From contig NZ_BAAAYN010000023.1 in assembly GCF_039536245.1 (NCBI RefSeq), forward strand, positions 192,875 through 256,874: 64,000 nt of DNA, given 5' to 3'. The notes beneath the pieces are model-generated. The model did no database searches, was not told the origin of the DNA, and saw only the letters and a list, made by a program, of their open reading frames with translations. Of this stretch, positions 1 through 64,000 are shown one piece after another (the stretch's first letter is position 1; every line of letters starts with the position of its first letter). The position numbers were made by a program, and so were the translations under genes. Source of the DNA: Cryptosporangium minutisporangium (GTDB lineage: Bacteria > Actinomycetota > Actinomycetes > Mycobacteriales > Cryptosporangiaceae).

Positions 1-760
1 TGGCCGTAGCCGGTAACAGCGACACCATCAGGGCGTAGGTGGCGCGGGGCAGGCGGGCCATCGCGAGTTGGTCGCTGACGTACGGGATGACCGACGAGCA
101 GATCCCCACACCCGTGGCGGCGGCCAAAGCGATCGGGTCGGCGAAGGCGGACGCTGCCTGCCCGATGCCGATGGGCAGGGCGATGACCGCGGCGATCAGC
201 ATCGACAGCGCGAGACCGTCGATCCCGGCGACGTGGCGGCTCCGCGCGACGCGGTGCCCGAGCACGATGTAGAGGGCGAACAGCACGGCGTTGCCGACGG
301 CGAAGGCGATGCCGAGTGGTTCGGCGATCAGCTGGACGTCGGTGAGCAGGTACACCCCGCCCACCGCGGCGATCAGCGCGACGATGTTGCGGCGGGTCCG
401 GGCGGCGAACGCGGCGAGCACGATGACCGGCAGGAACTCGATCGCGGCGACGCTACCCAGCGGGAGCCGGTCGATGGCCAAGTAGAACACGCTGTTCATC
501 ACCGCGAGCACGGCCGCCCAGCCGGTGAGCAGCCATCTGGTGGGGCGGTCGAGCCACTGCCACAGCCGCCACGGCCGCCGCCACACCGCGAACACCACCG
601 CGGCGGCCGCGATCCGCAGCCACGCGACCCCGAGCACGTCGATGCGGGCGAACAGCAGCACCGCCAGCGCCGGGCCGAGGTAGTGGAACACCGCGCTGAC
701 CACGAAGTACGCGTGTGGCGGAATCCGCTGCACGATCGGCGCCCTAGCGGTCTCTGCCAT
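1..760 (-). CDS. EamA/RhtA-type drug/metabolite transporter (3' end cut by window)
   Basis: An inner-membrane DMT-superfamily exporter. The protein reads leftwards from ATG at 760 and runs off the window, so about 253 residues are visible and the last helix is missing. Alternating hydrophobic helices fill the length, for example near residues 97-116, 125-140 and 185-205. The order of helices and a GSVAAIEFLPVIVLAAF stretch fit the RhtA/YdcZ-like EamA family that exports amino acids or metabolites. It is divergent from an Lrp/AsnC regulator 64 bp away, a frequent arrangement for amino-acid exporters, so that regulator probably controls it (inference). The substrate cannot be read from sequence. 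Confidence 0.85.
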   Translation of the reverse strand, partial: MAETARAPIVQRIPPHAYFVVSAVFHYLGPALAVLLFARIDVLGVAWLRIAAAAVVFAVWRRPWRLWQWLDRPTRWLLTGWAAVLAVMNSVFYLAIDRLPLGSVAAIEFLPVIVLAAFAARTRRNIVALIAAVGGVYLLTDVQLIAEPLGIAFAVGNAVLFALYIVLGHRVARSRHVAGIDGLALSMLIAAVIALPIGIGQAASAFADPIALAAATGVGICSSVIPYVSDQLAMARLPRATYALMVSLLPATA

Positions 761-824
761 GCCTCTATTCTCGAAAGGAAAATGCGATAAGGCCATGCAC
801 GAACGGAAGCGCGGGAGTCCTGAT

Positions 825-1316
825 ATGCCGCCTCGGGAAAGCAAAGGCGCGAATGGCCTTCCTGCAGGAAAGTCGCTGCTGGACGAGGTCAACGTACGGC
901 TGCTCGACGCGCTCGCCGCTGATCCGCGCGCGACCGCCGCCGAGCTGGCACGCCGCGTGGGCATGTCCGCGCCCGCCGTGCGGGAACGGCTCGCACGGCT
1001 CGAGGAGGCCGGCGTCATCCGCGGCTACCGCCTCGACGTCGACCCCGCCGCGCTCGGCCTACCCGTCGCCGCCTGGGTGCGGATCCGGCCCGGCCCCGGT
1101 CAGTTGCCCAGGATCGCCGAACTCGCCAACCGCACTCCGCAGGTCAGCGAGTGTCATCGCATCTCCGGCGAGGACTGCTTCCTGCTGAAGGTGCACGTGC
1201 CCACCATCGAAGACCTCGAAGGCGTCCTCGACCAGTTCCTACTCCACGGCCAAACCCACAGCTCGTTCGTGGTCGCCACGCCGGTGCCACCCCGCACGCC
1301 CAGAGCAGGTCGATAG
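825..1316 (+). CDS. Lrp/AsnC family transcriptional regulator
   Basis: A 163-residue DNA-binding regulator that senses amino acids in characterised family members. An N-terminal winged helix-turn-helix covers about residues 18-70, with DPRATAAELARRVGMSAPAV and then RLARLEEAGVIRGY. A RAM (Lrp ligand-binding) domain follows, with SGEDCFLLKV and a C-terminal helix-strand. The frame is open further upstream to 759, with another ATG at 795. I chose 825 because GGGAG lies about 8 bases upstream and the length then fits the family. It is divergent from the EamA exporter, its likely target. Confidence 0.9.
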   Translation: MPPRESKGANGLPAGKSLLDEVNVRLLDALAADPRATAAELARRVGMSAPAVRERLARLEEAGVIRGYRLDVDPAALGLPVAAWVRIRPGPGQLPRIAELANRTPQVSECHRISGEDCFLLKVHVPTIEDLEGVLDQFLLHGQTHSSFVVATPVPPRTPRAGR

Positions 1317-1347
1317 CCTTGCCGCTCGCCGCGACAGCGCATCGCTT

Positions 1348-1866
1348 CTACAGGAGTCCGGCTAGTTTGTAGAGCGCCAGCGAGCCGGCGACGGCGACGT
1401 TGAGGCTGTGACCGGTCCCGATCATCGGGATCTCGACGGCGAGATCGAGAAGGTCGAGCGCGTCGGGCGGAATGCCGGTCGATTCGTGACCCAGCACGAT
1501 GACGGTCCGCCGCCGGGCAGCCGGCAGATCGGCGAGGCGGACCGCCTCGTCTGCCAGTTCCACCCCGACGATGTGTGAACCGGCAGCGCGTTCCGTGGTC
1601 AGCCAGTCGGTCGGGTTGCCGATCCGGTGGACACATCCGGGTCGGCGCAGAGTGTTGCCGCGGGCGAGGGCCTCGTCCACCCAGCGGAACGGTGGAACCG
1701 CCAGGCACGCCCCGACCGCGTCGCAGGTGCGCAGCAGCGTGCCCAGGTTCGCCCCGTGCATCGGCCACAGCGGAGCGGCCAGCAGGTGTCCCCAACATTG
1801 GTGCGCGCGTTCACGTCGGGTCCGGCGCAGTTCCTTCCGGGGCTTGACCCGGATCGCCGGGCTCAT
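1348..1866 (-). CDS. SpoU/TrmH-family RNA 2'-O-methyltransferase
   Basis: A SPOUT-fold, SAM-dependent RNA ribose methyltransferase of about 172 residues. All three SpoU motifs are visible: GANLGTLLRTCDA near the N-terminus, VIVLGHESTGIP in the middle, and IPMIGTGHSLNVAVAGSLAL at the C-terminus, which form the knotted SAM pocket. The ATG at 1866 gives a normal length; a TTG at 1890 would add eight residues, and neither start has a clear Shine-Dalgarno sequence. The substrate (tRNA or rRNA) is not determined. It stands alone, with a long palindrome upstream. Confidence 0.88.
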   Translation of the reverse strand: MSPAIRVKPRKELRRTRRERAHQCWGHLLAAPLWPMHGANLGTLLRTCDAVGACLAVPPFRWVDEALARGNTLRRPGCVHRIGNPTDWLTTERAAGSHIVGVELADEAVRLADLPAARRRTVIVLGHESTGIPPDALDLLDLAVEIPMIGTGHSLNVAVAGSLALYKLAGLL

Positions 1867-2244
1867 CGCAGAGAGGCGGATCCGCCCCAAATCTCTGTTG
1901 CCACAGTCAGGGTGCTTCTCGGCGCACCCGAGCCATCGACGACGACATGACCGTACTGGACGATACCCGCACCGGCCGCCGTGAACATCCGGCCATGCCG
2001 CCGCCGGGCCACTACCCCGCTGGGCAACGTCCTACGCAAGTAGCCGAGTTGAGTGCATCCCGGGTTGGGTGCGTCGGTCCACGACCCGGACTGACCTCTT
2101 GGCGTGGTGTGGGCGATCGCCCACACCACGCCAAGAGGTCAGCCGCGAAGTGCTGTGCCCACTTGTGGCATCCCGCGGGTTGACGTGTGGGTGATTCGAG
2201 TTGACGCGGCGCCGGGGACAGGGCGGCCGCACTCCGCGGAAGCG
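1867..2244. other. Intergenic stretch with a long palindrome, no gene
   Basis: This 378-base stretch lies between two leftward genes. I see no credible coding frame in it: the open frames are Arg/Pro-rich and their sequence follows the palindrome. The palindrome at 2091-2142 is the only clear structure. A short phrase, gcatcccg followed by ggttg, occurs on both sides of it at about 2055 and 2167, which may mean a larger imperfect repeat surrounds the palindrome. Confidence 0.6.
2091..2142. repeat. Perfect 52-bp palindrome
   Basis: Bases 2091-2116 are the exact reverse complement of 2117-2142, with no mismatch and no loop (centre gcgatcgc). Each arm begins ctgacctcttggcgtggtgt. It lies downstream of the phzF-like gene, so a strong transcription terminator is the simple explanation. 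There is no T-tract, which is common in actinomycetes. A perfect 26-bp arm is longer than a terminator needs, so a mobile-element end or a dyad protein-binding site is possible. Confidence 0.85.
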
Positions 2245-3030
2245 TCAGATCTCGATGTGACCCTCGAGGTAGAACGCGCATGCGCCCTGCAGTTGCACGC
2301 GGTCGCCGAGGAGCCGGCAGTTCAGCTCACCGCCGCGCCGCGAGGCCTGGTAGGCGAAGAAGGCGTCCTTGCCCGTGCGTGCTTTCCAGAAAGGCACCAG
2401 CGCACAGTGTGCTCCGCCGGTCACCGGATCCTCGGGGATGCCTTTGGCCGGGGCGAAGTAACGGCTGACGAAGTCGTACGTGCCGTCACCGGCGGCGGTC
2501 ACCACGACCCCGATGCGGTCCAGCCGGGCAATCGCGACGAGGTCGGGGGCGAGCGACCGAACCTCGTCGGCCCCGGACAGCAGTGCGAGGTAGTTGGTCC
2601 CATCGATCGCCGTCTCCAGCGGAGTGACACCGAGCGCCTCGGACAACGACGGCGACGGCGCGACCGTGGACACCGTACGAGCCGGCAAGTCCATCCGGTA
2701 CGCGTGGCCCTCCCGGTCGACCGTCAGCGGTCCGCTCGCGGTGTCGAACGTGACGCTGTCGCGGCCGGGCTCCAACCGTTCGAGGACTACCGCTCCGGCG
2801 GCCAGCGTCGCGTGTCCGCACAGCGGCACTTCCACCGTTGGTGTGAACCACCGCAGCCGGTACCGGCCCTCGGAGAACGCGAGGAACGCCGTCTCGGCGA
2901 GGTTGTTCTCCGCCGCCACGGCCTGCAGCAGGGCGTCGTCGGAAAAGTGGTCCAGCACCACGACGGCGGCCGGATTGCCGGCGAACCGACGAGTGGTGAA
3001 AGCGTCGAGCTGGAAGATCGGAACACGCAC
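2245..3030 (-). CDS. PhzF-family isomerase/epimerase
   Basis: A 261-residue cytosolic protein of the PhzF (diaminopimelate epimerase-like) fold. Family hallmarks are present: a start reading VPIFQLDAFTTRRFAGNPAAV, the catalytic Glu region NNLAETAF near residue 45, CGHATLAAGAVVLE, and the C-terminal phosphate/anion loop GIPEDPVTGGAHCAL. Length is typical. Phenazine PhzF isomerises DHHA, but most stand-alone actinobacterial homologs have unknown substrates and no phenazine genes are nearby, so no pathway is assigned. It is divergent from the M50 protease gene across about 100 bp. Confidence 0.9.
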   Translation of the reverse strand: MRVPIFQLDAFTTRRFAGNPAAVVVLDHFSDDALLQAVAAENNLAETAFLAFSEGRYRLRWFTPTVEVPLCGHATLAAGAVVLERLEPGRDSVTFDTASGPLTVDREGHAYRMDLPARTVSTVAPSPSLSEALGVTPLETAIDGTNYLALLSGADEVRSLAPDLVAIARLDRIGVVVTAAGDGTYDFVSRYFAPAKGIPEDPVTGGAHCALVPFWKARTGKDAFFAYQASRRGGELNCRLLGDRVQLQGACAFYLEGHIEI

Positions 3031-3131
3031 CGCCGCAGCCTACGGACGCGGGATGCGCAAGACCGCGCCGAGGCACCGGGGCGCACTCCGCGCGGGAGGA
3101 CGGGTGGCAGTGGGCCGATACCCTCCCGGCT

Positions 3132-4256
3132 GTGTTCGAGGTCCTCGGGATCGTTCTGTTCGTGTTCGGCATCGTGTTGTCGCTCTGCTTGCACGAAGCT
3201 GGTCACCTCGTCGCCGCCCGTGCCTTCGGGATGCGGGTGACTCGATTTTTCGTCGGGTACGGACGCACGCTGTGGGCTTTCCGACGCGGCGAGATCGAGT
3301 ACGGCGTCAAGGCGATCCCGGCCGGAGCGTTCGTGTCGATCGTCGGAATGGTGCGCCAGTTCGACGACACCGACGACGAGCCCCGCGCCATGTGGCGTTT
3401 CCCGGCGTGGAAGCGAACGGTCGTAATGGGCGCCGGAGTGGCCGTGAACGTCGTCTTCGGCGTCGTGCTGATCTGGGGAATGTTCGCCTTCACGCCGCTT
3501 CCGGACGAGAGTCGGCTCCAGAGCGAGCCGGTGCGGGTGGCGGCCGTCGGCGAGTCGAGCGCCGCGGCCCGGCTGGGCCTGCGCCCGGGTGACGTGATCA
3601 CCGCTCTGGACGGTCGGGAAGTCCGCGGATGGGACGCGTTCACGGCTTCGGTGCGTGCCTCCGGCGGCCGGACGCTCCAGATCAGCTACGAGCGCGATGG
3701 CGCCGCCCGTACCGGCGCGGTCCGGATCCCCGTCGTCGACCGCGCCGGTCAGCTCGGGGTCAGCGCGGAGGTGCCACGAACCACGGCCGGGCCGATCCGG
3801 GCGGTGGGCGCGACCGCCGACCAGACGGCCACCATGATCGGCGGCACGTTCACCGCTCTGGTCCACCTCCCGGAGCGGATCCCGGCGGTGTGGAGGTCGC
3901 TGACCGGCGACGAACGCGATCCGGAGAGTCCGCTGAGCATGGTCGGCGCCAGTCACGTCGGCGGGCAGCTCGCCGACCGCGGCGACTGGCCCTCGTTCCT
4001 CCTGATGCTCGCCGGGCTGAACTTCTTCCTCGCGGCCTTCAATCTGCTGCCGCTCCTGCCGCTGGACGGCGGTCACATCACGATCGTCTGGTTCGAGCGA
4101 ACCCGGAGCTGGCTGTACGGACGGCTACGGCGCCCGGATCCGGGCAGCGTCGACTACTACAAGCTCGCACCGCTGACGGTCGCGGCCATCCTTCTCTTCG
4201 CGGCGTTCACCCTGCTGACCGTCGCTGCCGATCTGGTCAACCCAGTGCTGCTCTAG
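3132..4256 (+). CDS. M50 site-2-type membrane metalloprotease with PDZ domain
   Basis: An integral membrane zinc protease of 374 residues (RseP/Rip1 type) that cuts substrates inside the membrane, usually anti-sigma factors. The first helix carries HEAGH at residues 21-25, the zinc site. A PDZ domain spans roughly residues 130-200 (AAARLGLRPGDVITALDGREV). The second active-site motif LLPLDGGH has the ligand Asp at residue 312, and a last hydrophobic helix closes the protein. The GTG start at 3132 puts HEAGH where the family has it. Rip1 homologs usually sit between dxr and ispG; this one does not, so it is probably a second, specialised copy (inference). Confidence 0.9.
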   Translation: MFEVLGIVLFVFGIVLSLCLHEAGHLVAARAFGMRVTRFFVGYGRTLWAFRRGEIEYGVKAIPAGAFVSIVGMVRQFDDTDDEPRAMWRFPAWKRTVVMGAGVAVNVVFGVVLIWGMFAFTPLPDESRLQSEPVRVAAVGESSAAARLGLRPGDVITALDGREVRGWDAFTASVRASGGRTLQISYERDGAARTGAVRIPVVDRAGQLGVSAEVPRTTAGPIRAVGATADQTATMIGGTFTALVHLPERIPAVWRSLTGDERDPESPLSMVGASHVGGQLADRGDWPSFLLMLAGLNFFLAAFNLLPLLPLDGGHITIVWFERTRSWLYGRLRRPDPGSVDYYKLAPLTVAAILLFAAFTLLTVAADLVNPVLL

Positions 4257-4296
4257 CGGCCGCGATGCCACCAGCGCCGGGCGTACGGCCCGTCGT

Positions 4297-4347
4297 GCAG
4301 GAGCGACCATCCGCTCCTGCCGCTGCGGGCCTCACCCGTCGAGGCCC
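4297..4347. terminator. Tandem hairpins between convergent genes
   Basis: Two perfect stem-loops lie between the convergent M50 and TetR genes. The first is 4297-4320, a 9-bp stem gcaggagcg/cgctcctgc with a 6-base loop. The second is 4327-4347, a 7-bp stem gggcctc/gaggccc with a 7-base loop. The position fits a bidirectional terminator. No T-run is present. Confidence 0.6.
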
Positions 4348-4476
4348 GGGATCCTGATCCGCATGGCCCTCCTCGTCGAGCTTCACGTTCCGAGAACTCG
4401 GCCTGGGCCGACGCGTCGACCTCACCCAACAGTGAGCGCCGACCTGCATCTCGCCGGCGCTCGGCGTCGGCGACCC

Positions 4477-5049
4477 TCAGGCCGGCTCGTTCCCCGTGGA
4501 AAGACTGAGAAGGAGCTGACTAGCACGAGCGGCCACCTCGTCACGACTGCGACCCGCATGGTCGGCCGCGACGATGTGCATGCCGATCGCCATGCAGAAG
4601 GCGAGCAGGCTGCGGGCCTCCACCTCGTCGGGATCGGAACAGAAGGTACTGATCGCATCGCGCAGGAGCTGAATTCGTCGGTTGTCCACCCGGCGAAGCC
4701 GCCGGTATACCTCCGGATCACGGCGGGCCCAGTCGCGGATGGCGAGGTCGATCGGGAGCAGGCGCTTGTCGGAGAAGGTGAGCTGACCGGCCAGGCGAAC
4801 CTGCTCCAGTGGGTCATCGGTCATGCGCCGCACCCGATCGATGACGTCATCGACGCTCTCGCGCTCCCAGGCATCCAGCACCTCGGTCAGCAGCGCGTCA
4901 CGGTCGGCGAAATACCCGTAGAAACCGCCCTTGGTCACCCCGAGCGTCTTCGCCAAGGCCTCGACCCGCACGGCGTCCACGCCACCTGCGGCTAGCGCCT
5001 GCAATCCCGCCTCGACCCACTTCTCGCGCGGTGTGCGCAACGCGCCCAT
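4477..5049 (-). CDS. TetR family repressor (probable regulator of the DUF2867 genes)
   Basis: A 190-residue TetR regulator. The N-terminal helix-turn-helix covers residues 5-50 (GVDAVRVEALAKTLGVTKGG then FYGYFADRDALLTEVLDAWE), followed by an all-helical ligand domain. The frame is open to 5373, but the ATG at 5049 begins directly at the HTH and the upstream part is low-complexity. A 16-bp inverted repeat lies 44 bp upstream of the start. The same repeat occurs upstream of both DUF2867 genes at 8.2-8.9 kb, so autoregulation and control of those genes are likely (inference). The ligand is unknown. Confidence 0.88.
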   Translation of the reverse strand: MGALRTPREKWVEAGLQALAAGGVDAVRVEALAKTLGVTKGGFYGYFADRDALLTEVLDAWERESVDDVIDRVRRMTDDPLEQVRLAGQLTFSDKRLLPIDLAIRDWARRDPEVYRRLRRVDNRRIQLLRDAISTFCSDPDEVEARSLLAFCMAIGMHIVAADHAGRSRDEVAARASQLLLSLSTGNEPA

Positions 5050-5092
5050 GGCGTGATCAGCTCGCTCTCTAACTTGCGTAGAACCTCTCGTG

Positions 5093-5108
5093 TGTACGGC
5101 ATCGTATA
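5093..5108. promoter_or_regulatory. Operator copy A (TRTACG-N4-CGTAYA)
   Basis: The sequence TGTACGGCATCGTATA is an inverted repeat with TACG/CGTA arms around four bases, 44 bp upstream of the TetR start. Two further copies at 8260 and 8836 share the arms and spacing. The common pattern fits a TetR dimer site. Confidence 0.65.
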
Positions 5109-5168
5109 AGAGCGGTTGGCCGTCTCCGGGTGGGCGCACCGGCTCGGAGCACGGTCGGCCTTCGGTGG

Positions 5169-5639
5169 TCAGTCCTTGCGAGGACTTTCGAGGTAGACCT
5201 TCGCCTGCTCCAACTCGGTCTCGAGGTTCCTCGGCAGATTGCGCTGCAGAATCGGCTCGACCAGCCACCGCACCACCGGGCTCAGTTCGGCCGTCATCGT
5301 TCTGGTTACCAGGATGCCGTCGTCCACCGGTTCGCAGGCGAAGCTCGCGGTGAATTCCATCAGCCGGTTCCACAGTTTGTTCTGCGGCGGTGGGACGAGA
5401 CTGACGTCGACTCGTTCGCCCGGCGTGAGAATTGCCTGTGCCACCATTTTTGGCGCCGGACCGGGAAGTCCGGGCATCTTGGGACGGAATTTGAACTGGG
5501 CGAGGCTTCCCTCGCGGCGAACCCAGTCGAATGGGCCGAGTTTGTCGTCGACGACGGCATAGCGCTCGACATCCATCACGAATTCGAGAAATTCATCGGA
5601 AGCGCATGCCATGACCTTCTGTGCACGGGCCTCCACCAT
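5169..5639 (-). CDS. SRPBCC (START/polyketide cyclase-like) protein
   Basis: A 156-residue protein of the SRPBCC fold, which binds lipids or small hydrophobic ligands. The usual opening (MVEARAQKVMACASDEFLEF, then a VMDVERY-type helix) and the late helix LVEPILQRNLPRNLETELEQ are visible. The ATG at 5639 lies two bases after the stop of the membrane-protein gene, so the two are translationally coupled. It ends an operon-like series running left from 8.2 kb. Its exact function is unknown; a role in handling a hydrophobic compound sensed by the nearby TetR is possible. Confidence 0.82.
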   Translation of the reverse strand: MVEARAQKVMACASDEFLEFVMDVERYAVVDDKLGPFDWVRREGSLAQFKFRPKMPGLPGPAPKMVAQAILTPGERVDVSLVPPPQNKLWNRLMEFTASFACEPVDDGILVTRTMTAELSPVVRWLVEPILQRNLPRNLETELEQAKVYLESPRKD

Positions 5640-5641
5640 GG

Positions 5642-6046
5642 TCAGAGTGTATGGCCGGCGCTCGTGGCCGGCGCCGTGGCGCGGGCTCCGGCCAGCAGCA
5701 GCCCAGCGGCGATCAGGAGGATCACGTCCTGCCCGATCCCCGGTCCGGCGATGACGATCCCGACCACGACCCACGCCGCCATCGACCACGCGAGGAACTG
5801 CGGAGGGGTGATGCCGCGGCGGTCGAGCCACAGGACGGTGAGCCCGACGAGGATGAGGGCCGGGGCGAAGCTGTTCAGGGTCAGCCAATATGCGCTCATC
5901 GCGGGGCTCATGTCGGCGAGGCTCTGCCCCCACAACTCCCCGCTGAACCATGCTCCGACGTGGCGTGCGGCGCCCTCACCGAACAAGGCGCCGAGCACGT
6001 GCGCCGCCCCGTAGAAGACGATGAGCCGACCAGCCCACTTGACCAT
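5642..6046 (-). CDS. Small four-helix membrane protein, DUF6463-like
   Basis: A 134-residue integral membrane protein with four predicted helices, for example LIVFYGAAHVLGAL near residues 8-21, APALILVGLTVLWL, FLAWSMAAWVVVGIVIA and a C-terminal ILLIAAGLLLAG. The opening MVKWAGRLIVFYGAAHVLGA resembles the DUF6463 family of actinobacterial membrane proteins (family named from memory). ATG at 6046 is preceded by AAGGGA at proper distance; a longer open frame upstream is not needed. It is followed at once by the SRPBCC gene. Function unknown. Confidence 0.8.
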   Translation of the reverse strand: MVKWAGRLIVFYGAAHVLGALFGEGAARHVGAWFSGELWGQSLADMSPAMSAYWLTLNSFAPALILVGLTVLWLDRRGITPPQFLAWSMAAWVVVGIVIAGPGIGQDVILLIAAGLLLAGARATAPATSAGHTL

Positions 6047-6105
6047 GTGGATTCCCTTCCTGTGGCGGAGCCGCGGGGGCGGCTCGTCGTGATCGTGGGG
6101 TCCAA

Positions 6106-7465
6106 CTAGACCGCGGCCTGCGGTGACCGGTCTGAGGAGAGGGCGGAGCCCACGGCCGGCCCGTGCCTTTCGTTCGACGAGTCCCACGCGTCGCGCGGGT
6201 GCTGGACCTGATCCAGTGACACCACGTCACGGCGGAAGAACAGCGCCAGGATCCAGTCCGCGACGACTCTCGCCTTCCGGTTGAGCGTGGGGACGCGGCT
6301 GAGGTGGTAGGCGCGGTGCAGTAACCAAGCCGGAAACCCGCGCAGCTTGACGCCGTAGAGCTCGGCGACGCCCCTTGTGCAGGCCGAGACTGGCCACCGA
6401 GCCGACATACGCGTGCCGGTACGTCCGGGTGCGGCGGTCCCGAAGCGTGGCGACGATGTTGTCGGCCAGCCTGCTGGCCTGGCGCACCGCGTGCTGCGCG
6501 CTCGCGCCACACCGTGCGCCGGGGTCATCGGCCCGGCTCAGGTCGGGTACGGCCGCTGCGTCGCCCGCGGACCACACGCCAGGAACGCCGGCGACCTTCA
6601 ACTCGGCCGTGACGTCCAGCCGGCCCTGGGCGTCGGTCGGCAATCCGAGCCGGGCAACCACGGGGTTGGGGCGTACTCCGGCTGTCCACACGATGGTGTC
6701 GGACTCGAGCCGCTCTCCGTCGGAGAGGACCACGTGGCCGTCCACCATCGACTCGACCCGGGTGCCGAGCTTGACCTCCATCCCCCGCTTCGCGAGCCGC
6801 TCAACCGTGTAACTCGCGAGCGAGGCGCTGACCTCGGGAAGGATGCGATCGGCCGCGTCGACGAGCACCCACCGCATGTCGGCCGGGCCGAGCTCGGGGT
6901 AGCGACGCGTGGCATGTCGCGCCATGTCCTGCAGCTCGGCGAAGACCTCCACCCCGGAGTAGCCCCCACCGACGACGACGAAGGTCAGCAACCGCCTGCG
7001 ACGGGCCGCGCTATCGGTGGAGGCCGCCGCATCCAGCCTGGAGAGCACGTGGTTGCGTAGCCAGATCGCCTCGCCGATCGTGGTGAAGCCGATTCCTGCC
7101 TGGGCCAGGCCCGGAATCGGCAGCGTGCGGGACACCGAGCCCACGGCGACCACGAGGTGGTCGTACGCCAGTTCTGTGGTCTCCCCGCCAGTAGTCATCA
7201 CGGTGGCCGTTCGTCGGACGGGGTCCACTCCGGTGAGCGAACCGGCCAGCACCCGGGTCTTGGGCAACACCCGACGCAGCGGCACCACGACGTGTCGCGC
7301 CTCGACCGAGCCGGCCGCAGCCTCGGCGAGGAACGGCTGGTAGGTCATGTTGGGCTGTGGGTCGACCACGGTCACGGTGGCTTCGCCGCGTCGCAATCGC
7401 TTCTGCAGCCGGTACGCGGTGTACATGCCCACGTAGCCGCCGCCGATGATCAGGATGTTGGGCAT
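6106..7465 (-). CDS. Type II NADH dehydrogenase-like flavoprotein, frameshifted near its C-terminus
   Basis: A membrane-associated FAD oxidoreductase that would pass electrons from NAD(P)H to quinones. The first frame shows the FAD loop IIGGGYVGMYTA, the NAD(P)H loop VVVGGGYSGVEVFAEL and the second FAD motif GVPGVWSAGDAAAVPDL. The C-terminal anchor region continues in another frame: GVAELYGVKLRGFPAWLLHR, then LNRKARVVADWILALFFRRD, ending at 6106. The switch is at the CCCC run 6371-6374 (GGGG on the coding strand): removing one G restores a normal protein of about 452 residues reading LGLHKGVAELYG. ATG 7465 has AGAGGA upstream. Without the shift the product loses the conserved membrane-binding tail. 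A sequencing error or a real mutation are both possible. Confidence 0.85.
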
Positions 7466-7606
7466 TCGAGTCCTCTTATCGGGTCGATTCGAACGAGCGG
7501 AGGCCACCCGCGCTGCCGACCAGCCGGCCGCTCGTGCGCCGCAGCATCCCCGCGTGCGCGGCAGACTGCAGCCGCAGGACGATCGGCGGTCCTGCCCGAC
7601 CCGCGA

Positions 7607-8212
7607 TCACGCGCCCAGGGTGTGCCGGTCCCGGTTCAGCCACGCGCGTTCCCATTTCCGGGTCAGTGCGGGGTAGACGATCAGGTAACGGAAGGGCTTG
7701 ATCGCGGCCATGTACACCCGTCCGAGAACGCCGTTGGTCTTGACCAGCGCCGCCATCCGCAGCTCGTACTCGCCGTCGCCGGTCGGCACCCAGCCGAGGT
7801 GGCAGACGGTGTGGACGGTCTTGTTGGCCAACTCGAGGGCACACTCGTCGGGCAGCTCGTACACCAGCGTGAACGGGGTGTCCGGCTCCGCCCCACCGGC
7901 CGTGTCCTGACGCAGGTCGGAAGGCAACCTGTCGCACAACGAACGAACCCGCCCGGCGAGGCCGTGCTCCGGCTTCTCCCAGCCGAGCACGGCGCCGAGC
8001 TTCCAACGCACGTCGAACAGGAACTGGACCACCGTGGGGTTGTCGTGGACCCCGCCCCCGGAACGCAGTGCGGCCAGCATGGCCGGGAAGTCGTCAGGCC
8101 CGGCACCCGGCGTGCGGTAGGCCCACACGTCCTCGATCCGGAAGTCGTGCGCGATCTCGTGGATCCGCCACGGGCGGGTGGTGTGCTCGGTGTCGGGAAG
8201 CCTCATCGACAC
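7607..8212 (-). CDS. DUF2867 family protein (paralog 1)
   Basis: About 200 residues with no signal peptide. It carries the DUF2867 pattern: RIHEIAHDFRIEDVWAYRTP at the start, a central FLFDVRWKLGAVLGW, ALELANKTVHTVCHLGW, and a C-terminal YMAAIKPFRYLIVYPALTRK. The family has an SRPBCC-like appearance and no agreed function. Start is either GTG 8212 (GAGGGG five bases upstream) or ATG 8206. It shares this domain and a duplicated promoter with the gene at 8324-8800. Operator copy B lies about 50 bp upstream, so the TetR at 4477-5049 likely represses it (inference). Confidence 0.82.
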   Translation of the reverse strand: MSMRLPDTEHTTRPWRIHEIAHDFRIEDVWAYRTPGAGPDDFPAMLAALRSGGGVHDNPTVVQFLFDVRWKLGAVLGWEKPEHGLAGRVRSLCDRLPSDLRQDTAGGAEPDTPFTLVYELPDECALELANKTVHTVCHLGWVPTGDGEYELRMAALVKTNGVLGRVYMAAIKPFRYLIVYPALTRKWERAWLNRDRHTLGA

Positions 8213-8259
8213 CGCGACCCCTCAGTCATTGCGACGGCTGCCATGACTACCTCTCGCGT

Positions 8260-8275
8260 TGTACGGATACGTACA
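8260..8275. promoter_or_regulatory. Operator copy B
   Basis: TGTACGGATACGTACA is a perfect 6-4-6 inverted repeat about 50 bp upstream of the first DUF2867 gene. The 35 bases after it (8276-8310) align without gaps to those after operator C, with about 28 identities, and both include a GTACAYCCGT element that could be a second site. Confidence 0.7.
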
Positions 8276-8323
8276 GATCGAAAGTACACCCGTTATACGC
8301 AACCGCACAACCAGACGAGAGCC

Positions 8324-8800
8324 TTAGAACGGATCCAGTTGCGCGGCCGCCCGCGCCAGCATTCGTCGAAGCATGAACGCGTGCCCGAGCCTCACCGGTG
8401 CTAAGTAGAGCCGCCCGAGCAGATTGTGGATCTGGACGAACGTGACCACGTCGACCGTGCCGTCGGCGCACCGCACCGATGCGCGGAAATCGAGATGCCT
8501 GTCGTCGCTGCCGACCAGCACCTCGTGTTCGTTCCGAGCCAGCACCCGGAACGTCTCCGGCGTGGCGGCCCGAATCCCCAGCAACGCAACCGCCTTGTCG
8601 CGCAGCGAAAGTGCAGAGGCAACCCACGACGGTGGATTGTGGAACAGGCTTCTTGCCCATTCACCCGGATCGGTGCACGCACACGGCGACACCGGCTGGC
8701 GTTGGCGATCGCTCCAGTCGTCTCGAATCCCGGAGGCGGTGAGCAAGGTCGTCGGGAGAGCCACGTCGGAGAATGCCCGAGTTGGTCTCGTCACCTGCAT
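8324..8800 (-). CDS. DUF2867 family protein (paralog 2)
   Basis: A 158-residue relative of the neighbouring DUF2867 gene. It shares the domain core (WVASALSLRDKAVALLGI, a FRASVRCADGTVDVVTFVQI strand pair, and LGRLYLAPVRLGHAFMLRRM at the end). The first protein has LGRVYMAAIKPFRYLIV at the matching place. ATG 8800 has AAAGGAC just upstream; the longer frame to 8977 runs through the promoter and was rejected. Operator C is 36 bp upstream. The pair probably arose by duplication of promoter plus gene, followed by divergence. Confidence 0.8.
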   Translation of the reverse strand: MQVTRPTRAFSDVALPTTLLTASGIRDDWSDRQRQPVSPCACTDPGEWARSLFHNPPSWVASALSLRDKAVALLGIRAATPETFRVLARNEHEVLVGSDDRHLDFRASVRCADGTVDVVTFVQIHNLLGRLYLAPVRLGHAFMLRRMLARAAAQLDPF

Positions 8801-8835
8801 GTCCTTTCTCTCGCGCGCGCTGACGCGCGGTAAGT

Positions 8836-8851
8836 TATACGGTCTCGTATA
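8836..8851. promoter_or_regulatory. Operator copy C
   Basis: TATACGGTCTCGTATA is a perfect 6-4-6 inverted repeat 36 bp upstream of the second DUF2867 gene. It has the same arms and spacing as copies A and B, which supports a shared TetR regulon. Confidence 0.7.
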
Positions 8852-8899
8852 GAACGACGGTACATCCGTCGTACGCAGCCGCACAATGTGAGAGTGCCG

Positions 8900-8938
8900 G
8901 TAGACAACGTCTACGTCCATCCGGTAGACAGTGTCTAT
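8900..8938. promoter_or_regulatory. Twin TAGAC-N3-GTCTA operators at the TetR/MFS start
   Basis: Two 13-bp inverted repeats, TAGACAACGTCTA (8901-8913) and TAGACAGTGTCTA (8925-8937), lie 24 bp apart. The second ends on the ATG of the TetR gene. The spacing of about two helical turns suggests two repressor dimers on the same face, blocking transcription or translation start of the TetR/MFS operon. Confidence 0.7.
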
Positions 8939-9524
8939 GGGTGCTGACGAGGGGTTGCGGGATCGGTTGGTCGCCACCGGGGTTGCGCTGGTGACCAGCG
9001 ACGGCGTCGTGGCGCTGTCACTGCGGGAGATCGCCCGCCGGGCCGGCGTTTCGCACGGCGCGCCCCGCCGCTACTTCCCCACTCACCTGGAGCTGCTCTC
9101 CGCGATCGCCCGCGAAGGCTTCCGTGACCTGGCCGAGCGGGCCGCCGCCGCGATGGCCGATGCCGCGTCGGCGGGTGGGTCGGACGCGCGGGCCCAGCTG
9201 GCCGCCGGCGCCCGCTGCTATCTGGAGTTCGCGCTGACGCGGCGGGGCATGTACGAGCTGATGTTCCGGCACGACCTGCTGGAGAGCAATCGGTTGGGCC
9301 TGCGCGAGACCAGCCTGCCGCTGTTCCATCGATTGACGGAACTCGTCGCCGATGCGGGACCCGCCTCGGGGGCGGACCCGCCGTTGGTGGCGGCCGCACT
9401 CTGGGCGAACCTGCACGGCATCGCCCAACTGTGGGGGTGGGGCAGCCTGCCGCTGGCGACCGGCCTGGACGACGTCGACCCGCTGATCCGCGCCGCGCTC
9501 GACGCACACCTCGGAGCGCCGTGA
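8937..9524 (+). CDS. TetR family repressor of the adjacent MFS gene
   Basis: A 195-residue TetR regulator. The HTH occupies residues 5-50 (VVALSLREIARRAGVSHGAP, then RRYFPTHLELLSAIAREGF). The C-terminal part (RGMYELMFRHDLL, ALWANLHGIAQLWGWGSL) is of the WHG/TetR_C_33 type. Start is ATG 8937 or GTG 8931; both lie inside or next to the twin operators, so the mRNA may be leaderless. The stop overlaps the GTG of the MFS gene (GTGA), which marks a translationally coupled regulator-exporter pair. The likely inducer is an MFS substrate. Confidence 0.9.
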   Translation: MGADEGLRDRLVATGVALVTSDGVVALSLREIARRAGVSHGAPRRYFPTHLELLSAIAREGFRDLAERAAAAMADAASAGGSDARAQLAAGARCYLEFALTRRGMYELMFRHDLLESNRLGLRETSLPLFHRLTELVADAGPASGADPPLVAAALWANLHGIAQLWGWGSLPLATGLDDVDPLIRAALDAHLGAP

Positions 9525-10741
9525 GCCGGGCGACGGTGACTCTGGGCACCAGCGTCACCGGGGCGGCGATCGTCGCGGTGGACGGTTCGGCGCTCGCGCT
9601 GGCCCAACCGGACCTGCGTCACGACCTGGCCGCGTCCTACGCCCAGGCGCAGTGGGTCAGCGGCGGCTACCTGCTCGCGGTGGCCTCTCTGCTGATCGTC
9701 GCCGGCCGTCTCGGTGACCGCCACGGCCACTACCGGTTGTTCGCGGTCGGCATGCTCGGGTTCGCCGCGACCTCCGCCGCGATCAGCGTCGCGCCGACCG
9801 TTGAGGCCGTCATCGCGTTACGGGTGGCACAGGGCGTCTGCGGGGCGCTCCTCCAACCGGCGACGCTCGGCATGCTGCGGGTGGCCTACCCACCCGACCG
9901 GCTGCCTTCCGCGATCGGAGCGCGGGCCGCCGCGATCGGGGTGGCCTCCGCGCTCGGGCCACTGCTCGGAGGCGCGCTGACCGCGGCGGTCGGCTGGCGG
10001 GCGATCTTCGTGCTGACCGCGGTTCCGGCCCTGCTCGCGGGCCTGCTGGCACTGCGGTGGGTGGAGCCGGCGGGGCCGAGTGGGCCGGATTGCGGACGCG
10101 GGACACCGCCGGCTGCGTTCGCCACGCGGCCGGTCGTCACCGCGATCAGCGTCCTCGTGGCCGCGTCCGCGACCATGCTGGGCGTCCTGTTCGTCGGCAG
10201 CTTCTACCTCCAGGACGTCGTCGGCCTGAAAGCGTTCGACAGCGCGCTGCGCGGCCTTCCGCTCGCCGCCGCAGTGGCCGCCGCCGCACCGCTGGCCCCA
10301 CGGCTGGCCCGCCGGGTCGGCGCCCGCACCACTGTGGCCGGCGCGCTGACCATGGCGACGACCGGGGCACTGGTCCTGGCGACGCTGCCGGCCGTCCGGC
10401 CGCCGTCCGGATGGGTGTTGACCGGCGCGTTCATCCTCCTGGGGGCCGGGTTCGGCACCGTGCTGGTGGTCGCGACCGCGGTGCTCGTCACGAGCGTTCC
10501 GGTGGCCGGCGCCGGCGTGGCCGGTGGCGTGCAGCAGACCACGATGAACGTCGGATCGGCGCTCGGAGTAGCGGTCGCGGCCGGCGCGCTCACCGTCGCC
10601 GGGCCGACCGGCGTCGCCTTCGTCGTGGTGGCAGTGCCGACCCTGCTCGGCGCACTGCTCGCCGTCGGCCTGCCGAGAACCGGCCTGTCGACGACCGGCC
10701 GGAACCACGGGGCTGCCAGTGGACAGATTCGCCGTGTGTGA
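9521..10741 (+). CDS. MFS multidrug efflux transporter (EmrB/QacA-like)
   Basis: An inner-membrane proton-driven exporter of 406 residues with about 12 helices. Typical features are an opening with DGSALALAQPDLRHDL, motif A GRLGDRHGHYRLFAVGML, the motif-C-like stretch GVASALGPLLGGAL, and WRAIFVLTAVPALLAG. The start GTG 9521 overlaps the TetR stop; the longer frame to 9431 lies inside the TetR gene. It is shorter than classic 14-helix QacA proteins. Substrate unknown; the coupled TetR suggests toxin or antibiotic efflux. Confidence 0.9.
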   Translation: MSRATVTLGTSVTGAAIVAVDGSALALAQPDLRHDLAASYAQAQWVSGGYLLAVASLLIVAGRLGDRHGHYRLFAVGMLGFAATSAAISVAPTVEAVIALRVAQGVCGALLQPATLGMLRVAYPPDRLPSAIGARAAAIGVASALGPLLGGALTAAVGWRAIFVLTAVPALLAGLLALRWVEPAGPSGPDCGRGTPPAAFATRPVVTAISVLVAASATMLGVLFVGSFYLQDVVGLKAFDSALRGLPLAAAVAAAAPLAPRLARRVGARTTVAGALTMATTGALVLATLPAVRPPSGWVLTGAFILLGAGFGTVLVVATAVLVTSVPVAGAGVAGGVQQTTMNVGSALGVAVAAGALTVAGPTGVAFVVVAVPTLLGALLAVGLPRTGLSTTGRNHGAASGQIRRV

Positions 10742-10826
10742 ACTCCGGGCGCGGCGGACAGTAGCGGCTGCAGGCGCTCGCGGAAAGGGTGGTGCGGACC
10801 GCGTCGAACCCTAGGAGAATGCCGGG

Positions 10827-11354
10827 GTGATCGTCAGGCCGGCGACTGCCGCGGACGCCGAAGCGCTCGCGGTCGTGCAGGTACGCACCTGGCAGGACGC
10901 CTACCGCGGACAGGTTCCGCAGGAACACCTCGATCAACTCGATCCCTCGCGCCGCCACGAACCATGGCGGCGCTGGGTCGAGGAGGCCAGGCCACCGGCC
11001 GCCACCCTGGTCGCCGAGGACGAAGCACGCGGTGTCGTCGGGTTCGTCAGCGTCTCGCCGAGCCGGGACGCGGACACAGACCCGGAGCACGTCGGCGAGG
11101 TGCAGGCCATCTATCTGCTGCCGGAGCACCAGGGTCGGGGCGTGGGCAGGCTGTTGATGGATGCGGGTCTCAGCAGGTTGGCGCAGGGCGGTTACCGAGA
11201 GGTCGTGCTGTGGGTTCTGGAGACCAACGCGTCCGCGCGGCGCTTCTACGAGGCAGGCGGCTGGCGTGCCGACGGAGCGAGCAAGAGGAACGACACTCGA
11301 GGAGCTCCGCTGGAGGAGGTTCGCTACCGCTACCGCAGCCGCAGTGGACGATGA
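10827..11354 (+). CDS. GNAT family N-acetyltransferase
   Basis: A 175-residue acetyl-CoA-dependent acetyltransferase. The N-terminus reads VRPATAADAEALAVVQVRTW. The acetyl-CoA loop is seen as LLPEHQGRGVGRLLMDAGL around residues 92-110, with a preceding VGEVQAIYL strand. The closing ETNASARRFYEAGGW motif is typical of GNATs. GTG 10827 is preceded by AGGAG with rather long spacing. The acceptor is unknown. It is not coupled to its neighbours. Confidence 0.88.
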   Translation: MIVRPATAADAEALAVVQVRTWQDAYRGQVPQEHLDQLDPSRRHEPWRRWVEEARPPAATLVAEDEARGVVGFVSVSPSRDADTDPEHVGEVQAIYLLPEHQGRGVGRLLMDAGLSRLAQGGYREVVLWVLETNASARRFYEAGGWRADGASKRNDTRGAPLEEVRYRYRSRSGR

Positions 11355-11591
11355 GGCGTCGATTCCTGTCGGTGCAGCGCACCGGTCCGGTCGAGCGCCG
11401 ACGGCCGGACCGCGCGGCCCTCGTCGACGGCCAGCGCTTCGCGGAGGCGCACCCCCGGAGATCGATTCCCGAACCCTCTTGGTTCTCCGCGCGAACCCCG
11501 CGAAGACGTGCGCTTGAGTACTTCGCCGGGTTGACGGAAAAATAACTCCATGAGCCGGGTGCAATGTCTGCCGATCGGCGAGGGGGATTCC

Positions 11592-12407
11592 ATGAATGAG
11601 GTCGAGAACGCTACCGGAGCAATGGTCATGCGGGTACTGAACGCGGACTGGCCAGTCGGAGAGGCGATCAGGCCGAATCAGCTCCAAGCCGATCTCGGTG
11701 TCATCCCGAATATCGCGGAACAAGTGCGCCACGTCGCGATCAGGATGGGGCTCTTCAAGGGCAAATCAGGCGCCGGAAGCCTGGTTCAGCCGCAGGACCA
11801 ATGGAATCATCGCGACCCGGAGTTGGTGCGCTGGATGCTTGCGCACAATTACGATGTGACGATTCGTCGGCTACTCGAGGTTCGAGAGGCGATCGAACCG
11901 ATCGCCGCAGCCCACGCCGCACGCAGATCGTGTGAAGACGCCAGGGAGATCGCCCTCCTCGCGGAACGAATCGACGCACTGGGATCCGTCGATCCGCACC
12001 AATTCGCGGAGAATCGCGACCAGTTCGGCGCTACGGACGTACTTTTCCATACGCGAATCTTGACTGCCAGCGGCAATCCGTTCTTCGCGGCGGACGCAAC
12101 GAACGTCAAGCTCGCCCTCGAACACCGGCTCCAGCGGTGCGCGCCGCCCAGCCGTGGGAGGGTCGTCGGCACCGCGAGCTACTACCCGGAGCAGCCAGCC
12201 GAGATCGCGATGATCATGCACATCGGATTAGCGAAGGCGATCTGTCAGGAGCTCCCCGACGCCGCCGAAGCCATGGCCCGCGGCATCGTCGTCGAGTTCA
12301 ACCCGGGACACGGAACACCTGACCTCACACGCCGTCTCCAACTCGCCGCGGACCAGATCGCATGGGGCTCGTACCAGCACCGTGCCCGTCCCGAGGTCTG
12401 GGTGTGA
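11592..12407 (+). CDS. FadR/GntR-type regulator with FCD domain
   Basis: A 271-residue DNA-binding regulator. The N-terminal winged helix is recognisable but weakly conserved (LQADLGVIPNIAEQVRHVAI, then GAGSLVQPQDQW). The C-terminal all-helical FCD domain begins at VRWMLAHNYDVTIRRLLEVR and includes the metal/ligand-site helices FHTRILTASGNPFFAA and MIMHIGLAKAI. Family members sense sugar acids or carboxylates. ATG 11592 has GAGGGGG at good distance. No metabolic target gene is adjacent, so the regulon is unknown. Confidence 0.85.
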   Translation: MNEVENATGAMVMRVLNADWPVGEAIRPNQLQADLGVIPNIAEQVRHVAIRMGLFKGKSGAGSLVQPQDQWNHRDPELVRWMLAHNYDVTIRRLLEVREAIEPIAAAHAARRSCEDAREIALLAERIDALGSVDPHQFAENRDQFGATDVLFHTRILTASGNPFFAADATNVKLALEHRLQRCAPPSRGRVVGTASYYPEQPAEIAMIMHIGLAKAICQELPDAAEAMARGIVVEFNPGHGTPDLTRRLQLAADQIAWGSYQHRARPEVWV

Positions 12408-12413
12408 GGGGCC

Positions 12414-12644
12414 GTGAAGCGGCGGTGGAGAACTGCGGTCTCGTGGCGTCTGGTGGCGGCGCTCGCGGTATCGGCCACTGCCATCGGTGGTGGGGCGGCG
12501 TTCGGACTCGGAGCAACCGATACGGTCGTGGTGCTTTCCGGGATGATCGCGATGGTCGAGTCGGTGCACCGGATGCTTCCGCGTCGGTCGGCGACCGACG
12601 TGGACCAGGAGAGTAGCGTCCGCGGGTCGGCGGGCGCGCCGTAA
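12414..12644 (+). CDS. Small putative membrane protein
   Basis: A 76-residue frame starting at GTG six bases after the FCD regulator stop, with GAGGGG overlapping that stop. Residues 10-50 are hydrophobic (WRLVAALAVSATAIGGGAAF, then TVVVLSGMIAMVESV), giving one or two membrane segments after a basic start MKRRWR, and a polar tail. I do not recognise a family. Coupling to the upstream gene and the ordered hydrophobic profile favour a real gene, but not strongly. Confidence 0.45.
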   Translation: MKRRWRTAVSWRLVAALAVSATAIGGGAAFGLGATDTVVVLSGMIAMVESVHRMLPRRSATDVDQESSVRGSAGAP

Positions 12645-13115
12645 GCTTCCGGGCTCCGCCGACAACAGATCGGGCTGTGAGCGCCGCTTCCACCCCGGTT
12701 TGGTGTCGTCTCGGCCGACCTCATGAGCAGCAACGAGGTGAGCGATAACTCGGCAACTCGCGCCGTCCCAGTCACTTCTGGCCGTGTGCCGCCAGGAGTG
12801 ATGACGAATTACTGCAGCGGGCACTCGCGTAATCCGTCATCACTCCGCGGAAGTCTTGACCGCCGCAGGACATCCGCTTCTGCCGCTCCGTGGGCATGCT
12901 CAGCGGCCCAGTGGAATCCCGCCTCAGCGCATCGCGCGCCTCTTGGAGCATCTGACCCCACGACAAGCATGCAAACGAGTGTGGCTGTCGCACCAGGACG
13001 AGGAATCGCCCGCTGGTACGCCGGCCCATGGAACGGAGGGAGCCGCCGAGGCCGCGGCGGCGATGGCGGCCGTTCATCGGGATTGTGTCGGTGGCCGGAG
13101 ATAGCGTGCCGATCC
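12645..13115. other. Intergenic stretch of about 470 bases without a gene
   Basis: No convincing coding frame was found between the small membrane gene and the SWIM gene. The open frame that reaches into the SWIM gene from 12723 has no family features before 13116. The one clear element is the 52-base hairpin at 12795-12846. Confidence 0.55.
12795..12846. repeat. Near-perfect 18-bp inverted repeat (hairpin)
   Basis: The arms 12795-12812 (ggagtgatgacgaattac) and 12829-12846 (gtaatccgtcatcactcc) pair at 17 of 18 positions, around a 16-base loop. No T-tract follows. It lies 150 bp past the nearest rightward gene end, which is far for its terminator, so an element remnant or structured RNA is also possible. 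Confidence 0.7.
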
Positions 13116-14411
13116 ATGACCCCAGGGATCCAGGAGGTCGTCTACCGGCGGCCCTCCGCGCTGGCCGACGACGGGCTGACACTCGAGACGGCCGGGCTGC
13201 ACGCCTCCTACTTCACGGGCTTCCTCACCGCTGCACGGCCGGCCGCGATGTGCCTCGCCACGCTGGCCGACGTCGCCGCTGCAGACTTCCGGCGAGACCA
13301 GTTCGGCTCCCGGGGGCTGCGGGATCCGGTGGTCACCTGCGGCGGGGAGCGGCTGCGGTTCGAATCGTTATCGGGCTGCTGCGGGCTCTACGCCCGCCTC
13401 GACGTGCTGCCGGCCGCGCTGGACGGGGCGGTCAATGCGCGCGGCACGACCAATGTCGACATCAATCCGCCGCTCTACACCGCCCTGACGCAGGTCGGCG
13501 GCGGCGATCCGCTGCGGTTGACGGTCGGGCCCGATGAGCTCGCCGTCACCACGCTGGGCGCACATGTCGTCGAGAAGCGTGTCCCGCTGCCTGAGCGCTG
13601 GCTGCGCGGTCTGGCCGAGGCCGGCTTCCTCGCCGCCGGGTTCGACCTGCATGCCGAGATCTCCGGTGGGCAAGCCGCGGCGCTGCTGCACCGGCTCCCG
13701 GCACATCGCGGCGACGATCGCTGGCTGGTGCCCGCTGGCCGCTCGGTGCGTGCCGCGGCCGTCGCTGCGCCCGGCGCGGTGTGCCTGGCGGGTGCGCACC
13801 GGCTGAGCCTCTTCCGTCCGTTGCTGCCGTACACCCGCACCCTGCGGCTCTACGGGCCCTCCGTGACCGCGGGCAGCGGGCCGATGCCCAGCGGCTGGGA
13901 GTTCGACCTGGGCGCCGTCCGGTTCTCCGTGCTGCTGTCGCCGGGGGTATTCCGTGGCTTGTCGGGCGAGGGTGGCCTGCTGTCGTATTTGGAGGATGCT
14001 GACGCACTCGCCGACCGGCTCGGCTGGGACGGCACGGTCGACCCTGCCGCCTTGGCGGCCGCCGAGGGCCTGACCGGCGAACAGGTCCGCAGTGCGCTCG
14101 CTGCGCTGGCCATCTCCGGCAAGGTGGGTTACGACTGGTCCGAGGCCGGCTGGTTCCACCGTGAGCTGCCCTACCGGTCAGACCTACTGACCGCGTTGCA
14201 ACCCCGGCACGTAGCGGCCCGCGCACTCGTCGCCGCCGGCGAGGTACGGCCGACCGCGAGTGGCTACCAGGTCAGGACCCGGCTCGTGCACCGCGCTGCC
14301 GATGGCACCTGGGGGTGTACCTGCCCGTGGTGGACGGAACGGTACGGGCGGCGCGGGCCGTGCAAGCACATCCTCGCTGTATCCCTGCTCGCGGCGGACG
14401 GCCCGGCATGA
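13116..14411 (+). CDS. SWIM zinc-finger protein
   Basis: A 431-residue cytosolic protein that ends with a SWIM zinc finger: CTCPWWTERYGRRGPCKHIL near residues 404-425, giving the CxC...CxH ligands. The rest has no enzyme motif that I recognise. SWIM fingers bind nucleic acid or protein partners. In many actinomycetes such genes sit beside a DUF6493 or DUF5691 gene and MoxR/VWA genes. Here the next gene overlaps by ATGA. ATG 13116 begins the conserved part; its Shine-Dalgarno is weak. The MoxR and VWA partners are absent nearby. Confidence 0.85.
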   Translation: MTPGIQEVVYRRPSALADDGLTLETAGLHASYFTGFLTAARPAAMCLATLADVAAADFRRDQFGSRGLRDPVVTCGGERLRFESLSGCCGLYARLDVLPAALDGAVNARGTTNVDINPPLYTALTQVGGGDPLRLTVGPDELAVTTLGAHVVEKRVPLPERWLRGLAEAGFLAAGFDLHAEISGGQAAALLHRLPAHRGDDRWLVPAGRSVRAAAVAAPGAVCLAGAHRLSLFRPLLPYTRTLRLYGPSVTAGSGPMPSGWEFDLGAVRFSVLLSPGVFRGLSGEGGLLSYLEDADALADRLGWDGTVDPAALAAAEGLTGEQVRSALAALAISGKVGYDWSEAGWFHRELPYRSDLLTALQPRHVAARALVAAGEVRPTASGYQVRTRLVHRAADGTWGCTCPWWTERYGRRGPCKHILAVSLLAADGPA

Positions 14412-17071
14412 GTGCCCTCACCGTCGAGCAGCTGATCTCGTGGATCGAGGCTGGCAGCGTCGAGCAGGTGGCGGACGCGTTGCTCGCTGCCTCAGAGGCC
14501 GAGCGGCGCGCGCTCGGCCCGCGATTGAAGGCGTACCAGTCAAATGGGTCCGCCGTCTCCGGCTTTGAGAACCCGTACCACTCCGACGACCCCTCGGAGT
14601 CCACCGAGTACAGGTACCAGCAGGCATGGCAGCAGTGGGAGACGCTGAAGCGGAATCGGGAGGATGCGTTGCGTGTGGCGGGCGCTGCATGCCTGCCGCG
14701 TGCTGCCGACGTCGTGTCCTGGCTGCGCTCGGACAGATTCTGGGAGCAACCGCAGCTCGTAGCGGTGAACGCCCTGGTCCGGGTGTTGTCCGCTCCGGGG
14801 CGCCCGGCGCTGGCGAGCGTCGCTCGACAGCTCGCGGACCGGTTGCGACCGGCTCAGGTCGACCGGCAGTGGCCGATGGTCAGCGGGCTGCTGACCGCGG
14901 CCGGGCTGGCCCCGCCCACGACCGAAGCGGTCGTGCGGGGCTGGATCCGTGAGATCGGATGGGCCCAGGTCGCCGAACGTCTGCAGGCGCATCCGCACAC
15001 CGCCCTGCTGCTGCCGCACGTGTTCCGAATCCCGAGGGTGGCCGTCGAGCTGCGCGAGGAGTGGCCGCCCGCGCTGGCCCGGCTCGTCGCCGACGGCGGC
15101 TACCCGCGCGCCGACCTGCTCGCTGATGTCCTGCTGCGGCTGCGCGCTGGCGATCGCCCCGGAGCCGTCCGGGTCGTCGTACGGGTCCACCGGATACTGG
15201 CGCCCACCACGGCCGAATGCGCCGAGCATCGCCAGGAGTACCTCGGCATGCTGTCGTCGCCCCACGTGGCTGTCGCCGCCTTGGCGCTGGCGGCATTACG
15301 GGCCGTGGACGACGCGGGTCGGCTTCCCGCCGACCTGATCGCGGAGGCCGCCTACGCGGTGCTGCCTCGGCCGGAGAAGAAGCTCGTCCGGGCTGCCCTC
15401 GACTGGCTCGACGAGGCCTTGCGCCGCACCCGCGACCCGCAGCTGTTCGCGGCACTGACCGCCGGAATCGACAACGAGGCCGTCGACCTCGCCGAGCGCA
15501 CTCTCGCGCTGACCGCCCGGCACCTGCCGGTGTTCGGCGACGACGGGCGCGCGGTGCTGCGCGACGTCGCCGACGCCCTCGACGGTGACCTACGTCGCCA
15601 GGCTGACGCGCTGTTGGGCGGACCGCACGGCGGCACCGCCGCTGCGGCCGTGGACCGGACCGCTGCCCGCCCGGCCCCGCTGCCGCCGCCAGCCGCGCTG
15701 CCGCCGCCGATCGCGTCGGTCGCCGAGTTGGCCGCCGCAGCGGCGTGCCTGCTGCGCCACCGCGACGATCCCATCCTGTTCGAACGGTTCGTCGCCGCGC
15801 TGCCGGTGTTCGTTCGCGCCGACCGGCCGGCCGTGGCGGCGGCCCTGGCACCGCTGCTCCCGGAGTACTGGACCGATTCGTTCGTGCTGATGCTGCAGTC
15901 GGCGGTAACCGGGCGCCAGCGGACGTACGCGCTCAACGAATACGAGCGCGACCCGGCCTACCCGTCGCATCTCACCGCCCGACGCTCGATCGAGCTGGCC
16001 GAGCAGTTGGCAGGCGAACCTCCGGCCGCACTGCTCGCCACGCCTGCCACGGTCGACGGGCACGTCGACCCGGTACGCGTGCTCGACCTTGTTGCCGCCG
16101 CCGAGGCCGCGGGCCCCTCGCCCGCCCCCTACGACCTCACCCAGGCGCTGCTACGCCTACCTCGCGTGATCGAACCTGAGGTCGCCGAGGCCGCCGCCCG
16201 GCTGCGCTCACCTGCCGGGCGCGCCTTCGCGCGGTGGGTGGCCGGCGGCGCGCTCGCCGACCCGGACATCAACATCGTCGCAGTGCAGCAGAAGCGGTGC
16301 CGTCCCGGGCACCAGACTCACGGCCGGTACCTGCCGTGCGAGTGTGGCTCCACGGTGGCGCACCGGCGCTCCGTGACGTTCTCGCCACTGGCGCACCCTG
16401 ATCTCACGCTCCCGCAGGAGCTGCTCAGCCGCCCGCCGGAACACGCCTATCAGCACGTCTATCTCCACCACTACACACTGAGCATGGTGCCCTGGCCGCT
16501 GGCCTTACCCAGCCACCGGGAGTTGGTCGCCGCGTACGTGCAGCCGGCGCTCGCCCGAGCCGCCGACGGCAACGTCCGCGGCGCCGGCGACCTCCTGCCC
16601 TCCCTCGCCCGCGCGTCCGGGCCGCTCGGCCCGGCCTTCGCGCTCTGCCTCGCCTACGGCCTCACCGCCGGTCGACCCGCCGAACGGCTCGCCGCCACCG
16701 ACGCGTTCGTGCTCACCGCCGCGCGCACCGACCTCGACGGCGCCGACCTCGGCGCTCTGGTGGGCCACGGACTGGCTGCCCTCCACGACGACGGCGTTCT
16801 CGTCCTGCGCCGAGTCGCCGAGGCCCTGACCGGTGCTCTTCGCGCAGGTGCCGCTGCCGAAGCGTGGGCTGCGGCCCGCGCCCTCGTACCCGCCGCGCTC
16901 ACCGCGAGCGCAGGCGGACCGGACCTGCTGGCGCTGGCGAGCACCGCCGCATCAGCGGTCGGAGCGCGCGAGACCATTCCCGAGGTCGAGAACGTCGCCA
17001 TCCGTGGCGGTCACACCCGCATGGTGACCGAGGCCGGCCGGCTCGTCCGCACTCTCACGGCGCCGACGTGA
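14408..17071 (+). CDS. DUF6493-type helical-repeat protein, partner of the SWIM protein
   Basis: A large 887-residue Ala/Leu/Arg-rich protein, almost entirely alpha-helical in pattern, with HEAT-like helix pairs (for example HVAVAALALAALRAVDDAGR, and LVAVNALVRVLSAPGRP). It begins at ATG 14408, overlapping the SWIM stop, so the two are co-translated. The architecture fits DUF6493 proteins found next to SWIM genes (family from memory). A Cys-containing patch, RCRPGHQTHGRYLPCECGS, near residues 633-651 might bind metal. No catalytic motif is visible; a scaffold role with the SWIM protein is an inference. Confidence 0.8.
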   Translation: MSALTVEQLISWIEAGSVEQVADALLAASEAERRALGPRLKAYQSNGSAVSGFENPYHSDDPSESTEYRYQQAWQQWETLKRNREDALRVAGAACLPRAADVVSWLRSDRFWEQPQLVAVNALVRVLSAPGRPALASVARQLADRLRPAQVDRQWPMVSGLLTAAGLAPPTTEAVVRGWIREIGWAQVAERLQAHPHTALLLPHVFRIPRVAVELREEWPPALARLVADGGYPRADLLADVLLRLRAGDRPGAVRVVVRVHRILAPTTAECAEHRQEYLGMLSSPHVAVAALALAALRAVDDAGRLPADLIAEAAYAVLPRPEKKLVRAALDWLDEALRRTRDPQLFAALTAGIDNEAVDLAERTLALTARHLPVFGDDGRAVLRDVADALDGDLRRQADALLGGPHGGTAAAAVDRTAARPAPLPPPAALPPPIASVAELAAAAACLLRHRDDPILFERFVAALPVFVRADRPAVAAALAPLLPEYWTDSFVLMLQSAVTGRQRTYALNEYERDPAYPSHLTARRSIELAEQLAGEPPAALLATPATVDGHVDPVRVLDLVAAAEAAGPSPAPYDLTQALLRLPRVIEPEVAEAAARLRSPAGRAFARWVAGGALADPDINIVAVQQKRCRPGHQTHGRYLPCECGSTVAHRRSVTFSPLAHPDLTLPQELLSRPPEHAYQHVYLHHYTLSMVPWPLALPSHRELVAAYVQPALARAADGNVRGAGDLLPSLARASGPLGPAFALCLAYGLTAGRPAERLAATDAFVLTAARTDLDGADLGALVGHGLAALHDDGVLVLRRVAEALTGALRAGAAAEAWAAARALVPAALTASAGGPDLLALASTAASAVGARETIPEVENVAIRGGHTRMVTEAGRLVRTLTAPT

Positions 17072-17222
17072 CAGCGGGTGTCGTCGACTGAAATACGGCC
17101 AGTCATCCGATCAGGTCACCACGAGACGTCGCCCGTCAGATTTTCCGGCTGCCCGCCGGCAAGCAACAGAAGCCACGCAGCCTGTGAAGCAGGGCAAAAG
17201 GTAATAGGCGCTCCCCGGCCGG

Positions 17223-18098
17223 TCAGCGGTGCACCGGCGGCGTGCGCCAGGTCGCGGGATCGCGGGGGTTACCCACCAGCCGAACGGTCTCGGCCGTCGC
17301 CAGACACGCGGCACGCAGGTCGGCCGCGGGCTGGTCCGGGTGGTGGCAATTCACCTGAGCGACGGCGTGGGCGAGCTGGACGTCGAACGAGGCGTTTTGA
17401 TCGGCGACGTAGACCCGGGCTGGAAGGCCGCGCACTGTCGTGTTCGCGGACGCGAGCGGCGGTTCGGACGGGTAGACCAGCACCCCGATGTCGATGTTCG
17501 GGTCGCCGGGGCCGAAGCCCACGCTGGACCTGACCGCACCGGTCCCGTGGAACGTGCTGGTGATCTCCACCGTGTACCCGGCGGGCTGCCGCACGGTGAA
17601 CGGGTACCGGACCGGCTGCGGGTCGGTGATCCGCAGGGAGGCGGCGACCCGTTGTGCGACCTCCCTGGCGTCCTTCCGGTTCCCCACCTGGACCAATGCC
17701 GGTGCACCAGGGGCCCACTCCCAGAGCAGGTACGCCACGCCAGGGAGCGGGGGCCCTTTCCAGGTGGGCTGTCGCGGCGCACGCCAACCGAGCAGCGTGC
17801 CGTTGCGCGGGCCGAGCTGGATCTCAATCCGCTCCCACTCGTGGTCGCCTCTGCGCCGCGCCAGGTAGCCCTGCTGGGTGGTCTGCGACCAGCGGTGCTC
17901 CAGCGCGAACTCGCGGGGGAGCCAGCCGGGCTCGAAGCGGGTCTCGTACAGACCCAAGGCCGTCGGCGCCGCGGCCGACGCACGAGCGAGGCGGGGGATC
18001 GGCTCGTCGCGGAGGTACAGCACGCCGACAGATGTGACGGCGAGCAGCAGAACGCCGACGAATGCCGCGATCCACCAGGCACGGCGCCGTGCCGTCAC
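17223..18098 (-). CDS. Membrane-anchored extracytoplasmic protein, unknown function
   Basis: A 291-residue protein with a basic start (MTARRRAWW) and one N-terminal hydrophobic segment (IAAFVGVLLLAVTSVGVLYL, residues 11-30), then a soluble domain outside the cell. No lipobox Cys follows, so it is probably anchored by the helix. The soluble part shows no family I recognise; it has several Trp residues, two Cys (in VNCHHPDQ and AACLATAE) and a His pair. GTG 18098 is the start. It stands alone. Confidence 0.72.
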   Translation of the reverse strand: MTARRRAWWIAAFVGVLLLAVTSVGVLYLRDEPIPRLARASAAAPTALGLYETRFEPGWLPREFALEHRWSQTTQQGYLARRRGDHEWERIEIQLGPRNGTLLGWRAPRQPTWKGPPLPGVAYLLWEWAPGAPALVQVGNRKDAREVAQRVAASLRITDPQPVRYPFTVRQPAGYTVEITSTFHGTGAVRSSVGFGPGDPNIDIGVLVYPSEPPLASANTTVRGLPARVYVADQNASFDVQLAHAVAQVNCHHPDQPAADLRAACLATAETVRLVGNPRDPATWRTPPVHR

Positions 18099-18353
18099 CG
18101 CGTCACCTCACCCGCAACGGATTCGAGAGTGGATAGCCTGCCAGCGCCGTCGTCCTTCTGTCTGCCGTTCGGGCGGAGACCATCCTCGCCGCGGGGCCCG
18201 ATGGTTGGCGTGCCGCACCCTGCTGGGCCGACGCTCGTCGCGTACGTCGCCCAGCGCTCCTCCCCCGTCGCGCTGGCCGTACTCGAGGCGGGTGACCCGG
18301 ATGCGGTCCACGGTCCAACCGCTCCGGAACCCCAGCCCGCCGCAACCACTGCT

Positions 18354-18747
18354 GCCCGCGGACGCGACGGCACAGCCGTCTTCGACGGTCAATGGATCGA
18401 GATACAACGCACCGGCGGCGTGGCACGCCCAACCGTCGGCATAGGAACTAAGAGATCAGACGTCAGTCAGCGGGCAAGCTCAAGCCGGCAGGGCAAGTCA
18501 TCAGTGGCTCCATAGCCTTCGGCGTCGGTCGCGGAATCGAACGCCGCTCTCAGTCGGCCGTCAGACTATGGACGCCATACACGACGAAAACAGCGTCGTC
18601 TTCACCTTCAACCAGCGCGGCCGCTTCCAATGGCTCGCTACCTTCGTACAGCAGGCGCAGACGAGCTCCATCGCCCCGACCGCAGCACTTACCCCGCCGC
18701 CGTCCGCACCCGCCAGCGTCGTGGCCGCTCCTCCAGGTCGACGCTAA
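18354..18747 (+). pseudogene. DUF4429-like gene broken by two frameshifts
   Basis: Three reading frames in succession give pieces of a DUF4429 (PH-like) domain in the right order. The first is GRDGTAVFDGQWIEIQRTGG, continuing VARPTVGIGTKRSDV. The second, from about 18461, is LKPAGQVISGSIAFGVGRGI then ERRSQ. The third, from about 18556, is GRQTMDAIHDENSVVFTFNQ then RGRFQWLATFVQQ, with a stop at 18745-18747. Each change fits loss of one base. DUF4429 proteins normally have such a block near a SHOCT motif. The gene start is not clear. It is either decayed or affected by sequence errors. Confidence 0.7.
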
Positions 18748-18970
18748 TGAATACTCACGCTGCCCGGAGTAGCCACGCGGGTAAGTCCGCTACTGGCCGC
18801 GGATAGCGCGCGGGCGACGATCGGTGGTTGAGCGCGCCTCGCGGTTGACGCCATACGGACCTATCGATGGTTGCGATTACGACCACATGCCGTCGGCGCC
18901 GAACCGTGAACGCGCTCTCGTGCCGCTGAGCGCTCGCGGCGCGCAATGGCTGCGCCGCCCCCGGAAAGGG

Positions 18971-19720
18971 TCAGGGCCGTCGGGCCAGCAGTGAGAAGGA
19001 GTTGGGCAGGCGCCCGTTCCAAGAGGCCGCCGACACCCCGTCCATCCGCCAGAACGGCTCGGGGTACTCCCCCAGGTGCAGAATCTCCAGTCCGGCTGCC
19101 GCCACCGCGGTGACGATCTGGCCGAGCGTCGCCTGGAACTGGACCGCTCCGTTGGCCGGGTACGTGTCGTCGATATGGCTTCGGGCGAAGTAGCTGCGGT
19201 CCGGTCGGATGCGGGGTTCGTCCTCGTCCCACGTCCACAGCGAGAAGGCAGGGTGCTCGTCGTAGACGAACAGATGCCCCGACGGGCGCAAGAGCCGAGC
19301 GACGTCCGCCGCCCACGCCGTCAGGTCGCTGATCCAGATCACCGCGCCCTTGCCGGTGTAGACCAGATCGGCGCTCGCGTCGGGCAGCGGGGCGCCGGGC
19401 AACACTCCGACGACATAGCGGCATTCAGCGCCGAGCTCGTCCGCACGCCGTTGCGCCGCATCGACCGCGACCTCGCTGAAATCCACCCCGACCACCGACC
19501 GCGCACCCGCCTGAACCAGCGCGACGTCGTCGGTGCCGTTACCGCTCTGCAGATGGACGACCTCCGGGGAACGCTCGAGGATGTCGTGCAGCAGTTCACG
19601 CTCGAGGTCGATCAGCGAGGAGCCGGCCGCGGCCACCGCCAGCCAGTCGGAGTATTCCCGGACGTACTTCTCGGATGCGGTCTCCCAGGCCTTCAAGTTG
19701 CCCCGCGTGATCTGGTCCAT
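18971..19720 (-). CDS. Class I SAM-dependent methyltransferase
   Basis: A 249-residue methyltransferase with the Rossmann core. Motif I region reads VVHLQSGNGTDDVALVQAGA (GxGTDD in place of the usual GxGxG), followed by VVGVDFSEVAVDAAQRRA and the post-II strand DLVYTGKGAVIWISDLTAW. The C-terminal part contains FVYDEHPAFSLW and GEYPEPFWRM, which are common in actinobacterial methyltransferases of unknown substrate. ATG 19720 was preferred to the upstream 19756 because the conserved opening MDQITRGNLKAWE begins there. Confidence 0.86.
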   Translation of the reverse strand: MDQITRGNLKAWETASEKYVREYSDWLAVAAAGSSLIDLERELLHDILERSPEVVHLQSGNGTDDVALVQAGARSVVGVDFSEVAVDAAQRRADELGAECRYVVGVLPGAPLPDASADLVYTGKGAVIWISDLTAWAADVARLLRPSGHLFVYDEHPAFSLWTWDEDEPRIRPDRSYFARSHIDDTYPANGAVQFQATLGQIVTAVAAAGLEILHLGEYPEPFWRMDGVSAASWNGRLPNSFSLLARRP

Positions 19721-19822
19721 GGCCCTCACGGTGGATCGCCACGAGGCAGGCGTCAATCCGATTTGGAACTCGCGACCTGCGTGCAGCGCGGAGTGCGGCG
19801 CACTCCCCCGCCGCGTAGCGCT

Positions 19823-20287
19823 TCAGGGCTGTGCACGCCGAGGACGAAACGCACGGTTCTTGGTGAGTCGGGCCAGCGCCGCCTTGCCGGCGCCGCGGAC
19901 GCCGGCCGCCAGGAATGTCGTCCAGTCGAAGTAGTCGCGCCAGAGCGTGATGCGGCCCGCGTGCACCTCGAACGTTCCGCACACCCAGAACTCGGCCTCC
20001 CACGATCCGGACCGGAGCACGTCGATCCGTTCGGTGAGCACGATCGGTCCGTTCGCTGCGATGTGGCGCATGCGGGCTTCGAACCCGGTGCAGTACCGCA
20101 TCATTTGCCGCAGCGTCCGCTCGGCGGCACGGCGTCCGCGCGCGGGCCGTAGCGGGACGTTCTGGTAGACGACGTCGTCGGAGACGAGGAGGAACGCGGC
20201 CTCCAGGTCCATTCGCTCCAGCGCCGCCAGGAACGCGACGACCACCGCCTGGGGATCGGTCTCGGGGTGGACCTGCTCGTCCGACAT
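19823..20287 (-). CDS. SnoaL/limonene-epoxide-hydrolase-like protein
   Basis: A 154-residue NTF2-fold protein. DPQAVVVAFLAALERMDLEA starts the first helix, followed by DVVYQNVPLRPARGR, and the late strand pair FEVHAGRITLWRDYFDW is characteristic of limonene-1,2-epoxide hydrolase-type proteins. The conserved Arg/Asp residues of that fold (RDYFD) are visible, but the substrate cannot be inferred. ATG 20287 is preceded by GGAGGA. It precedes the methyltransferase gene in the same direction, 102 bp apart. Confidence 0.85.
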   Translation of the reverse strand: MSDEQVHPETDPQAVVVAFLAALERMDLEAAFLLVSDDVVYQNVPLRPARGRRAAERTLRQMMRYCTGFEARMRHIAANGPIVLTERIDVLRSGSWEAEFWVCGTFEVHAGRITLWRDYFDWTTFLAAGVRGAGKAALARLTKNRAFRPRRAQP

Positions 20288-20432
20288 GACACATCCTCCG
20301 GCCCGTGGGAACGGCACGCTGCTTAGTCAACTACCACACACTTCGTGGGCCCGTCGCAGGGCCGAGATAGTCCATTCGGAGCTGAGAAATAAGACGACGT
20401 CGCGATCCTCGCCCTGCGGGTGCCCTAGCGGG

Positions 20433-22052
20433 TCACGAGGGTGACTGGTGGGCGGCGGGCACCGCAGCAAGGTCGCTGTCGTCACCGGCGTCCGCGGCAC
20501 CGCTGTCCCCGCTCTGTGCCGCGGGAAGTGTGAGGTGGATGCGGGTGCCGTCGTGATAGTCGGCGTCGAGCCAGATGCGGCCCCCGTGGTAATCGACGAC
20601 CTTGCGGCAGACCGCCAACCCGATGCCGGTTCCGTCGTACGCGTCCCGCGTGTGCAGTCGTTGGAAGAGGACGAAGATCCTGTCCGCGTACTGCGCTTCG
20701 ATACCGATCCCGTTGTCGGTCACCGTGATCTGCCAGCCGTCGTCGACCGCACTGCAGGCCACGCTGATCACCGGAGGGGTGTCCGGGCGGCGGAACTTGA
20801 GGGCGTTGCCGAGCAGGTTCTGGAACAGCATGGTGAGTTGGGTGGGTTCGCCGGTCACCCGAGGCAACGGTTCCCGGTGGATCGTCGCTCCGCTGTCCCG
20901 GACGGAGCGAGCGAGGTTGCTCAGCGCCCTGTCGAGCGCCTCGTCGAGGTCGAGTTCCCGCACCTTGTCGTGTACCCGGCCGACGCGGGAGAAGGTCAGC
21001 AGATCGACGATCAGCGACTGCATGCGGTGCGCGCCGTCGACCGCGAAGCTGATGTACTTTCGTCCGCGCTCGTCCAGCACATCGCCGTAGCGGTTCTCCA
21101 ACAGCTGGCAGAACGAGGCGACCTTGCGCAACGGCTCCTGCAGATCGTGCGAAGCGACGTAGGCGAACTGCTCGAGCTCGGCGTTGGATCGGCTGAGCTC
21201 TTCGGTCTGAGCTTCCAGCCGGGCACGAACTTCGGCCGTGGCGCGCAGCTGGCCGGTGATCCGGCGACGCATCACTTCGACATCGTCGGCGAGCTCCACC
21301 AGGTCGGCCGGACCGTGCCCGACGATGACGCGCTCGAAGTCGCCCGCGGAGACCGCCCGTACCTCCGCGCGGAGCCGGCTGAGCGGCTTGAGCACCACGG
21401 TTCGCAGCAGCAGCATCATCAGGACGCCGCCGACGAGCACGGTGACGAGAATGGTGATGAACGTGGCGTCCCGGATCGCCCGCGCCGTGTTCAGGTCCGA
21501 CCGCGCCGCATCGCGCGCGTTCTGCAGGTCGCGGCTGAGCCGACTCAGCACCGTCCGGATCTCCTGGGAGCCTCGACCTGCCTCCACGACCTCCGCCACG
21601 TTGCTCACACCTCGCCCGGTCGTTGCCGGTCCGGCCAGCGGGCCGGCGGCGAACCGTGCCCGCCACCGATCAGCCATCGCCTCGGCCTGATCGATCCGAG
21701 TGAGCAGCTCCGGCTCCGACCCCAGCAGGATTCGCAGTCTGGCCACGGTCTCTTGCTCGGCACGCCGGCCCGCCTGGTACTGGGCGAGGAACTGCCGATC
21801 CCCGGTCGTCAGATACCCACGCAGACCGCCGTCCTGGTCGGCGAGCGCGGTCACGAGTTGCTGCACCCCGGTGCTGGCCGGGGAGATCCGGTCCGCGAGC
21901 CGGTTGGACGTCACCGCGGTGCGCTGCAGCATCACGGCGCCCACCACCGCGCCCGCCACCACGACGACAGCAAGCACCGACAGGACCACACCGAGCCAAC
22001 CCTGCGTGGTCAGTCGCGACTCGCGCGTCGGCAACGCCTCACCCGAAGCCAC
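20433..22052 (-). CDS. CHASE3 sensor histidine kinase
   Basis: A 539-residue membrane sensor kinase. Order: N-terminal helix (WLGVVLSVLAVVVVAGAVVG), an extracellular CHASE3 domain (LVTALADQDGGLRGYLTTGD), a second helix (ITILVTVLVGGVLMMLLL), HAMP linker (VVLKPLSRLRAEVRAVSAGD), HisKA with the phosphate-accepting His in YVASHDLQEPLRK, and a HATPase domain (N box NLLGNALKF, G1 DNGIGI, G2 GTGIGLAVCRKV). GTG 22052 was chosen because GAGGGGGA lies eight bases upstream; the frame is open to 22385. No response regulator is adjacent; the GAF-ANTAR gene upstream may be its output partner (inference). Confidence 0.9.
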   Translation of the reverse strand: MASGEALPTRESRLTTQGWLGVVLSVLAVVVVAGAVVGAVMLQRTAVTSNRLADRISPASTGVQQLVTALADQDGGLRGYLTTGDRQFLAQYQAGRRAEQETVARLRILLGSEPELLTRIDQAEAMADRWRARFAAGPLAGPATTGRGVSNVAEVVEAGRGSQEIRTVLSRLSRDLQNARDAARSDLNTARAIRDATFITILVTVLVGGVLMMLLLRTVVLKPLSRLRAEVRAVSAGDFERVIVGHGPADLVELADDVEVMRRRITGQLRATAEVRARLEAQTEELSRSNAELEQFAYVASHDLQEPLRKVASFCQLLENRYGDVLDERGRKYISFAVDGAHRMQSLIVDLLTFSRVGRVHDKVRELDLDEALDRALSNLARSVRDSGATIHREPLPRVTGEPTQLTMLFQNLLGNALKFRRPDTPPVISVACSAVDDGWQITVTDNGIGIEAQYADRIFVLFQRLHTRDAYDGTGIGLAVCRKVVDYHGGRIWLDADYHDGTRIHLTLPAAQSGDSGAADAGDDSDLAAVPAAHQSPS

Positions 22053-22191
22053 CCTGCGGCTCCCCCTCGTCCACCTCGCGAGACCCGCCTGCCCCACGAT
22101 GGCGTCAGACAGTGTGACATCCCTGCGGTCCGCGCCTCTCCGGGCCGGAGGGAGTCGCGCCGGTCGGGGGACGCCGCGCCCTATGCCCCGA

Positions 22192-22932
22192 TCAGGGCAG
22201 CCGGCGCAGTGTCCTGGTGGCGATTTCGAGTAGCGGCACTCCGGCTTCGGCGGCTCGTACCCGCAGCGACACGTACGCGTCCGTCGCGGTGCACCGGGCG
22301 CGCCCCGCGACCATGCCGATCGCCAACTGGATGCGGTCGCGAACGGCGAGCGCCTCCACGAGCCCCGCGGCAAGCTCGTCGGCACCCGTCGCGGGGGGCC
22401 GGGCGGTGTGTCGCCGCTTGGGTGGCGCGGAGTCGCCGGTGCCGAAGGCCGCCCGGACGTGCGCCGCCACGTCTGCCATCGCAGTCTTGTCCCGGCTGTA
22501 GAGGTTCATCGACGCCACCGCGTCGCCGCGACCGGCGAACAGCGGTATCGACAGGGAGGCGTCCAAACCGAGGCGGCGAGCCGTCCGCCGAAACCCCGGC
22601 CACTGCATCGTCGTCGCCATGTCCGGAACGGCTACCGGCGCACCGGACTCCAGCGCCTCCAGGCAAGGGCCGCTGCGCGCGTCGTACTGGGCGTCGTCCA
22701 CGGCCGCCGCCAAGGCACTCGTCGCCGCGACCGTCGTGTAGGCCTTCTCGCGCAGCGCCGTGGTCGACGAATACGCCACCGCAGGCAGACACTCCACCGC
22801 GAGCTGCGCGATCGCGACCAACTGCGCGTCGAGGTCCGACGCGTCGTCGGGCGTGCCGGCCAGCTTCACCAGACTCCGGGCCAGAGGCCCGCTTCCCGAG
22901 CTCCGGTCGGGGGCATGCGTCTCGGTCGTCAT
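22192..22932 (-). CDS. GAF and ANTAR domain protein (putative antiterminator)
   Basis: A 246-residue cytosolic regulator. A GAF domain spans about residues 30-165 (ALREKAYTTVAATSALAAAV, RSGPCLEALESGAPVAVPD, LSIPLFAGRGDAVASMNLYS). An ANTAR domain follows at the C-terminus (RDRIQLAIGMVAGRARCTAT then DAYVSLRVRAAEAGVPLLEI). ANTAR domains bind paired hairpins in nascent RNA and prevent termination. It lies upstream of a CHASE3 histidine kinase in the same direction, 139 bp apart, which suggests a two-component-like link. Confidence 0.9.
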   Translation of the reverse strand: MTTETHAPDRSSGSGPLARSLVKLAGTPDDASDLDAQLVAIAQLAVECLPAVAYSSTTALREKAYTTVAATSALAAAVDDAQYDARSGPCLEALESGAPVAVPDMATTMQWPGFRRTARRLGLDASLSIPLFAGRGDAVASMNLYSRDKTAMADVAAHVRAAFGTGDSAPPKRRHTARPPATGADELAAGLVEALAVRDRIQLAIGMVAGRARCTATDAYVSLRVRAAEAGVPLLEIATRTLRRLP

Positions 22933-23350
22933 CGCTCAGCCTTCTCGGACGACGAAGGCGGAGACCCGGCACGTCCACCGCGAACAGCAACGACGGCCAA
23001 CGTGCTCACTCCTCGCTCTCCCGCATCCAATCCTGGGCAGTCCTACCCAGGTGCCTCCGGCGCAGAACGTCGGTTCCGCAATCAGCTCGCAGTGGAGGCC
23101 GTCCGCGGCGATCGCTCGTCCATGCGTGAGGATCGACGACGCTCGACGTGACCGCGCTGTGGCGCTACCGTGACGGCTGGCACGCTCCCGTGCCCAACCT
23201 CCTTCCGGGCGCCCACGCCGCTCGGCATCGCGGAGGCAAAGGGGTGTCCGGCCTCGGGAGAGCGACCGTCCATCGCTGCCTGGAACCGACGGTTGTGCGC
23301 ATCTCCGCTGCGTGGGGGTCCCGGGGTGCGCGGAACCGGACGGGATAGCG
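22933..23350. other. Divergent intergenic region, no gene seen
   Basis: These 418 bases separate the leftward GAF-ANTAR gene from the rightward BtrH-like gene, so promoters of both should be here. Open frames in it are Arg/Pro-rich and lack start signals or family features. I see no strong inverted repeat. Confidence 0.5.
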
Positions 23351-24607
23351 ATGACCGAGCAGAAGCATCTCAAGGCCCGCATCCGTGCGCGGATGGCTCG
23401 GACCGGCGAGCGGTACACCGTGGCGCGCCGACACCTGGTGGGCGACACCGACCAGCCGGGTACCGACCACGGCTGGACGTTGCGCGGCGGACTGCACCCG
23501 GACACCGCCGCGGTAGCGCACGTACTCGCCGATCGGGGTGTGGAGCTGTCCGAGGCCATGGTTCTCGGCCTCGGCGGCGGTGTCGGCGCCGGGTACATCC
23601 TCTGGGAGTTCGCCGCGCACGACACCACCCACCTGACGCTGGGCTTCCGGCACCGGTGGAACTACCTCGACTGGACCGACCGAGTGCTCGACCGGATCGG
23701 CGCCCGGTACCGGGTGCACACCACGGCCGGAGCGAAGGGTGCGGCGAACGCGTTGGACGCGGCGCTCGCGGCGGGCGAACGGGCCATCGTCGTCCCGGAC
23801 CGGTACCTGGTCGGCTACTGGAACCTGCCAGCGCACCTCGAGGCGCACGGCGGGCATTCAGTGATCGCCTACACGGCGAGCGAGGCGGGAATCCGCATCG
23901 ACGACCGCAACACCCGTCCGCTGACCGTCCCGGCCGACGTGCTGCACCGAGCCAGGGCGCGGGTCAGCTCGTACCGGAACCGCATGCTGGTGGTCGAGGA
24001 AGCGACCGCGCCCGACAAGCTCGCCGACCTGGTCCGCGAAGCAGTTCGGGAGTGTGCCGAAAAGCTGGGCGGCACGTCCGCGTCGTTCGCGCTCCCGGCC
24101 TGGCAGAAGTGGGCCAAGCTGCTCACCGACCGCCGCAACGCCAAGGGCTGGCCGACCGTCTTCGCGAACGGCCGCGGCCTGGCCACCGCGCTGCTCACCG
24201 CGTGGGAGGGGATCGAGCCGGTCGGCATGACCGGCGGTCACCTGCGCGATCTGTACGCGGACTTCCTCGACGAGGCGACGCCGCTGCTCGGCGAGCGAGC
24301 AGCACAGGCAGCGGAGGCATTCCGCGAATCCGGCCGACGCTGGCACGCGTTCGCGGAGGCGGCGGTGCCGACCGACGTACCGGAGTACGCGCGCCTGCGC
24401 GAACTGGTGGCCGCGGTCGCCGAGGGAGTCGCACTCGGCGACGACGGCGCGGACGTCCGGGCCGAGGCGGCCGCCGAGCTCTGGGCGAGCCGGGCCGAGC
24501 TGGACCGGCGGCCACCGGTGGCACCAGACCTCGGCGTGCTAGCCGAGCGGCTGCGCGCGGTCCACGCCGCCGAGACCGAGGCGGTGAAAATGTTGGCCGC
24601 ACTGTGA
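23351..24607 (+). CDS. BtrH N-terminal/DUF4872 domain protein
   Basis: A 418-residue cytosolic protein. An N-terminal papain-like BtrH domain is followed by a DUF4872 helical domain. GLGGGVGAGYILWEFAAHDT matches the family's nucleotide-free catalytic loop region, though the usual Cys in this loop is not evident in the translated part, while GGHSVIAYTASEAGIRIDDR carries the His and Asp positions. BtrH moves a gamma-glutamyl-GABA side chain in butirosin biosynthesis, but stand-alone homologs are common and no aminoglycoside or peptide cluster is present. ATG 23351 was chosen over the upstream 23312. Confidence 0.78.
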   Translation: MTEQKHLKARIRARMARTGERYTVARRHLVGDTDQPGTDHGWTLRGGLHPDTAAVAHVLADRGVELSEAMVLGLGGGVGAGYILWEFAAHDTTHLTLGFRHRWNYLDWTDRVLDRIGARYRVHTTAGAKGAANALDAALAAGERAIVVPDRYLVGYWNLPAHLEAHGGHSVIAYTASEAGIRIDDRNTRPLTVPADVLHRARARVSSYRNRMLVVEEATAPDKLADLVREAVRECAEKLGGTSASFALPAWQKWAKLLTDRRNAKGWPTVFANGRGLATALLTAWEGIEPVGMTGGHLRDLYADFLDEATPLLGERAAQAAEAFRESGRRWHAFAEAAVPTDVPEYARLRELVAAVAEGVALGDDGADVRAEAAAELWASRAELDRRPPVAPDLGVLAERLRAVHAAETEAVKMLAAL

Positions 24608-24633
24608 GCAGTGCTGCGGAGCACGAGGGGACG

Positions 24634-25566
24634 TCATTCGATGACGGACTCTCGCCAACCGGCGGACCCGATGATCCACTCGACGTCTACCGGTCGCCAC
24701 GGGCCCCGGACGGCGGCCAGGCCCCCGGTGAAGAGTGTTGGTGTGAGGCCTTCGGCCAGGGCCGCCTGTTCTAGCCTCGAGGAGATTTCCTGTGCCCGGG
24801 CGAGGATGGGTTCGGCCCGGCGGGCAGCCGACTCGTTCCCGGTGCTGGCCAGGCCTCGGACGATCTGTGCCGCGATGGCCGCCGCCGCGTTCGCGAGGCT
24901 CAGCTCGCCGGCAGCGTCGTGTAACTCGGCGCCGGCCACCGCCGCACCCAGCAGCTCGGGTGCCGACCGGCGGAAATCGGCCGGAGCGGCGGCGAACCAA
25001 TCGAGGTCGTCGGGTTCGACCTCCTCATTCTCCAGCCAGCCTTCGAGAACGAAGAGAACTTCATCGAACGCTGCCATCGCCTCGGCCGGGTGCCCTTCGT
25101 AAAGCCAGGCGCGCCCGGCCATCGCATACGCGCGGAGTACTCCGAGGTCCCGTGCGATGGGATCACCATGGCTCACGGCTTCATAGACCGCCGCCGCTTC
25201 CTCGGCGACTCGCGCGGCGGCGACGAAGTCTTCCCGGGCGTACCAGACCAAGGCTTCTCGTAAGCGGACATCGCAGGCTTCGACGGCGTAAACCTCCGGC
25301 TCGGCCGCGACCAGCGCCGTGTAGTGCCGAGCAGCTTCGGTCAGGGCGTCCTGAGCCACGCTCGTGCGCCCATCCTGCAGTGCGCGGTACGCGTGGTGAT
25401 ACAGGCCGCGGGCTAGCAATCCGAGCGGCTGCCGGTCGTCCGGCTGTCGCGCAACCAGCACGCGGCTGACCCTCATCGCTTCGACCGACCATCGGTACTG
25501 TTCGGAGAAGTCGCGCTGCGCACCGGCTTGCCTGGCCAGAGCCAGCAGATCGTCGACTGTGCCCAC
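24634..25566 (-). CDS. TPR-like protein of unknown function
   Basis: A 310-residue, all-helical soluble protein with tetratricopeptide-like pairs, e.g. LARGLYHHAYRALQDGRTSV then AQDALTEAARHYTALVAAEP, and ARAWLYEGHPAEAMAAFDEV-type helices. No enzyme motif, signal peptide or membrane segment is visible. The GTG at 25566 is the only plausible start. It converges on the BtrH-like gene with 26 bp between stops. Similar proteins in actinomycetes are annotated only as tetratricopeptide repeat proteins. Confidence 0.75.
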   Translation of the reverse strand: MGTVDDLLALARQAGAQRDFSEQYRWSVEAMRVSRVLVARQPDDRQPLGLLARGLYHHAYRALQDGRTSVAQDALTEAARHYTALVAAEPEVYAVEACDVRLREALVWYAREDFVAAARVAEEAAAVYEAVSHGDPIARDLGVLRAYAMAGRAWLYEGHPAEAMAAFDEVLFVLEGWLENEEVEPDDLDWFAAAPADFRRSAPELLGAAVAGAELHDAAGELSLANAAAAIAAQIVRGLASTGNESAARRAEPILARAQEISSRLEQAALAEGLTPTLFTGGLAAVRGPWRPVDVEWIIGSAGWRESVIE

Positions 25567-25607
25567 CCGTCGAGTATCGCGGAGCGGCCCTCGGCAACGT
25601 CAGAGAG

Positions 25608-26474
25608 CTACCGCACCCACTGAACGGCTTCCTGACGAGCCGCCTCCACCTGGGAACCCGACTGCCTACGGGCCATCCGCCGCAGCACGATCGGAGCGAC
25701 CAGCACGCCGAGGACAGCCCAGGCGCTGAGGACGCCCACCGTCTCCAGCGTGCGCCAGGACCCGCCGACCTCCAGGGCCGCCGCGGATTCCGGCAGGAAG
25801 GCGGAGCGCATGCCGAGCCCGAGCCAGTAAATGGGGAAGAGCTGGGCGACGACCTGAACCCAGCCCCACAGCGCGTCGATCGGGTAGAAGATCCCGGAGA
25901 TGCCGGTGAGCACCATGACCGGGAGCATGCCCCAGGTGCTGACCTTCTGCACGTTCGGCACCAGGGAGCCGATGACGATACCGATCGGCATCGTCGCGAG
26001 GAGCCCGAGCACCAGCACCCAGACCACGGTGAGCCATCCCGCAGCGCCACGATGGACCAGGTTCTCGAAGAGCAGGAGGCTCGGGATCAGGATGGTCACG
26101 AGGGACGGGATCAAGTTCAGCGAGTGGTAGAGCACCTGGCCGCTGACGTAACCGAGGATTCCGCGCGGCACCGCCTTCGCGCGCAGGAGCGTGCCGTCCT
26201 CGCGTTCCATGGCGAGGGCGTATGCCGGGCCGATGATCACGCCGAAGGCCACCAGTGCACCGAGGATGCTCGGCATCACGACCGACGGCAGCAGCAGCGA
26301 GGTTCCCTCCACCTCGGTGTCGCGCCGCAGGAAGAGGTAGCCGACGATCGCGACCGCCGTGAACAGGTAGAACCCCTGGTCCTGCGGGCTGCGGATGCTG
26401 AGTAGGAACTCCGTCCAGCCACGGGCGAGGCCGACGCGGACGGCGTGCACGGTGCGGTGTTGGATGCTGTTCAT
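25608..26474 (-). CDS. ABC-2 type transporter permease (DrrB-like)
   Basis: A 288-residue membrane subunit with six helices. Examples are GFYLFTAVAIVGYLFLR near residue 34, PSILGALVAFGVIIGPAYAL, a cluster near LTVVWVLVLGLLATMPIGIV, and the family signature VLTGISGIFYPIDALWGWVQ before the last helices. It works with the ATPase gene upstream, whose stop overlaps this ATG (ATGA). Such DrrAB pairs export drugs or lipids. The exported substrate is unknown. Confidence 0.9.
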   Translation of the reverse strand: MNSIQHRTVHAVRVGLARGWTEFLLSIRSPQDQGFYLFTAVAIVGYLFLRRDTEVEGTSLLLPSVVMPSILGALVAFGVIIGPAYALAMEREDGTLLRAKAVPRGILGYVSGQVLYHSLNLIPSLVTILIPSLLLFENLVHRGAAGWLTVVWVLVLGLLATMPIGIVIGSLVPNVQKVSTWGMLPVMVLTGISGIFYPIDALWGWVQVVAQLFPIYWLGLGMRSAFLPESAAALEVGGSWRTLETVGVLSAWAVLGVLVAPIVLRRMARRQSGSQVEAARQEAVQWVR

Positions 26475-27427
26475 CGGGCGTCCTCCGTCTCGGCCTCCGC
26501 GTCGGCCGGTCCGAACGCCATCGCCGCCTGGTCGGCGCGGCCGGACTCGTACTGCTGGACCATCGTCAGATACGTGTCCTCGAGGCTGGCCCGCCGGACC
26601 TCGAGATCCGTGATCTCCCTGCCGTAGCGGGCGAACAGGTCCCAGACGAATTCCGTGGGTTCGGCTGTGGACTGCACGAAGTGCTCACCGTCGCGGCTCC
26701 ACCGCACCTGGCCTTCGGCCGCCACCTGCCTGGCCAGTTCGTCCGCGCTGCCGTCGGCGACGATCCGGCCACCGGCCAGGATCAGGATGCGGTCGGCCAG
26801 CTTCTCCGCCTCGCTCAGATCATGGGTGGTGAGCAGGATCGTCGTTTCTTCGAGGTCGGTCAGGCGGTGGATCAAGTCGTGGAACTCGCGACGGGCCTGC
26901 GGGTCGAATCCCGCCGTCGGTTCGTCGAGGAAGAGCAGTTCGGGGCGGCCAATGATGCCGATCGCTACGTCGAGGCGGCGGCGCTGCCCACCGGACAGGG
27001 TGCGGATCTTCTGGTCCGCTTGTTCGGCCAGCCCGACCATGGCGATCAACTCCTCCACGCCGTACGGCCGGGTGCGCTCGGGCGTGGAGTAGGGCAGGTA
27101 GTAGCGACCCAGGTGGGTGAGGAGCTTCCGGGGCGTCCAACGCGCGTGGTCGCGCCAGGACTGCAGCACCACACCGGTGCGGGCACGCCAGTCCTCGTCG
27201 CCCTTGGCCGGATCGGCTCCCAGCACGGCGACCGTGCCGTCCGAAGGCAGACGGAAGCCTTCGAGGATCTCGATGGTGGTGGTCTTGCCAGCCCCGTTAG
27301 GCCCGAGAAGCGTGACGACCTCACCTCTGCCTACGGTGAAATCGACGCCCTTCAGCACATCGGTCGACCCGTAGCGCATCCGCAGATCGCGCACCTCGAT
27401 GATCGATTCCCCGTCGACCGACCGCAT
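26471..27427 (-). CDS. ABC transporter ATP-binding protein (DrrA-like)
   Basis: A 318-residue ATPase of an ABC-2 exporter. Walker A is LLGPNGAGKTTTIEILEGF, signature LSGGQRRRLDVAIGI, Walker B LLFLDEPTAGFDPQARREF and the H-loop LLTTHDLSEAEKLADRI. The C-terminal extension (GQVRWSRDGEHFVQSTAEPT) resembles the DrrA regulatory tail. ATG 27427 is a clean start. The pair with the overlapping permease is complete, so this is a two-gene exporter operon without an adjacent regulator. Confidence 0.92.
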   Translation of the reverse strand: MRSVDGESIIEVRDLRMRYGSTDVLKGVDFTVGRGEVVTLLGPNGAGKTTTIEILEGFRLPSDGTVAVLGADPAKGDEDWRARTGVVLQSWRDHARWTPRKLLTHLGRYYLPYSTPERTRPYGVEELIAMVGLAEQADQKIRTLSGGQRRRLDVAIGIIGRPELLFLDEPTAGFDPQARREFHDLIHRLTDLEETTILLTTHDLSEAEKLADRILILAGGRIVADGSADELARQVAAEGQVRWSRDGEHFVQSTAEPTEFVWDLFARYGREITDLEVRRASLEDTYLTMVQQYESGRADQAAMAFGPADAEAETEDAR

Positions 27428-27520
27428 CTTCCGACTATAGCGGCGGAGCGCACGGCTACTTCCTCAGTAGGCAGAACCGTCGCTGTTGAACCATTCCGTC
27501 GTGCCGGGAAGTCCTCGCAG

Positions 27521-28093
27521 TTACTTCTTGCCCACGAGCCGCTGACTGACCGGCCGTCCCGTCTCGTTCGCGAGACGGATCAGCAAGGCGCCGATCGGAT
27601 CCCGTTCCCCGTCGGGGAGCGCGATGTCGATTGCGCTGACCCGCATTGGCGCCTGGCCGACCGGCTTCACGACGTAGTTGGAGATGTTGCCCGCGAACAG
27701 GTTGCCTTCGCGGATTACCTGGACCTCTACCTCGCTCACGTCGGACCAGCGCGCGGCGCGGGCCTTGCCGTTGCGCGTGTAGACGACGCCGCCTTGGTAC
27801 ACGTAGATCGCTTGGAACCCGCGGAAGAGCATCACGACGGACCAAGCCACCGATACGATGCCCACGGCGAACAACAAGATCGCGATCACCCGGAGGAACT
27901 TCACCGTCTGGGCCGCCAGCGCCAGCACGCCGCAAGAGAGCACGGTGGAGAGCAGACCACCGGCCAGCGCCATCACTGCGCCCTTGAACGGATTGCCGTT
28001 ACTGCGCTGGTCGATCAGCTCGCCCAACCCCTGTTGGGCGGCGAGCTCCGCCACCTGGCTGGGTAATTTCGGCTCCGCGGTACCAGTGCTCAT
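27521..28093 (-). CDS. DUF6585-type membrane protein
   Basis: A 190-residue protein. The N-terminal third is soluble (GLGELIDQRSNGNPFKGAV), then two close helices (VMALAGGLLSTVLSCGVLAL and VIAILLFAVGIVSVAWSVVM). A C-terminal beta domain has the IYVYQGGVVYTRNGKARAAR core, which resembles the DUF6585/PH-like family (tentative). ATG 28093 was chosen; a GTG at 28096 precedes it. It ends 93 bp before the ABC ATPase gene and may be co-transcribed. Function unknown. Confidence 0.75.
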   Translation of the reverse strand: MSTGTAEPKLPSQVAELAAQQGLGELIDQRSNGNPFKGAVMALAGGLLSTVLSCGVLALAAQTVKFLRVIAILLFAVGIVSVAWSVVMLFRGFQAIYVYQGGVVYTRNGKARAARWSDVSEVEVQVIREGNLFAGNISNYVVKPVGQAPMRVSAIDIALPDGERDPIGALLIRLANETGRPVSQRLVGKK

Positions 28094-28182
28094 CACGCGC
28101 CCCGTTGTCGCTCCTGGATGGACGGCCAGAGCATAGGGGGTCCGGGGGTTCTCGAGAGCATTGTCGGGGCGGGTTCGAGGAC

Positions 28183-29379
28183 TCAGAGCTCCGACTGGCT
28201 GGCGGGTACGGGACTCGACGTCGGCGGACGCCAGCTCGCGGCACTGTCGAACCCGCGCAGCGCGAAGCGGTCGGGAATCAGGCGGGTGGTGATGTCGCGC
28301 AGCGCCGCGACGGTGGCAGACGGGCTCTGCGTGAGCTGACCCAGTAGACGCGACTGCCGAGCAAGCCGGGTGACCCGTCCGGCTCGGGCTCGGTCATAGG
28401 ACGTGAGACCGGTGACGATCGACGGCCCTGCGGCTACCGCGTGCGCCAGGACGACGGCGTCTTCGAGGGCGAGGCCGGCGCCTTGTCCGAGGTTGGGTTC
28501 CATGGCGTGGGCGGCATCGCCGAGCAGCGCCACCCTGCCGTGATGAAGGCGCCGCAGAGACGGCTGCACGGCCACGATGTCGTGGCGCAACAGGTCACCG
28601 GGCGAGATCGCGTCGAGCAACGCCGGGATCGGATCGTGCCAGTGCCCGAAGCGGCGGCGGAGTTCGGCCAGCTCATCCGCGCTCGGCTCGCCGGCCGTGG
28701 CGTTCGCGGTGGCGTAAAGATAAGTCAGGTCAGGACCCATCGGCACGACGCCGAAGCGGTCTGCCCGCCCCCACGTTTCGCTGGCCGGGCCGACCTCCAT
28801 CGTCGGGACACGCACCACGGCGCGCCAGGCGACATATCCGCGGTACTCCGCCGGCGGCTGGGCCGGTAACAGCGTCCGGCGCAGTAGGGAGTTCACACCG
28901 TCGGCCGCAACGACGAGATCGGCGGAGACGAGCCGGTCACCACAGCGAATGCTCGCCTGCCGGTCCGCGCCCCCGGCGTCGACGTCCGTCACGTTCGCGC
29001 CCAGCTGCAGACATTCGGACGGCAGCGCAGCGGCGAGCAGGTCCACCAGATCAGCTCGCAAGATCGCCAGCTGCGGACAACCATGACGGGCGGTCACCTG
29101 ATCAGCGTTGGTGCGCGACAGCCATCGCCCGTCCGGGCGACGCACACCCGAACCGAGAAGGGCCGTGGCCCGGGCCTGCAGCGCCTCGGCGAGCCCCAGG
29201 GCATGCAAAGCCCGCACCGCGTTCGGCCACAAGGTCAGTCCCGCGCCGATCTGCTCCCGGCTCGGAGACCGTTCGTAGACCGCCACCGTCCACCCAGCGC
29301 GATGCAGGGCCACGGCGGCGGCGAGTCCTCCGATGCCGCCACCCACCACCACAGCCGACCGACGTCCCTCTACATCCAT
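28183..29379 (-). CDS. FAD-dependent aromatic monooxygenase
   Basis: A 398-residue flavoprotein hydroxylase (class A, UbiH/salicylate-hydroxylase type). FAD loop VVVGGGIGGLAAAVALHRAG is at residues 10-30, the NADPH/FAD DG motif VVAADGVNSLLRRTL is central, and the GD motif RVALLGDAAHAMEPNLGQGA is near residue 290. The family hydroxylates aromatic or polyketide substrates or inactivates antibiotics (TetX). It faces a TetR gene, with operator copies over each start, so a toxic inducer is likely its substrate (inference). ATG 29379 is a certain start. Confidence 0.9.
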   Translation of the reverse strand: MDVEGRRSAVVVGGGIGGLAAAVALHRAGWTVAVYERSPSREQIGAGLTLWPNAVRALHALGLAEALQARATALLGSGVRRPDGRWLSRTNADQVTARHGCPQLAILRADLVDLLAAALPSECLQLGANVTDVDAGGADRQASIRCGDRLVSADLVVAADGVNSLLRRTLLPAQPPAEYRGYVAWRAVVRVPTMEVGPASETWGRADRFGVVPMGPDLTYLYATANATAGEPSADELAELRRRFGHWHDPIPALLDAISPGDLLRHDIVAVQPSLRRLHHGRVALLGDAAHAMEPNLGQGAGLALEDAVVLAHAVAAGPSIVTGLTSYDRARAGRVTRLARQSRLLGQLTQSPSATVAALRDITTRLIPDRFALRGFDSAASWRPPTSSPVPASQSEL

Positions 29380-29426
29380 AGAGGCGACACTACCGTCGCG
29401 ATTCGCTCGGCTCTACATCGATAGAG
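29368..29426. promoter_or_regulatory. Twin CTCTA-N6-TAGAG operators between divergent genes
   Basis: Two 16-bp copies, CTCTACATCCATAGAG (29368-29383) and CTCTACATCGATAGAG (29411-29426), differ at one base and lie 43 bp apart. The first overlaps the monooxygenase ATG and the second abuts the TetR GTG at 29428. TetR binding at both would repress both genes. Confidence 0.75.
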
Positions 29427-29427
29427 T

Positions 29428-30045
29428 GTGCCGGTGGTCTCTTCCCGGCATGGACTCGTCGCCGACGCCGCCCTCGAGGTCCTCGCGCAACACGGTTCGC
29501 GAGGTTTGACCTACCGCGCGGTGGACGCGGCCGCCGACCTGCCGCCCGGCTCCACCTCGTACTACTACCGCACCCGTGCAGCGCTCCTGAGCGCTTGCGT
29601 CCAGCGACTGGTTGAGGACGACCACGCCGAACTCGACGCGCTGGCACCGCTGATCACAGCGGCGGACCGGACCGCTCTCGTCCGAGCCCTCACCGAGGTC
29701 CTGCACCGGTGGCTGACGACCGGTCGAGGACGCCACCTCGCCCGATACGAACTCACGCTCGAGTCGGTGCGCCGGCCAAAGGTCGCTTCAGCGCTCCACC
29801 GTTCCGGCACCGACCTGCGCCAACGAATCGCGGCGATCCTCGCCAGGCTCGGCGCCAGCGATCCGCCTCGCCAAGCGCGGTGGCTAGTGGCCTGTATCGA
29901 CGGGATCCTCTTCGACAACATCGCCGGGGCCAACGCGAACCAGCCTTTGGATGCCGCCGACATCGATGCCGCCGTGCGGGACCTCGTCCATGCCGTCCTG
30001 CCTACGTGCGACGCGGATCGCGCCCCCGTGCCGAACGGTCAGTGA
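29428..30045 (+). CDS. TetR family regulator, divergent from FAD monooxygenase
   Basis: A 205-residue TetR protein. The HTH lies in residues 8-55 (ALEVLAQHGSRGLTYRAVDA, then ADLPPGSTSYYYRTRAALLS), followed by the helical ligand domain with a DPPRQARWLVACIDGILFDN helix near the C-terminus. Start is GTG 29428; a GTG at 29434 is also possible. The start is right at the operator, so the transcript may be leaderless. It very likely controls the divergent monooxygenase and itself. Confidence 0.9.
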   Translation: MPVVSSRHGLVADAALEVLAQHGSRGLTYRAVDAAADLPPGSTSYYYRTRAALLSACVQRLVEDDHAELDALAPLITAADRTALVRALTEVLHRWLTTGRGRHLARYELTLESVRRPKVASALHRSGTDLRQRIAAILARLGASDPPRQARWLVACIDGILFDNIAGANANQPLDAADIDAAVRDLVHAVLPTCDADRAPVPNGQ

Positions 30046-30163
30046 AGGCAGGGCAATCGCGGCGTGCCCTGCCAGTTCGTCGTCGGGCCAAAACGAGCCA
30101 GGGGATCAGCGGGCGCGCCAGTGCGCGCCATCGCCGATCCCCACTCCGGCTAGCCCTTGAAGG

Positions 30164-30364
30164 TCAGCCGCCGCTGCGCCGGTTCGCCCACTGGCGCTGA
30201 CTGGCAACCGGTCCCCGGTTACCGATCTTGCCTCCATCGGAGGTCGGCTGACTCGTGGTGGCGCCGCCCTTGCCCTTCGCCCGGCGGGCGGCCCGGTTCA
30301 GGAACGGTTCGGCCTCCGCCTCGGCACCGTCAGGCGTGTCCTGCGGCTCAATTTCGTCAGCCAT
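30164..30364 (-). CDS. Small basic actinobacterial protein of unknown function
   Basis: A 66-residue soluble protein: an acidic start (MADEIEPQDTPDGAEAEAE) then a basic second half (FLNRAARRAKGKGGA, ending RQWANRRSGG). This acidic-to-basic layout and NRAARRAKGK motif occur in small conserved actinobacterial proteins whose function is unknown. ATG 30364 has GGGAG about nine bases upstream. The longer frame to 30448 runs through non-coding sequence and was rejected. Confidence 0.65.
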   Translation of the reverse strand: MADEIEPQDTPDGAEAEAEPFLNRAARRAKGKGGATTSQPTSDGGKIGNRGPVASQRQWANRRSGG

Positions 30365-30554
30365 TGCTTGCTCCCGCGGGGAGTTGTTCGGATACGCCGC
30401 CTCAGACCCTAACAAACCGACATGACGGGGCATGGCCGCGGGAGCCATCGGCCCGGTCGACAGCTGCCGTACCGGACCCGACCCGAGCCGCCGGGCCCTC
30501 GCGCCGTGACGATCCGGCGGCTGCCGGTCGCCGGATCTTCACGCGTGCACAGGC

Positions 30555-31910
30555 TCAGGTCGGAGCTATCGCATCCGCAGCGGCCTCCCCGGAGCGCACC
30601 GCGCCCTCGATGTAGCCGTACCAGCGCGACGACGTCTCCGACCCGGCCCAGTGGATCCGTCCGACCGGTTTACGGAGCGCAGCGCCGAGCTGGGTCCAGG
30701 CACCCGGGGGAAATACCGCGGCGTAGGCGCCACGGGTGAACGCCACCGAGTTCCAATCACGCTCCAGGTAGCCGGTCGGCGTCCCGGCTTCCGGGCCGAA
30801 CAGCCGCGACAGGGCGTCGAGAAGAGTTGTTCTGCGGTCGGCGGGTGTCCGGCCGGCGAGGTCGCGGGCGGGAGACCCGGTCGCGAACCCGATCAGGATC
30901 CCTCGGTGTCCCGACCGCGGGCTGCTGTCGACGGTCAGCGTGAGCGGACCACGCAGGCTGAGCGCGGCACCGCTGAGGCCGGCCCTCCGCCAGAACGGTT
31001 CCGGATACGTGGCGACGCACTTGATCACGCTGCCCATCGGTAGCCGCTGGGTGAGGTTGTCGCGGTCGGCGGGCAACGGCGGGTCGTACTCGATGCGTCC
31101 CGCGAGCGGAGGAGTCACCGCGACCACGACGTGTCCGGCGCACCACTCCGTGCCGTCGGCGGTGGTCACCGTGGCCCCCGACTCGTGCTGCGTGATCCGC
31201 CGCACGGGTGCGCCGAGTCGTACCGCCGTGCCGAGCCGGTCGGCGAGCCGCTGGGCGAGACCATGGGCTCCGCCGTCCAGCCGGTCCTGTTGGGCACCGC
31301 CCTCGAAGTCGGTCAGCGCCGCGATGCTGCCGGCGGCCCTGACCATGAACACCGCGTGCAGGAGCGAGACCTCGCTCGGCTCGCAGCACCAGATCGCCCG
31401 GCAGGCCAGGTCCAGAAAGCGCCGACCACCCGCTGTCTTCGCGGTGCGGTCGATCCACGACCGGAAGGTCTGCCCGTCGAGGGTGGCCGCGTTCGTGCCG
31501 GCCCACGGCCGTTCGGGATCGACAGTGCGGGCGAGCCGGTCAAGACGCCTCTGCGCGCGTGCGACGTCCAGCAGAGCCAGCGGGCCGAGCTTCGGCACCA
31601 TGCCCCGGAAGCGCCGGACCTCGCCGGCTTCGGTCTCCAGGACATTCGCCCCCGCGGTGTGCGTCGGGAACGCGCGGACACCGAGCTCCGCGGCCAGCGC
31701 ATACACCCGGTCCTGGCCCGGCCCGATGAACTGGCCGCCGAGGTCAACGGCCTCGCCGTCGAGGTCGAGGCCGGCGGTCCGGCCGCCGGCCTGCGGTTCT
31801 GCCTCGAGCAGTACGACGCGGACGCCGCGCAGCCGCAGCCGGTCAGCGCAGACGAGACCGGCCATACCGGCGCCGACGACGACAACGTCGGCGTCATGGT
31901 GGTGGGACAC
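30555..31910 (-). CDS. Flavin monoamine oxidase family protein
   Basis: A 451-residue FAD-dependent amine oxidase that oxidises primary or polyamines, releasing H2O2. The FAD loop VVVVGAGMAGLVCADRLRLR is at residues 8-27, then LLEAEPQAGGRTAG and the DLGGQFIGPGQDRVYALA block. The C-terminal FAD-contact motif is GRIHWAGSETSSRWYGYIEG. GTG 31910 was chosen because AGGAG lies five bases upstream. No aldehyde dehydrogenase or amine transporter is adjacent, so the substrate is open. Confidence 0.9.
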   Translation of the reverse strand: MSHHHDADVVVVGAGMAGLVCADRLRLRGVRVVLLEAEPQAGGRTAGLDLDGEAVDLGGQFIGPGQDRVYALAAELGVRAFPTHTAGANVLETEAGEVRRFRGMVPKLGPLALLDVARAQRRLDRLARTVDPERPWAGTNAATLDGQTFRSWIDRTAKTAGGRRFLDLACRAIWCCEPSEVSLLHAVFMVRAAGSIAALTDFEGGAQQDRLDGGAHGLAQRLADRLGTAVRLGAPVRRITQHESGATVTTADGTEWCAGHVVVAVTPPLAGRIEYDPPLPADRDNLTQRLPMGSVIKCVATYPEPFWRRAGLSGAALSLRGPLTLTVDSSPRSGHRGILIGFATGSPARDLAGRTPADRRTTLLDALSRLFGPEAGTPTGYLERDWNSVAFTRGAYAAVFPPGAWTQLGAALRKPVGRIHWAGSETSSRWYGYIEGAVRSGEAAADAIAPT

Positions 31911-32037
31911 CTCTACTCCTAGTGGGTCGGGCGCGTTCGCGACCAGCACGAACACGCCAGCGCACCCACCTACCACCACGGCGCTGGTTCTCGGGTCAAA
32001 CGATGTCAGCTCTGATCATCCCAGGAACGCCGACAGA

Positions 32038-33084
32038 TCACGCGTTCTCCCCGGGAACAGGCTGAAGGCCGTGGCCGCTCCCCCGGGTCGTCCGGGCCGA
32101 GGGGCGGCCGCTGAGCGCAACCGCCAGGCAGAACGCGCCGACTGTGACGGTCGCCGACACGACGCTGACCGTCGACCGCCACAACCACATCGGGGTGGAG
32201 TCCCGACCGCCCGGGTAGTCGGAGAGCACTAGCCCGAAGTAGATGGTCAGGTCCACCGACATGAGCGCCAGGGGCGGCAACACCGCGAACGGGACCCAGA
32301 GCGCTCGCGCGTCCCGCCGCGCCAGCAAGTAGATGACCACGAGGACGGTGGCGAGCAGGAGGAGGGGCGCCGCTACTCCCAGCAACAGGCGCGAACCGAA
32401 GACAGCGTATTCCCAGTAGGCCGCGTCCTGCTTCCGCACGGCCGGTACGACCGACAGGAGAGCCACGACCAGCGGCATCCACCGCACGACCGGCCCCGGG
32501 CGGCTCGGCGCGGCCAGCGCCAGGACGCTGAGTGCGGCGTGCGGGACGAGGACGACGAACGACGGCTCGTAGAGGTCGAACCACGGCTCGGCGTCCACGG
32601 CGCGGGCGGCCACTACCCCGATCGGTTTCGCGAGGACCATCAACACGAGCGCGGACCCGATCAGCCACCGGCACCACCGGCCCGCTCCAGCGGCGAACGC
32701 GACGGCCGCGGCCAGCCACGCGAGCCAGGCGAACGCGGCGGACGTGTGGAACGGCCCGAACGGACGCCCCGGTGTGTAGTTGAACGTATGGGGTGCGAGT
32801 TCGATCGTCACTAGCCAGCAGGTGGCCAGTATCGAACCGGTCGCCAGCGCCAGCACCGCGGCGATCGAGACGCCGCCGGGCAACCCGGACGCTCCCCGCG
32901 CCCGTAAGCGCTGCCGGAACGCGCCGGCCAGCACGTCGGCGGCGTCACGAACTCCCGGCCGGCTCCGGCCCGGCGCGACGGTGTCCAGATAGGTGCCGAC
33001 CAGCTCGTCGCCGCGTTCGGCCCGATAGTCCGCGGGGTAGGCGCGGAGCAGCCGCCGGTAACGTCGCTCCAGACGGTCGCTCAT
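32038..33084 (-). CDS. Multispanning membrane protein coupled to PadR regulator
   Basis: A 348-residue protein. Residues 1-70 are soluble (LERRYRRLLRAYPADYRAER, DELVGTYLDTVAPG), the N-terminal pattern of PadR-linked membrane proteins called HAAS-like in related genes. About eight helices follow, e.g. SIAAVLALATGSILATCWLV, LLLGVAAPLLLLATVLVVIYL. ATG 33084 overlaps the PadR stop (ATGA). The layout matches PadR/HAAS-signalling pairs in Firmicutes and Actinobacteria, where the membrane protein may sense envelope stress (inference). Confidence 0.8.
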   Translation of the reverse strand: MSDRLERRYRRLLRAYPADYRAERGDELVGTYLDTVAPGRSRPGVRDAADVLAGAFRQRLRARGASGLPGGVSIAAVLALATGSILATCWLVTIELAPHTFNYTPGRPFGPFHTSAAFAWLAWLAAAVAFAAGAGRWCRWLIGSALVLMVLAKPIGVVAARAVDAEPWFDLYEPSFVVLVPHAALSVLALAAPSRPGPVVRWMPLVVALLSVVPAVRKQDAAYWEYAVFGSRLLLGVAAPLLLLATVLVVIYLLARRDARALWVPFAVLPPLALMSVDLTIYFGLVLSDYPGGRDSTPMWLWRSTVSVVSATVTVGAFCLAVALSGRPSARTTRGSGHGLQPVPGENA

Positions 33085-33437
33085 GCCGCACCGCCCGCCG
33101 ACCGCGGACGCGCGACCCACCCGGAGGCTTTCAGTCGGGCGGTCGCGGCCTCGAGGTTGCGGCGCATGCGCTCGGTCTCCGCGCCGAGCACCTGCAGGCC
33201 CTCGTCGGTCAGCCGGTAGTACCGGCGAAGCCGGCCGTCCACGACCTCTTCGTGGTCGAGGGCCACCAAGCCGTCGTCGGTGAGGCGGTCGAGCGCGCCG
33301 TAGAGCGTTCCGGGTCGCAGCGTGATGCGCCCCTCGGAGAGCTCGGCGACCTCGGTGATCAGCCCGTACCCGTGCAACGGCCGGCGCGCCAGGGCGGTGA
33401 GGATCAGGAACGTGGGTTCCCGGAGCGGCATCGTCAT
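33081..33437 (-). CDS. PadR family transcriptional regulator
   Basis: A 118-residue winged-helix repressor. The PadR pattern is complete: LREPTFLILTALARRPLHGYGL, RITLRPGTLYGALDRLTDDG, LVALDHEEVVDGRLRRYYRL and a C-terminal dimer helix. Start is ATG 33437 or 33431. The upstream AT-rich inverted repeat lies nine bases from 33437, so it likely represses its own operon with the membrane-protein gene. Confidence 0.9.
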   Translation of the reverse strand: MTMPLREPTFLILTALARRPLHGYGLITEVAELSEGRITLRPGTLYGALDRLTDDGLVALDHEEVVDGRLRRYYRLTDEGLQVLGAETERMRRNLEAATARLKASGWVARPRSAGGAA

Positions 33438-33445
33438 ACTGAGTA

Positions 33446-33468
33446 ATATATCGGTGACGAAGATATAC
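33446..33468. promoter_or_regulatory. AT-rich inverted repeat upstream of padR-like gene
   Basis: ATATATC (33446-33452) and GATATAC (33462-33468) form imperfect arms around nine bases, just upstream of the PadR start. In a very GC-rich window this AT-rich dyad stands out, and it probably combines the promoter with the PadR operator. Confidence 0.5.
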
Positions 33469-33501
33469 CGCTACCGAAGACCCAAGAGGGTGTGGGGACC
33501 G

Positions 33502-34668
33502 CTACCAGGGCGCTGTGCCGACGCCGTCCAGCTCGTGGACGGCGACGCGGTCCTCGGTCGCGAGCACCCTCAGCATCCGCTCGGCGTCCGCGATCGACGC
33601 GTGCGCGCCGGTCGTCGTCTGTTCGGCCGCGTTCGGCGACTCCACCCAGAGTCGCCCGTCCGACCAGCTCATCTGGACAACGCCACCGCTACGGCCCAAC
33701 GCGCACAGCCACGTTCCGGCGGTCGGCACGGCCCGCACCACGTCGAGGGTCTCGGCGAGTGTCATCGGACGGTCGTGGTGGTAGCTGCCGTCGTCGTAGC
33801 GGACCTCCAGGAGGTTCGGCTCGGGGGTGTACTCCCCGGACGCCTCGCCGCGGAGCAGCCGCAGGCCGTCGAAGCGCCCGGCGACCCGTCCGTCGCCGGT
33901 GAGGAGCCGGTCGAACTCCCGGTGGACGACGACCGGTTCGCCCTCACCGGTGACCCGTAAGCGCACGTCGGTCGGCAGCCACGGCAGGTCGAGCAGCGCC
34001 AGCACCTCGGCGGATTGCTCGCCCTCGATCGCGAACCACTTCGCACCGGAGACGACCTCCACCTCGACGTCGAGCTCCGGCGCCGGGCCGGACGGAAACG
34101 CGGCCCGCGGGCCGTGCCGGCGAACCGCCCAGTCGAGCGACACGTGGATCCGCTTCTCGGTGGCGCCGTCCCAGTTCACGGTGAGGCCGGCTGCGGTCAG
34201 CGCGGCCGCCACCTCGGCGCCGATCTCCGCCGTCGGCGCCTGGCCGAACAGCCCGTAGGCGAGGAAGACACCGCCGCCTTCGACCGCGTGCTCCGCGTCC
34301 TGCTGGTGGTAGAAGACGTACCCGCGAGCGGCGGTCGGGTCGGGCACCGTACCGCCGATCTCGGCGAGCCCGCAGTTCTGGCAGCAGGCGAAATCCTGCC
34401 TGGCGACGATCCCGGCGGCGTCGAGCGCACGAAACGCCTCCGTGAGCCGGTCGTTGTCGGTGCGCTCCGGCCAGGTCGCCTGCGCGGCCAGCGCGGCCGC
34501 GAACTCCTCGCTCGCCACCGACCACGCCAGCGCCCGCAGGTCGTCCGAGTCCACCTCGTCCTCGAGGTACTCGACGGTGCTCTCAACGACCTCGAGGAAC
34601 GTCGCCGAGCCGCGCCCGACCTCGGTGCGGACATGATCGATCATCGATTCGCGCAGGTCGTCGTCCAT
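33502..34668 (-). CDS. DUF6891-type protein
   Basis: A 388-residue soluble protein. The DUF6891 core (family from memory) is seen as ALDAAGIVARQDFACCQNCG, then RGYVFYHQQDAEHAVEGGGV and FLAYGLFGQA near residues 85-145. CCQNCG could bind metal. The C-terminal 100 residues form another domain (MTLAETLDVVRAVPTAGTWL, then LCALGRSGGVVQMSW, and ADAERMLRVLATEDR). ATG 34668 is clean. Function unknown; the gene is alone. Confidence 0.78.
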   Translation of the reverse strand: MDDDLRESMIDHVRTEVGRGSATFLEVVESTVEYLEDEVDSDDLRALAWSVASEEFAAALAAQATWPERTDNDRLTEAFRALDAAGIVARQDFACCQNCGLAEIGGTVPDPTAARGYVFYHQQDAEHAVEGGGVFLAYGLFGQAPTAEIGAEVAAALTAAGLTVNWDGATEKRIHVSLDWAVRRHGPRAAFPSGPAPELDVEVEVVSGAKWFAIEGEQSAEVLALLDLPWLPTDVRLRVTGEGEPVVVHREFDRLLTGDGRVAGRFDGLRLLRGEASGEYTPEPNLLEVRYDDGSYHHDRPMTLAETLDVVRAVPTAGTWLCALGRSGGVVQMSWSDGRLWVESPNAAEQTTTGAHASIADAERMLRVLATEDRVAVHELDGVGTAPW

Positions 34669-34737
34669 GCCGGCACCGTACCGAGCACTCGCATCTCGCT
34701 AGCCGGCTACCTCGCTCCTACCGTGGATACTGCTGGC

Positions 34738-35595
34738 ATGGCCGGTGAGCTGCGCGTCGAGCGGGGCGAGTCCTCGACCGCGCACTGGGAGACGACCCAC
34801 GGTGCTCCCGGCGCGGGCTTGGCGGGTTTGGTCGGGTCGTACCACGGGTTCTCCGAGAAGTCGCTCCGGCCGGTTGCCCGGCGAGAGTTCGGGGCCGCGA
34901 ACGTCGTCCTGATCGTGTGCTTCGGTGACCCGCTGCTGGTGGCCGACGCGTCCGGGCGCGACGGCGGGCGCCGGCTGTCGTCGTTCGTGGCCGGGCCGGG
35001 TGAAGGCGTGACGCGAACCGAGCATGCCGGCGTGCAGGACGGGGTCGAGGTTCGGCTCAGTCCGTGGGGCGCCTACCAACTGCTGGGCGTGCCCACCGAT
35101 GAGATCGCAGGGCGCGTGGTCGGCCTGGACGAAGTGCTCGGGCGCGCGGGCACACGATTGAGCGAGCGGCTGGCCGATGCCACCGACTGGCGGACGCGAT
35201 TCGCGGTCCTCGACACGGTGTTCAGCCGCGCTGCCGCCACCGGCCCCCGTCCGGACCGGACCCTCGTCGCCGCATGGGAACGGCTCGAACGCTGCCACGG
35301 CGATCTGCCGATCAGCGACCTGATCGCGGACACCGGTTGGAGTCGGCGCAGGCTCGCGGAACGGTTCCGGACACAGACCGGGCTCACTCCGAAGTCCGCA
35401 GCGCGGATCTTGCGTTTCACCCGCGCCAGGGACTTGTTGACCCGCCCCGGCCATCGGTCACTCGCGTCGATCGCGCTGGCCTGCGGTTACTACGACCAGG
35501 CCCACTTGAACCGGGACTTCCAGGCGCTCGGGCAGTGCACGCCCACGGAGTACCTCGCCGCGCAACTGGCTGACCTACCGGGCACCGGGCACTGA
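34738..35595 (+). CDS. AraC family transcriptional regulator
   Basis: A 285-residue regulator. The C-terminal double HTH occupies about residues 175-275: LPISDLIADTGWSRRRLAER, FRTQTGLTPKSAARILRFTR and SLASIALACGYYDQAHLNRD, the last being the AraC signature. The N-terminal 150 residues form a cupin-like sensory domain (DUF6597 type, with FGDPLLVADASG). ATG 34738 starts the protein. The broken VOC gene downstream may be its target, a common AraC-glyoxalase arrangement. Confidence 0.88.
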   Translation: MAGELRVERGESSTAHWETTHGAPGAGLAGLVGSYHGFSEKSLRPVARREFGAANVVLIVCFGDPLLVADASGRDGGRRLSSFVAGPGEGVTRTEHAGVQDGVEVRLSPWGAYQLLGVPTDEIAGRVVGLDEVLGRAGTRLSERLADATDWRTRFAVLDTVFSRAAATGPRPDRTLVAAWERLERCHGDLPISDLIADTGWSRRRLAERFRTQTGLTPKSAARILRFTRARDLLTRPGHRSLASIALACGYYDQAHLNRDFQALGQCTPTEYLAAQLADLPGTGH

Positions 35596-35707
35596 CCTGG
35601 CCGGCCTGCAGCCCGGTGCGCTCCCCTGGTAACAAACGTCCAAGACCGCCGCGGGCCGTCCCCCTACCGTCGGTGCCATCAACGTCGCGACGACCGAGGG
35701 AACACTC

Positions 35708-36051
35708 ATGAGCGGGGAACCAGGCTTCTTCGAGATCGGCGTCCCGGACGCCAAACGCGCGAAGGCGTTCTACGGCTCGTTGCTGGAGTGGACTTTCCAT
35801 CCGATGGGCGGCGGCGACCAGGCATGGGTCGAGACCCCGACGATCCGTGGTGGGCTGCACGACGACGACGAGGAGCGTCGCATCGATGTCTTCTTCGCGG
35901 TTTCGGACATCGTCGCGGCCGTCGCGGCCGTCCGTGAACTCGGTGGGAAGGCCGAGGATCCCGGCCCCGCGGAACCGGGTTTCGGCCGATTCGCTTCTGC
36001 CAGGACGACCAGGGTGTGCGCTTCGGCCTGCACCAAGCTCAGTCGGCTTGA
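35708..36051 (+). pseudogene. VOC/glyoxalase-family gene with a C-terminal frameshift
   Basis: A vicinal oxygen chelate protein of about 114 residues if one base is restored. The first frame gives MSGEPGFFEIGVPDAKRAKA, FYGSLLEWTF and AVSDIVAAVAAVRELGGKAE through to GFGRFAS. The missing end lies in another frame: CQDDQGVRFGLHQAQSA and a stop at 36049-36051. One lost base near 35996-36002 (gcttctgcc, where gcttcctgc would read through) explains the break. CQDDQGVRFGLHQ is the usual VOC ending. Without the repair the frame runs on into a long meaningless tail. Damage or sequence error cannot be told apart here. Confidence 0.8.
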
Positions 36052-36067
36052 CCGGACAGCAACGGAC

Positions 36068-36099
36068 TGCGACGGCCGCCGTGCTCGGCGGCCGTCGCA
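36068..36099. terminator. Perfect 13-bp hairpin between convergent genes
   Basis: TGCGACGGCCGCC (36068-36080) pairs exactly with GGCGGCCGTCGCA (36087-36099) around a six-base loop. It lies between the stops of the VOC gene and aztD, so it should act in both directions. Confidence 0.75.
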
Positions 36100-36112
36100 A
36101 TGGCACGCACCG

Positions 36113-37300
36113 TCAGTGCGTGGACAGCGTTCCGCTGATCTCGTTGGGGATGCCACCGAGGGAGGTGGATCCGACGACCTTGCCGGTGGCGAGGTCGAGC
36201 CGGTGCACCTTCTTCGTCGCCGGCTCGGTCACGTACGCGTCGCCGCCGCGCACGAACAGGGCCGGACGCGGCTGCTGCCAGTCCATCGGCTCCTTCCACT
36301 GGCCGACCACGGGCCACGAGCTCACGATCTTGCCGACGGCCGGGTCGACGACGTGCAGTTTGCCGTCGGTGCCGAGGATCAGTCCCTCACCCTCCGGGCC
36401 ACGCGCCAGCGAGCGGAAGCTGTAACTCACGCCCTTCGGCATCGGCACCACCCGCAACGTGTGGGCCGCGGTGTCGACGAGCGCGAACTGCTCGGGGAAC
36501 TCCCGCTCCGCGTCCGGGTCGACCTTGTAGTCGCCGAGCACGATCGGCGACACCTCGCTGCCGACCTGCGTACCGACGGCGCTGTAGGCCCGGTCGCCCT
36601 TGACCTTGACGAACGTGCCCTTCTTGAACAGCAGCACGCCGTCCTCGCAGCCCAGCGCGACGACCTCGCCCTTCGCGACGGCCTCCCCGTGGACGCCCTC
36701 GCACTCCTCGCTGCGGGCGATCTCCTTGCCCTGTTCGTCCAGGGCGATCGCACCCGGGCGTGACTCGTCCGTGCCGAGGGTGACCACCATCGTGCCGTCG
36801 CTCAGCTCGACGGCTACGCCGTGGTGCGGCTGCGCCGTCTGGTAGGTACGCCCCTCGGGCTTGCCCTTCGCGAGGTCCTTCGGGTCGAAGCTGTTCACAT
36901 CGCCGGTGCCGTCGGTGAACAGGATCGTGCGATCACCGTGCAGCACCACGTGACCGGGCTTGCTGCCCGGGTAGGTGATGTCGGTCATCCGGCCGGTCAC
37001 CGCGTCGAGCACTCGGAACCCGTCCGCGGCTGTCACGACGACGTGGGTGTCGTTGCCGGCCGGGTTCACGCGGTTGAAGCCGTCGAGCTTCACGTCGTGC
37101 GCCACGGCCAGGGATTCGCCGTCGAGCACGTAGATGCCACCGTCGTAGGTGATCGCTACCGGATTCTTCGCCGAAGTGGTGGCGGACGACGCGGAGGGCG
37201 AAGCCGTCCCACCGTCCGCCTCGTTCGCACAGGCGCTGAGCGCCAGTAACGCGGCGGCAGCCAGGGCTACCAGGCCGCGCGTCCCGAGGTGAGTCACCAC
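36113..37300 (-). CDS. aztD: Zinc metallochaperone AztD
   Basis: A 395-residue exported lipoprotein with a beta-propeller that passes zinc to the AztC binding protein. The signal peptide ends in a lipobox LSAC (AALLALSACANEADG). Family stretches include YDGGIYVLDGESLAVAHDVK, GFNRVNPAGNDTHVVVTAAD, PGHVVLHGDRTILFTDGTGD, PHHGVAVELSDGTMVVTLGT and MDWQQPRPALFVRGGDAYVT. ATG/GTG start is at 37300. A strong Zur box at 37318-37332 is 18 bp upstream, so it is expressed when zinc is low. It follows aztC in the same direction across about 73 bp. Confidence 0.92.
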   Translation of the reverse strand: MVTHLGTRGLVALAAAALLALSACANEADGGTASPSASSATTSAKNPVAITYDGGIYVLDGESLAVAHDVKLDGFNRVNPAGNDTHVVVTAADGFRVLDAVTGRMTDITYPGSKPGHVVLHGDRTILFTDGTGDVNSFDPKDLAKGKPEGRTYQTAQPHHGVAVELSDGTMVVTLGTDESRPGAIALDEQGKEIARSEECEGVHGEAVAKGEVVALGCEDGVLLFKKGTFVKVKGDRAYSAVGTQVGSEVSPIVLGDYKVDPDAEREFPEQFALVDTAAHTLRVVPMPKGVSYSFRSLARGPEGEGLILGTDGKLHVVDPAVGKIVSSWPVVGQWKEPMDWQQPRPALFVRGGDAYVTEPATKKVHRLDLATGKVVGSTSLGGIPNEISGTLSTH

Positions 37301-37317
37301 ATCCTCCTAGATGAGTT

Positions 37318-37332
37318 TGACAATCATTTTCA
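37318..37332. promoter_or_regulatory. Zur box upstream of aztD
   Basis: TGACAATCATTTTCA, whose complement is TGAAAATGATTGTCA, is a 7-1-7 dyad matching the actinobacterial Zur consensus (TGAAAATGATTTTCA type) at all but one or two positions. It lies between aztC and aztD, next to the aztD start. Confidence 0.85.
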
Positions 37333-37373
37333 TTCAGAAACGAGCAGGGGTCCGCGACAGCGCAGGCGTGGGA

Positions 37374-38285
37374 TCAGCCGGTGAGGCCGTCGAGAATCGC
37401 GTCGGTGTTGAAGCGCATCATCGCCAGGTAGCTCGCGGCCTCACCGTCCGCCTCGCTGAGCGATTCCGAGTAGAGCGCGATCACGCGCACCGTGACTCTC
37501 GCCGACGATGCGAGCACCTCGGCGAGGCGCGCGGGCTGCGAGGTGTCGGCGAAGATCGCCCGCACCCGGTGGGTCTTGATCGCGGTGGTCAGCGACGCGA
37601 GGTCGGAGGCGCTCGGCGACGCGAGCGTCGTTCCGCTCGGGATGATCGTGCCGACGACCGTCAGGTCGTAGCGGGCGGCGAGGTAGCCGAACACGTGGTG
37701 GTTGGTGACGAGGACCCGGCGGTCCGCCGGTATCCCCGCGAAGCCCGTCGCCAGCTCGCGGCTCAGTTCGCCGAGTTCGACCTGGTACGACTTCGCGCGC
37801 TGCCGGACGACGTCTGCGTCCACACCGTCGACGTGTTCGACGATCTCGTCCGCGAGCAGGCGCACCGCCGTCTGCATACGGATCGGATCGGTCCAGAAGT
37901 GCGGATCGGGTAGTCCGGCGGCGTCGCCGTCCTGGTACTCGATCGGGTCGGCTCGCGCGCCCACCTCGACGGTGGGCACGTCAGCGTCCTTCGCCGCCTC
38001 GACGTGACGGAGCACGCCCTCCTCGAGGCCGAGGCCGTTGTAGACGAGCAGGTCGGCCGTCTGCATGGTGCGGGCCTCGCGGGCGGAGATCGCGAAGGAG
38101 TGCGGGTCGGCGTTGGGTTTCATCAGAACGGTCACGCGGGCCTCGTCGCCGACGATCTCCCGGACGACGTCGCCGAGGATGTTCGTCGTCACGACGATGT
38201 GGGTGCGCGCGGACGGCGTGCAGGCGACGCCGGCGGCCAGCAGGCCGATAGTGGCGACGAGCGCCGTCAGCAGCCGAGGTCTCAT
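37374..38285 (-). CDS. aztC: Zinc ABC transporter substrate-binding protein AztC
   Basis: A 303-residue cluster A-I zinc-binding lipoprotein. The signal peptide leads to a lipobox AGVAC near residue 22. Zinc ligands expected for the family are present: His in KPNADPHSFAIS, His in GLPDPHFWTDP, His in VTNHHVFGYLAARY, and the late Asp in IFADTSQ. ATG 38285 overlaps the stop of the beta-propeller gene (ATGA). It captures zinc for AztB/AztA and receives zinc from AztD in characterised systems. Confidence 0.93.
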   Translation of the reverse strand: MRPRLLTALVATIGLLAAGVACTPSARTHIVVTTNILGDVVREIVGDEARVTVLMKPNADPHSFAISAREARTMQTADLLVYNGLGLEEGVLRHVEAAKDADVPTVEVGARADPIEYQDGDAAGLPDPHFWTDPIRMQTAVRLLADEIVEHVDGVDADVVRQRAKSYQVELGELSRELATGFAGIPADRRVLVTNHHVFGYLAARYDLTVVGTIIPSGTTLASPSASDLASLTTAIKTHRVRAIFADTSQPARLAEVLASSARVTVRVIALYSESLSEADGEAASYLAMMRFNTDAILDGLTG

Positions 38286-39502
38286 CGGCCGACCTCGACA
38301 GCCAGATCGGGTCGTTCGGAAGCCCGAAACGTGCGGGCCGTCCGGAGCCCGTCGCGGTAGTCGATCTCGCGGATGACCCGGGCTTCCGGCTCGGCGACGT
38401 ACGCCCGGTTGATGTCGAGCGTCAGGCTTGCGCCGCTGGGCGAGCCCAGCACGGACGCCGTGGCGAGAGCCTTGCCGGTCGCAACGTCGTAGCTGGTCAA
38501 CGCGCCGGACTCGTCCAGGGCCAGCACGGTGTCGCCGTCCGCCGGTGACGCGGCCGCCACGAGGCGCCGGTCGCCGGCGGGCACGTACCGCACGGTGGCC
38601 TTGGCGGCGTTCACCGACCAGATGCCGGTGCGGTCCGCCACGGCCGCCTCGTTGCTGCGCGGACGGTAGGCCAGTCCGTCGGGCGGGATCGGCGCCTCGG
38701 GAGCTGCCACTGCCGTAGCCGCGAGCCGATCGCCCTGCCGCTTGACGCGGACGACGGTGGTCTCGCACGCGATGACCGCACCGCCGCGCAGAACCGCCCA
38801 TCCGCGCGGCGCCGCGCACGGGACGTCCAGGGCGCCGGTCGGCGTGCCGCGTGCGTCCATCGCGACGATGCGGTTCGCCGGCCGACCCGGATCGTCGCCG
38901 AGGGCAACGAGCAGCGCGTCCGCGTACGGCACGGCCAACGGCGTCGAACTGCGGGTATCGATCGTCGACAGTTCGGCCACGTCGCCCGATTGGAGTTTCC
39001 GGCGATCGAGCACGGTGATTCGTCCGTCGGCCGTGCCGATCGTCGTGTGGGCTTCGGAGCCGGTGATCGTGTCGATCGCGGCGTCGAGCGAGACGACGCC
39101 GACCGATCGGGCCGGCGCGCGGTAGTAGTGGACGTGGTCGGTGTGATCGACCGTCCAGACGCCGGAATCGACGATCTCGAGCCGTCGATCACCGTCGTCG
39201 ACGTAGACGAAGCGGCCGTCCTCGGCGATGCGCTGCGCGCCGAGCGACAGCTCGACGTCCTTCTCCTTCTGCGTGGTCAGGTCCAGCAGCTGCAGCCGCT
39301 CCGAACCGCGGCTCGCGTAGGCGATGGCCGACTGCGGCTCGGGTAACTCCTGTGCGCCTTCGACGTAGCCGTGCGGTGTCTCGTCCGCGCCCCGCGGTGT
39401 GTTCTCCGGTGAGCCGCACGCCGATAACGCCACGACGACGCTCACCGCGGTCCCGAGCAGGCGCCAACGAGCCGGGCGCGTCCTGCGGTTGATCACAGCC
39501 AT
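38282..39502 (-). CDS. Beta-propeller lipoprotein of the zinc operon, unknown role
   Basis: A 406-residue exported protein. A basic start (MAVINRRTRPARWR) leads to a hydrophobic stretch and lipobox VVALSACGSPEN. The rest is repeated beta-blade sequence (ERLQLLDLTTQKEKDVELSL, ITVLDRRKLQSGDVAELSTI, TVLALDESGALTSYDVATGK). A His-rich loop VDHTDHVHYYRAPARS near residue 115 could bind zinc. It resembles AztD in fold but not in its conserved stretches. ATG 39502 overlaps the aztB stop region by ten bases, so it is co-translated with the transporter. A second periplasmic-side zinc chaperone is my inference. Confidence 0.8.
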   Translation of the reverse strand: MAVINRRTRPARWRLLGTAVSVVVALSACGSPENTPRGADETPHGYVEGAQELPEPQSAIAYASRGSERLQLLDLTTQKEKDVELSLGAQRIAEDGRFVYVDDGDRRLEIVDSGVWTVDHTDHVHYYRAPARSVGVVSLDAAIDTITGSEAHTTIGTADGRITVLDRRKLQSGDVAELSTIDTRSSTPLAVPYADALLVALGDDPGRPANRIVAMDARGTPTGALDVPCAAPRGWAVLRGGAVIACETTVVRVKRQGDRLAATAVAAPEAPIPPDGLAYRPRSNEAAVADRTGIWSVNAAKATVRYVPAGDRRLVAAASPADGDTVLALDESGALTSYDVATGKALATASVLGSPSGASLTLDINRAYVAEPEARVIREIDYRDGLRTARTFRASERPDLAVEVGR

Positions 39503-40365
39503 CCTTTCTCGGCAGCGGTGGACGCGACCGTCGACGACCGGGCGCGCAGCACCGCGGACGCGGTCCGGCGCGCGCCGAGGATCACGAAGAAGAGGGACAC
39601 GGCAACGGCGGCGATCGTGGCGCCGGCCGCCGTCGCCGCGAACCAGGAGATCCACAGTCCGAGCACGGTGGCGGCCGAGCCGATCCCGAACGCGGTGAGC
39701 ATGACGATCGGCAGCCGTCGTGCCACCAGCAGCGCCGCCGCCGAGGGCGCGATGAGCATGCCGAAGGCGAGCAGCGTGCCCACGACGCTGAAGGCCACCG
39801 CCATCGTGATCGTGAGCAGGACCAGCATCACCGCGTTCGCGAGATCCGGGCGTAAGCCGAGCGTCCGGGCCTTGCGCGCATCGAACGTCAAGGCCAGGAA
39901 CGGCCGGTAACCGACGAAGGTGACGACCGCGACGACGAGGACGGCCCCACCCAGCAAGAGCAGGTCAGGTGCCCGGATCGCCAGCACGTCACCGAAGAGG
40001 AAGGCCGTCAGGTCGGTCGCGAACGACCGGGAGTGGGACACGACGATGACCCCGACCGAGAGCATCCCGACGAACAGCAGGCCGATGCTGGTGTCCCGCC
40101 CGAACTCGCGGCTGTGCCGTAGGGCGTTGACGCCGATCGCCATGGCGAACGCGCTCGCCGCGGCGCCCACGACCAGGCTGCCGCCCAGGATCGACGCGAT
40201 CGCGACGCCGGGCAGCATGCCGTGGCTCATCGCCTCGCCGAGAAAGGTCATCCCACGGGCGATCACCCAGACCCCGGCGAGCGCGCACACCGCCGCCAAC
40301 AGCACACCGCCCGCCAGCGCGCGGACGACGAACGGAACGGTGAACGGCTCGACCAGGGACGACAT
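39493..40365 (-). CDS. aztB: Zinc ABC transporter permease AztB
   Basis: A 290-residue membrane permease of the ABC-3 (ZnuB/MntB) type with about eight helices. Examples are ALAGGVLLAAVCALAGVWVI, the conserved TFLGEAMSHGMLPGVAIA loop near residue 45, and ARTLGLRPDLANAVMLVLLT. ATG 40365 is 18 bp from a Zur box shared with aztA on the other strand. The operon continues with the beta-propeller and aztC genes. Confidence 0.93.
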   Translation of the reverse strand: MSSLVEPFTVPFVVRALAGGVLLAAVCALAGVWVIARGMTFLGEAMSHGMLPGVAIASILGGSLVVGAAASAFAMAIGVNALRHSREFGRDTSIGLLFVGMLSVGVIVVSHSRSFATDLTAFLFGDVLAIRAPDLLLLGGAVLVVAVVTFVGYRPFLALTFDARKARTLGLRPDLANAVMLVLLTITMAVAFSVVGTLLAFGMLIAPSAAALLVARRLPIVMLTAFGIGSAATVLGLWISWFAATAAGATIAAVAVSLFFVILGARRTASAVLRARSSTVASTAAEKGWL

Positions 40366-40382
40366 CACGCGGCCCACTATAC

Positions 40383-40397
40383 TGAAAACGGTTGTCA
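40383..40397. promoter_or_regulatory. Shared Zur box between aztA and aztB
   Basis: TGAAAACGGTTGTCA is a 7-1-7 dyad close to the Zur consensus. It lies 19 bp from the aztA start and 18 bp from the aztB start, so one dimer pair can repress both divergent units when zinc is plentiful. Confidence 0.8.
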
Positions 40398-40415
40398 TTT
40401 CTAGTTGGAGGTCGC

Positions 40416-41027
40416 ATGGTCGAGGTCGTCACCGTCGAGGGCGTGGGCTTCCGCTACGCCGGCGTCCCCGTCCTGCGCGCGATGAGCCTGGGCGTCGAAT
40501 CCGCGTCCACGCTGGTGGTCGTCGGCGCGAACGGCTCGGGCAAGAGCACGTTCCTGCACCTACTGGCGGGCGTCGAGACACCCACCGAAGGCTGCGTCCA
40601 CCGCCGCGAGGGCGCCCGCGTGGCCCTCCTTCCCCAGCGCACCCAGGGCATCGACGCACTCCCGCTGACGGTCGCGGAATGCGTCGCGATCGGACGCTTC
40701 TCCCCCGGCCGACTGCTGCGACGCCTCGGCCGTACCGATCGCGCGGCCGTGACCGGAATGATGGAGCGGCTGGACCTCGCGCACCTGGCCCGCCGACGGC
40801 TCCGCGAACTGTCCGGCGGGCAGCGGCAGCGCACTCTCATCGCCCAGACGCTCGTCCAGGACGCCGACGTCTACGTCCTCGACGAGCCCACCGCCGCGCT
40901 CGACACCCGCAGCAGGCACCGTGTGCACGAGCTACTCGCCGAACGGAGCCGGGGCGGCGCCGCCGTGGTCCTGGCCAGCCACGACACCGCCGAAGCATCG
41001 TTAGCCGACCACACGCTCCAACTTTGA
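40416..41027 (+). CDS. aztA: Zinc ABC transporter ATP-binding protein AztA
   Basis: A 203-residue ABC ATPase. Walker A is VVVGANGSGKSTFLHLLAGV, signature RELSGGQRQRTLIAQTLVQD, Walker B DVYVLDEPTAALD and the H-loop VLASHDTAEASLAD. ATG 40416 is preceded by GGAGG. It is transcribed divergently from aztB, across a shared Zur box, instead of lying in the aztB operon. It energises zinc import through AztB. Confidence 0.93.
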   Translation: MVEVVTVEGVGFRYAGVPVLRAMSLGVESASTLVVVGANGSGKSTFLHLLAGVETPTEGCVHRREGARVALLPQRTQGIDALPLTVAECVAIGRFSPGRLLRRLGRTDRAAVTGMMERLDLAHLARRRLRELSGGQRQRTLIAQTLVQDADVYVLDEPTAALDTRSRHRVHELLAERSRGGAAVVLASHDTAEASLADHTLQL

Positions 41028-41088
41028 CCGCGAGTGAAAGTCGGGACACGAATACGGAGCGCTACCGGCGTCTGGCATCATTCGGGCC

Positions 41089-41652
41089 ATGACGAGCCAG
41101 GGATTGCTGCGCGAAGCGCGCGCTCTGGTCTTCGTCCTCGTCTGCCTGAGCCTGTCGGTGACGTTGCACAGCTGGGCGCACGGTGGACTGCCGCCGCTGA
41201 TGGCGCTGCTCGCCGGCGCCGGCTCGGTCATTCCGGTGGCGATGCTGCTGACCGGTCGGCAGCGCGGCCTGCCGGTCATCGCCGCCGGTCTCGCCGTCAC
41301 TCAGGTAGGTCTGCACGGACTGTTCAGCGTCGTTCCGTCGGCGGACGCGCACGCCATGATGGCGACGCCCGCGCCCGGTGCGATGCTCACCGCGCACGTC
41401 GTCGCCGGTGGGCTGACTGCGCTCTGGCTCTACGCCGGTGAGGTCGCGGTCTGGCGCCTGGTCCACTGGCTCGCCCGGCGTTTGCCCTCGTTCGCTGGGT
41501 TGTTCGCGCTGGCGGCACTGCGGGTGCCCGCGCCGGCGCCGCGTCGTTTCTGGGCCCGGCTCGCCGAGTTGGCGGCGCCTCTGCCGGAGCCCACGTGGCT
41601 ACGCAGTGTGGTTCGGCGCGGTCCGCCGCGCGTGCGCGCCGTGACTTCCTGA
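41089..41652 (+). CDS. Membrane protein beside the copper genes, unknown function
   Basis: A 187-residue protein with about four helices (ALVFVLVCLSLSVTLHSWAH, MALLAGAGSVIPVAMLLTG, LPVIAAGLAVTQVGLHGLF, TAHVVAGGLTALWLYAGEVA), and a basic, Pro-rich tail. Several His/Met residues (HSWAHGG, DAHAMMATP) face the membrane ends and could touch copper. ATG 41089 is clean. A decayed second copy lies at 44274-44585, on the other side of the copper genes. This type of protein is often found near copper chaperone genes in actinomycetes; its role is unknown. Confidence 0.75.
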   Translation: MTSQGLLREARALVFVLVCLSLSVTLHSWAHGGLPPLMALLAGAGSVIPVAMLLTGRQRGLPVIAAGLAVTQVGLHGLFSVVPSADAHAMMATPAPGAMLTAHVVAGGLTALWLYAGEVAVWRLVHWLARRLPSFAGLFALAALRVPAPAPRRFWARLAELAAPLPEPTWLRSVVRRGPPRVRAVTS

Positions 41653-41939
41653 CTCGACGTCTCTTCCGGTCGGCAGGTCCGACGCTGGTCACTTCGACCC
41701 GTCGCCAGCCCGGTCGCGAGGACAGTGCGGCCACCCGCAGCGTTTGCGGACGCCTCCTTGCTCCCCCCGGCGCCGATTACTTGATCCGGCGTCTTCCCGC
41801 CGTGCCTCGCCGAGGCGCGGCCTGAGGGGGTGCGCGCCGGGCGATGCGCGTGTCGAGTACCTGAGCGGGTCATGGCGTGGTCTTCCGCCGCCCAACTAGC
41901 GGCCTTCCCCTGCCCGCTTTGAGATCTCTCGAGGTATCC

Positions 41940-42539
41940 ATGTACTGCTCGACCCGTCGTGCCCGTGGACTCGCCGTCCTCACCCTCACCGTCGTCTCCG
42001 CAGGCCTGCTCGCCGGTTGCGGCAACTCGGACAACTCGTCGACGTCGACCCCCTCCACGTCGGTGAGCCCGACGGTGTCGGAGTCGGCGGCCACAGCCGT
42101 CTCGATCACCGACCCCTGGGTCAAGGCCGCCGACAAGGGCATGACCGCCGCGTTCGGCACGCTGGTGAACAACACCGACAAGCCGCTGACGGTGGTCAGC
42201 GCGTCCTCGTCCGTCTCGGTCATGGAACTGCACGAGATGGTGATGAAGGACGGCAAAATGATCATGCAGCCCAAGACGAACGGCTTCACGCTGCCGGCCA
42301 AGGGCTCGCACGAGCTGTCCCCCGGCGGCGACCACCTCATGTTCATGGACGTGAAGACGCCGGTGAAGGCCGGCGACGAAGTCACGATCACCCTGAAGCT
42401 CTCCGACGGCAGCAGCGTTCCGTTCACCGCGGTCGGCAAGCCGTACTCCGGTGCCGAGGAGAGCTATGCACCGGACGGCGGCATGGACATGACCGACTCC
42501 CACAACGGCGCGGACGCGAGCGCCAGCCCGTCGGCATGA
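41940..42539 (+). CDS. PCu(A)C-type copper chaperone lipoprotein (ECuC-like)
   Basis: A 199-residue exported Cu(I) carrier. Signal peptide residues 1-24 end in the lipobox LLAGC. The domain has the copper motif HxnMx21HxM-like: MELHEMVMKDGKMIMQP followed by GGDHLMFMD, giving His and Met ligands. A His/Met-rich tail ends with GGMDMTDSHNGAD. ATG 41940 has GAGG upstream. The DyP gene follows with an ATGA overlap. In Streptomyces lividans (from memory) an ECuC-Sco-DtpA set delivers copper to the oxidase GlxA; Sco is not seen here. Confidence 0.88.
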   Translation: MYCSTRRARGLAVLTLTVVSAGLLAGCGNSDNSSTSTPSTSVSPTVSESAATAVSITDPWVKAADKGMTAAFGTLVNNTDKPLTVVSASSSVSVMELHEMVMKDGKMIMQPKTNGFTLPAKGSHELSPGGDHLMFMDVKTPVKAGDEVTITLKLSDGSSVPFTAVGKPYSGAEESYAPDGGMDMTDSHNGADASASPSA

Positions 42540-43738
42540 GCGAGCGTCCGAACAGCCGCGGGGTGAGCAGGCGGGGTCTGCTCACCGGCGGTGCCGCGGC
42601 GGTGGGCGGTGCCCTGGTGGGCGCCGCCTCCGCCACGGCGGTCGCCGCTTCCACCACCGATCCAGCACCCGCCCCGCGCACCGAACCTGCCGACTACGGG
42701 CAACAGCGCGAGCCGTTCCACGGCCGCCGCCAAGCCGGCGTCGACACCCGCCCGCAGGCGTTCGCGTCGTTCCTCGCGTTCGCGCTGAAGCCGGGCACCG
42801 ATCGGGCCGCGCTCCGCCGCATGCTGCGCCTGCTCTCCGACGACGCGGCCCGTCTCACCCAGGGGCGCCCCGCTCTCGGCGACACCGAGGCCGACCTGGC
42901 CACGACGCCCGCGCGGCTGACGGTCACGTTCGGTTTCGGTCCCGGCCTCTACCGGGCCGCCGGCCTCGCATCCCCGTTGGCCGACCTGCCGAGGTTCCCC
43001 ATCGACCGGCTGCAGGCGCGGTGGTCCGGCGGCGATCTGCTGCTGCAGGTCTGTGCGGACGATCCGACGACGGTCGCCCACGCCCAGCGCATGCTCATCA
43101 AGGACGCCCGGCCGTTCGCGAGCGTGCGGTGGGTGCAGCGCGGCTTCCGGCGCGGACGCGGGGTCGAGGCCGACGGCGCCACGCACCGCAACCTGATGGG
43201 CCAGCTCGACGGCACCGTCAACCCGAAGCCGGGCACCCCGTCGTACGACCCCGCGGTCTGGTCCGGCGACAGCACGACTCTCGTGCTCCGTCGGATCCGG
43301 ATGGAGATCGAGACGTGGGACAAGCTGTCCCGCACCGACAAGGAGCTCGTCACCGGCCGCCGCCTGGACACCGGTGCCCCACTCACCGGCACAGCCGAGC
43401 ACGACGAACCGGATTTCACCGCCGTCGATGCCAGCGGTCTGCCGGTGATGCCGGACTTCGCCCACGTCACTCGCGCGCACGTCAGCGATGAACGGCTCCG
43501 CATTCTGCGTCGTCCCTACAGTTATGACGGCGAGCCAGACGCGGCAGGCGTTCCGGACAGTGGTCTGATCTTCGCGGCCTTCCAGGCTGACATCACCGAG
43601 CAGTTCATCCCCATCCAGCAGCGCCTCGCCGAACAGGACCTGATGAACGAATGGACGACGCCGATCGGATCGGCCGTGTTCGCGATTCCGCCCGGGTGCG
43701 CCGAGGGTGGCTGGGTCGGCGAGCAGGTGCTCTCGTGA
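42536..43738 (+). CDS. DyP-type heme peroxidase, Tat-exported (EfeB/DtpA-like)
   Basis: A 400-residue dye-decolorising peroxidase. The N-terminus carries a twin-arginine signal (VSRRGLLTGGAAAVGGALVG, residues 10-29). The DyP catalytic motif GxxDG is MGQLDGTVNP near residue 220, and the heme-site region LTVTFGFGPGLYRAAG and FVAFQ-like end (IFAAFQADITEQFIPIQQRL) are typical. ATG 42536 overlaps the copper chaperone stop, and GTG of copC overlaps its own stop. It is expected to use H2O2 outside the cell, in heme or copper protein maturation. Confidence 0.92.
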   Translation: MSERPNSRGVSRRGLLTGGAAAVGGALVGAASATAVAASTTDPAPAPRTEPADYGQQREPFHGRRQAGVDTRPQAFASFLAFALKPGTDRAALRRMLRLLSDDAARLTQGRPALGDTEADLATTPARLTVTFGFGPGLYRAAGLASPLADLPRFPIDRLQARWSGGDLLLQVCADDPTTVAHAQRMLIKDARPFASVRWVQRGFRRGRGVEADGATHRNLMGQLDGTVNPKPGTPSYDPAVWSGDSTTLVLRRIRMEIETWDKLSRTDKELVTGRRLDTGAPLTGTAEHDEPDFTAVDASGLPVMPDFAHVTRAHVSDERLRILRRPYSYDGEPDAAGVPDSGLIFAAFQADITEQFIPIQQRLAEQDLMNEWTTPIGSAVFAIPPGCAEGGWVGEQVLS

Positions 43739-44277
43739 GGACAGCCCTGGTACTCGTGGGCGCCGTCCTGACGGTGCTCCTCGCCACTCCCGCGCACGCG
43801 CACTCGGGAATCGCCAGCAGCAACCCGGCCGCCAACAGCACGATCACCACCGCGCCCGACGAGATCACCCTGACGTTCGCCGGGGCGATCCGCGGAAACT
43901 TCAGCACGGTTGTGGTCACCGGCCCGGACGGCGCCACGTACGGCGACGGGAAGCCCCGTGCCATCGACCGGACACTGCATCAGCCGGTGAAACCGCTGGT
44001 CTCCGGCCGGTACACCGTGGCTTGGCGCATCGTGGCGGGCGACGGTCATCCGCTGCAGGGCGTCTTCACGTTCACCGCCGACCTGCCCGTCGCCGAACCG
44101 ACTCCGAGCGCCACCAGCGCGGCGCCCCCGGCGACGACTCCGGAGCCGTCCCGGGCCGCCGCGCCGTCGGACGACGAGGACGGCGGTAACGGGCTGTTGC
44201 TCGCTGCCGCGGGTGTGGGTGCTCTCGTCGTGATCGTGGGCATCGTCGCGTTGGCGCGGAGGCGTCGCACGCCATGA
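43735..44277 (+). CDS. copC: CopC-family copper-binding protein with C-terminal anchor
   Basis: A 180-residue exported protein. The signal peptide ends at ATPAHA, leaving mature HSGIASSNPAANSTI, so the N-terminal His is available as a copper ligand. The second site VAGDGHPLQGVFTFTADL carries the Asp and His of CopC. A Pro/Ala/Thr linker and a C-terminal helix (LLLAAAGVGALVVIVGIVAL) followed by ARRRR anchor it. GTG 43735 overlaps the DyP stop. No CopD permease is present in the window, so delivery rather than import is likely. Confidence 0.9.
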   Translation: MRTALVLVGAVLTVLLATPAHAHSGIASSNPAANSTITTAPDEITLTFAGAIRGNFSTVVVTGPDGATYGDGKPRAIDRTLHQPVKPLVSGRYTVAWRIVAGDGHPLQGVFTFTADLPVAEPTPSATSAAPPATTPEPSRAAAPSDDEDGGNGLLLAAAGVGALVVIVGIVALARRRRTP

Positions 44278-44585
44278 CCCGGACCGACCGCCGCCACGTG
44301 GCGGAGCCGAGCCTCCTCCGCGAGGCGCGGGCCGTCATGTTCGCGCTGGTCGGTCTGAGCCTGTCCGTGTCGTTGGTGCGCTGATCGCGGGCTGGCTCTA
44401 CGCGCGTGAGGTCGCGGTCTGGCGCGTCGTGCGTCCGACGCGGCCCCACTGCTCCGGCCGTCTGACCTCCACTCTTCGCCTGCCGGCTCCGCCGGTACGG
44501 CGCGTTCGATGCTGCCGCTGACTGAGCGGCTCCCACTGCCTTGTTCGGCGGACGCCGCACCGCGTGCCGCCGCGATGACTTCTGG
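44274..44585 (+). pseudogene. Decayed copy of the 41089-41652 membrane gene
   Basis: An ATG overlapping the copC stop gives SLLREARAVMFALVGLSLSV SL-type sequence, matching GLLREARALVFVLVCLSLSV of the intact gene, then a stop after 36 residues. The following bases in another frame read GWLYAREVAVWRVV, matching ALWLYAGEVAVWRLV. About 240 bases of the middle are missing. A further frame shift gives an end like PRAAAMTS, against PRVRAVTS in the intact gene. Position after copC suggests a duplicated operon gene that was lost. Confidence 0.75.
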
Positions 44586-44593
44586 AGTTCCGC

Positions 44594-46093
44594 ATGACCG
44601 TGAACGCCGATCCGCCCCGCGAGTCCGAGCCGGAGACCAGCACCGTCACGGCGGTCGTCGAACCGCCGCCGGTCGAACCGGCCCGAATGAAGGTACCGAT
44701 GCGTCCGGCCCGGTGGGCGCTGCTGCGGCGGCTGCACTTCTACGCCGGGGTCTTCGTCGCGCCGTTCCTGTTCGTCGCCGCGCTGACCGGCCTGGCCTAC
44801 ACACTGGCGCCGCAGCTCAACCAGATCGTCCACGGCCACGAGCTGTCCGTGGACGAGGTGGGCGACACCACGGTGCCGCTCGCCGAACAGGTCGCCGCTG
44901 CCCGCGAGGCGCACCCGGACGGCACCCTGGCCACCGTCTCCGTCTTCGACGACCCGGAAGCGACCACGCAGATCGCCTTCTCGGTGCCCGAGCTCGCGGC
45001 CGAGAGCAAGGTGCACACCGTCTACGTCGACCCCTACACCGGCGAGGTCCGTGGCCAGCTGACCACCTGGTTCACCGCGACGCCGCTGCAGACCTGGCTG
45101 GACGGCTTTCACCGCAGCCTGCACCTGGGCGACGTCGGCCGGATGTACTCCGAGCTCGCCGCGTCCTGGCTCTGGGTGATCTCGCTCGGCGGTCTCGCGC
45201 TCTGGATCGGCCGCAAGCGCGCCTACCGTGGTGAGCGCGCCGCCCGGCGTCGGGCCGTGCTACCGGATCTGACCGCGCGCGGTGTGCGGCGGACCCGTGG
45301 CTGGCACGCGTCGATCGGCGTCTGGATCATCGTCGGCTTGCTGTTCCTGTCCGCGACCGGCCTGACCTGGTCGCAGTACGCCGGCGCCCGCTTCGACGCC
45401 GCGCTCGACGCCGTCCAGGGCTCCGCCCCGGCGCTGAACACCGCCCTCGGCGAGAGCGCTGCCCCCGCCGAGGGCGGTGGGCACCACGACGCGGGCGCAC
45501 CGGCCGAACCTCGCGAAAACGACCTCCCAGCCGGCAAGCCCCTCGAGGAGATCATCGCCGCCGGACCCATGGGCGGCCGGATCGACGTCACGATCCCGGC
45601 CGACGCCGACACCGCGTACCGCGTCGCCCAGGACAAGGGGCAGTGGCCGGCCAGCTTCGACCAAGTCGCCGTCGACCCCACGACCGGCGAGGTCACCCAG
45701 CGCGTCGACTACGCCGACTGGCCGTTCCTGGCCAAGCTCAGCAAGCTCGGTATCCGCGCGCACATGGGCGAGCTGTTCTGCGTCGTCAACCAGATCCTGC
45801 TCGCCGCGCTCGCGCTCGGCCTGCTCAGCGTTCTGATCTGGGGCTACCGGATGTGGTGGCAACGACGCCCCACCCGAAGCGACCGGCGCGCCGTACTCGG
45901 TTCCGCTCCACCCCGCGGCGGCTGGCGGACGCTCCCACGCTGGTTCCTGCTGGTCGGCGCCCCGGTGACGCTGTTCGTCGCCTGGGCCATGCCCCTGCTC
46001 GGCGTCACCCTCGGCGCGTTCCTGCTCTTCGACCTGCTCGTCGGCGCGTTCCGCTGGGCGCTGCGCACGCCGACACCAAGGCTCAGCGACTGA
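44594..46093 (+). CDS. PepSY-associated membrane protein
   Basis: A 499-residue membrane protein. Four helices: LHFYAGVFVAPFLFVAALTG (residues 50-70), ASWLWVISLGGLALWIG, IGVWIIVGLLFLSATGLTWS, and a C-terminal set including FLLVGAPVTLFVAWAMPLLG. Between them lie two PepSY domains outside the membrane (e.g. ATVSVFDDPEATTQIAFSVP, ADTAYRVAQDKGQWPASFDQ, VAVDPTTGEVTQRV). Conserved His in helices (RRLHFYAG, DGFHRSLHLGD, IRAHMGELF) resemble heme ligands of iron-regulated PepSY_TM proteins. It may reduce metal complexes; role inferred. ATG 44594 is clean. Confidence 0.85.
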   Translation: MTVNADPPRESEPETSTVTAVVEPPPVEPARMKVPMRPARWALLRRLHFYAGVFVAPFLFVAALTGLAYTLAPQLNQIVHGHELSVDEVGDTTVPLAEQVAAAREAHPDGTLATVSVFDDPEATTQIAFSVPELAAESKVHTVYVDPYTGEVRGQLTTWFTATPLQTWLDGFHRSLHLGDVGRMYSELAASWLWVISLGGLALWIGRKRAYRGERAARRRAVLPDLTARGVRRTRGWHASIGVWIIVGLLFLSATGLTWSQYAGARFDAALDAVQGSAPALNTALGESAAPAEGGGHHDAGAPAEPRENDLPAGKPLEEIIAAGPMGGRIDVTIPADADTAYRVAQDKGQWPASFDQVAVDPTTGEVTQRVDYADWPFLAKLSKLGIRAHMGELFCVVNQILLAALALGLLSVLIWGYRMWWQRRPTRSDRRAVLGSAPPRGGWRTLPRWFLLVGAPVTLFVAWAMPLLGVTLGAFLLFDLLVGAFRWALRTPTPRLSD

Positions 46094-46142
46094 CGCGCCA
46101 GCCGTGATGCTCGTCGCCCTCCGTTTTCTCGCGCCGCCCTTG

Positions 46143-46159
46143 ATGCAAGTATCTTGCAA
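46143..46159. promoter_or_regulatory. Nur-box-like inverted repeat upstream of the FecCD operon
   Basis: The dyad TGCAAGTATCTTGCA (46144-46158) gives TGCAA-N5-TTGCA, which fits the Streptomyces Nur consensus tTGCaa-N5-ttGCAA known for nickel regulation. It is 30 bp upstream of the FecCD start. An outer pair, ttgatgc (46140-46146) and gcatcaa (46162-46168), extends it, and gcatcaa is repeated at 46173-46179. Confidence 0.55.
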
Positions 46160-46188
46160 CAGCATCAATTTGGCATCAAGGAGGCGGT

Positions 46189-47292
46189 GTGGGATCCGGG
46201 CTGGTGATCGGAGGCCGTGATCCGGCTGCGCCCGTCGATGCACTCGGCTTGGGGGCCCGGCGCCGTCGCACCGCCCTCTGGCTGGCCGCGCTGATCGTCG
46301 GCCTCGTCGCCACGGTGATCGCCGGTGTCGGGTTCGGTGCGGTCGGCATCAACCCGGCCACCGTCGCCCGGATCATCGGCCACCACCTGGTCGGTTGGCC
46401 CGGCGAGGCGACCTGGGACCTGGCTCAGGACGCGATCGTCTGGGACGTCCGCCTCCCCCGCGTCCTCCTCGGCGCGCTGGTCGGAGCCGGGCTCGCGGTC
46501 TGCGGCGTCGCGCTGCAGGCCATGGTCCGCAACGTGCTCGCCGATCCCTACCTGCTCGGCGTGAACTCCGGCGCGTCCAGCGGTGCCGCCGCGGCGATCC
46601 TGTTCGGCTTCGGCGCGGGCTTCGGTGAGCACGCCCTGCCACTCAGCGCGTTCCTCGGTGCGCTCGCCGCGTCATTCCTGGTGTTCTTCCTCGCCCGCAG
46701 CGGCGGCCGGGTCACGTCGCTGCGGCTGCTGCTGGCCGGTGTCGCGGTCGGCTACGCGCTGTATGCCGCGACCAGCTTCCTGATCTTCGCCTCCGGCTCC
46801 GCCGAAGGCGCCCGGTCGGTGATGTTCTGGCTGCTCGGCTCGCTGGGCCTCGCGCAGTGGGACGCACCCCTCACGGTGGTCGCCGTCGTCATCATGGTGA
46901 CGACTTTCCTGCTGACGATCTGGGGTCGGCAGATGGACTCGCTGGCCATCGGCGACGAAACCGCTCACACCCTCGGCATCTCCCCCGAACGCTTCCGCGT
47001 CCGGCTGCTCGTCCTCGTCGCGCTCACCATCGGCGTCCTCGTCTCAGCCGCCGGCAGCATCGGGTTCGTCGGGCTCGTCGTCCCGCACGTCGCGCGCCGG
47101 CTGGTCGGGGCTACCCACGTGCGGGTCGTGCCGGTCGCCGCGCTGCTCGGGGCGATCCTGCTGATCTGGGCGGACGTCATCGCGCGCGTGCTGTTGGAGC
47201 CGCAGGAGATCCCGATCGGCATCATCACCTCCCTGCTCGGCGCCCCCTTCCTCCTCGTCCTGATCCGCCGTTTCCACGCCACCAGCGCTTAA
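46189..47292 (+). CDS. FecCD-type ABC importer permease
   Basis: A 367-residue BtuC/FecCD permease with about ten helices. Family blocks are visible: LPRVLLGALVGAGLAVCGVA then LQAMVRNVLADPYLLGVNSG, and the cytoplasmic loop IGDETAHTLGISPERFRV with the late VGLVVPHVARRLVGATHVRV. GTG 46189 has AAGGAGG just upstream. Such permeases take siderophores, heme, cobalamin or metal chelates. The Nur-like box upstream suggests nickel or a nickel chelate (inference). A substrate-binding protein, ATPase and methyltransferase follow in one operon. Confidence 0.92.
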   Translation: MGSGLVIGGRDPAAPVDALGLGARRRRTALWLAALIVGLVATVIAGVGFGAVGINPATVARIIGHHLVGWPGEATWDLAQDAIVWDVRLPRVLLGALVGAGLAVCGVALQAMVRNVLADPYLLGVNSGASSGAAAAILFGFGAGFGEHALPLSAFLGALAASFLVFFLARSGGRVTSLRLLLAGVAVGYALYAATSFLIFASGSAEGARSVMFWLLGSLGLAQWDAPLTVVAVVIMVTTFLLTIWGRQMDSLAIGDETAHTLGISPERFRVRLLVLVALTIGVLVSAAGSIGFVGLVVPHVARRLVGATHVRVVPVAALLGAILLIWADVIARVLLEPQEIPIGIITSLLGAPFLLVLIRRFHATSA

Positions 47293-47300
47293 GGACCCTC

Positions 47301-48266
47301 ATGCGCAAACTCCCAGTCGCGCTGACCGCGGCTGCTCTCCTGCTGACCACCGGGTGCGGCGGCGGTAGCGACCCGGGAACGACGTCATCCGACGGCATCT
47401 ACCCGGTCACGATCAACAACTGCGGCACCGACGTGACGTTCGACGCCGAACCCGAACGCGTCGTCATGCTCAAGAGCGCCGCCGTGCCGTTCCTGCACGA
47501 GCTCGGCGTCATGGACCGCGTCACCGCCCGCGCCGGTCAGTACCCGAAGGCGTACTACGACGCGGAGACGATCGCGGAGCTCGACCGGATCCCGCTGCTG
47601 ACCGACAAGACCGACACCAGCGGCCACCTGCAGATCTCCAAGGAAGTGGTGATCGCGCAGGAGCCCGACCTGGTCCTCGGCCAGGTCGACAACCTCTCCC
47701 GCGAGACGCTCTCGGCCGTCGACATCCCGCTGCTCGAGGAGCCCGCGCTCTGCGAGACCACGAAGACCAAGCCGACGTTCGACGACATCTACGAGCAGAC
47801 ACAGAACTACGGCAAGGTCTTCAACAGGTATGACGAGGCTGCGAGCGCCGTGGCAGCTTTGAAGAAACGCACCGAAGCCGCGACCGCGCCGAAGCCCTCC
47901 GGCCGCACCGCCGCCGTGCTCTACCCGACCGTCGGCGGCGGCACCACCTACGCCTACGGCACGCTGAGCATGGCCGACCCGCAGCTGACGGCCGCCGGGT
48001 TCACCAACGTCTTCGGCAACGTCGATGAGCGCGTCTTCGAAGTCACCCGCGAAGAGCTGCTGGGACGCAACCCCGACGTGCTGATCCTGCTCTACAGCGA
48101 CGGCGACCCGAAGGCCGTAGAGCAGGCAATCACCAGCTTGCCGGGCGCCGACCAGCTGAAGGCCGTCCAGAACGGCAACGTCCTGGCCCAGCTGTTCAAC
48201 TTCACCGAGCCGCCCACCCCGCTCTCGATCACCGGCCTGGAGATGATCCGGAAGCGGTTCGGATGA
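47301..48266 (+). CDS. Periplasmic-binding lipoprotein of the FecCD importer
   Basis: A 321-residue cluster A-II binding protein. Signal peptide and lipobox LLLTTGC are at residues 13-20. The mature start (YPVTINNCGTDVTFDAEPER, then VVMLKSAAVPFLHELGV) matches iron-complex and 'F420-0' type binding proteins in actinobacteria, so the ligand cannot be decided from family alone. GEPDLVLGQVD-like and ADQLKAVQNGNVLAQLF parts are typical of the fold. ATG 47301 is nine bases after the permease stop. The ATPase ATG overlaps its stop. Confidence 0.88.
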   Translation: MRKLPVALTAAALLLTTGCGGGSDPGTTSSDGIYPVTINNCGTDVTFDAEPERVVMLKSAAVPFLHELGVMDRVTARAGQYPKAYYDAETIAELDRIPLLTDKTDTSGHLQISKEVVIAQEPDLVLGQVDNLSRETLSAVDIPLLEEPALCETTKTKPTFDDIYEQTQNYGKVFNRYDEAASAVAALKKRTEAATAPKPSGRTAAVLYPTVGGGTTYAYGTLSMADPQLTAAGFTNVFGNVDERVFEVTREELLGRNPDVLILLYSDGDPKAVEQAITSLPGADQLKAVQNGNVLAQLFNFTEPPTPLSITGLEMIRKRFG

Positions 48267-49030
48267 TCACCGCCACCGGCGTCTCCTGGCGCTACGGCTC
48301 CAAGCTGGTCATCGACGGGGTCGACGTGGATGCCACACCTGGCCGGGTACTCGGACTGATCGGGCCGAACGGCAGCGGCAAGACCACGCTTCTTCGGCTG
48401 CTCCACGGCGCGCTGCGCAGCCCCACCGGGAACGTGCGCATCGACGGTGCGGAGCTGGCGACGTTACCGCCTCGGGAGGCCGCCCGCCGGCTGGCCGTCG
48501 TGGTTCAGGAGACCGGCGGCGAGACCTCGCTGACCGTCGGCGAAATGGTGCTCCTCGGCCGCGGGCCGCACCTGTCGACGTTCCAGCGCACCGGACCGGC
48601 GGATCACGCGATCGCCGCCCGCGCGCTGGAACGGGTCGGCGCCAGCCACCTGGGTGCCCGGTCGTTCGCGGAGCTGTCCGGCGGTGAGCGGCAACGGGTG
48701 CTCATCGCCCGCGCGCTGACCCAGGAGGCCACGCACCTGCTGCTCGACGAGCCGACCAATCACCTCGACATCCGCTACCAACACGAGATCCTCCGACTCG
48801 TGCAGGGCCTGGGGACGTGTTCGGTCGTCGTGCTCCATGACCTCAATCTGGCCGCGCGCTACTGCGACGACCTGATCCTGCTCGGCGACGGCGAGGTCGT
48901 GGCGGCCGGCCCGACGAGCGACGTCCTCGACCCGGCCGTCCTGGAACCGGTTTACGGAATCGGCATCCACCGGCTCGAACTCGACGGTGCGATCCACCTG
49001 CTGTTCCACCCGAAGGGAGTCCTCGTATGA
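48263..49030 (+). CDS. FecE/BtuD-type ABC importer ATPase
   Basis: A 255-residue ATPase for the FecCD importer. Walker A is GLIGPNGSGKTTLLRLLHGA, signature FAELSGGERQRVLIARALTQ, Walker B HLLLDEPTNHLDIRYQHEIL, and the H-loop VVLHDLNLAARYCDDLI. ATG 48263 overlaps the binding-protein stop (ATGA), and its own stop overlaps the methyltransferase ATG, so four genes are translated as one unit. Confidence 0.93.
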   Translation: MITATGVSWRYGSKLVIDGVDVDATPGRVLGLIGPNGSGKTTLLRLLHGALRSPTGNVRIDGAELATLPPREAARRLAVVVQETGGETSLTVGEMVLLGRGPHLSTFQRTGPADHAIAARALERVGASHLGARSFAELSGGERQRVLIARALTQEATHLLLDEPTNHLDIRYQHEILRLVQGLGTCSVVVLHDLNLAARYCDDLILLGDGEVVAAGPTSDVLDPAVLEPVYGIGIHRLELDGAIHLLFHPKGVLV

Positions 49031-49788
49031 GCGTCCAGGACCGCATCTCCGACCTGCCCGACCTCGTGAAGCGCTGGGACGCCCAGCAGGCCGCCTACAT
49101 CGCCGGCCGGGAGCAACGTTTCACCGCGATGCTCGACGTCGTCGAGCTCACCGTCGGCGGCGACCGCACGATCGTCGACCTCGGCTGCGGACCTGGATCC
49201 CTGACCCGCCGCCTCCTCGACCGCTTCCCGGACACACGCGTCGTGGCCGTCGACTACGACCCAGTCCTGCTCGCCCTCGCCCGCGCGACCCTCACCGAGT
49301 ACGGGTCCCGGGTCACCGTCCTCGACACCGACCTGCGCGACGCAGGCTGGGCCTCCTTCGCCGGCGAGGTCTCGGCGATGGTCTCCACGACCGCGCTGCA
49401 CTGGCTCGCCCCCGATCAGCTCATCCGGCTCTATGCGCAAATCCGCGACCGGCTCAGCCCCAGCGGGGTACTGCTCGACGGCGACCACTTCCGCTTCGGC
49501 GATCGTGATCCCGCGCTGCGCACGATCGCCGCCGACCACGACGACCTCACTCAGCGGGCTGCGTTCGCCGCGGGTGCCGAGGACTGGGCGAGCTGGTGGG
49601 ACGCCGCATCGGCACATCCGCTGCTGCAGCCGCACGTCGCCGAGCGAGACCGCCGCTACGGGCGGCGCACCTCGACGCCGGAGACCACCGTGGATTTCCG
49701 GCTCGCCGCACTGCGTCAAGCCGGGTTCGGGGCCGTCGGCACGGTCTGGCAACTGCTCGACGACTACGTCGTCTGGGCACAGAAGTAG
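49027..49788 (+). CDS. SAM-dependent methyltransferase coupled to the ABC importer
   Basis: A 253-residue class I methyltransferase. Motif I is TIVDLGCGPGSLTRRLLDRF, motif II VVAVDYDPVLLALARATL, and a post-I Asp loop VTVLDTDLRDAGW follows, with VSTTALHWLAPDQL later. ATG 49027 overlaps the ATPase stop, so it belongs to the importer operon. Its role there is unknown: it might modify an imported chelate or its metallophore. Similar importer-methyltransferase neighbours exist in other actinomycetes (memory only). Confidence 0.88.
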   Translation: MSVQDRISDLPDLVKRWDAQQAAYIAGREQRFTAMLDVVELTVGGDRTIVDLGCGPGSLTRRLLDRFPDTRVVAVDYDPVLLALARATLTEYGSRVTVLDTDLRDAGWASFAGEVSAMVSTTALHWLAPDQLIRLYAQIRDRLSPSGVLLDGDHFRFGDRDPALRTIAADHDDLTQRAAFAAGAEDWASWWDAASAHPLLQPHVAERDRRYGRRTSTPETTVDFRLAALRQAGFGAVGTVWQLLDDYVVWAQK

Positions 49789-50465
49789 ACCATCACCCGT
49801 GCACGACGGGGCGTCTCGGCCCAAGCTGCCTCCGGCTCGTGTCGAGGGAGGAGATCAGCCGGCGCCGGTTCCCCCCGTTATCGAGAGGGCGGAGCCGATC
49901 CGACGCTGACGTCGCCGCCGTGACCGCCTGGGCGACCGTGCACGGGCGGGCGATGCTGCTCATCGACGACTCCCTCGACCGTGACGGAACGGTCGAGCCG
50001 GTATCGATTTGCGGTCACCGCGGTCCAGTGGTTCGCCGAACGGGCGCTCCCGAACTGACGGGCGGGCAGAACCGCCGCTGCGATTCAGGGGACCCCGAGC
50101 AGCGGTGGTTGCCGGATGACGGTATCGTCTGCAGAGGCAATGTCGTGGCTACTGGCACAGCCACCCGGCACGGTGCGCCCGCCGAACTCGTACCTCACCC
50201 GCACCGCACCGTACTGCTCGAACGTCCCGTCGGCGTCGCGCCGACGTGTTCGAGCAGCCGGCGGGAGGCCTGGGTTGGACTCCTGGGGGACGGCGATCAG
50301 CACCTGTTCTCCCGTCGCTGTGACGAGTTCACGGGAACACCGCGCCCTCGCAGGCGTTGACATCAGCGGGGCACGCTCGCCGGCTCGCGTACCCGCTGGA
50401 TGCCGGCGCCCGGAGGACACCCACCGAGGCCCTCACAGGCGTGCCTGCACTCGAAGGAGATTTCT
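49789..50465. other. Gene-poor stretch of about 680 bases
   Basis: No intact gene was found. Bases 49899-49985 hold a short TetR-like remnant (separate entry). A leftward frame at 50085-50363 (92 codons, opening MSTPARARCSREL) has no ribosome-binding site or family feature and is Arg-rich, so I do not call it. The rest shows no clear structure. Confidence 0.5.
49899..49985 (+). pseudogene. Short TetR C-terminal remnant
   Basis: The frame reads SDADVAAVTAWATVHGRAML then LIDDSLDRD, very like the last helices of TetR regulators (AAVTAWATVHGLAMLLID). No HTH is found before it, and the sequence after it is not TetR-like. It seems to be a leftover of a deleted regulator. Confidence 0.35.
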
Positions 50466-52550
50466 ATGGCTCGACCAGGCCAGCGCCGAACGGGTGCTCG
50501 CCGTACCGCCCCGCGCAACCAGCGAGGCCGCCATCGCGGCGACGTCATCGCGCTGCTCGCCGGCACCGCCCGCGAAGTCGAGGCGGCCGCCCAGCACGGA
50601 CGCGTGACGCCCGCCGTCCGCACGAAGTTCCACGCCGTCGCCCTTCTGCTGAGGGAAGAGCGCGCCCGCCTCCGCACGGAAGCGGCCGGTTCCGAAAGTC
50701 ACCGCGCCGAGCAGCTCAAGCGCCTGGACGGGATCGCGCAGATCCTCGCGACGACCGCGGTCCGCGACGTCGAGTTGATGGCGTTGCTCGACGAGGACGC
50801 CGTGGTCGCCGACGCGGTCCGGTCGCTCAAGCGCGAGATGCTCATCTCCGCCGGCGTCGAGCCGGCACCCGAGGAAGCGCCGCCGCCCGCCGAGACCCCG
50901 GCCGCCCCCGAGCGCCGAGTAGTGCCGCAGTCGGTCGCCACCCGGCAGCTGGCCACTCCGTTCCTGGCCCCGGACTACTCCGCCTTCGCGCAGCGCTCCA
51001 CCGCCCGTCCGCGCCGCCTGGCCAGCTGGGAGCTGCTCGGTCCGCTGCTCAGCTCGTTCGAGCGCGCCGGGAGCGGCGATTCCGCGTGCATGACTCTGCC
51101 GGCTCCGTCCAAGCGGTACCCGAAGCTCATGGCGCACCAGGCACAGCTGGTCGCCGCGGCCGCCGCCGGTCACCGGACTTTCCTGCTCGCTGACGAACCC
51201 GGCCTGGGCAAGACGGCCCAGGCGCTGCTCGCTGCGGAGGCGGCAGGCGCATATCCGCTGCTCGCGGTCGTGCCGAACGTCGTCAAGACGAACTGGGCCC
51301 GTGAAGCGAACCTCTGGACGCCCCACCGCCCCGCCACCGTCGTGCAGGGCAACGGCGACACCGTCGACGGTTACGCCGACATCGTCGTCGTCAACTACGA
51401 GGTGCTCGACCGCCACGTGGGCTGGCTCGGCGACTTCGGTTTCCGCGGGATGGTCGTCGACGAGGCCCACTTCATCAAGAACAAGACCTCGCAGCGCTCG
51501 CAGCACGTCCTCGAGCTCGCCGAGCGCATTCGGTCGCGTACCGCGGAGCCGCTGTTGATGGCCCTGACCGGTACCCCGCTGATCAACGACATCGACGACT
51601 TCCGGGCGATCTGGCAGTTCCTCGGTTGGATCGACGAGACGAAGCCGCTCGGCGAGCTGATGCAGGCGCTGGAGGAGACCGATCTGACCCCCGCGGACCC
51701 GGGCTTCTACCCCGCGGCCCGCCGGTGCGTCATCGACCGTGGCATCGTCCGGCGCCGCAAGGTTGACGTCGCCGCCGACATCCCCGACCGCCGCATCGCC
51801 GACCTGCCCGTCGAGCTCGACGGTTCGGCCGGCCGGTCGATCCGCGCGGCCGAGCGGAACCTGGCTCGCCGCCTGGTCACGCAGTACAAGCGGAGCGCGT
51901 CGCCCGGGGACGGCATCGACCACGAGCTCGTGCGTCGGATCGCCAAGGCCGAGCTCAAGGACGCCACGAAGTCGTCCGGCGAGAACGTGTTCAGCATGAT
52001 GCGGCGCATCGGGCAGGCGAAGGCCGGCCCCGCCGCCGATTACGCTGCCCAGTTGGCCCGCAGCGCCGGCAAGGTCATCTTCTTCGCCAAGCACGTCGAC
52101 GTGATGGACGGGGCCGAGGAGATCTTCGCCAAGCAGGGCGTGCGGTTCTCGTCGATCCGCGGCGATCAGACCCCCAAGGTGCGGCAGCGCAACATCGACG
52201 CGTTCGTGAACGACCCCGAGGTCGCGATCGCGGTGTGCTCGTTGACGGCGGCCGGGGTGGGGCTCAACCTGCAGGTCGCGTCGAACGTCGTGCTCGCGGA
52301 GCTGTCCTGGACCGACGCGGAGCAGACCCAGGCCATCGACCGCAGTCACCGCATCGGCCAGACGGAGCCGGTCACCGCGTGGCGCATCATCGCGGCGCAG
52401 ACCATCGACGCGCGGATCGCCGAGCTGATCGACACCAAGGCGGGGCTCGCCGCCCGCGCGCTGGACGGGTCGGACGAGCAGATCGTCCCCTCGGCTGACG
52501 TGCAACTGGAGGCGCTGGTCGCACTGCTGACGGAGGCGCTGGGGCAGTAG
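50466..52550 (+). CDS. SNF2-family DEAH ATPase, stand-alone
   Basis: A 694-residue DNA-translocating ATPase. The first 220 residues are helical and lack a known domain; the helicase core starts with LADEPGLGKTAQALLAAEA (Walker A, about residue 243). Then come YADIVVVNYEVLDRHVGWLG, GMVVDEAHFIKNKTSQRSQH (DEAH box), LMALTGTPLINDIDDFRAIW, and the second lobe with KVIFFAKHVDVMDG, SLTAAGVGLNLQVASNVVLA and DRSHRIGQTEPV. It lacks a nuclease or SWIM domain. ATG 50466 has AAGGAG. No methyltransferase or restriction gene is beside it, so repair or remodelling is a guess. Confidence 0.9.
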   Translation: MARPGQRRTGARRTAPRNQRGRHRGDVIALLAGTAREVEAAAQHGRVTPAVRTKFHAVALLLREERARLRTEAAGSESHRAEQLKRLDGIAQILATTAVRDVELMALLDEDAVVADAVRSLKREMLISAGVEPAPEEAPPPAETPAAPERRVVPQSVATRQLATPFLAPDYSAFAQRSTARPRRLASWELLGPLLSSFERAGSGDSACMTLPAPSKRYPKLMAHQAQLVAAAAAGHRTFLLADEPGLGKTAQALLAAEAAGAYPLLAVVPNVVKTNWAREANLWTPHRPATVVQGNGDTVDGYADIVVVNYEVLDRHVGWLGDFGFRGMVVDEAHFIKNKTSQRSQHVLELAERIRSRTAEPLLMALTGTPLINDIDDFRAIWQFLGWIDETKPLGELMQALEETDLTPADPGFYPAARRCVIDRGIVRRRKVDVAADIPDRRIADLPVELDGSAGRSIRAAERNLARRLVTQYKRSASPGDGIDHELVRRIAKAELKDATKSSGENVFSMMRRIGQAKAGPAADYAAQLARSAGKVIFFAKHVDVMDGAEEIFAKQGVRFSSIRGDQTPKVRQRNIDAFVNDPEVAIAVCSLTAAGVGLNLQVASNVVLAELSWTDAEQTQAIDRSHRIGQTEPVTAWRIIAAQTIDARIAELIDTKAGLAARALDGSDEQIVPSADVQLEALVALLTEALGQ

Positions 52551-52567
52551 CCGCCAGCCGGGCGAGT

Positions 52568-53050
52568 TCAGTCCTTACCGGGGCGCCAGATGGTGCTGCG
52601 CAGATCCGTGCCGCGAATGGTTTGGACGCGCCAGGGTGTCAGCCGCAGCACGTGCAGCTTCGGGTCGAGCGGACTCTTCCAGAACTTGCCGAGCGGGTAG
52701 CCGACGCCGGTCGGGCTGGTCCGCTCGTACAACTGCCAGACGTGGTCCTTGACCGCGGGGTCGTCGACCCACTCGGCGACGGCATCGATGGCCACGACGT
52801 TCTGCCGAGGGCTCCAGTACGAGAACGTGGTGTGCGGGTTGTGGGCCAGGTGGGCCGCCTTCACCGGTGTGCGGTACGTCGCCAGCCACCCCAGCGGCTG
52901 CCCGTCGACCTTCTCCCAGACGGCGATCAGAATCCGGGTCCGGGGCCGGCCCTTGGCGTCGACCGTGGTCATCGTGGCGTACTTGATGTCGCCGAGGTAG
53001 GCGTCGAACTGCTCCTCGATCGCGGCGAAGGCCGGCGCAGTGGTGGTCAT
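52568..53050 (-). CDS. Pyridoxamine 5'-phosphate oxidase-like (PPOX) flavoprotein
   Basis: A 160-residue split-barrel protein that binds FMN or F420. DIKYATMTTVDAKGRPRTRI, then HLAHNPHTTFSYWSPRQNVV and WKSPLDPKLHVLRLTPWRVQ are the typical strands of actinobacterial PPOX proteins. ATG 53050 begins just before the conserved EEQFDAYLG helix; the frame open to 53404 contains sequence of the LysR remnant on the other strand. Enzymatic activity cannot be predicted. It converges on the SNF2 gene with 17 bases between. Confidence 0.85.
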   Translation of the reverse strand: MTTTAPAFAAIEEQFDAYLGDIKYATMTTVDAKGRPRTRILIAVWEKVDGQPLGWLATYRTPVKAAHLAHNPHTTFSYWSPRQNVVAIDAVAEWVDDPAVKDHVWQLYERTSPTGVGYPLGKFWKSPLDPKLHVLRLTPWRVQTIRGTDLRSTIWRPGKD

Positions 53051-53144
53051 GACGGCATCGTCGGACACCCTCGACGACGAGGGAAGAACGCACCTTGCCG
53101 TCCCTTGGTTCCTCCGCCGTAACCGGTACGGACCAGGACGTCCT

Positions 53145-53577
53145 GCTCTCGGCGGCGGATACCCGATCCGCGTCAGCGGGATACGGACGTGCGGGTCGAG
53201 CCTTGCGCCGCGAAAGCCTGTCGATCGCCTGCGCGACGAGCCGTTCGTCTGCCTGCCCGGCCGTAGCGGTATGCGCGGGCTACTGGATTCCGCGCCTGCC
53301 GCCGCAGGCTTCCAGCCGCACATCCGTCTGGAGGCCCACAGTCCCACCAGCATCCGGGGACTGGTCAGCGCCGGACTCGGTGTCGCGCTGCTCGCGCGTT
53401 CCACTACCGAGAGCCCCGGGCCGCCGATCGCCGTCTACCGCACTCCCGCACTCCCGCCCCATCCGCCCATCGGCCTGATCCACCACCGAGACCACCGGCT
53501 CCCCCGCCGCGCAAGCCTGCCGACGGCTCCTGGCAGACCGTTCGACCATCACCCGGACGTCGACAGCTGACGACTGA
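53145..53577 (+). pseudogene. LysR substrate-binding-domain remnant
   Basis: A rightward frame holds the end of a LysR regulator: LRDEPFVCLPGRSGMRGLLD, HSPTSIRGLVSAGLGVALLA, RSTTESPGPPIAVY and PPIGLIHHRDHRLP, which are the late strands of the LysR ligand domain. The HTH half is missing. A frame change near 53505 then gives AAQACRRLLADRST-type sequence with a stop at 53575-53577. The combination of lost N-terminus and frameshift means it is not functional. Confidence 0.7.
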
Positions 53578-53741
53578 CCACCATTGGACGCGCTCGCCGA
53601 AATTGTTCCCTCGGGCGGTGTCGGATCCGAGCGAGTCGTTCGTGGAGGTGTCAGAGGCGGCTGGCGGCATCGCCCGAACAGCGAGGTCTGCGATGCCCGG
53701 AGCCGCACCCGGCCAGTACTACGAACACTAAGGAACTCGAC

Positions 53742-54320
53742 ATGACCGCGATCTACACCTGGGACGTCTTCTCCACCCTCGACGGCTACGGCACCTACAC
53801 CGAAGGTGCCGACTGGGGCGGCTACTGGAGCAAGCAGGGCCCCGAGCTGCTCGAGCACCGCGCCGCCCTCTTCGACACCGAGCAGCGGATGGTCTTCGGC
53901 GCCACGACCTTCCGAGAGACCGCCCAGATCATGTCCTCCGGCATCGATCCCAACACGCTCGACGAGTGGAACGTCCGGACCATGCACACGCCAGCGACGG
54001 TGCTCTCCTCCACCTTGCAGGACACCCTCGGCTGGCCGAACGCCACCATCGTCAGCGGTGACGCGGTGGAGATCGTCACGCAGCTCAAGCAGGAGTCGGA
54101 CGTGCCGCTGCGCTCGCAGGCCAGCTTGAGCCTGAACCGGGCACTGATGGCCGCCGGCCTGGTCGACCGTCTACAGGTCACGATCTTCCCGGTCATCTCC
54201 GGACGGACCGGAGCCAGCCCGATCCTCGGAGGCGCGGGCGACTTCGACCTCGAACTACTGGAGAGCCGGACGCTCGACGGCCACACCCAGGAACTCGTCT
54301 ACCGCCCCACCCCGCGCTGA
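53742..54320 (+). CDS. RibD C-terminal/DHFR-like reductase family protein
   Basis: A 192-residue dihydrofolate-reductase-fold protein. It opens with IYTWDVFSTLDGYGTYTEGA, then RMVFGATTFRETAQIM, an ATIVSGDAVEIVTQLKQESD strand-helix, and SLNRALMAAGLVDRLQVTIF before PVISGRTGASPILG. These are the NADPH-binding positions of RibD_C proteins in actinomycetes. Length is typical. Riboflavin genes are absent, so the substrate is unknown. Confidence 0.88.
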   Translation: MTAIYTWDVFSTLDGYGTYTEGADWGGYWSKQGPELLEHRAALFDTEQRMVFGATTFRETAQIMSSGIDPNTLDEWNVRTMHTPATVLSSTLQDTLGWPNATIVSGDAVEIVTQLKQESDVPLRSQASLSLNRALMAAGLVDRLQVTIFPVISGRTGASPILGGAGDFDLELLESRTLDGHTQELVYRPTPR

Positions 54321-54493
54321 CGCCGCTCTCCACGACGCCAGGCACGTTCTGCCGGGCAGCGGGCCGGTCGCCGCCGCTGCCCGGCTAGTGGCGCCGGGCC
54401 GCTCGCGCGGGTGAAGGCACTGTCATGCCGCCCACGCGGGTCGCGGCGCTGCTAGGTTGCGCTGGTGCACTCGAGGGGTTGGAGCGCGCCACG

Positions 54494-54985
54494 ATGAAGT
54501 ACACCGTCTCGATCGAGATCGCCCTGCCGCGGGAGAGAGTGGCGCAGCTGCTGGCAGATCCAGCACATCTGCCGAAGTGGCTGCGGGGCTTGGTGCTGCA
54601 CGAGCCGATCAGCGGCGCGCACGGACAGCTCGGCACCACGTCGCGAGTGGTGTTTCAGACGGGCAAGCAGAAGATGGAGTGCATCGAGACGATCACCCGC
54701 CGGGAACCGGTGGACCTGCACGGGATTCCACGGGAGACCGTCGTTCGATTCGACCGCGAGATCGTCGGCGAGGGCATGTGGAGCGCCGTGCGCGACCGGC
54801 TGACCGAAGCCGGTCCGGAGACGACGCTCTGGCAGAGCGAGAACGAGTACCGGTTCAGCGGTGTGATGATGCGGCTGGTGGGGCTGTTGATGCCCGGCGC
54901 CTTTCGCAAGCAGTCGCGGCAGCACCTGCAGGACTTCAAAGCATTCGCCGAGCAGGGACAAGACGTCCGCGACGCAAAGGCCTGA
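54494..54985 (+). CDS. SRPBCC family protein
   Basis: A 163-residue ligand-binding protein of the polyketide-cyclase/START fold. It opens MKYTVSIEIALPRERVAQLL, continues ADPAHLPKWLRGLVLHEPIS, has GTTSRVVFQTGKQKMECIET, and ends in the long helix LMPGAFRKQSRQHLQDFKAF. The ATG at 54494 starts the conserved first strand, although GGAG is about 11 bases away; a longer frame to 54425 lacks conserved residues. Function unknown. Confidence 0.82.
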   Translation: MKYTVSIEIALPRERVAQLLADPAHLPKWLRGLVLHEPISGAHGQLGTTSRVVFQTGKQKMECIETITRREPVDLHGIPRETVVRFDREIVGEGMWSAVRDRLTEAGPETTLWQSENEYRFSGVMMRLVGLLMPGAFRKQSRQHLQDFKAFAEQGQDVRDAKA

Positions 54986-55024
54986 TCAGCGGTCTTCCGA
55001 GCGTCCAACCTCCGCCAGCGGGGG

Positions 55025-56368
55025 TCAGCGGAGCGCGGCGCGAAGGGCCTGGCGTAGTGCGGCGGCCGTGGTGATACCCGGCTCGGGATCCTCGCGAAGT
55101 GCCTCGTCGATCACGTCCGCCACGGCCGCCGGGATACCGGGGTCGCGGTCGCGGATGGGTACCGCCGCGTCTTGCAGGACGACCAGCCACGGGTCGCGGC
55201 CGGGCGGGAAGTCCCGCGGGTAGTCGCCGGTGAGAGCGTGGTACAGACAGGCCGCGAGGGCCCAGACGTCGACGACCGGTCGGGCGTCGCGGAAGTTGAT
55301 CATCTGTTGGCGAGGCAGGTACACGGGTTTGCCGGCGAAGCTGCCGGTGCGCGTCAGTCCGGAGAGGCCGGCCTGGTCGAACGCTTTGGCGAGGCCGAAG
55401 TCGGCGACCTTCGCGACCAGACCGCCACCGGTGCGGGTGAGAAGAATGTTCTGTGGACTGAGGTCGCGGTGCACGACGCCCTCGGCGTGGGCGTGTTCGA
55501 GGCCTTCGAGGGCCTGCAGAGCCAGTCCGACGGCGTCCGGGACAGGCAGCGTGCCGCCGGCCCGGGCGAGGAGGCGATCGAGGCTCCCGCCGTCGCAGAA
55601 TTCGAGCGTGAAGTAGAAGCCGCCCTCGGCGGTACCGGCCTCGTACAGCGCGGCGATGTGGGGATGGCGGAGCCTGCGGGTGATCTCTACCTCGCGGAGG
55701 AACCGGCGGCGAGTCTCCTCGTCGGCGGCGACCGCGGGCAGCATCACCTTCAGCGCGATGGGGCTGCCCCCGTCGCGCCGGGCGAGATAGACCGCGCCGT
55801 TGCCACCCCGGCCGAGTTCGTCCAGCAGTTCGTAACCGGCGATCGGCGCCAGGTGGCCGTCGCGGTGGGCCAACCGGAGGATGCGTTCGAGGACGACGCG
55901 CGGATCCGGGCGGGCACCCGCGTCGTCCGGCGTGGCAGCCACACCGGGTCCGGCGGCGCCGTGCTGGTCGTCCGGTTCGGGGGAGTCCATGCGCAGCGTG
56001 GGTTTCGGGCGGATCGTCACCCGGAACACGGTGTCTCCGAGTTGGATCTCGTCACCGTCGGCGAGGTCGTGCTCGGGAAAATCTTCCGCCGCGGCCTCTT
56101 CCGGGGTCTGCCCGCTCTTGCGACGACCGATCCGGCGGCCGTTGAGGTAGGTGCCGTTGAGGCTGCCGAAGTCGCGGATCCGGGCGTGTGGTGGGTTGAG
56201 GTCGAGCAGGCAGTGGTGGCGGGAGATCGTGCGGTGGTGCTCGTCGTTGGGGATCTGCGGCGAGCAGACCGGCGCTCGCCCGATCAGGCAGGTCGTGCGT
56301 TCGTCGAACACGTAGGTGTCGGGCCGCAGCCGGCCACGGACCACCCGCAGGGTGACGCTGGCGGTCAT
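55025..56368 (-). CDS. FHA-domain serine/threonine protein kinase
   Basis: A 447-residue cytosolic kinase. An N-terminal FHA domain (residues 20-115) shows CLIGRAPVCSPQIPNDEHHR and TISRHHCLLDL, then RIRDFGSLNGTYLNGRRIG. The kinase domain (about 180-440) has the G-loop ELGRGGNGAVYLAR, Lys in PIALKVMLP, HRDLSPQNILL, and VADFGLAKAF. No membrane helix is present. ATG 56368 overlaps the stop of the WD40 kinase gene, so the two are coupled. FHA domains bind phosphothreonine, so the first kinase could recruit this one (inference). Confidence 0.92.
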   Translation of the reverse strand: MTASVTLRVVRGRLRPDTYVFDERTTCLIGRAPVCSPQIPNDEHHRTISRHHCLLDLNPPHARIRDFGSLNGTYLNGRRIGRRKSGQTPEEAAAEDFPEHDLADGDEIQLGDTVFRVTIRPKPTLRMDSPEPDDQHGAAGPGVAATPDDAGARPDPRVVLERILRLAHRDGHLAPIAGYELLDELGRGGNGAVYLARRDGGSPIALKVMLPAVAADEETRRRFLREVEITRRLRHPHIAALYEAGTAEGGFYFTLEFCDGGSLDRLLARAGGTLPVPDAVGLALQALEGLEHAHAEGVVHRDLSPQNILLTRTGGGLVAKVADFGLAKAFDQAGLSGLTRTGSFAGKPVYLPRQQMINFRDARPVVDVWALAACLYHALTGDYPRDFPPGRDPWLVVLQDAAVPIRDRDPGIPAAVADVIDEALREDPEPGITTAAALRQALRAALR

Positions 56369-59300
56369 CGCGTCATCGATCCGTTCGCGTCATCGGGATC
56401 CAGCTCCCAGTCGAGCTCCCAGCGCCGCAGCGCGTCGTCCGTATCGCCGACCGACACGGCGTACCGGCCGTCGCTACCGAGGTGCACCGAACGGACCCCG
56501 CGCCCGTGTCCGGCTAGCGTCTGCAGCCATTGCCCGCTGCGCAGGTCCAGCACCCGCACGAGGCCGTCGGCGCCGCCGACGACGGCGAACCGGCCGTCGG
56601 TCCCGATCGACAACGGAATGACCTCGTCGCCGTAGCGGGAGCCCGCACCGACCTGGATCGCATGCTGAAGCCTGCCGTCGGTGTCCCAGATCCGCACCGA
56701 GTTGTCGGAGGTCGCGGTGACCAACCGGGCGCCGTCGGGGGTGAGCTGGGCGTCGACCAGGGCGGCCGGAGCGGCCATGCTTCCGCCCATCCACTGCCCG
56801 TGCAACTCGGGCTGGGCGCCAACGGTTCGGTGCGCCTCCAGATCCCACCAGAGCAGAGCCGGGTCGTTCCCGCCGGAGAGCAGCGTGCGCCCGTCGGGAG
56901 ACAGGCAGAGGGCCGCCAGCGACCGTTCGTGACCGCGATAGGCCACCGTCCAGGTCTCGTCGGCGATGCCCCAGCCGCGGACCCAGCCGTCGTCCGCGCC
57001 GGCGAAGAATCGGCGTCCGTCCGGGCTGAAACAGACGGTCCTGACCCAGCAGCGATCCGACGAGTCGGGCACGCGCTTCGGGTCGCCGGCCGGCTCGGTG
57101 CGCAGGCACTGCTCGGTCGCCAGGTCCCAGTACCGCACCAGGCCGTCCGAGCCCCCGGTCAGCGCGCGCTGCCCGTCCGGGCTCACCGCCAGGCAGTTGA
57201 CCATCTCGGTGGTCAGTTGCCGGACGTCGGTGCTGTTCTCGAAGTCCCGTACTTGCAGACCGTCCCAGCCGCCGCACACCGCGGTGTGCCCATCGGGCAG
57301 GAGCCGCACCTGCTTGATCGAGCCGGCCGAGGTGGGCACGGTGCCGGCTGCCCAGGCCCCGCGCAGGCCGGTGCGGGTCAGGTGACCGGCGAGCCCGTGC
57401 CAGGCGGACAGGGCCCGCTCGTCGCGCTCGTGCCCTGGCACCTTCCGCGCCTGGGTGATCAGCGCGTGCGCGCGGCGCAGATCGCGGCGGTTCGTCGCCT
57501 CCCGCGCCTGGTCGAGCAGCTGGTCGACGTGGCTTCGCCGGTCGGCGAGCTTCCGCGACGAACCCGGGCGGCACAGCTGGTACGGCGCCGGGGAGGCGTC
57601 GAACCGCGGAGCCGGCGCGGCTTCCACGACTCCCCACGCGGTGCCGGTCACGACCGTGCTGCCGTCGCCGCTGAGCGCCACCGCGCCCACGTGACCGTGC
57701 GGAGTGTGGTCCGTGCGCAGGCACCGGAACGACGTGAGGTCCCACCAGCGCAGTACGTCGTCGCGGTGGCCACTGACGCCGACCGTGCCGTCCGGCGTCA
57801 TGGCGAGGGCGGACACCGCGGCGGCCACCTGTTGGGTGCGGAGCGGCGTGCTCCCCGCCGACGCGGCGCCGGACGCCGGTTCACCCGACGACCACCACGA
57901 CAGGCGCCCGTCCCCGACGCCGGTGGCAAGGACGCGAGCGGCGTCCGCCGGGATCACCGCCGGAACGCGGGCCTGCGTCAGGTCGAGAACACGACGACCG
58001 GTCGGGAGATGCCACAGCGCCACGCCGCCGTGCTGGAGCCCGGCCAGGAGCGTCTGGCCGTCGGCCGAGAACTGCAAGGAGGTCACCTCGTCGCGATCCG
58101 GGAGGCCCGCGTGCCCGGACCTCCGGAACGCTTCCGACCACTGCTCCGGCAGCCGGACGACCACCTCCCGCACGGAACGCTGCGGTGCGGACGTCTCCCA
58201 CCAGTAGAGGGTGCCGTCGCGGCCCGCGCTGGCGGCCAAACGCCCGTCGGACGACAGGCACGCGGCCGTGACCCTCTGCGGGTGGACCCGGTGGTCGACC
58301 AGGCGGTCGGCTGAAAGGTCCCAGGTGAAGAGGTTGCCGTCCTGATCGCCGCTCAACGCCAGCGCACCGTCGCCGCTCAAGCTCACCGCGTCCACGCCCG
58401 AGCGGTGGACGTCCCGGCCATCGGAGAGCACCCGAACGCGATGCCCCACGGTGTCGCAGAGCACCAGCAACCCGAACACGGCCCCGACGAGCACCAGCCG
58501 TCCGTCGTGGGTCACGCTCAGCGCGCGCACCTCCGCCCCCAGATCGTCCGAGAGATTCAGCGTGACCGTGAACGGCGTCCGGCCGGCCGCGCGGTCGAGG
58601 GCGGTCGTGGTGGCGGAGGCCAGGGCGACCAGCGTCGGCGCGTCGGGATCGGCGTCCAACGCGGGCTGCAGGGCCTTCTCGGCCGCCGCGGGATCGCTCC
58701 GTTCGAGGTGGACGTGCGCGAGCAACGCCGGAACCCTGGCGCCGGTGGACGGGCTGGCGGCGGCCCGGCCCAGCCGGTTGAGCAGTTCGTCGTCGCCGAG
58801 CGTCCCCGCCCGCCAGCCCAGGAGTCCCTGGTTGTAGGTGGCCTCCGGGTGTTGCGGGTCGATTCGCAATGCGTGTGCGAGTGCCTCGTCCGCCTGATCG
58901 GGTCGGTCGAGGTCGAGTAAGGACAGCGCGCGGTTGTTCAGGTCGTCGGCGCGCAACTGCGCCGGGCTCGGGCTCCGGCGGGGATACTCGCTCCCCGTCT
59001 CCTGCTCGTACGCGCTCACGAGTCCCGCCGCGACCTCGGTCAGCGACGACTGGCGGTCCGCCGGGTCGGTGCGCAGGCACGGCTCGAGCAGATCAGCCAC
59101 CGAGGCAGGCATCACAGGCAGGCCAGGCCTCGGTGCGCCGCGCTGCCGGTAGTCCGCCAGCGCCGCACCGGCAACCGGGCCGACGGCCCAGGACACACCG
59201 CCGGTGAACATCTCCAGCACGGTGGCGGCGAAACTCCAGACGTCCGAGCGTTGATCCAGCGGCTGGCCGCCGGCCTGCTCGGGCGAGGCGTAGGCGGGGG

Positions 59301-59910
59301 TCATGCCTGCCGAGGTGACCAGCGGCGAGCGTGCGCGCGCTGAGTCCGACGCGGACTCCGCGGTGCCCAGCTGACGCGCCCGCGCGAGCCCGAAGTCGGT
59401 GACCCGGGCCGTGCCCTCCTCGTCGAGCAGCACGTTGCCGGGTTTGACGTCCTGGTGCACCACGCCCTGGTCGTGTGTGTACGCCAGGCCCCAGGCCACC
59501 TGGATCGCGAGGTCGAGGATCCGGCCGAGCGCCTGCTGCGGCGTGCCGCGGTAGAGCAACTCGCCGGCGATCCAGTCGCGGAGGCTCCCACCGGCGACGT
59601 ACTCGGCGAAGACCCGAGGGACCCCGTCGATCGTGCGCACGTAGTGACAGGTGCACACGTGCGGGTGGACGCCGAGGTCCACCCAGATGTTCGCCTCCTG
59701 GACGAACCGGTCCCGATCGGCGTCGCTGCGGAACAGCTGCGGCCGGGGAGTCTTGACCGCCAGGTCGACGCCCCACGCCAGGTGTCCGACCCGGTACACC
59801 AGGCCCATACCGCCCTCGCCGTGTATTGCGAGCACCCGATACAGGCCCTGCACGACGTCACCGACTCGCCAGTCCCCCGTCACGAAAGCGAGGCTAGCGG
59901 CGCGATCCAC
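56365..59910 (-). CDS. Serine/threonine protein kinase with TPR and WD40 repeats
   Basis: An 1181-residue cytosolic kinase-scaffold. The kinase domain (about residues 15-290) has AIHGEGGMGLVYRV, Lys in VDLAVKTPRPQ, VVHQDVKPGNVLLDEEGT and TDFGLARARQL. The catalytic loop reads HQD in place of HRD, so it is a non-RD kinase. A TPR-like part follows (NNRALSLLDLDRPDQADEAL, then AHALRIDPQHPEATYNQGLL). From about 450 on, WD40-type blades repeat with HGRLVLVGAVFGLL-, GQRALTGGSDGLVRYWDLAT- and GARLVTATSDNSVRIWDTDG-like ends. GTG 59910 is the start. It precedes the FHA kinase by ATGA. Confidence 0.92.
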   Translation of the reverse strand: MDRAASLAFVTGDWRVGDVVQGLYRVLAIHGEGGMGLVYRVGHLAWGVDLAVKTPRPQLFRSDADRDRFVQEANIWVDLGVHPHVCTCHYVRTIDGVPRVFAEYVAGGSLRDWIAGELLYRGTPQQALGRILDLAIQVAWGLAYTHDQGVVHQDVKPGNVLLDEEGTARVTDFGLARARQLGTAESASDSARARSPLVTSAGMTPAYASPEQAGGQPLDQRSDVWSFAATVLEMFTGGVSWAVGPVAGAALADYRQRGAPRPGLPVMPASVADLLEPCLRTDPADRQSSLTEVAAGLVSAYEQETGSEYPRRSPSPAQLRADDLNNRALSLLDLDRPDQADEALAHALRIDPQHPEATYNQGLLGWRAGTLGDDELLNRLGRAAASPSTGARVPALLAHVHLERSDPAAAEKALQPALDADPDAPTLVALASATTTALDRAAGRTPFTVTLNLSDDLGAEVRALSVTHDGRLVLVGAVFGLLVLCDTVGHRVRVLSDGRDVHRSGVDAVSLSGDGALALSGDQDGNLFTWDLSADRLVDHRVHPQRVTAACLSSDGRLAASAGRDGTLYWWETSAPQRSVREVVVRLPEQWSEAFRRSGHAGLPDRDEVTSLQFSADGQTLLAGLQHGGVALWHLPTGRRVLDLTQARVPAVIPADAARVLATGVGDGRLSWWSSGEPASGAASAGSTPLRTQQVAAAVSALAMTPDGTVGVSGHRDDVLRWWDLTSFRCLRTDHTPHGHVGAVALSGDGSTVVTGTAWGVVEAAPAPRFDASPAPYQLCRPGSSRKLADRRSHVDQLLDQAREATNRRDLRRAHALITQARKVPGHERDERALSAWHGLAGHLTRTGLRGAWAAGTVPTSAGSIKQVRLLPDGHTAVCGGWDGLQVRDFENSTDVRQLTTEMVNCLAVSPDGQRALTGGSDGLVRYWDLATEQCLRTEPAGDPKRVPDSSDRCWVRTVCFSPDGRRFFAGADDGWVRGWGIADETWTVAYRGHERSLAALCLSPDGRTLLSGGNDPALLWWDLEAHRTVGAQPELHGQWMGGSMAAPAALVDAQLTPDGARLVTATSDNSVRIWDTDGRLQHAIQVGAGSRYGDEVIPLSIGTDGRFAVVGGADGLVRVLDLRSGQWLQTLAGHGRGVRSVHLGSDGRYAVSVGDTDDALRRWELDWELDPDDANGSMTR

Positions 59911-59956
59911 ATTCGCGTTCGCGGTTCTCTTTGTTCCCCGACGCTACCCTCCTCGC

Positions 59957-60463
59957 ATGCCGCCCTCACCAGCAGCTTCTGACGGTACGAGCCTGGTCAC
60001 CGAGGCAGTACTGAGCATCGATCCGGACTTATTGCGCCACTCTTTCCTCCTCGCTGGCCAGCCGGGGTATTACTACGTGCGTATCTTCCGGAAGAGCGCC
60101 GAGGCTCAGCCCGTGATCGTGCTGGCCGATACCGGAAACATCCCGGAGGCGTCGGTCGTCAACCAAATCGACGTCGTTGCCTGGGTTACCGCTCGCACGC
60201 TGCTCGACCAGCCTGACACGACGATGGAGCAGCTCGGCTCGGTCGGGCGCTGGATCACGATCAGCCCGCCGATCGGGTCGATCGGCGCAGTCACCAACGA
60301 GGTGCTGTTCGACGGTGGGCGACCTCGGCCGCGTTACCTGTCGTCGCATGCCGAGATCGAGGACGTGGTCGGGGACACGGTTCGTCCGCTCGCTCCGGGA
60401 GACTTCGCGGTGGAGAGCCTGGATGCGCGGGGCGTGCGCGTCGCCCGCGTCGGTCGTGCGTGA
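59957..60463 (+). CDS. Hypothetical protein divergent from the kinase operon
   Basis: A 168-residue soluble protein that I do not recognise. It has a mixed alpha/beta pattern with LLRHSFLLAGQPGYYYVRIF, RKSAEAQPVIVLADTGNIPE and a C-terminal APGDFAVESLDARGVRVARV. ATG 59957 is 47 bp from the kinase start on the other strand, so the two probably share a promoter region. A hairpin lies over the stop. It may be a cognate partner of the kinases, but nothing in the sequence shows this. Confidence 0.7.
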   Translation: MPPSPAASDGTSLVTEAVLSIDPDLLRHSFLLAGQPGYYYVRIFRKSAEAQPVIVLADTGNIPEASVVNQIDVVAWVTARTLLDQPDTTMEQLGSVGRWITISPPIGSIGAVTNEVLFDGGRPRPRYLSSHAEIEDVVGDTVRPLAPGDFAVESLDARGVRVARVGRA

Positions 60464-60499
60464 AGACGTACCCCGGCTACAGCCCCGGTAGGTCTTCAC
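60460..60499. terminator. Hairpin overlapping the stop of the hypothetical gene
   Basis: GTGAAGAC (60460-60467) pairs with GTCTTCAC (60492-60499), and inner bases (tacc/ggta) extend the stem with one mismatch around a GC-rich loop. It lies at the end of the rightward gene and faces the SMP-30 gene end, so it probably stops transcription. Confidence 0.6.
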
Positions 60500-60824
60500 G
60501 CAAGGTCAGGGTGGCGGCCACGAGTGATGACGGTGGCAGGACCTCGTGGATGCACCCGGTACCGGTAGAGGCCGCACTGGAACTGTCGGAGGCTTTCCCT
60601 ATGGTGGCGCCGTGCGGTCAGTGACGGGGCACCCAGCACTGGAATGCGGCAGCCTCCCTGGTTCTGTCCGGGGGCGGGCGGCGCGCGCAGACGCGCCGGC
60701 CTAACCGACGACCAGGCTTCGTTGAGGGCCAGAGGGAACGTCCGCCAGCGCTGACCGCACTCCTTCCGTAAGGCGGCGCGAGCCGCAGCCGCACCTCGGT
60801 GGCTGCGACCGCGCCGCCGGGACG
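60500..60824. other. Intergenic stretch without a gene
   Basis: These 325 bases lie between two convergent genes. Leftward frames through it are Arg-rich and continue shadows of the SMP-30 gene. One phrase, RKECGQRWRTFPLAL, looks protein-like but has no context, so I do not call a gene. Confidence 0.5.
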
Positions 60825-61724
60825 CTACGGACGACCGCTGTGCGGGACGTCGACACCGACGGCGAGGAGCACCGCCTCCCGGGTGGGGGCACGGAGGTGT
60901 TCGTAGAAGTCCGGGGCCGCGCACATCAGCAGCGTCCGTCCGTCGTCGCCGCCGAGCGCGCAGGCATAAACGCCGAGTCCGTCCGGAGCGCGGATCTCGT
61001 CGACCACCGCGCCGCCGGGCGCGACCCGAACCACTCGGCCGCCCACCGCGTCCGCGGCCCAGATGTGACCCTCCGCGTCGAGCGAGCACCCGTCCGGGGC
61101 CACGGCCAGCTGCGGGATGACCTCCTCGGTCGTCGTTCCGGTCGGGATCGCGCCGAACTCCGCCCAGATGCGCCGGTTGGTGAGCGACCCGTCGGGTGAG
61201 ATGTCGAACGCGGTGTACCGATTGCCGAGCGTCTCGCCGACGATGAGTGTCGTGCCGTCTGGCGTGATCACCGAGCCGTTGGGGAAGTGCAGGCCGTCGG
61301 CGACGATCGTGACCGTCCCGTCCGGGTCGACCCGCTTGAGGCTCGTCGTCGCGGGCGCGGCGCCGGCCATGATGTCGAACCCGAAATCACCGACGTAGAT
61401 GCGCCCGACGGCGTCGATCACGAGGTCGTTGAGGTGACCGCCGCAGTGTTCGGTCAGGTCGGCCAGCGGCGTGAGGCCGTCGCCGGCGAACCGGAGGAGC
61501 CGGTGGTCCTTCATCGAGCTGATCACGAGCGCACCGTCCGGCAGCCAACCGAGGCCGGAGGGCTGCTGCTCGACCTCGACGATGACCGTCTCCCGGCCGT
61601 CCGGGGTGATCGTGCTGACCGTGTGCCGATAGAAGTCCGAGACCCACCAGTTGCCGTCCCGCCACCGGGGTCCCTCGAAGTACGCGCCGCCGCTGAAGAA
61701 CGTCCGAACGTCTCTGTTCGCCAT
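60825..61724 (-). CDS. SMP-30/gluconolactonase-family protein
   Basis: A 299-residue six-bladed beta-propeller hydrolase that opens sugar or related lactones. The divalent-metal sites fit: Glu in GGAYFEGPRWRDG (near residue 17), Asn in LHFPNGSVITPDGT, and Asp in WAADAVGGRVVRVAPGG, with LNDLVIDAVGRIYVGDFGFD as blade two. ATG 61724 begins the conserved TFFSGGAYFEGP part; the longer frame to 61967 overlaps the metallopeptidase gene region. The substrate is unknown, as for most actinobacterial members. Confidence 0.9.
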   Translation of the reverse strand: MANRDVRTFFSGGAYFEGPRWRDGNWWVSDFYRHTVSTITPDGRETVIVEVEQQPSGLGWLPDGALVISSMKDHRLLRFAGDGLTPLADLTEHCGGHLNDLVIDAVGRIYVGDFGFDIMAGAAPATTSLKRVDPDGTVTIVADGLHFPNGSVITPDGTTLIVGETLGNRYTAFDISPDGSLTNRRIWAEFGAIPTGTTTEEVIPQLAVAPDGCSLDAEGHIWAADAVGGRVVRVAPGGAVVDEIRAPDGLGVYACALGGDDGRTLLMCAAPDFYEHLRAPTREAVLLAVGVDVPHSGRP

Positions 61725-61916
61725 GAAGCGCAACCTAGCCGATGGGTTGTTTTCGACCGGTGTCTGCTGAGGTCGCTTGACCCGGGATAGGGCCGGAGGT
61801 CGAAAAGAGTTCATTGACGCGGCGCACGTCGCCGGCCCTGTGCAAGCATGAAGTAGATGCTCCATACGCGCTGAACGCCTGAATGACCGCGGCAAGCGAC
61901 GGCAAAGGGGCCGACC

Positions 61917-64000
61917 GTGGCGGTGACGGCCATACGCTGGGCCGACGAGCAGCAGTACGACGTGCACCTACTGCGCGGCACCACCCGGCTGCTCGCCGAG
62001 AGCCTGATCCTGGAACGCGACGACGGGCCTCCGGTTAGCGCCCAGAACCTTCCGGCCGGCCTCAACGTCTCGGTGAGCTTCGCGGCCCGTACGGTCCTCG
62101 ACCGGCCGCGACACGGGGTCACGATCCGCGCGGCCGACGGCTTCCTCGACGCGGACACCAATCCCCCTTCGGGTGCGCTGGTGCGCAATTTCATGGTCGT
62201 CGCGGGAGTGATCGATCAAGTCTCCGGCAAGACATTCGAGCAGCGGATCCGGGTTCACCTCCACACCTCCGTCGCGCGCATGTGGTTGACGCCAGCGACA
62301 CTCGCGATCCGCAGCGGCGCGGACGGCTCTCGGTTCACCGTCCTCGCACGGTTCGATGACGGGACCATCGGGGACGTCACGAACTGGCCGAATTTGATCT
62401 GGACCGTCACCGAGCCCGGCGCCGGCACGCCGAGCCAGGCCGTACGGTTCGCCCCGGACGTCGGCCTTCAGACGCTCGCAGTGGGCCGGGAGGCACAGGT
62501 CTCCGTCGCGTTCCCCGGCCCGCCACGCCGCACCGCGACCGCCACGGTGCGCACCGAACCGGCATGGTCGACGCCGACGCAGGTCACACCGCTCGCGCGC
62601 CGCCCGGGCGGCGACTGGCGGCAGCGCCCGAATGTCCTGTTCCTGTCCGAGGGCTTCGAGGCCGACGAGGCGCAGGAGTTCCTCCGGGTGGTGCGGGCCG
62701 TCGTCAAGAACTTGCGGACCTGGCCCTCCGCCCGGCCGTACAACCTGGTGGGGGACTTCCTCAACGTCTGGACCTGCTTCCGGCCCTCCCGGGAGGCCGG
62801 GGTGAGCTTCCTCTCGGAGTGTTACACCACGCCACGCCGGAACCGGACGACGGGCGCGCGACTGGTCACCCGCCCCGCCCTGCCATTGACCGCCACGTCC
62901 GAATGGTCCGTGGCGAACCTCGTGGACGCCGTGGGGCTACCCGTCCCGGTCGACGACGGCCCGGGAACGAACACGACGCTTCAGCAAAAACTCCGCGACT
63001 GGGAGCGCCTGTACCCGGGCCGGGTTCCCGCGGACGCGGTCACCCCCGAGGTGTACGCCGACTGGCGGGCGCAGGCCGGGCGCATCCTGGTCAACGAACG
63101 CGACACCGCCTTCGGCTTCGGGTACGGCGAGCGGCCCACGTTCCAGGACCCCGACACCGAGCCGTTCCACCGTCGACGCCTGCGCGAAGCGCCCTTCCTC
63201 GACTTCCTCGGCTCACTGCGGTTTGGCACCGAGCCGATCGGACCCACGTGGACGACCGGCAAGGACCGTCGGCTCGTGTGCCTCGTTCTCCGCAGCCGGT
63301 TCATCAGCGGCAACGCGTTCGGCCATCACTTCTCGATGGCGCTCGGCAGCAAGCAGGAGCTACTGGTGCGCGACGCCGCGAGCGGCGACGGCACGGACCT
63401 CGTCGTTCCCGCGGTTCCCCGCACCGTGCCGCTGACCGCGGTCGGAAGTGCGGCCCATGAGTTCTCGCACTGCGTGAACCTCGCCGACGAGTACGGGCGG
63501 GCGCCCGGCCCGCCTACGGTGACCGAGGCCGCCGAAGTTCGCCGCCATGGCAACGTGCAGCTCGCGAGCGACCTCGGGTCGACCGGGAACATCGATGCCG
63601 ACCGGATCATATGGACCTGGCACCGGATCGCGCGCTGCGGCGTGCTCGCCACCGCACCCGTTCCGCGCGGCGACAACGAGTACACGCTGCGGCTGCGGCC
63701 GGGCGACGCGTTCCCGTTCCAAGTCGACGACCTCGTTCGGCTGCGAGGACGCCCGCTGACACAGCGACCCGACCCGTCGTTCGCGCTCCGCGTGACGGCC
63801 AGGACCGGTGACGAACTGTCGGCGGAGCAGATCGAGGGGTTGCCGACCGCGCTGGATCCCGCACTGTTCCCGGCCGGGGCCGATCCGCAGCTCGACAGCA
63901 TCGTGTACGCGCCGGTCCGCGCAGCCGACGGCACCACCGAGTTGACGCTCGTGGCACCCGCGATCCAGCGACACCTGCGGACGACCCGGCGTCCGCTCTA
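61917..64000 (+). CDS. M64-like metallopeptidase, 3' end cut by window
   Basis: About 694 residues are visible, running off the window. There is no signal peptide: GTG 61917 (AAGGGG seven bases upstream) opens VAVTAIRWADEQQYDVHLLR. The first 230 residues look like Ig-type beta domains. The peptidase part starts near RPNVLFLSEGFEADEAQEFL, a known opening of M64-type proteins. The zinc motif is HEFSHCVNLADEYG, with His514, Glu515, His518 and a following Asp524/Glu525. IgA-peptidase M64 proteins usually read HEFGHxxxxLADEY, so this spacer is one residue shorter. A cytoplasmic or non-classically exported enzyme is possible. Confidence 0.82.
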   Translation, partial: MAVTAIRWADEQQYDVHLLRGTTRLLAESLILERDDGPPVSAQNLPAGLNVSVSFAARTVLDRPRHGVTIRAADGFLDADTNPPSGALVRNFMVVAGVIDQVSGKTFEQRIRVHLHTSVARMWLTPATLAIRSGADGSRFTVLARFDDGTIGDVTNWPNLIWTVTEPGAGTPSQAVRFAPDVGLQTLAVGREAQVSVAFPGPPRRTATATVRTEPAWSTPTQVTPLARRPGGDWRQRPNVLFLSEGFEADEAQEFLRVVRAVVKNLRTWPSARPYNLVGDFLNVWTCFRPSREAGVSFLSECYTTPRRNRTTGARLVTRPALPLTATSEWSVANLVDAVGLPVPVDDGPGTNTTLQQKLRDWERLYPGRVPADAVTPEVYADWRAQAGRILVNERDTAFGFGYGERPTFQDPDTEPFHRRRLREAPFLDFLGSLRFGTEPIGPTWTTGKDRRLVCLVLRSRFISGNAFGHHFSMALGSKQELLVRDAASGDGTDLVVPAVPRTVPLTAVGSAAHEFSHCVNLADEYGRAPGPPTVTEAAEVRRHGNVQLASDLGSTGNIDADRIIWTWHRIARCGVLATAPVPRGDNEYTLRLRPGDAFPFQVDDLVRLRGRPLTQRPDPSFALRVTARTGDELSAEQIEGLPTALDPALFPAGADPQLDSIVYAPVRAADGTTELTLVAPAIQRHLRTTRRPL

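Follow-up and report, generated by a model that had tools for sequence, protein, structure and literature searches.

An operon that joins a FecCD-type ABC importer to a methyltransferase behind a Nur-like palindrome raises the question of which metal it imports and what part the enzyme plays in the import. Accounts of nickel uptake in actinobacteria usually centre on NikABCDE and on NiCoT or ECF-type permeases. The operon lies in the window, the whole 64,000-nucleotide stretch of Cryptosporangium minutisporangium DNA that was analysed. Its first gene encodes a FecCD-type ABC permease of 367 aa (46189–47292, + strand; PF01032, 301 bits), starting with the GTG codon at 46189 behind a ribosome-binding site, AAGGAGG, read directly at 46178–46184 (+). 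It is followed by the genes for a substrate-binding lipoprotein of the Peripla_BP_2 type (321 aa; 47301–48266, +; PF01497, 75 bits; ATG start at 47301; lipobox LTTGC, judged by eye), an ABC ATPase (255 aa; 48263–49030, +; PF00005, 106 bits) and a class I SAM methyltransferase (253 aa; 49027–49788, +; PF13649 (Methyltransf_25), 61 bits). The spacings are +8, −4 and −4, the ATPase gene overlapping the lipoprotein gene and the methyltransferase gene overlapping the ATPase gene by 4 nt each, in agreement with the first-pass annotation of this DNA, which had described the four genes as overlapping or nearly touching. The solved chain nearest to the lipoprotein is 5CR9 (357 bits), and orthologues of the lipoprotein were found in 29 of 393 sampled genomes of the class, own genome counted.

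The putative Nur box (TGCAAGTATCTTGCA; 46144–46158, no strand assigned) forms a perfect 6-3-6 palindrome (TGCAAG-TAT-CTTGCA); with its flanks it reads aTGCAA-GTATC-TTGCAA. It ends 30 bp before the permease start codon. TGCAA-N5-TTGCA occurs only once in the window, and none of 100 dinucleotide shuffles contained it. Compared with the published consensus, tTGCaa-N5-ttGCAA (in the available part of PMC3919588), the box has one mismatch, at the first base; this met our membership test for a Nur box and upheld the earlier claim of a Nur-like sequence ahead of the operon. An outer inverted repeat, TTGATGC ... GCATCAA (46140–46168, no strand assigned), surrounds the box, and none was seen at the G002 and G003 boxes. 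A further GCATCAA copy lies beyond it at 46173–46179.

The 9.23-Mb genome contains only two sites within two mismatches of the window 15-mer. For TTGCAA-N5-TTGCAA, again with up to two mismatches, 15 sites were found, compared with 51 for the reversed control pattern; as this looser motif is rarer than its control, the motif alone proves little at that looseness. Four of the 15 sites carry one mismatch. One is located 52 bp upstream of a CbiMNQO-type nickel/cobalt importer operon, in which CbiQ and CbiO scored above and CbiM and CbiN below the profile cut-offs. Another stands ahead of an MFS gene whose substrate is unknown and which has a tetR-like gene as neighbour; the fourth is flanked by an HTH gene and a LiaG-like gene, without any connection to nickel. 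The MFS gene was rejected as a conserved co-regulated exporter, its G002 orthologue having no box and no match being found in G001 or G003 (E 1e-50). The own nur and Ni-SOD loci (L076, L151) have no Nur-box site with fewer than four mismatches.

The box was found to be kept at orthologous operons. Sites with up to two mismatches to the consensus stand upstream of 9 of 31 operons, with none elsewhere in these loci (507,469 bases); at up to three mismatches, 17 of the 31 have an upstream site, against eight sites elsewhere, with 0.13 expected. The relaxed pattern TGCRA-N5-TYGCA, which was picked after the sequences had been inspected, is present upstream of 21 of the 31 and once elsewhere in the loci, many of which are congeneric. 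It has 7, 4, 1 and 8 sites in genomes G000 (own) to G003, and its reversed control has more (21, 22, 25 and 17). The strict TGCAA-N5-TTGCA is upstream in four of the 31 loci (the window, L068, L069 and L118), many relatives carry TGCGAC-N3-GTCGCA, which is off the strict consensus, L143 and L144 have weak boxes only, and no convincing box was seen upstream of the operon in L125 and L128. The loci first retrieved via the methyltransferase (L026–L052) lack the strict form; a single N6 variant lies in L028 at 11626, not upstream of a transporter. This absence at first counted against Nur, a view reversed by turning to orthologues of the importer itself.

Genes of known Nur target kinds share the box. 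In sister species G003, the box is located between a divergent Fe/Mn-SOD gene (L068, 6663–6076, −) and the orthologous operon, and in G001 the identical 15-mer separates an Fe/Mn-SOD gene (L071, 8626–8051, −) from a NicT nickel permease gene (549 bits; cut-off, 450). In G030 and G017, from other families of the order, the sole site with at most one mismatch is just upstream of an SOD gene, joined in G030 by a divergent Fur-like gene. The membership test on target kinds was met by the Fe/Mn-SOD genes of these four genomes, by NicT in G001 and by the CbiMNQO-type importer of the own genome. Moreover, the own genome encodes Ni-SOD and Nur, the latter identified by its best PDB match (3EYY, 143 bits; next, 68) and an adjoining ygfZ gene, which met the membership test for Nur. 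The box kept at orthologous operons, its sharing with Fe/Mn-SOD and NicT, the CbiMNQO-type box and the Nur gene strongly support a predicted control of the operon by Nur, although the support is comparative and includes no expression or binding data; the first-pass reading of the box as a site for the nickel regulator thus stands. The site might instead belong to another palindrome binder (MarR, TetR or another Fur paralogue), as the own genome has six Fur-family genes, the box also precedes the MFS gene beside the tetR-like gene, and its form in many relatives has moved away from the strict consensus. We regard this as very unlikely, given the match to the published consensus, the placement at Fe/Mn-SOD, NicT and CbiMNQO-type genes, and the Fur-family genes nearest to the own Nur, which lie next to the operon in 4 of 28 loci, with one further, ambiguous case.

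According to the available parts of two reports, the Nur regulon of Streptomyces coelicolor includes nikABCDE, sodF and sodN (PMC3919588, PMC7055735). The present case resembles it in the box consensus, the Nur orthologue by ygfZ, the Fe/Mn-SOD box of the sister species and the own-genome Ni-SOD; it differs in that no sod gene stands at the window box and that the importer is of the FecCD/Peripla_BP_2 type with a methyltransferase. Indeed, the NikABCDE hallmarks SBP_bac_5 and BPD_transp were not met by the operon. NiuBDE subunits are of the FecCD/Peripla_BP_2 type, and the operon has the corresponding architecture of FecCD permease, Peripla_BP_2 protein and ABC ATPase. In Helicobacter pylori, NiuBDE imports nickel as an ABC system distinct from NikABCDE (PMC5140060, available part); phylum and regulator differ from ours, and the available passages on NiuBDE mention no methyltransferase. 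Based on Nur control, the SOD, NicT and CbiMNQO companions, the Nur and Ni-SOD genes, and the urease genes that flank three of 28 loci (L142–L144), the operon most likely encodes a FecCD-type importer of nickel or a nickel chelate, unlike NikABCDE. The first-pass annotation had reached the same view, which follows from Nur control; metal and chelate form remain inferred, without transport data. Ni-SOD is missing in 16 of the 31 operon genomes, including all 12 of family f32.

Models of the F420-0 transporter (TIGR03868/03869/03873) scored below their curated cut-offs (106.6 < 392.4, 290.3 < 437.35 and 278.6 < 372.4 bits); the recurrence of the methyltransferase family beside metal importers gives FecCD sets that resemble the predicted F420-0 transporters, below cut-off, a competing function in metal import, which is itself inferred. 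The operon has no Zur box, as the window's only two sites (37318 and 40383) both fall in the azt region, and no match to an IdeR/DmdR iron-box consensus with up to three mismatches. The window contains no cobalamin riboswitch, a feature common but not universal for BtuFCD. Neither iron nor cobalamin control, either of which would refute the nickel reading according to the first-pass annotation, was apparent at the operon.

A substrate of another kind, a corrinoid or cobalt complex with Nur control being secondary, would suit the methyltransferase, whose nearest relatives outside the genus belong to cobalamin-riboswitch operons (L026, L027, L028 and L030) and whose G002 orthologue sits behind a cobalamin riboswitch (L069). 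It would also suit the riboswitch-led FecCD set that diverges from the Nur-type operon in G190 (L117) and the matches of BtuC models to the permease, though these are below cut-off (225.8 < 334 and 237.9 < 461 bits), as is BtuD (117.8 < 281 bits). However, the window permease (89–90% identical to its G002 and G003 counterparts), lipoprotein and ATPase are orthologues of the Nur-box set, at 83–90% to these genomes, whereas the permease and ATPase of the separate G002 riboswitch operon are only 46–47% identical to the window's, and no riboswitch precedes the operon itself in the 16 scanned of 28 Nur-type loci. As to B12, in L026 and L028 a cobN operon stands next to the riboswitch operon, which therefore seems to serve the import of cobalt and not of B12. 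We therefore consider this substrate improbable and retain nickel. Cobalamin control applies to the methyltransferase's close relatives elsewhere, probably for cobalt.

The methyltransferase has an intact SAM motif (DLGCGPGS) and the intact family hallmarks WDxQQ, TALHW and GDH, as seen in an alignment of 38 members. Its predicted model (pLDDT 93.1) is nearest to the solved fold 9fcq (Z 27.0, rmsd 2.2 over 207 residues, 23% identity); the search covered solved structures only, and a common fold is no proof of function. The O-methyltransferases BelI and CysG, with which it shares this nearest fold, form esters at the C1 carboxylate of malate-type substrates and need a His-His-Asp metal site (PMC11408123, available part). 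The window protein differs in lacking this motif: H125 aligns with the first His and W126 replaces the second, a pair invariant in 38 of 38 family members, while the third (Asp) place aligns weakly (2.2 bits) and shows no conserved Asp.

This enzyme or a second methyltransferase, MT', is present at 22 of the 28 other operons, and six have neither; no homologue of the former was found in G001. MT' is kept in G002 and G003, and its start there matches the first seven codons of the window gene, MSVQDRI (49027–49047, +), a putative deletion scar, so the window gene appears to have been moved next to the importer by a deletion, in an in-frame fusion with the MT' start. In the methyltransferase tree, the copies at Nur-box operons form three separate groups, requiring at least three gains or losses; as these may be either, three independent recruitments are not shown. 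The 22/28 linkage and the separate groups support the enzyme as belonging to the importer system, as the first-pass annotation had proposed.

The family also recurs at other metal loci. Zur-like boxes with up to three mismatches occur in 11 of 14 type (ii) family loci without a riboswitch (L034, L036 and L041 are weaker); they overlap the start codon, and protein-level constraint could account for part of the likeness. An analogous case from Mycobacterium smegmatis is MSMEG_6055, a laboratory-measured, Zur-dependent class I methyltransferase near metal ABC genes (PMC7174638, available part); its metal control is by Zur and zinc. Once, a family member lies beside an SBP_bac_5/BPD_transp importer. 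An enzyme carried along as a passenger with no transport role would explain its apparent arrival by deletion and the six operons with neither methyltransferase, but is unlikely in view of the in-frame fusion with intact catalytic motifs, the repeated changes on the tree, and the family's recurrence beside importers that carry Zur-like boxes or riboswitches and, once, beside one of the SBP_bac_5/BPD_transp type.

In G017, a homologue (41–44% identical) ends a PBP-permease-ATPase-MT run; a same-strand gene for the opine dehydrogenase CntM lies about 1.3 kb ahead of the run. Actinomycete opine-zincophore clusters likewise combine a FecCD importer with a PF13649 methyltransferase, for which tailoring is suggested (PMC7438024, available part). 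The window enzyme could accordingly tailor a self-made metallophore before export, with the box-bearing MFS gene as a possible exporter, instead of acting on an imported complex. We think this rather unlikely: CntM (PF10100), the sole metallophore pathway sought, has no match in the own genome and turned up in only one of the 31 genomes searched, the window methyltransferase gene is tied to the importer and not to biosynthesis genes, and the MFS box is not conserved. Control of the Nur type, not by zinc, further distinguishes the operon from those clusters.

The box, its conservation and companions, the Nur and Ni-SOD genes, the operon anatomy and the methyltransferase linkage are computed observations. 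From them we infer that this is probably a Nur-repressed, high-affinity nickel import operon with a methyltransferase, in which nickel, chelate form and methylation are themselves inferred. At high cell nickel, Ni-Nur would sit on the box and block transcription; when nickel is short, Nur would leave the box, and permease, lipoprotein and ATPase would be made. The lipoprotein would then bind Ni(II), most likely in complex with a small organic ligand; the complex would enter the cell through the BtuCD-type transporter and supply Ni-SOD among others. The methyltransferase would most likely methylate the ligand (a carboxylate is our first guess), weakening metal binding and freeing nickel; methylation of the ligand and its purpose are tentative, and we would not rely on them. 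Such an importer would open a further path for nickel uptake and suggests that chelated nickel serves as a nutrient.

Recurrence of the methyltransferase beside likely zinc and cobalt importers suggests shared handling of a metal-carrying molecule, and the family beside nickel-, zinc- and cobalt-switched importers offers a testable case for methylation in metal release. It is possible, though doubtful, that one family (WDxQQ...TALHW...GDH) processes the ligand for chelate importers of nickel, zinc and cobalt alike, its copies being switched by Nur, Zur and the cobalamin riboswitch, respectively, and that it releases the metal through methylation of a ligand group in one metallophore class common to all three. 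If true, metal would be freed here by methylation, whereas siderophores give up theirs through reduction or hydrolysis. Homologues in Thermoplasmata (L040, L043, L045–L048) were set aside as importer partners for want of a FecCD match; in L047, ABC ATPase matches lie 5–8 kb from the methyltransferase homologue.

The palindrome TGCAA-N5-TTGCA occurs once in the window, as TGCAAGTATCTTGCA at 46144–46158, and in 0 of 100 shuffled sequences. With flanking bases added, the sequence becomes ATGCAA-GTATC-TTGCAA, which differs at a single position from the Nur consensus tTGCaa-N5-ttGCAA given in PMC3919588. The first-pass annotation had placed a Nur-like box 30 bp ahead of a FecCD–methyltransferase operon, and this arrangement was confirmed: the GTG codon of the FecCD permease gene lies 30 bp downstream of the box end and is followed by the lipoprotein, ATPase and methyltransferase genes (gaps of +8, −4 and −4). 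We consider it likely that this is a Nur-repressed nickel import operon, nickel as the metal being inferred; our confidence rose slightly with a box at a CbiMNQO-type operon, urease neighbours and a footprint test using the published consensus. Nur control and nickel import are themselves known, and with NiuBDE a nickel ABC importer distinct from NikABCDE is already on record (PMC5140060). A search of the open-access literature for Nur, nickel and FecCD revealed no Nur-controlled FecCD importer announced in titles or abstract openings, and no paper was found there for 'Nur regulon' with nickel.

Further boxes were sought in the 9.23 Mb of the window's own genome (G000). With up to two mismatches, the 15-mer gave two sites, one at the window operon and one upstream of an MFS gene. 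The latter, a second exact copy (L001 1501–1515; G000:C19:17535–17549), is located between a tetR-like gene and the MFS gene, whose substrate is unknown, and is not kept at the orthologue in G002, a genome of the same genus. The 17-bp consensus with at most one mismatch gave four sites, among them those at the window operon and at the MFS gene. A third lies 52 bp upstream of a CbiMNQO-type nickel/cobalt transporter operon (L080 4132–6908, G000:C14), which is probably a second Nur target; CbiQ and CbiO exceeded their cut-offs (129.8 over 111.8 and 218.9 over 211.8), and CbiM and CbiN fell below theirs. The remaining one-mismatch site separates an HTH gene from a LiaG-like gene. G000 has six Fur-family genes, and the product of one matches Streptomyces coelicolor Nur (3EYY) with 143 bits, versus 68 for the next entry. 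This gene adjoins ygfZ (TIGR03317, 91 bits, cut-off 49), the same neighbourhood as is described for S. coelicolor nur in PMC4531530. Ni-SOD is also encoded in G000.

The classical Nur targets are Fe-SOD and nickel transport, according to PMC7055735 and PMC3919588. In G003, of the same genus, the site TGCAAGTAGCTTGCA separates the orthologous operon from a divergent Fe/Mn-SOD gene, a label used because the models do not separate Fe- from Mn-SOD here; in the congeneric G001, the 15-mer of the window recurs with an Fe/Mn-SOD gene on one side and a gene for the nickel permease NicT (549 bits, cut-off 450) on the other. G030 and G017 belong to other families of the order; in each, the sole site with at most one mismatch precedes a SOD gene, and a Fur-like gene diverges from the G030 site.

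Lipoprotein orthologues (E 1e-50) were found in 29 of 393 genomes of the class, G000 included. Flanks were fetched for the other 28 loci, all of which hold permease, lipoprotein and ATPase together; at least one of two class I methyltransferases was present at 22, that of the window (MT) at 7 and a second one (MT′) at 21. With the window, G002 and G003, 31 loci were compared. The published consensus with at most two mismatches was found no more than 260 bp ahead of the first gene in nine loci and nowhere else in their 507,469 bases; with at most three, it was upstream in 17 loci versus eight sites elsewhere, 0.13 being expected. A relaxed pattern, TGCRA-N5-TYGCA, set only after inspection of the upstream sequences, occurs upstream in 21 loci from six families and at one site elsewhere, and strict TGCAA-N5-TTGCA in four. 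Among the 10 loci without the relaxed pattern, six have near matches (L117, L119, L136, L138, L139, L141), L125, L143 and L144 weak ones, and L128 none upstream. Genome-wide, the relaxed pattern has one site in G002, at the orthologous operon, and 7, 4 and 8 in G000, G001 and G003; a reversed control pattern was commoner (25, 21, 22 and 17, respectively). At L126 (6797–6811, oriented), the box is nested in a longer palindrome, CATATGCGACGATGTCGCATATG, which sets it apart from its neighbours.

A Fur-family gene stands beside the operon at five of the 28 loci. Among the six Fur proteins of G000, Nur was the best match in four loci, and L142 was ambiguous; the closest solved relative is 3EYY for L141 (82 bits versus 75), and 3EYY ranks second for L142. 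Ni-SOD was found in 18 of 34 genomes searched, 15 of the 31 operon genomes having it and 16 lacking it, including all 12 operon genomes of family f32. Three of these 16 carry urease genes within the fetched 8 kb flanks (L142, L143, L144), and at L143 a Fur-family gene separates the importer from the urease genes.

A tree built from 38 MTs requires the Nur label to have been gained or lost three times or more on well-supported branches; in it, the window and G003 MTs group with those of riboswitch operons (5-row set, 99/97). The gene order is box–permease–lipoprotein–ATPase–MT′ followed by riboswitch–lipoprotein–MT–permease–ATPase in G002, box–permease–lipoprotein–ATPase–MT′–MT in G003, and box–permease–lipoprotein–ATPase–MT in the window, where the first seven codons of MT′ (MSVQDRI) head MT in an in-frame fusion. 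The simplest reading is that two deletions put MT under the Nur box, one methyltransferase being retained each time.

The predicted MT model (pLDDT 93) is closest among solved folds to CysG and BelI (Z 26.4–27.0 over 204–207 residues). According to PMC11408123, these two enzymes transfer the methyl group to the C1 carboxylate of acids of the malate type and bind calcium by His-His-Asp. In MT, the first His is kept (H125, 38/38), the second is Trp (38/38), and no conserved Asp is found at the third place, where the alignment is too weak to judge further. Judged by sequence, MT is outside this metal-dependent group; its chemistry may be similar. The top NCBIfam match, far under cut-off (52.5 versus 320 bits), is trans-aconitate methyltransferase, by its name another carboxylate methylase. 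From this match and the fold we infer, as a tentative first guess, that MT methylates a carboxylate on the metal ligand. Lipoprotein residues D105, H109, E115, Y217, Y219, R244 and E247 are invariant (31/31 rows) and do not reveal the ligand.

A search with MT led to 27 loci; 19 of them are actinobacterial, and 16 of these 19 have a FecCD set beside MT. MT homologues of Thermoplasmata archaea (L040, L043, L045–L048) have no adjoining FecCD genes. At L084 (5654–11541), a homologue is flanked by SBP_bac_5 and BPD_transp genes in a run led by a weak cobalamin riboswitch (38.5 bits), so the linkage is not restricted to FecCD importers. Two further modes of control, cobalamin riboswitches and Zur-like boxes, were observed besides the Nur box. 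Riboswitches precede importer sets at L026, L027, L028, L030 and in G002 (L069), and a neighbouring transporter in G017 (L082). The operons at L026 and L028 have as neighbour a cobN gene (1300 and 1302 bits) that follows a second riboswitch; this points to cobalt as the imported metal. In G002 (L069 4713–4893) a nickel importer and a probable cobalt importer are neighbours, as in G190, where a riboswitch-led FecCD set without MT diverges from the Nur-type operon (L117 3690–6657). L068 has another AdoCbl riboswitch outside the operon, close to a TP_methylase gene.

A Zur-like box (at most three mismatches) is found at the lipoprotein start, each time as the best site of its locus, in 11 of 14 riboswitch-free loci whose PBP–MT–permease–ATPase sets are unlike the window's importer. 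As a control, the Zur pattern gave two window sites, and the region that holds them is that of AztABCD-like zinc import genes (36113–41027), where AztA (232 bits) and AztB (340 bits) exceed their cut-offs and AztD is weak. One site, at 40383, separates AztB from AztA; the other, at 37318, precedes a lipoprotein gene. The window operon sits in a metal island that also holds a DyP-type peroxidase, CopC and a PepSY_TM protein. A second methyltransferase–FecCD set of G000 (L072 8673–12143, G000:C29), in which the MT is 50% identical and a Zur-like box overlaps the start of the lipoprotein gene, is probably a zinc version of the system. In G017, an opine dehydrogenase gene (652 bits) is 4.4 kb away from MT, an arrangement that matches the FecCD-plus-methyltransferase clusters in PMC7438024.
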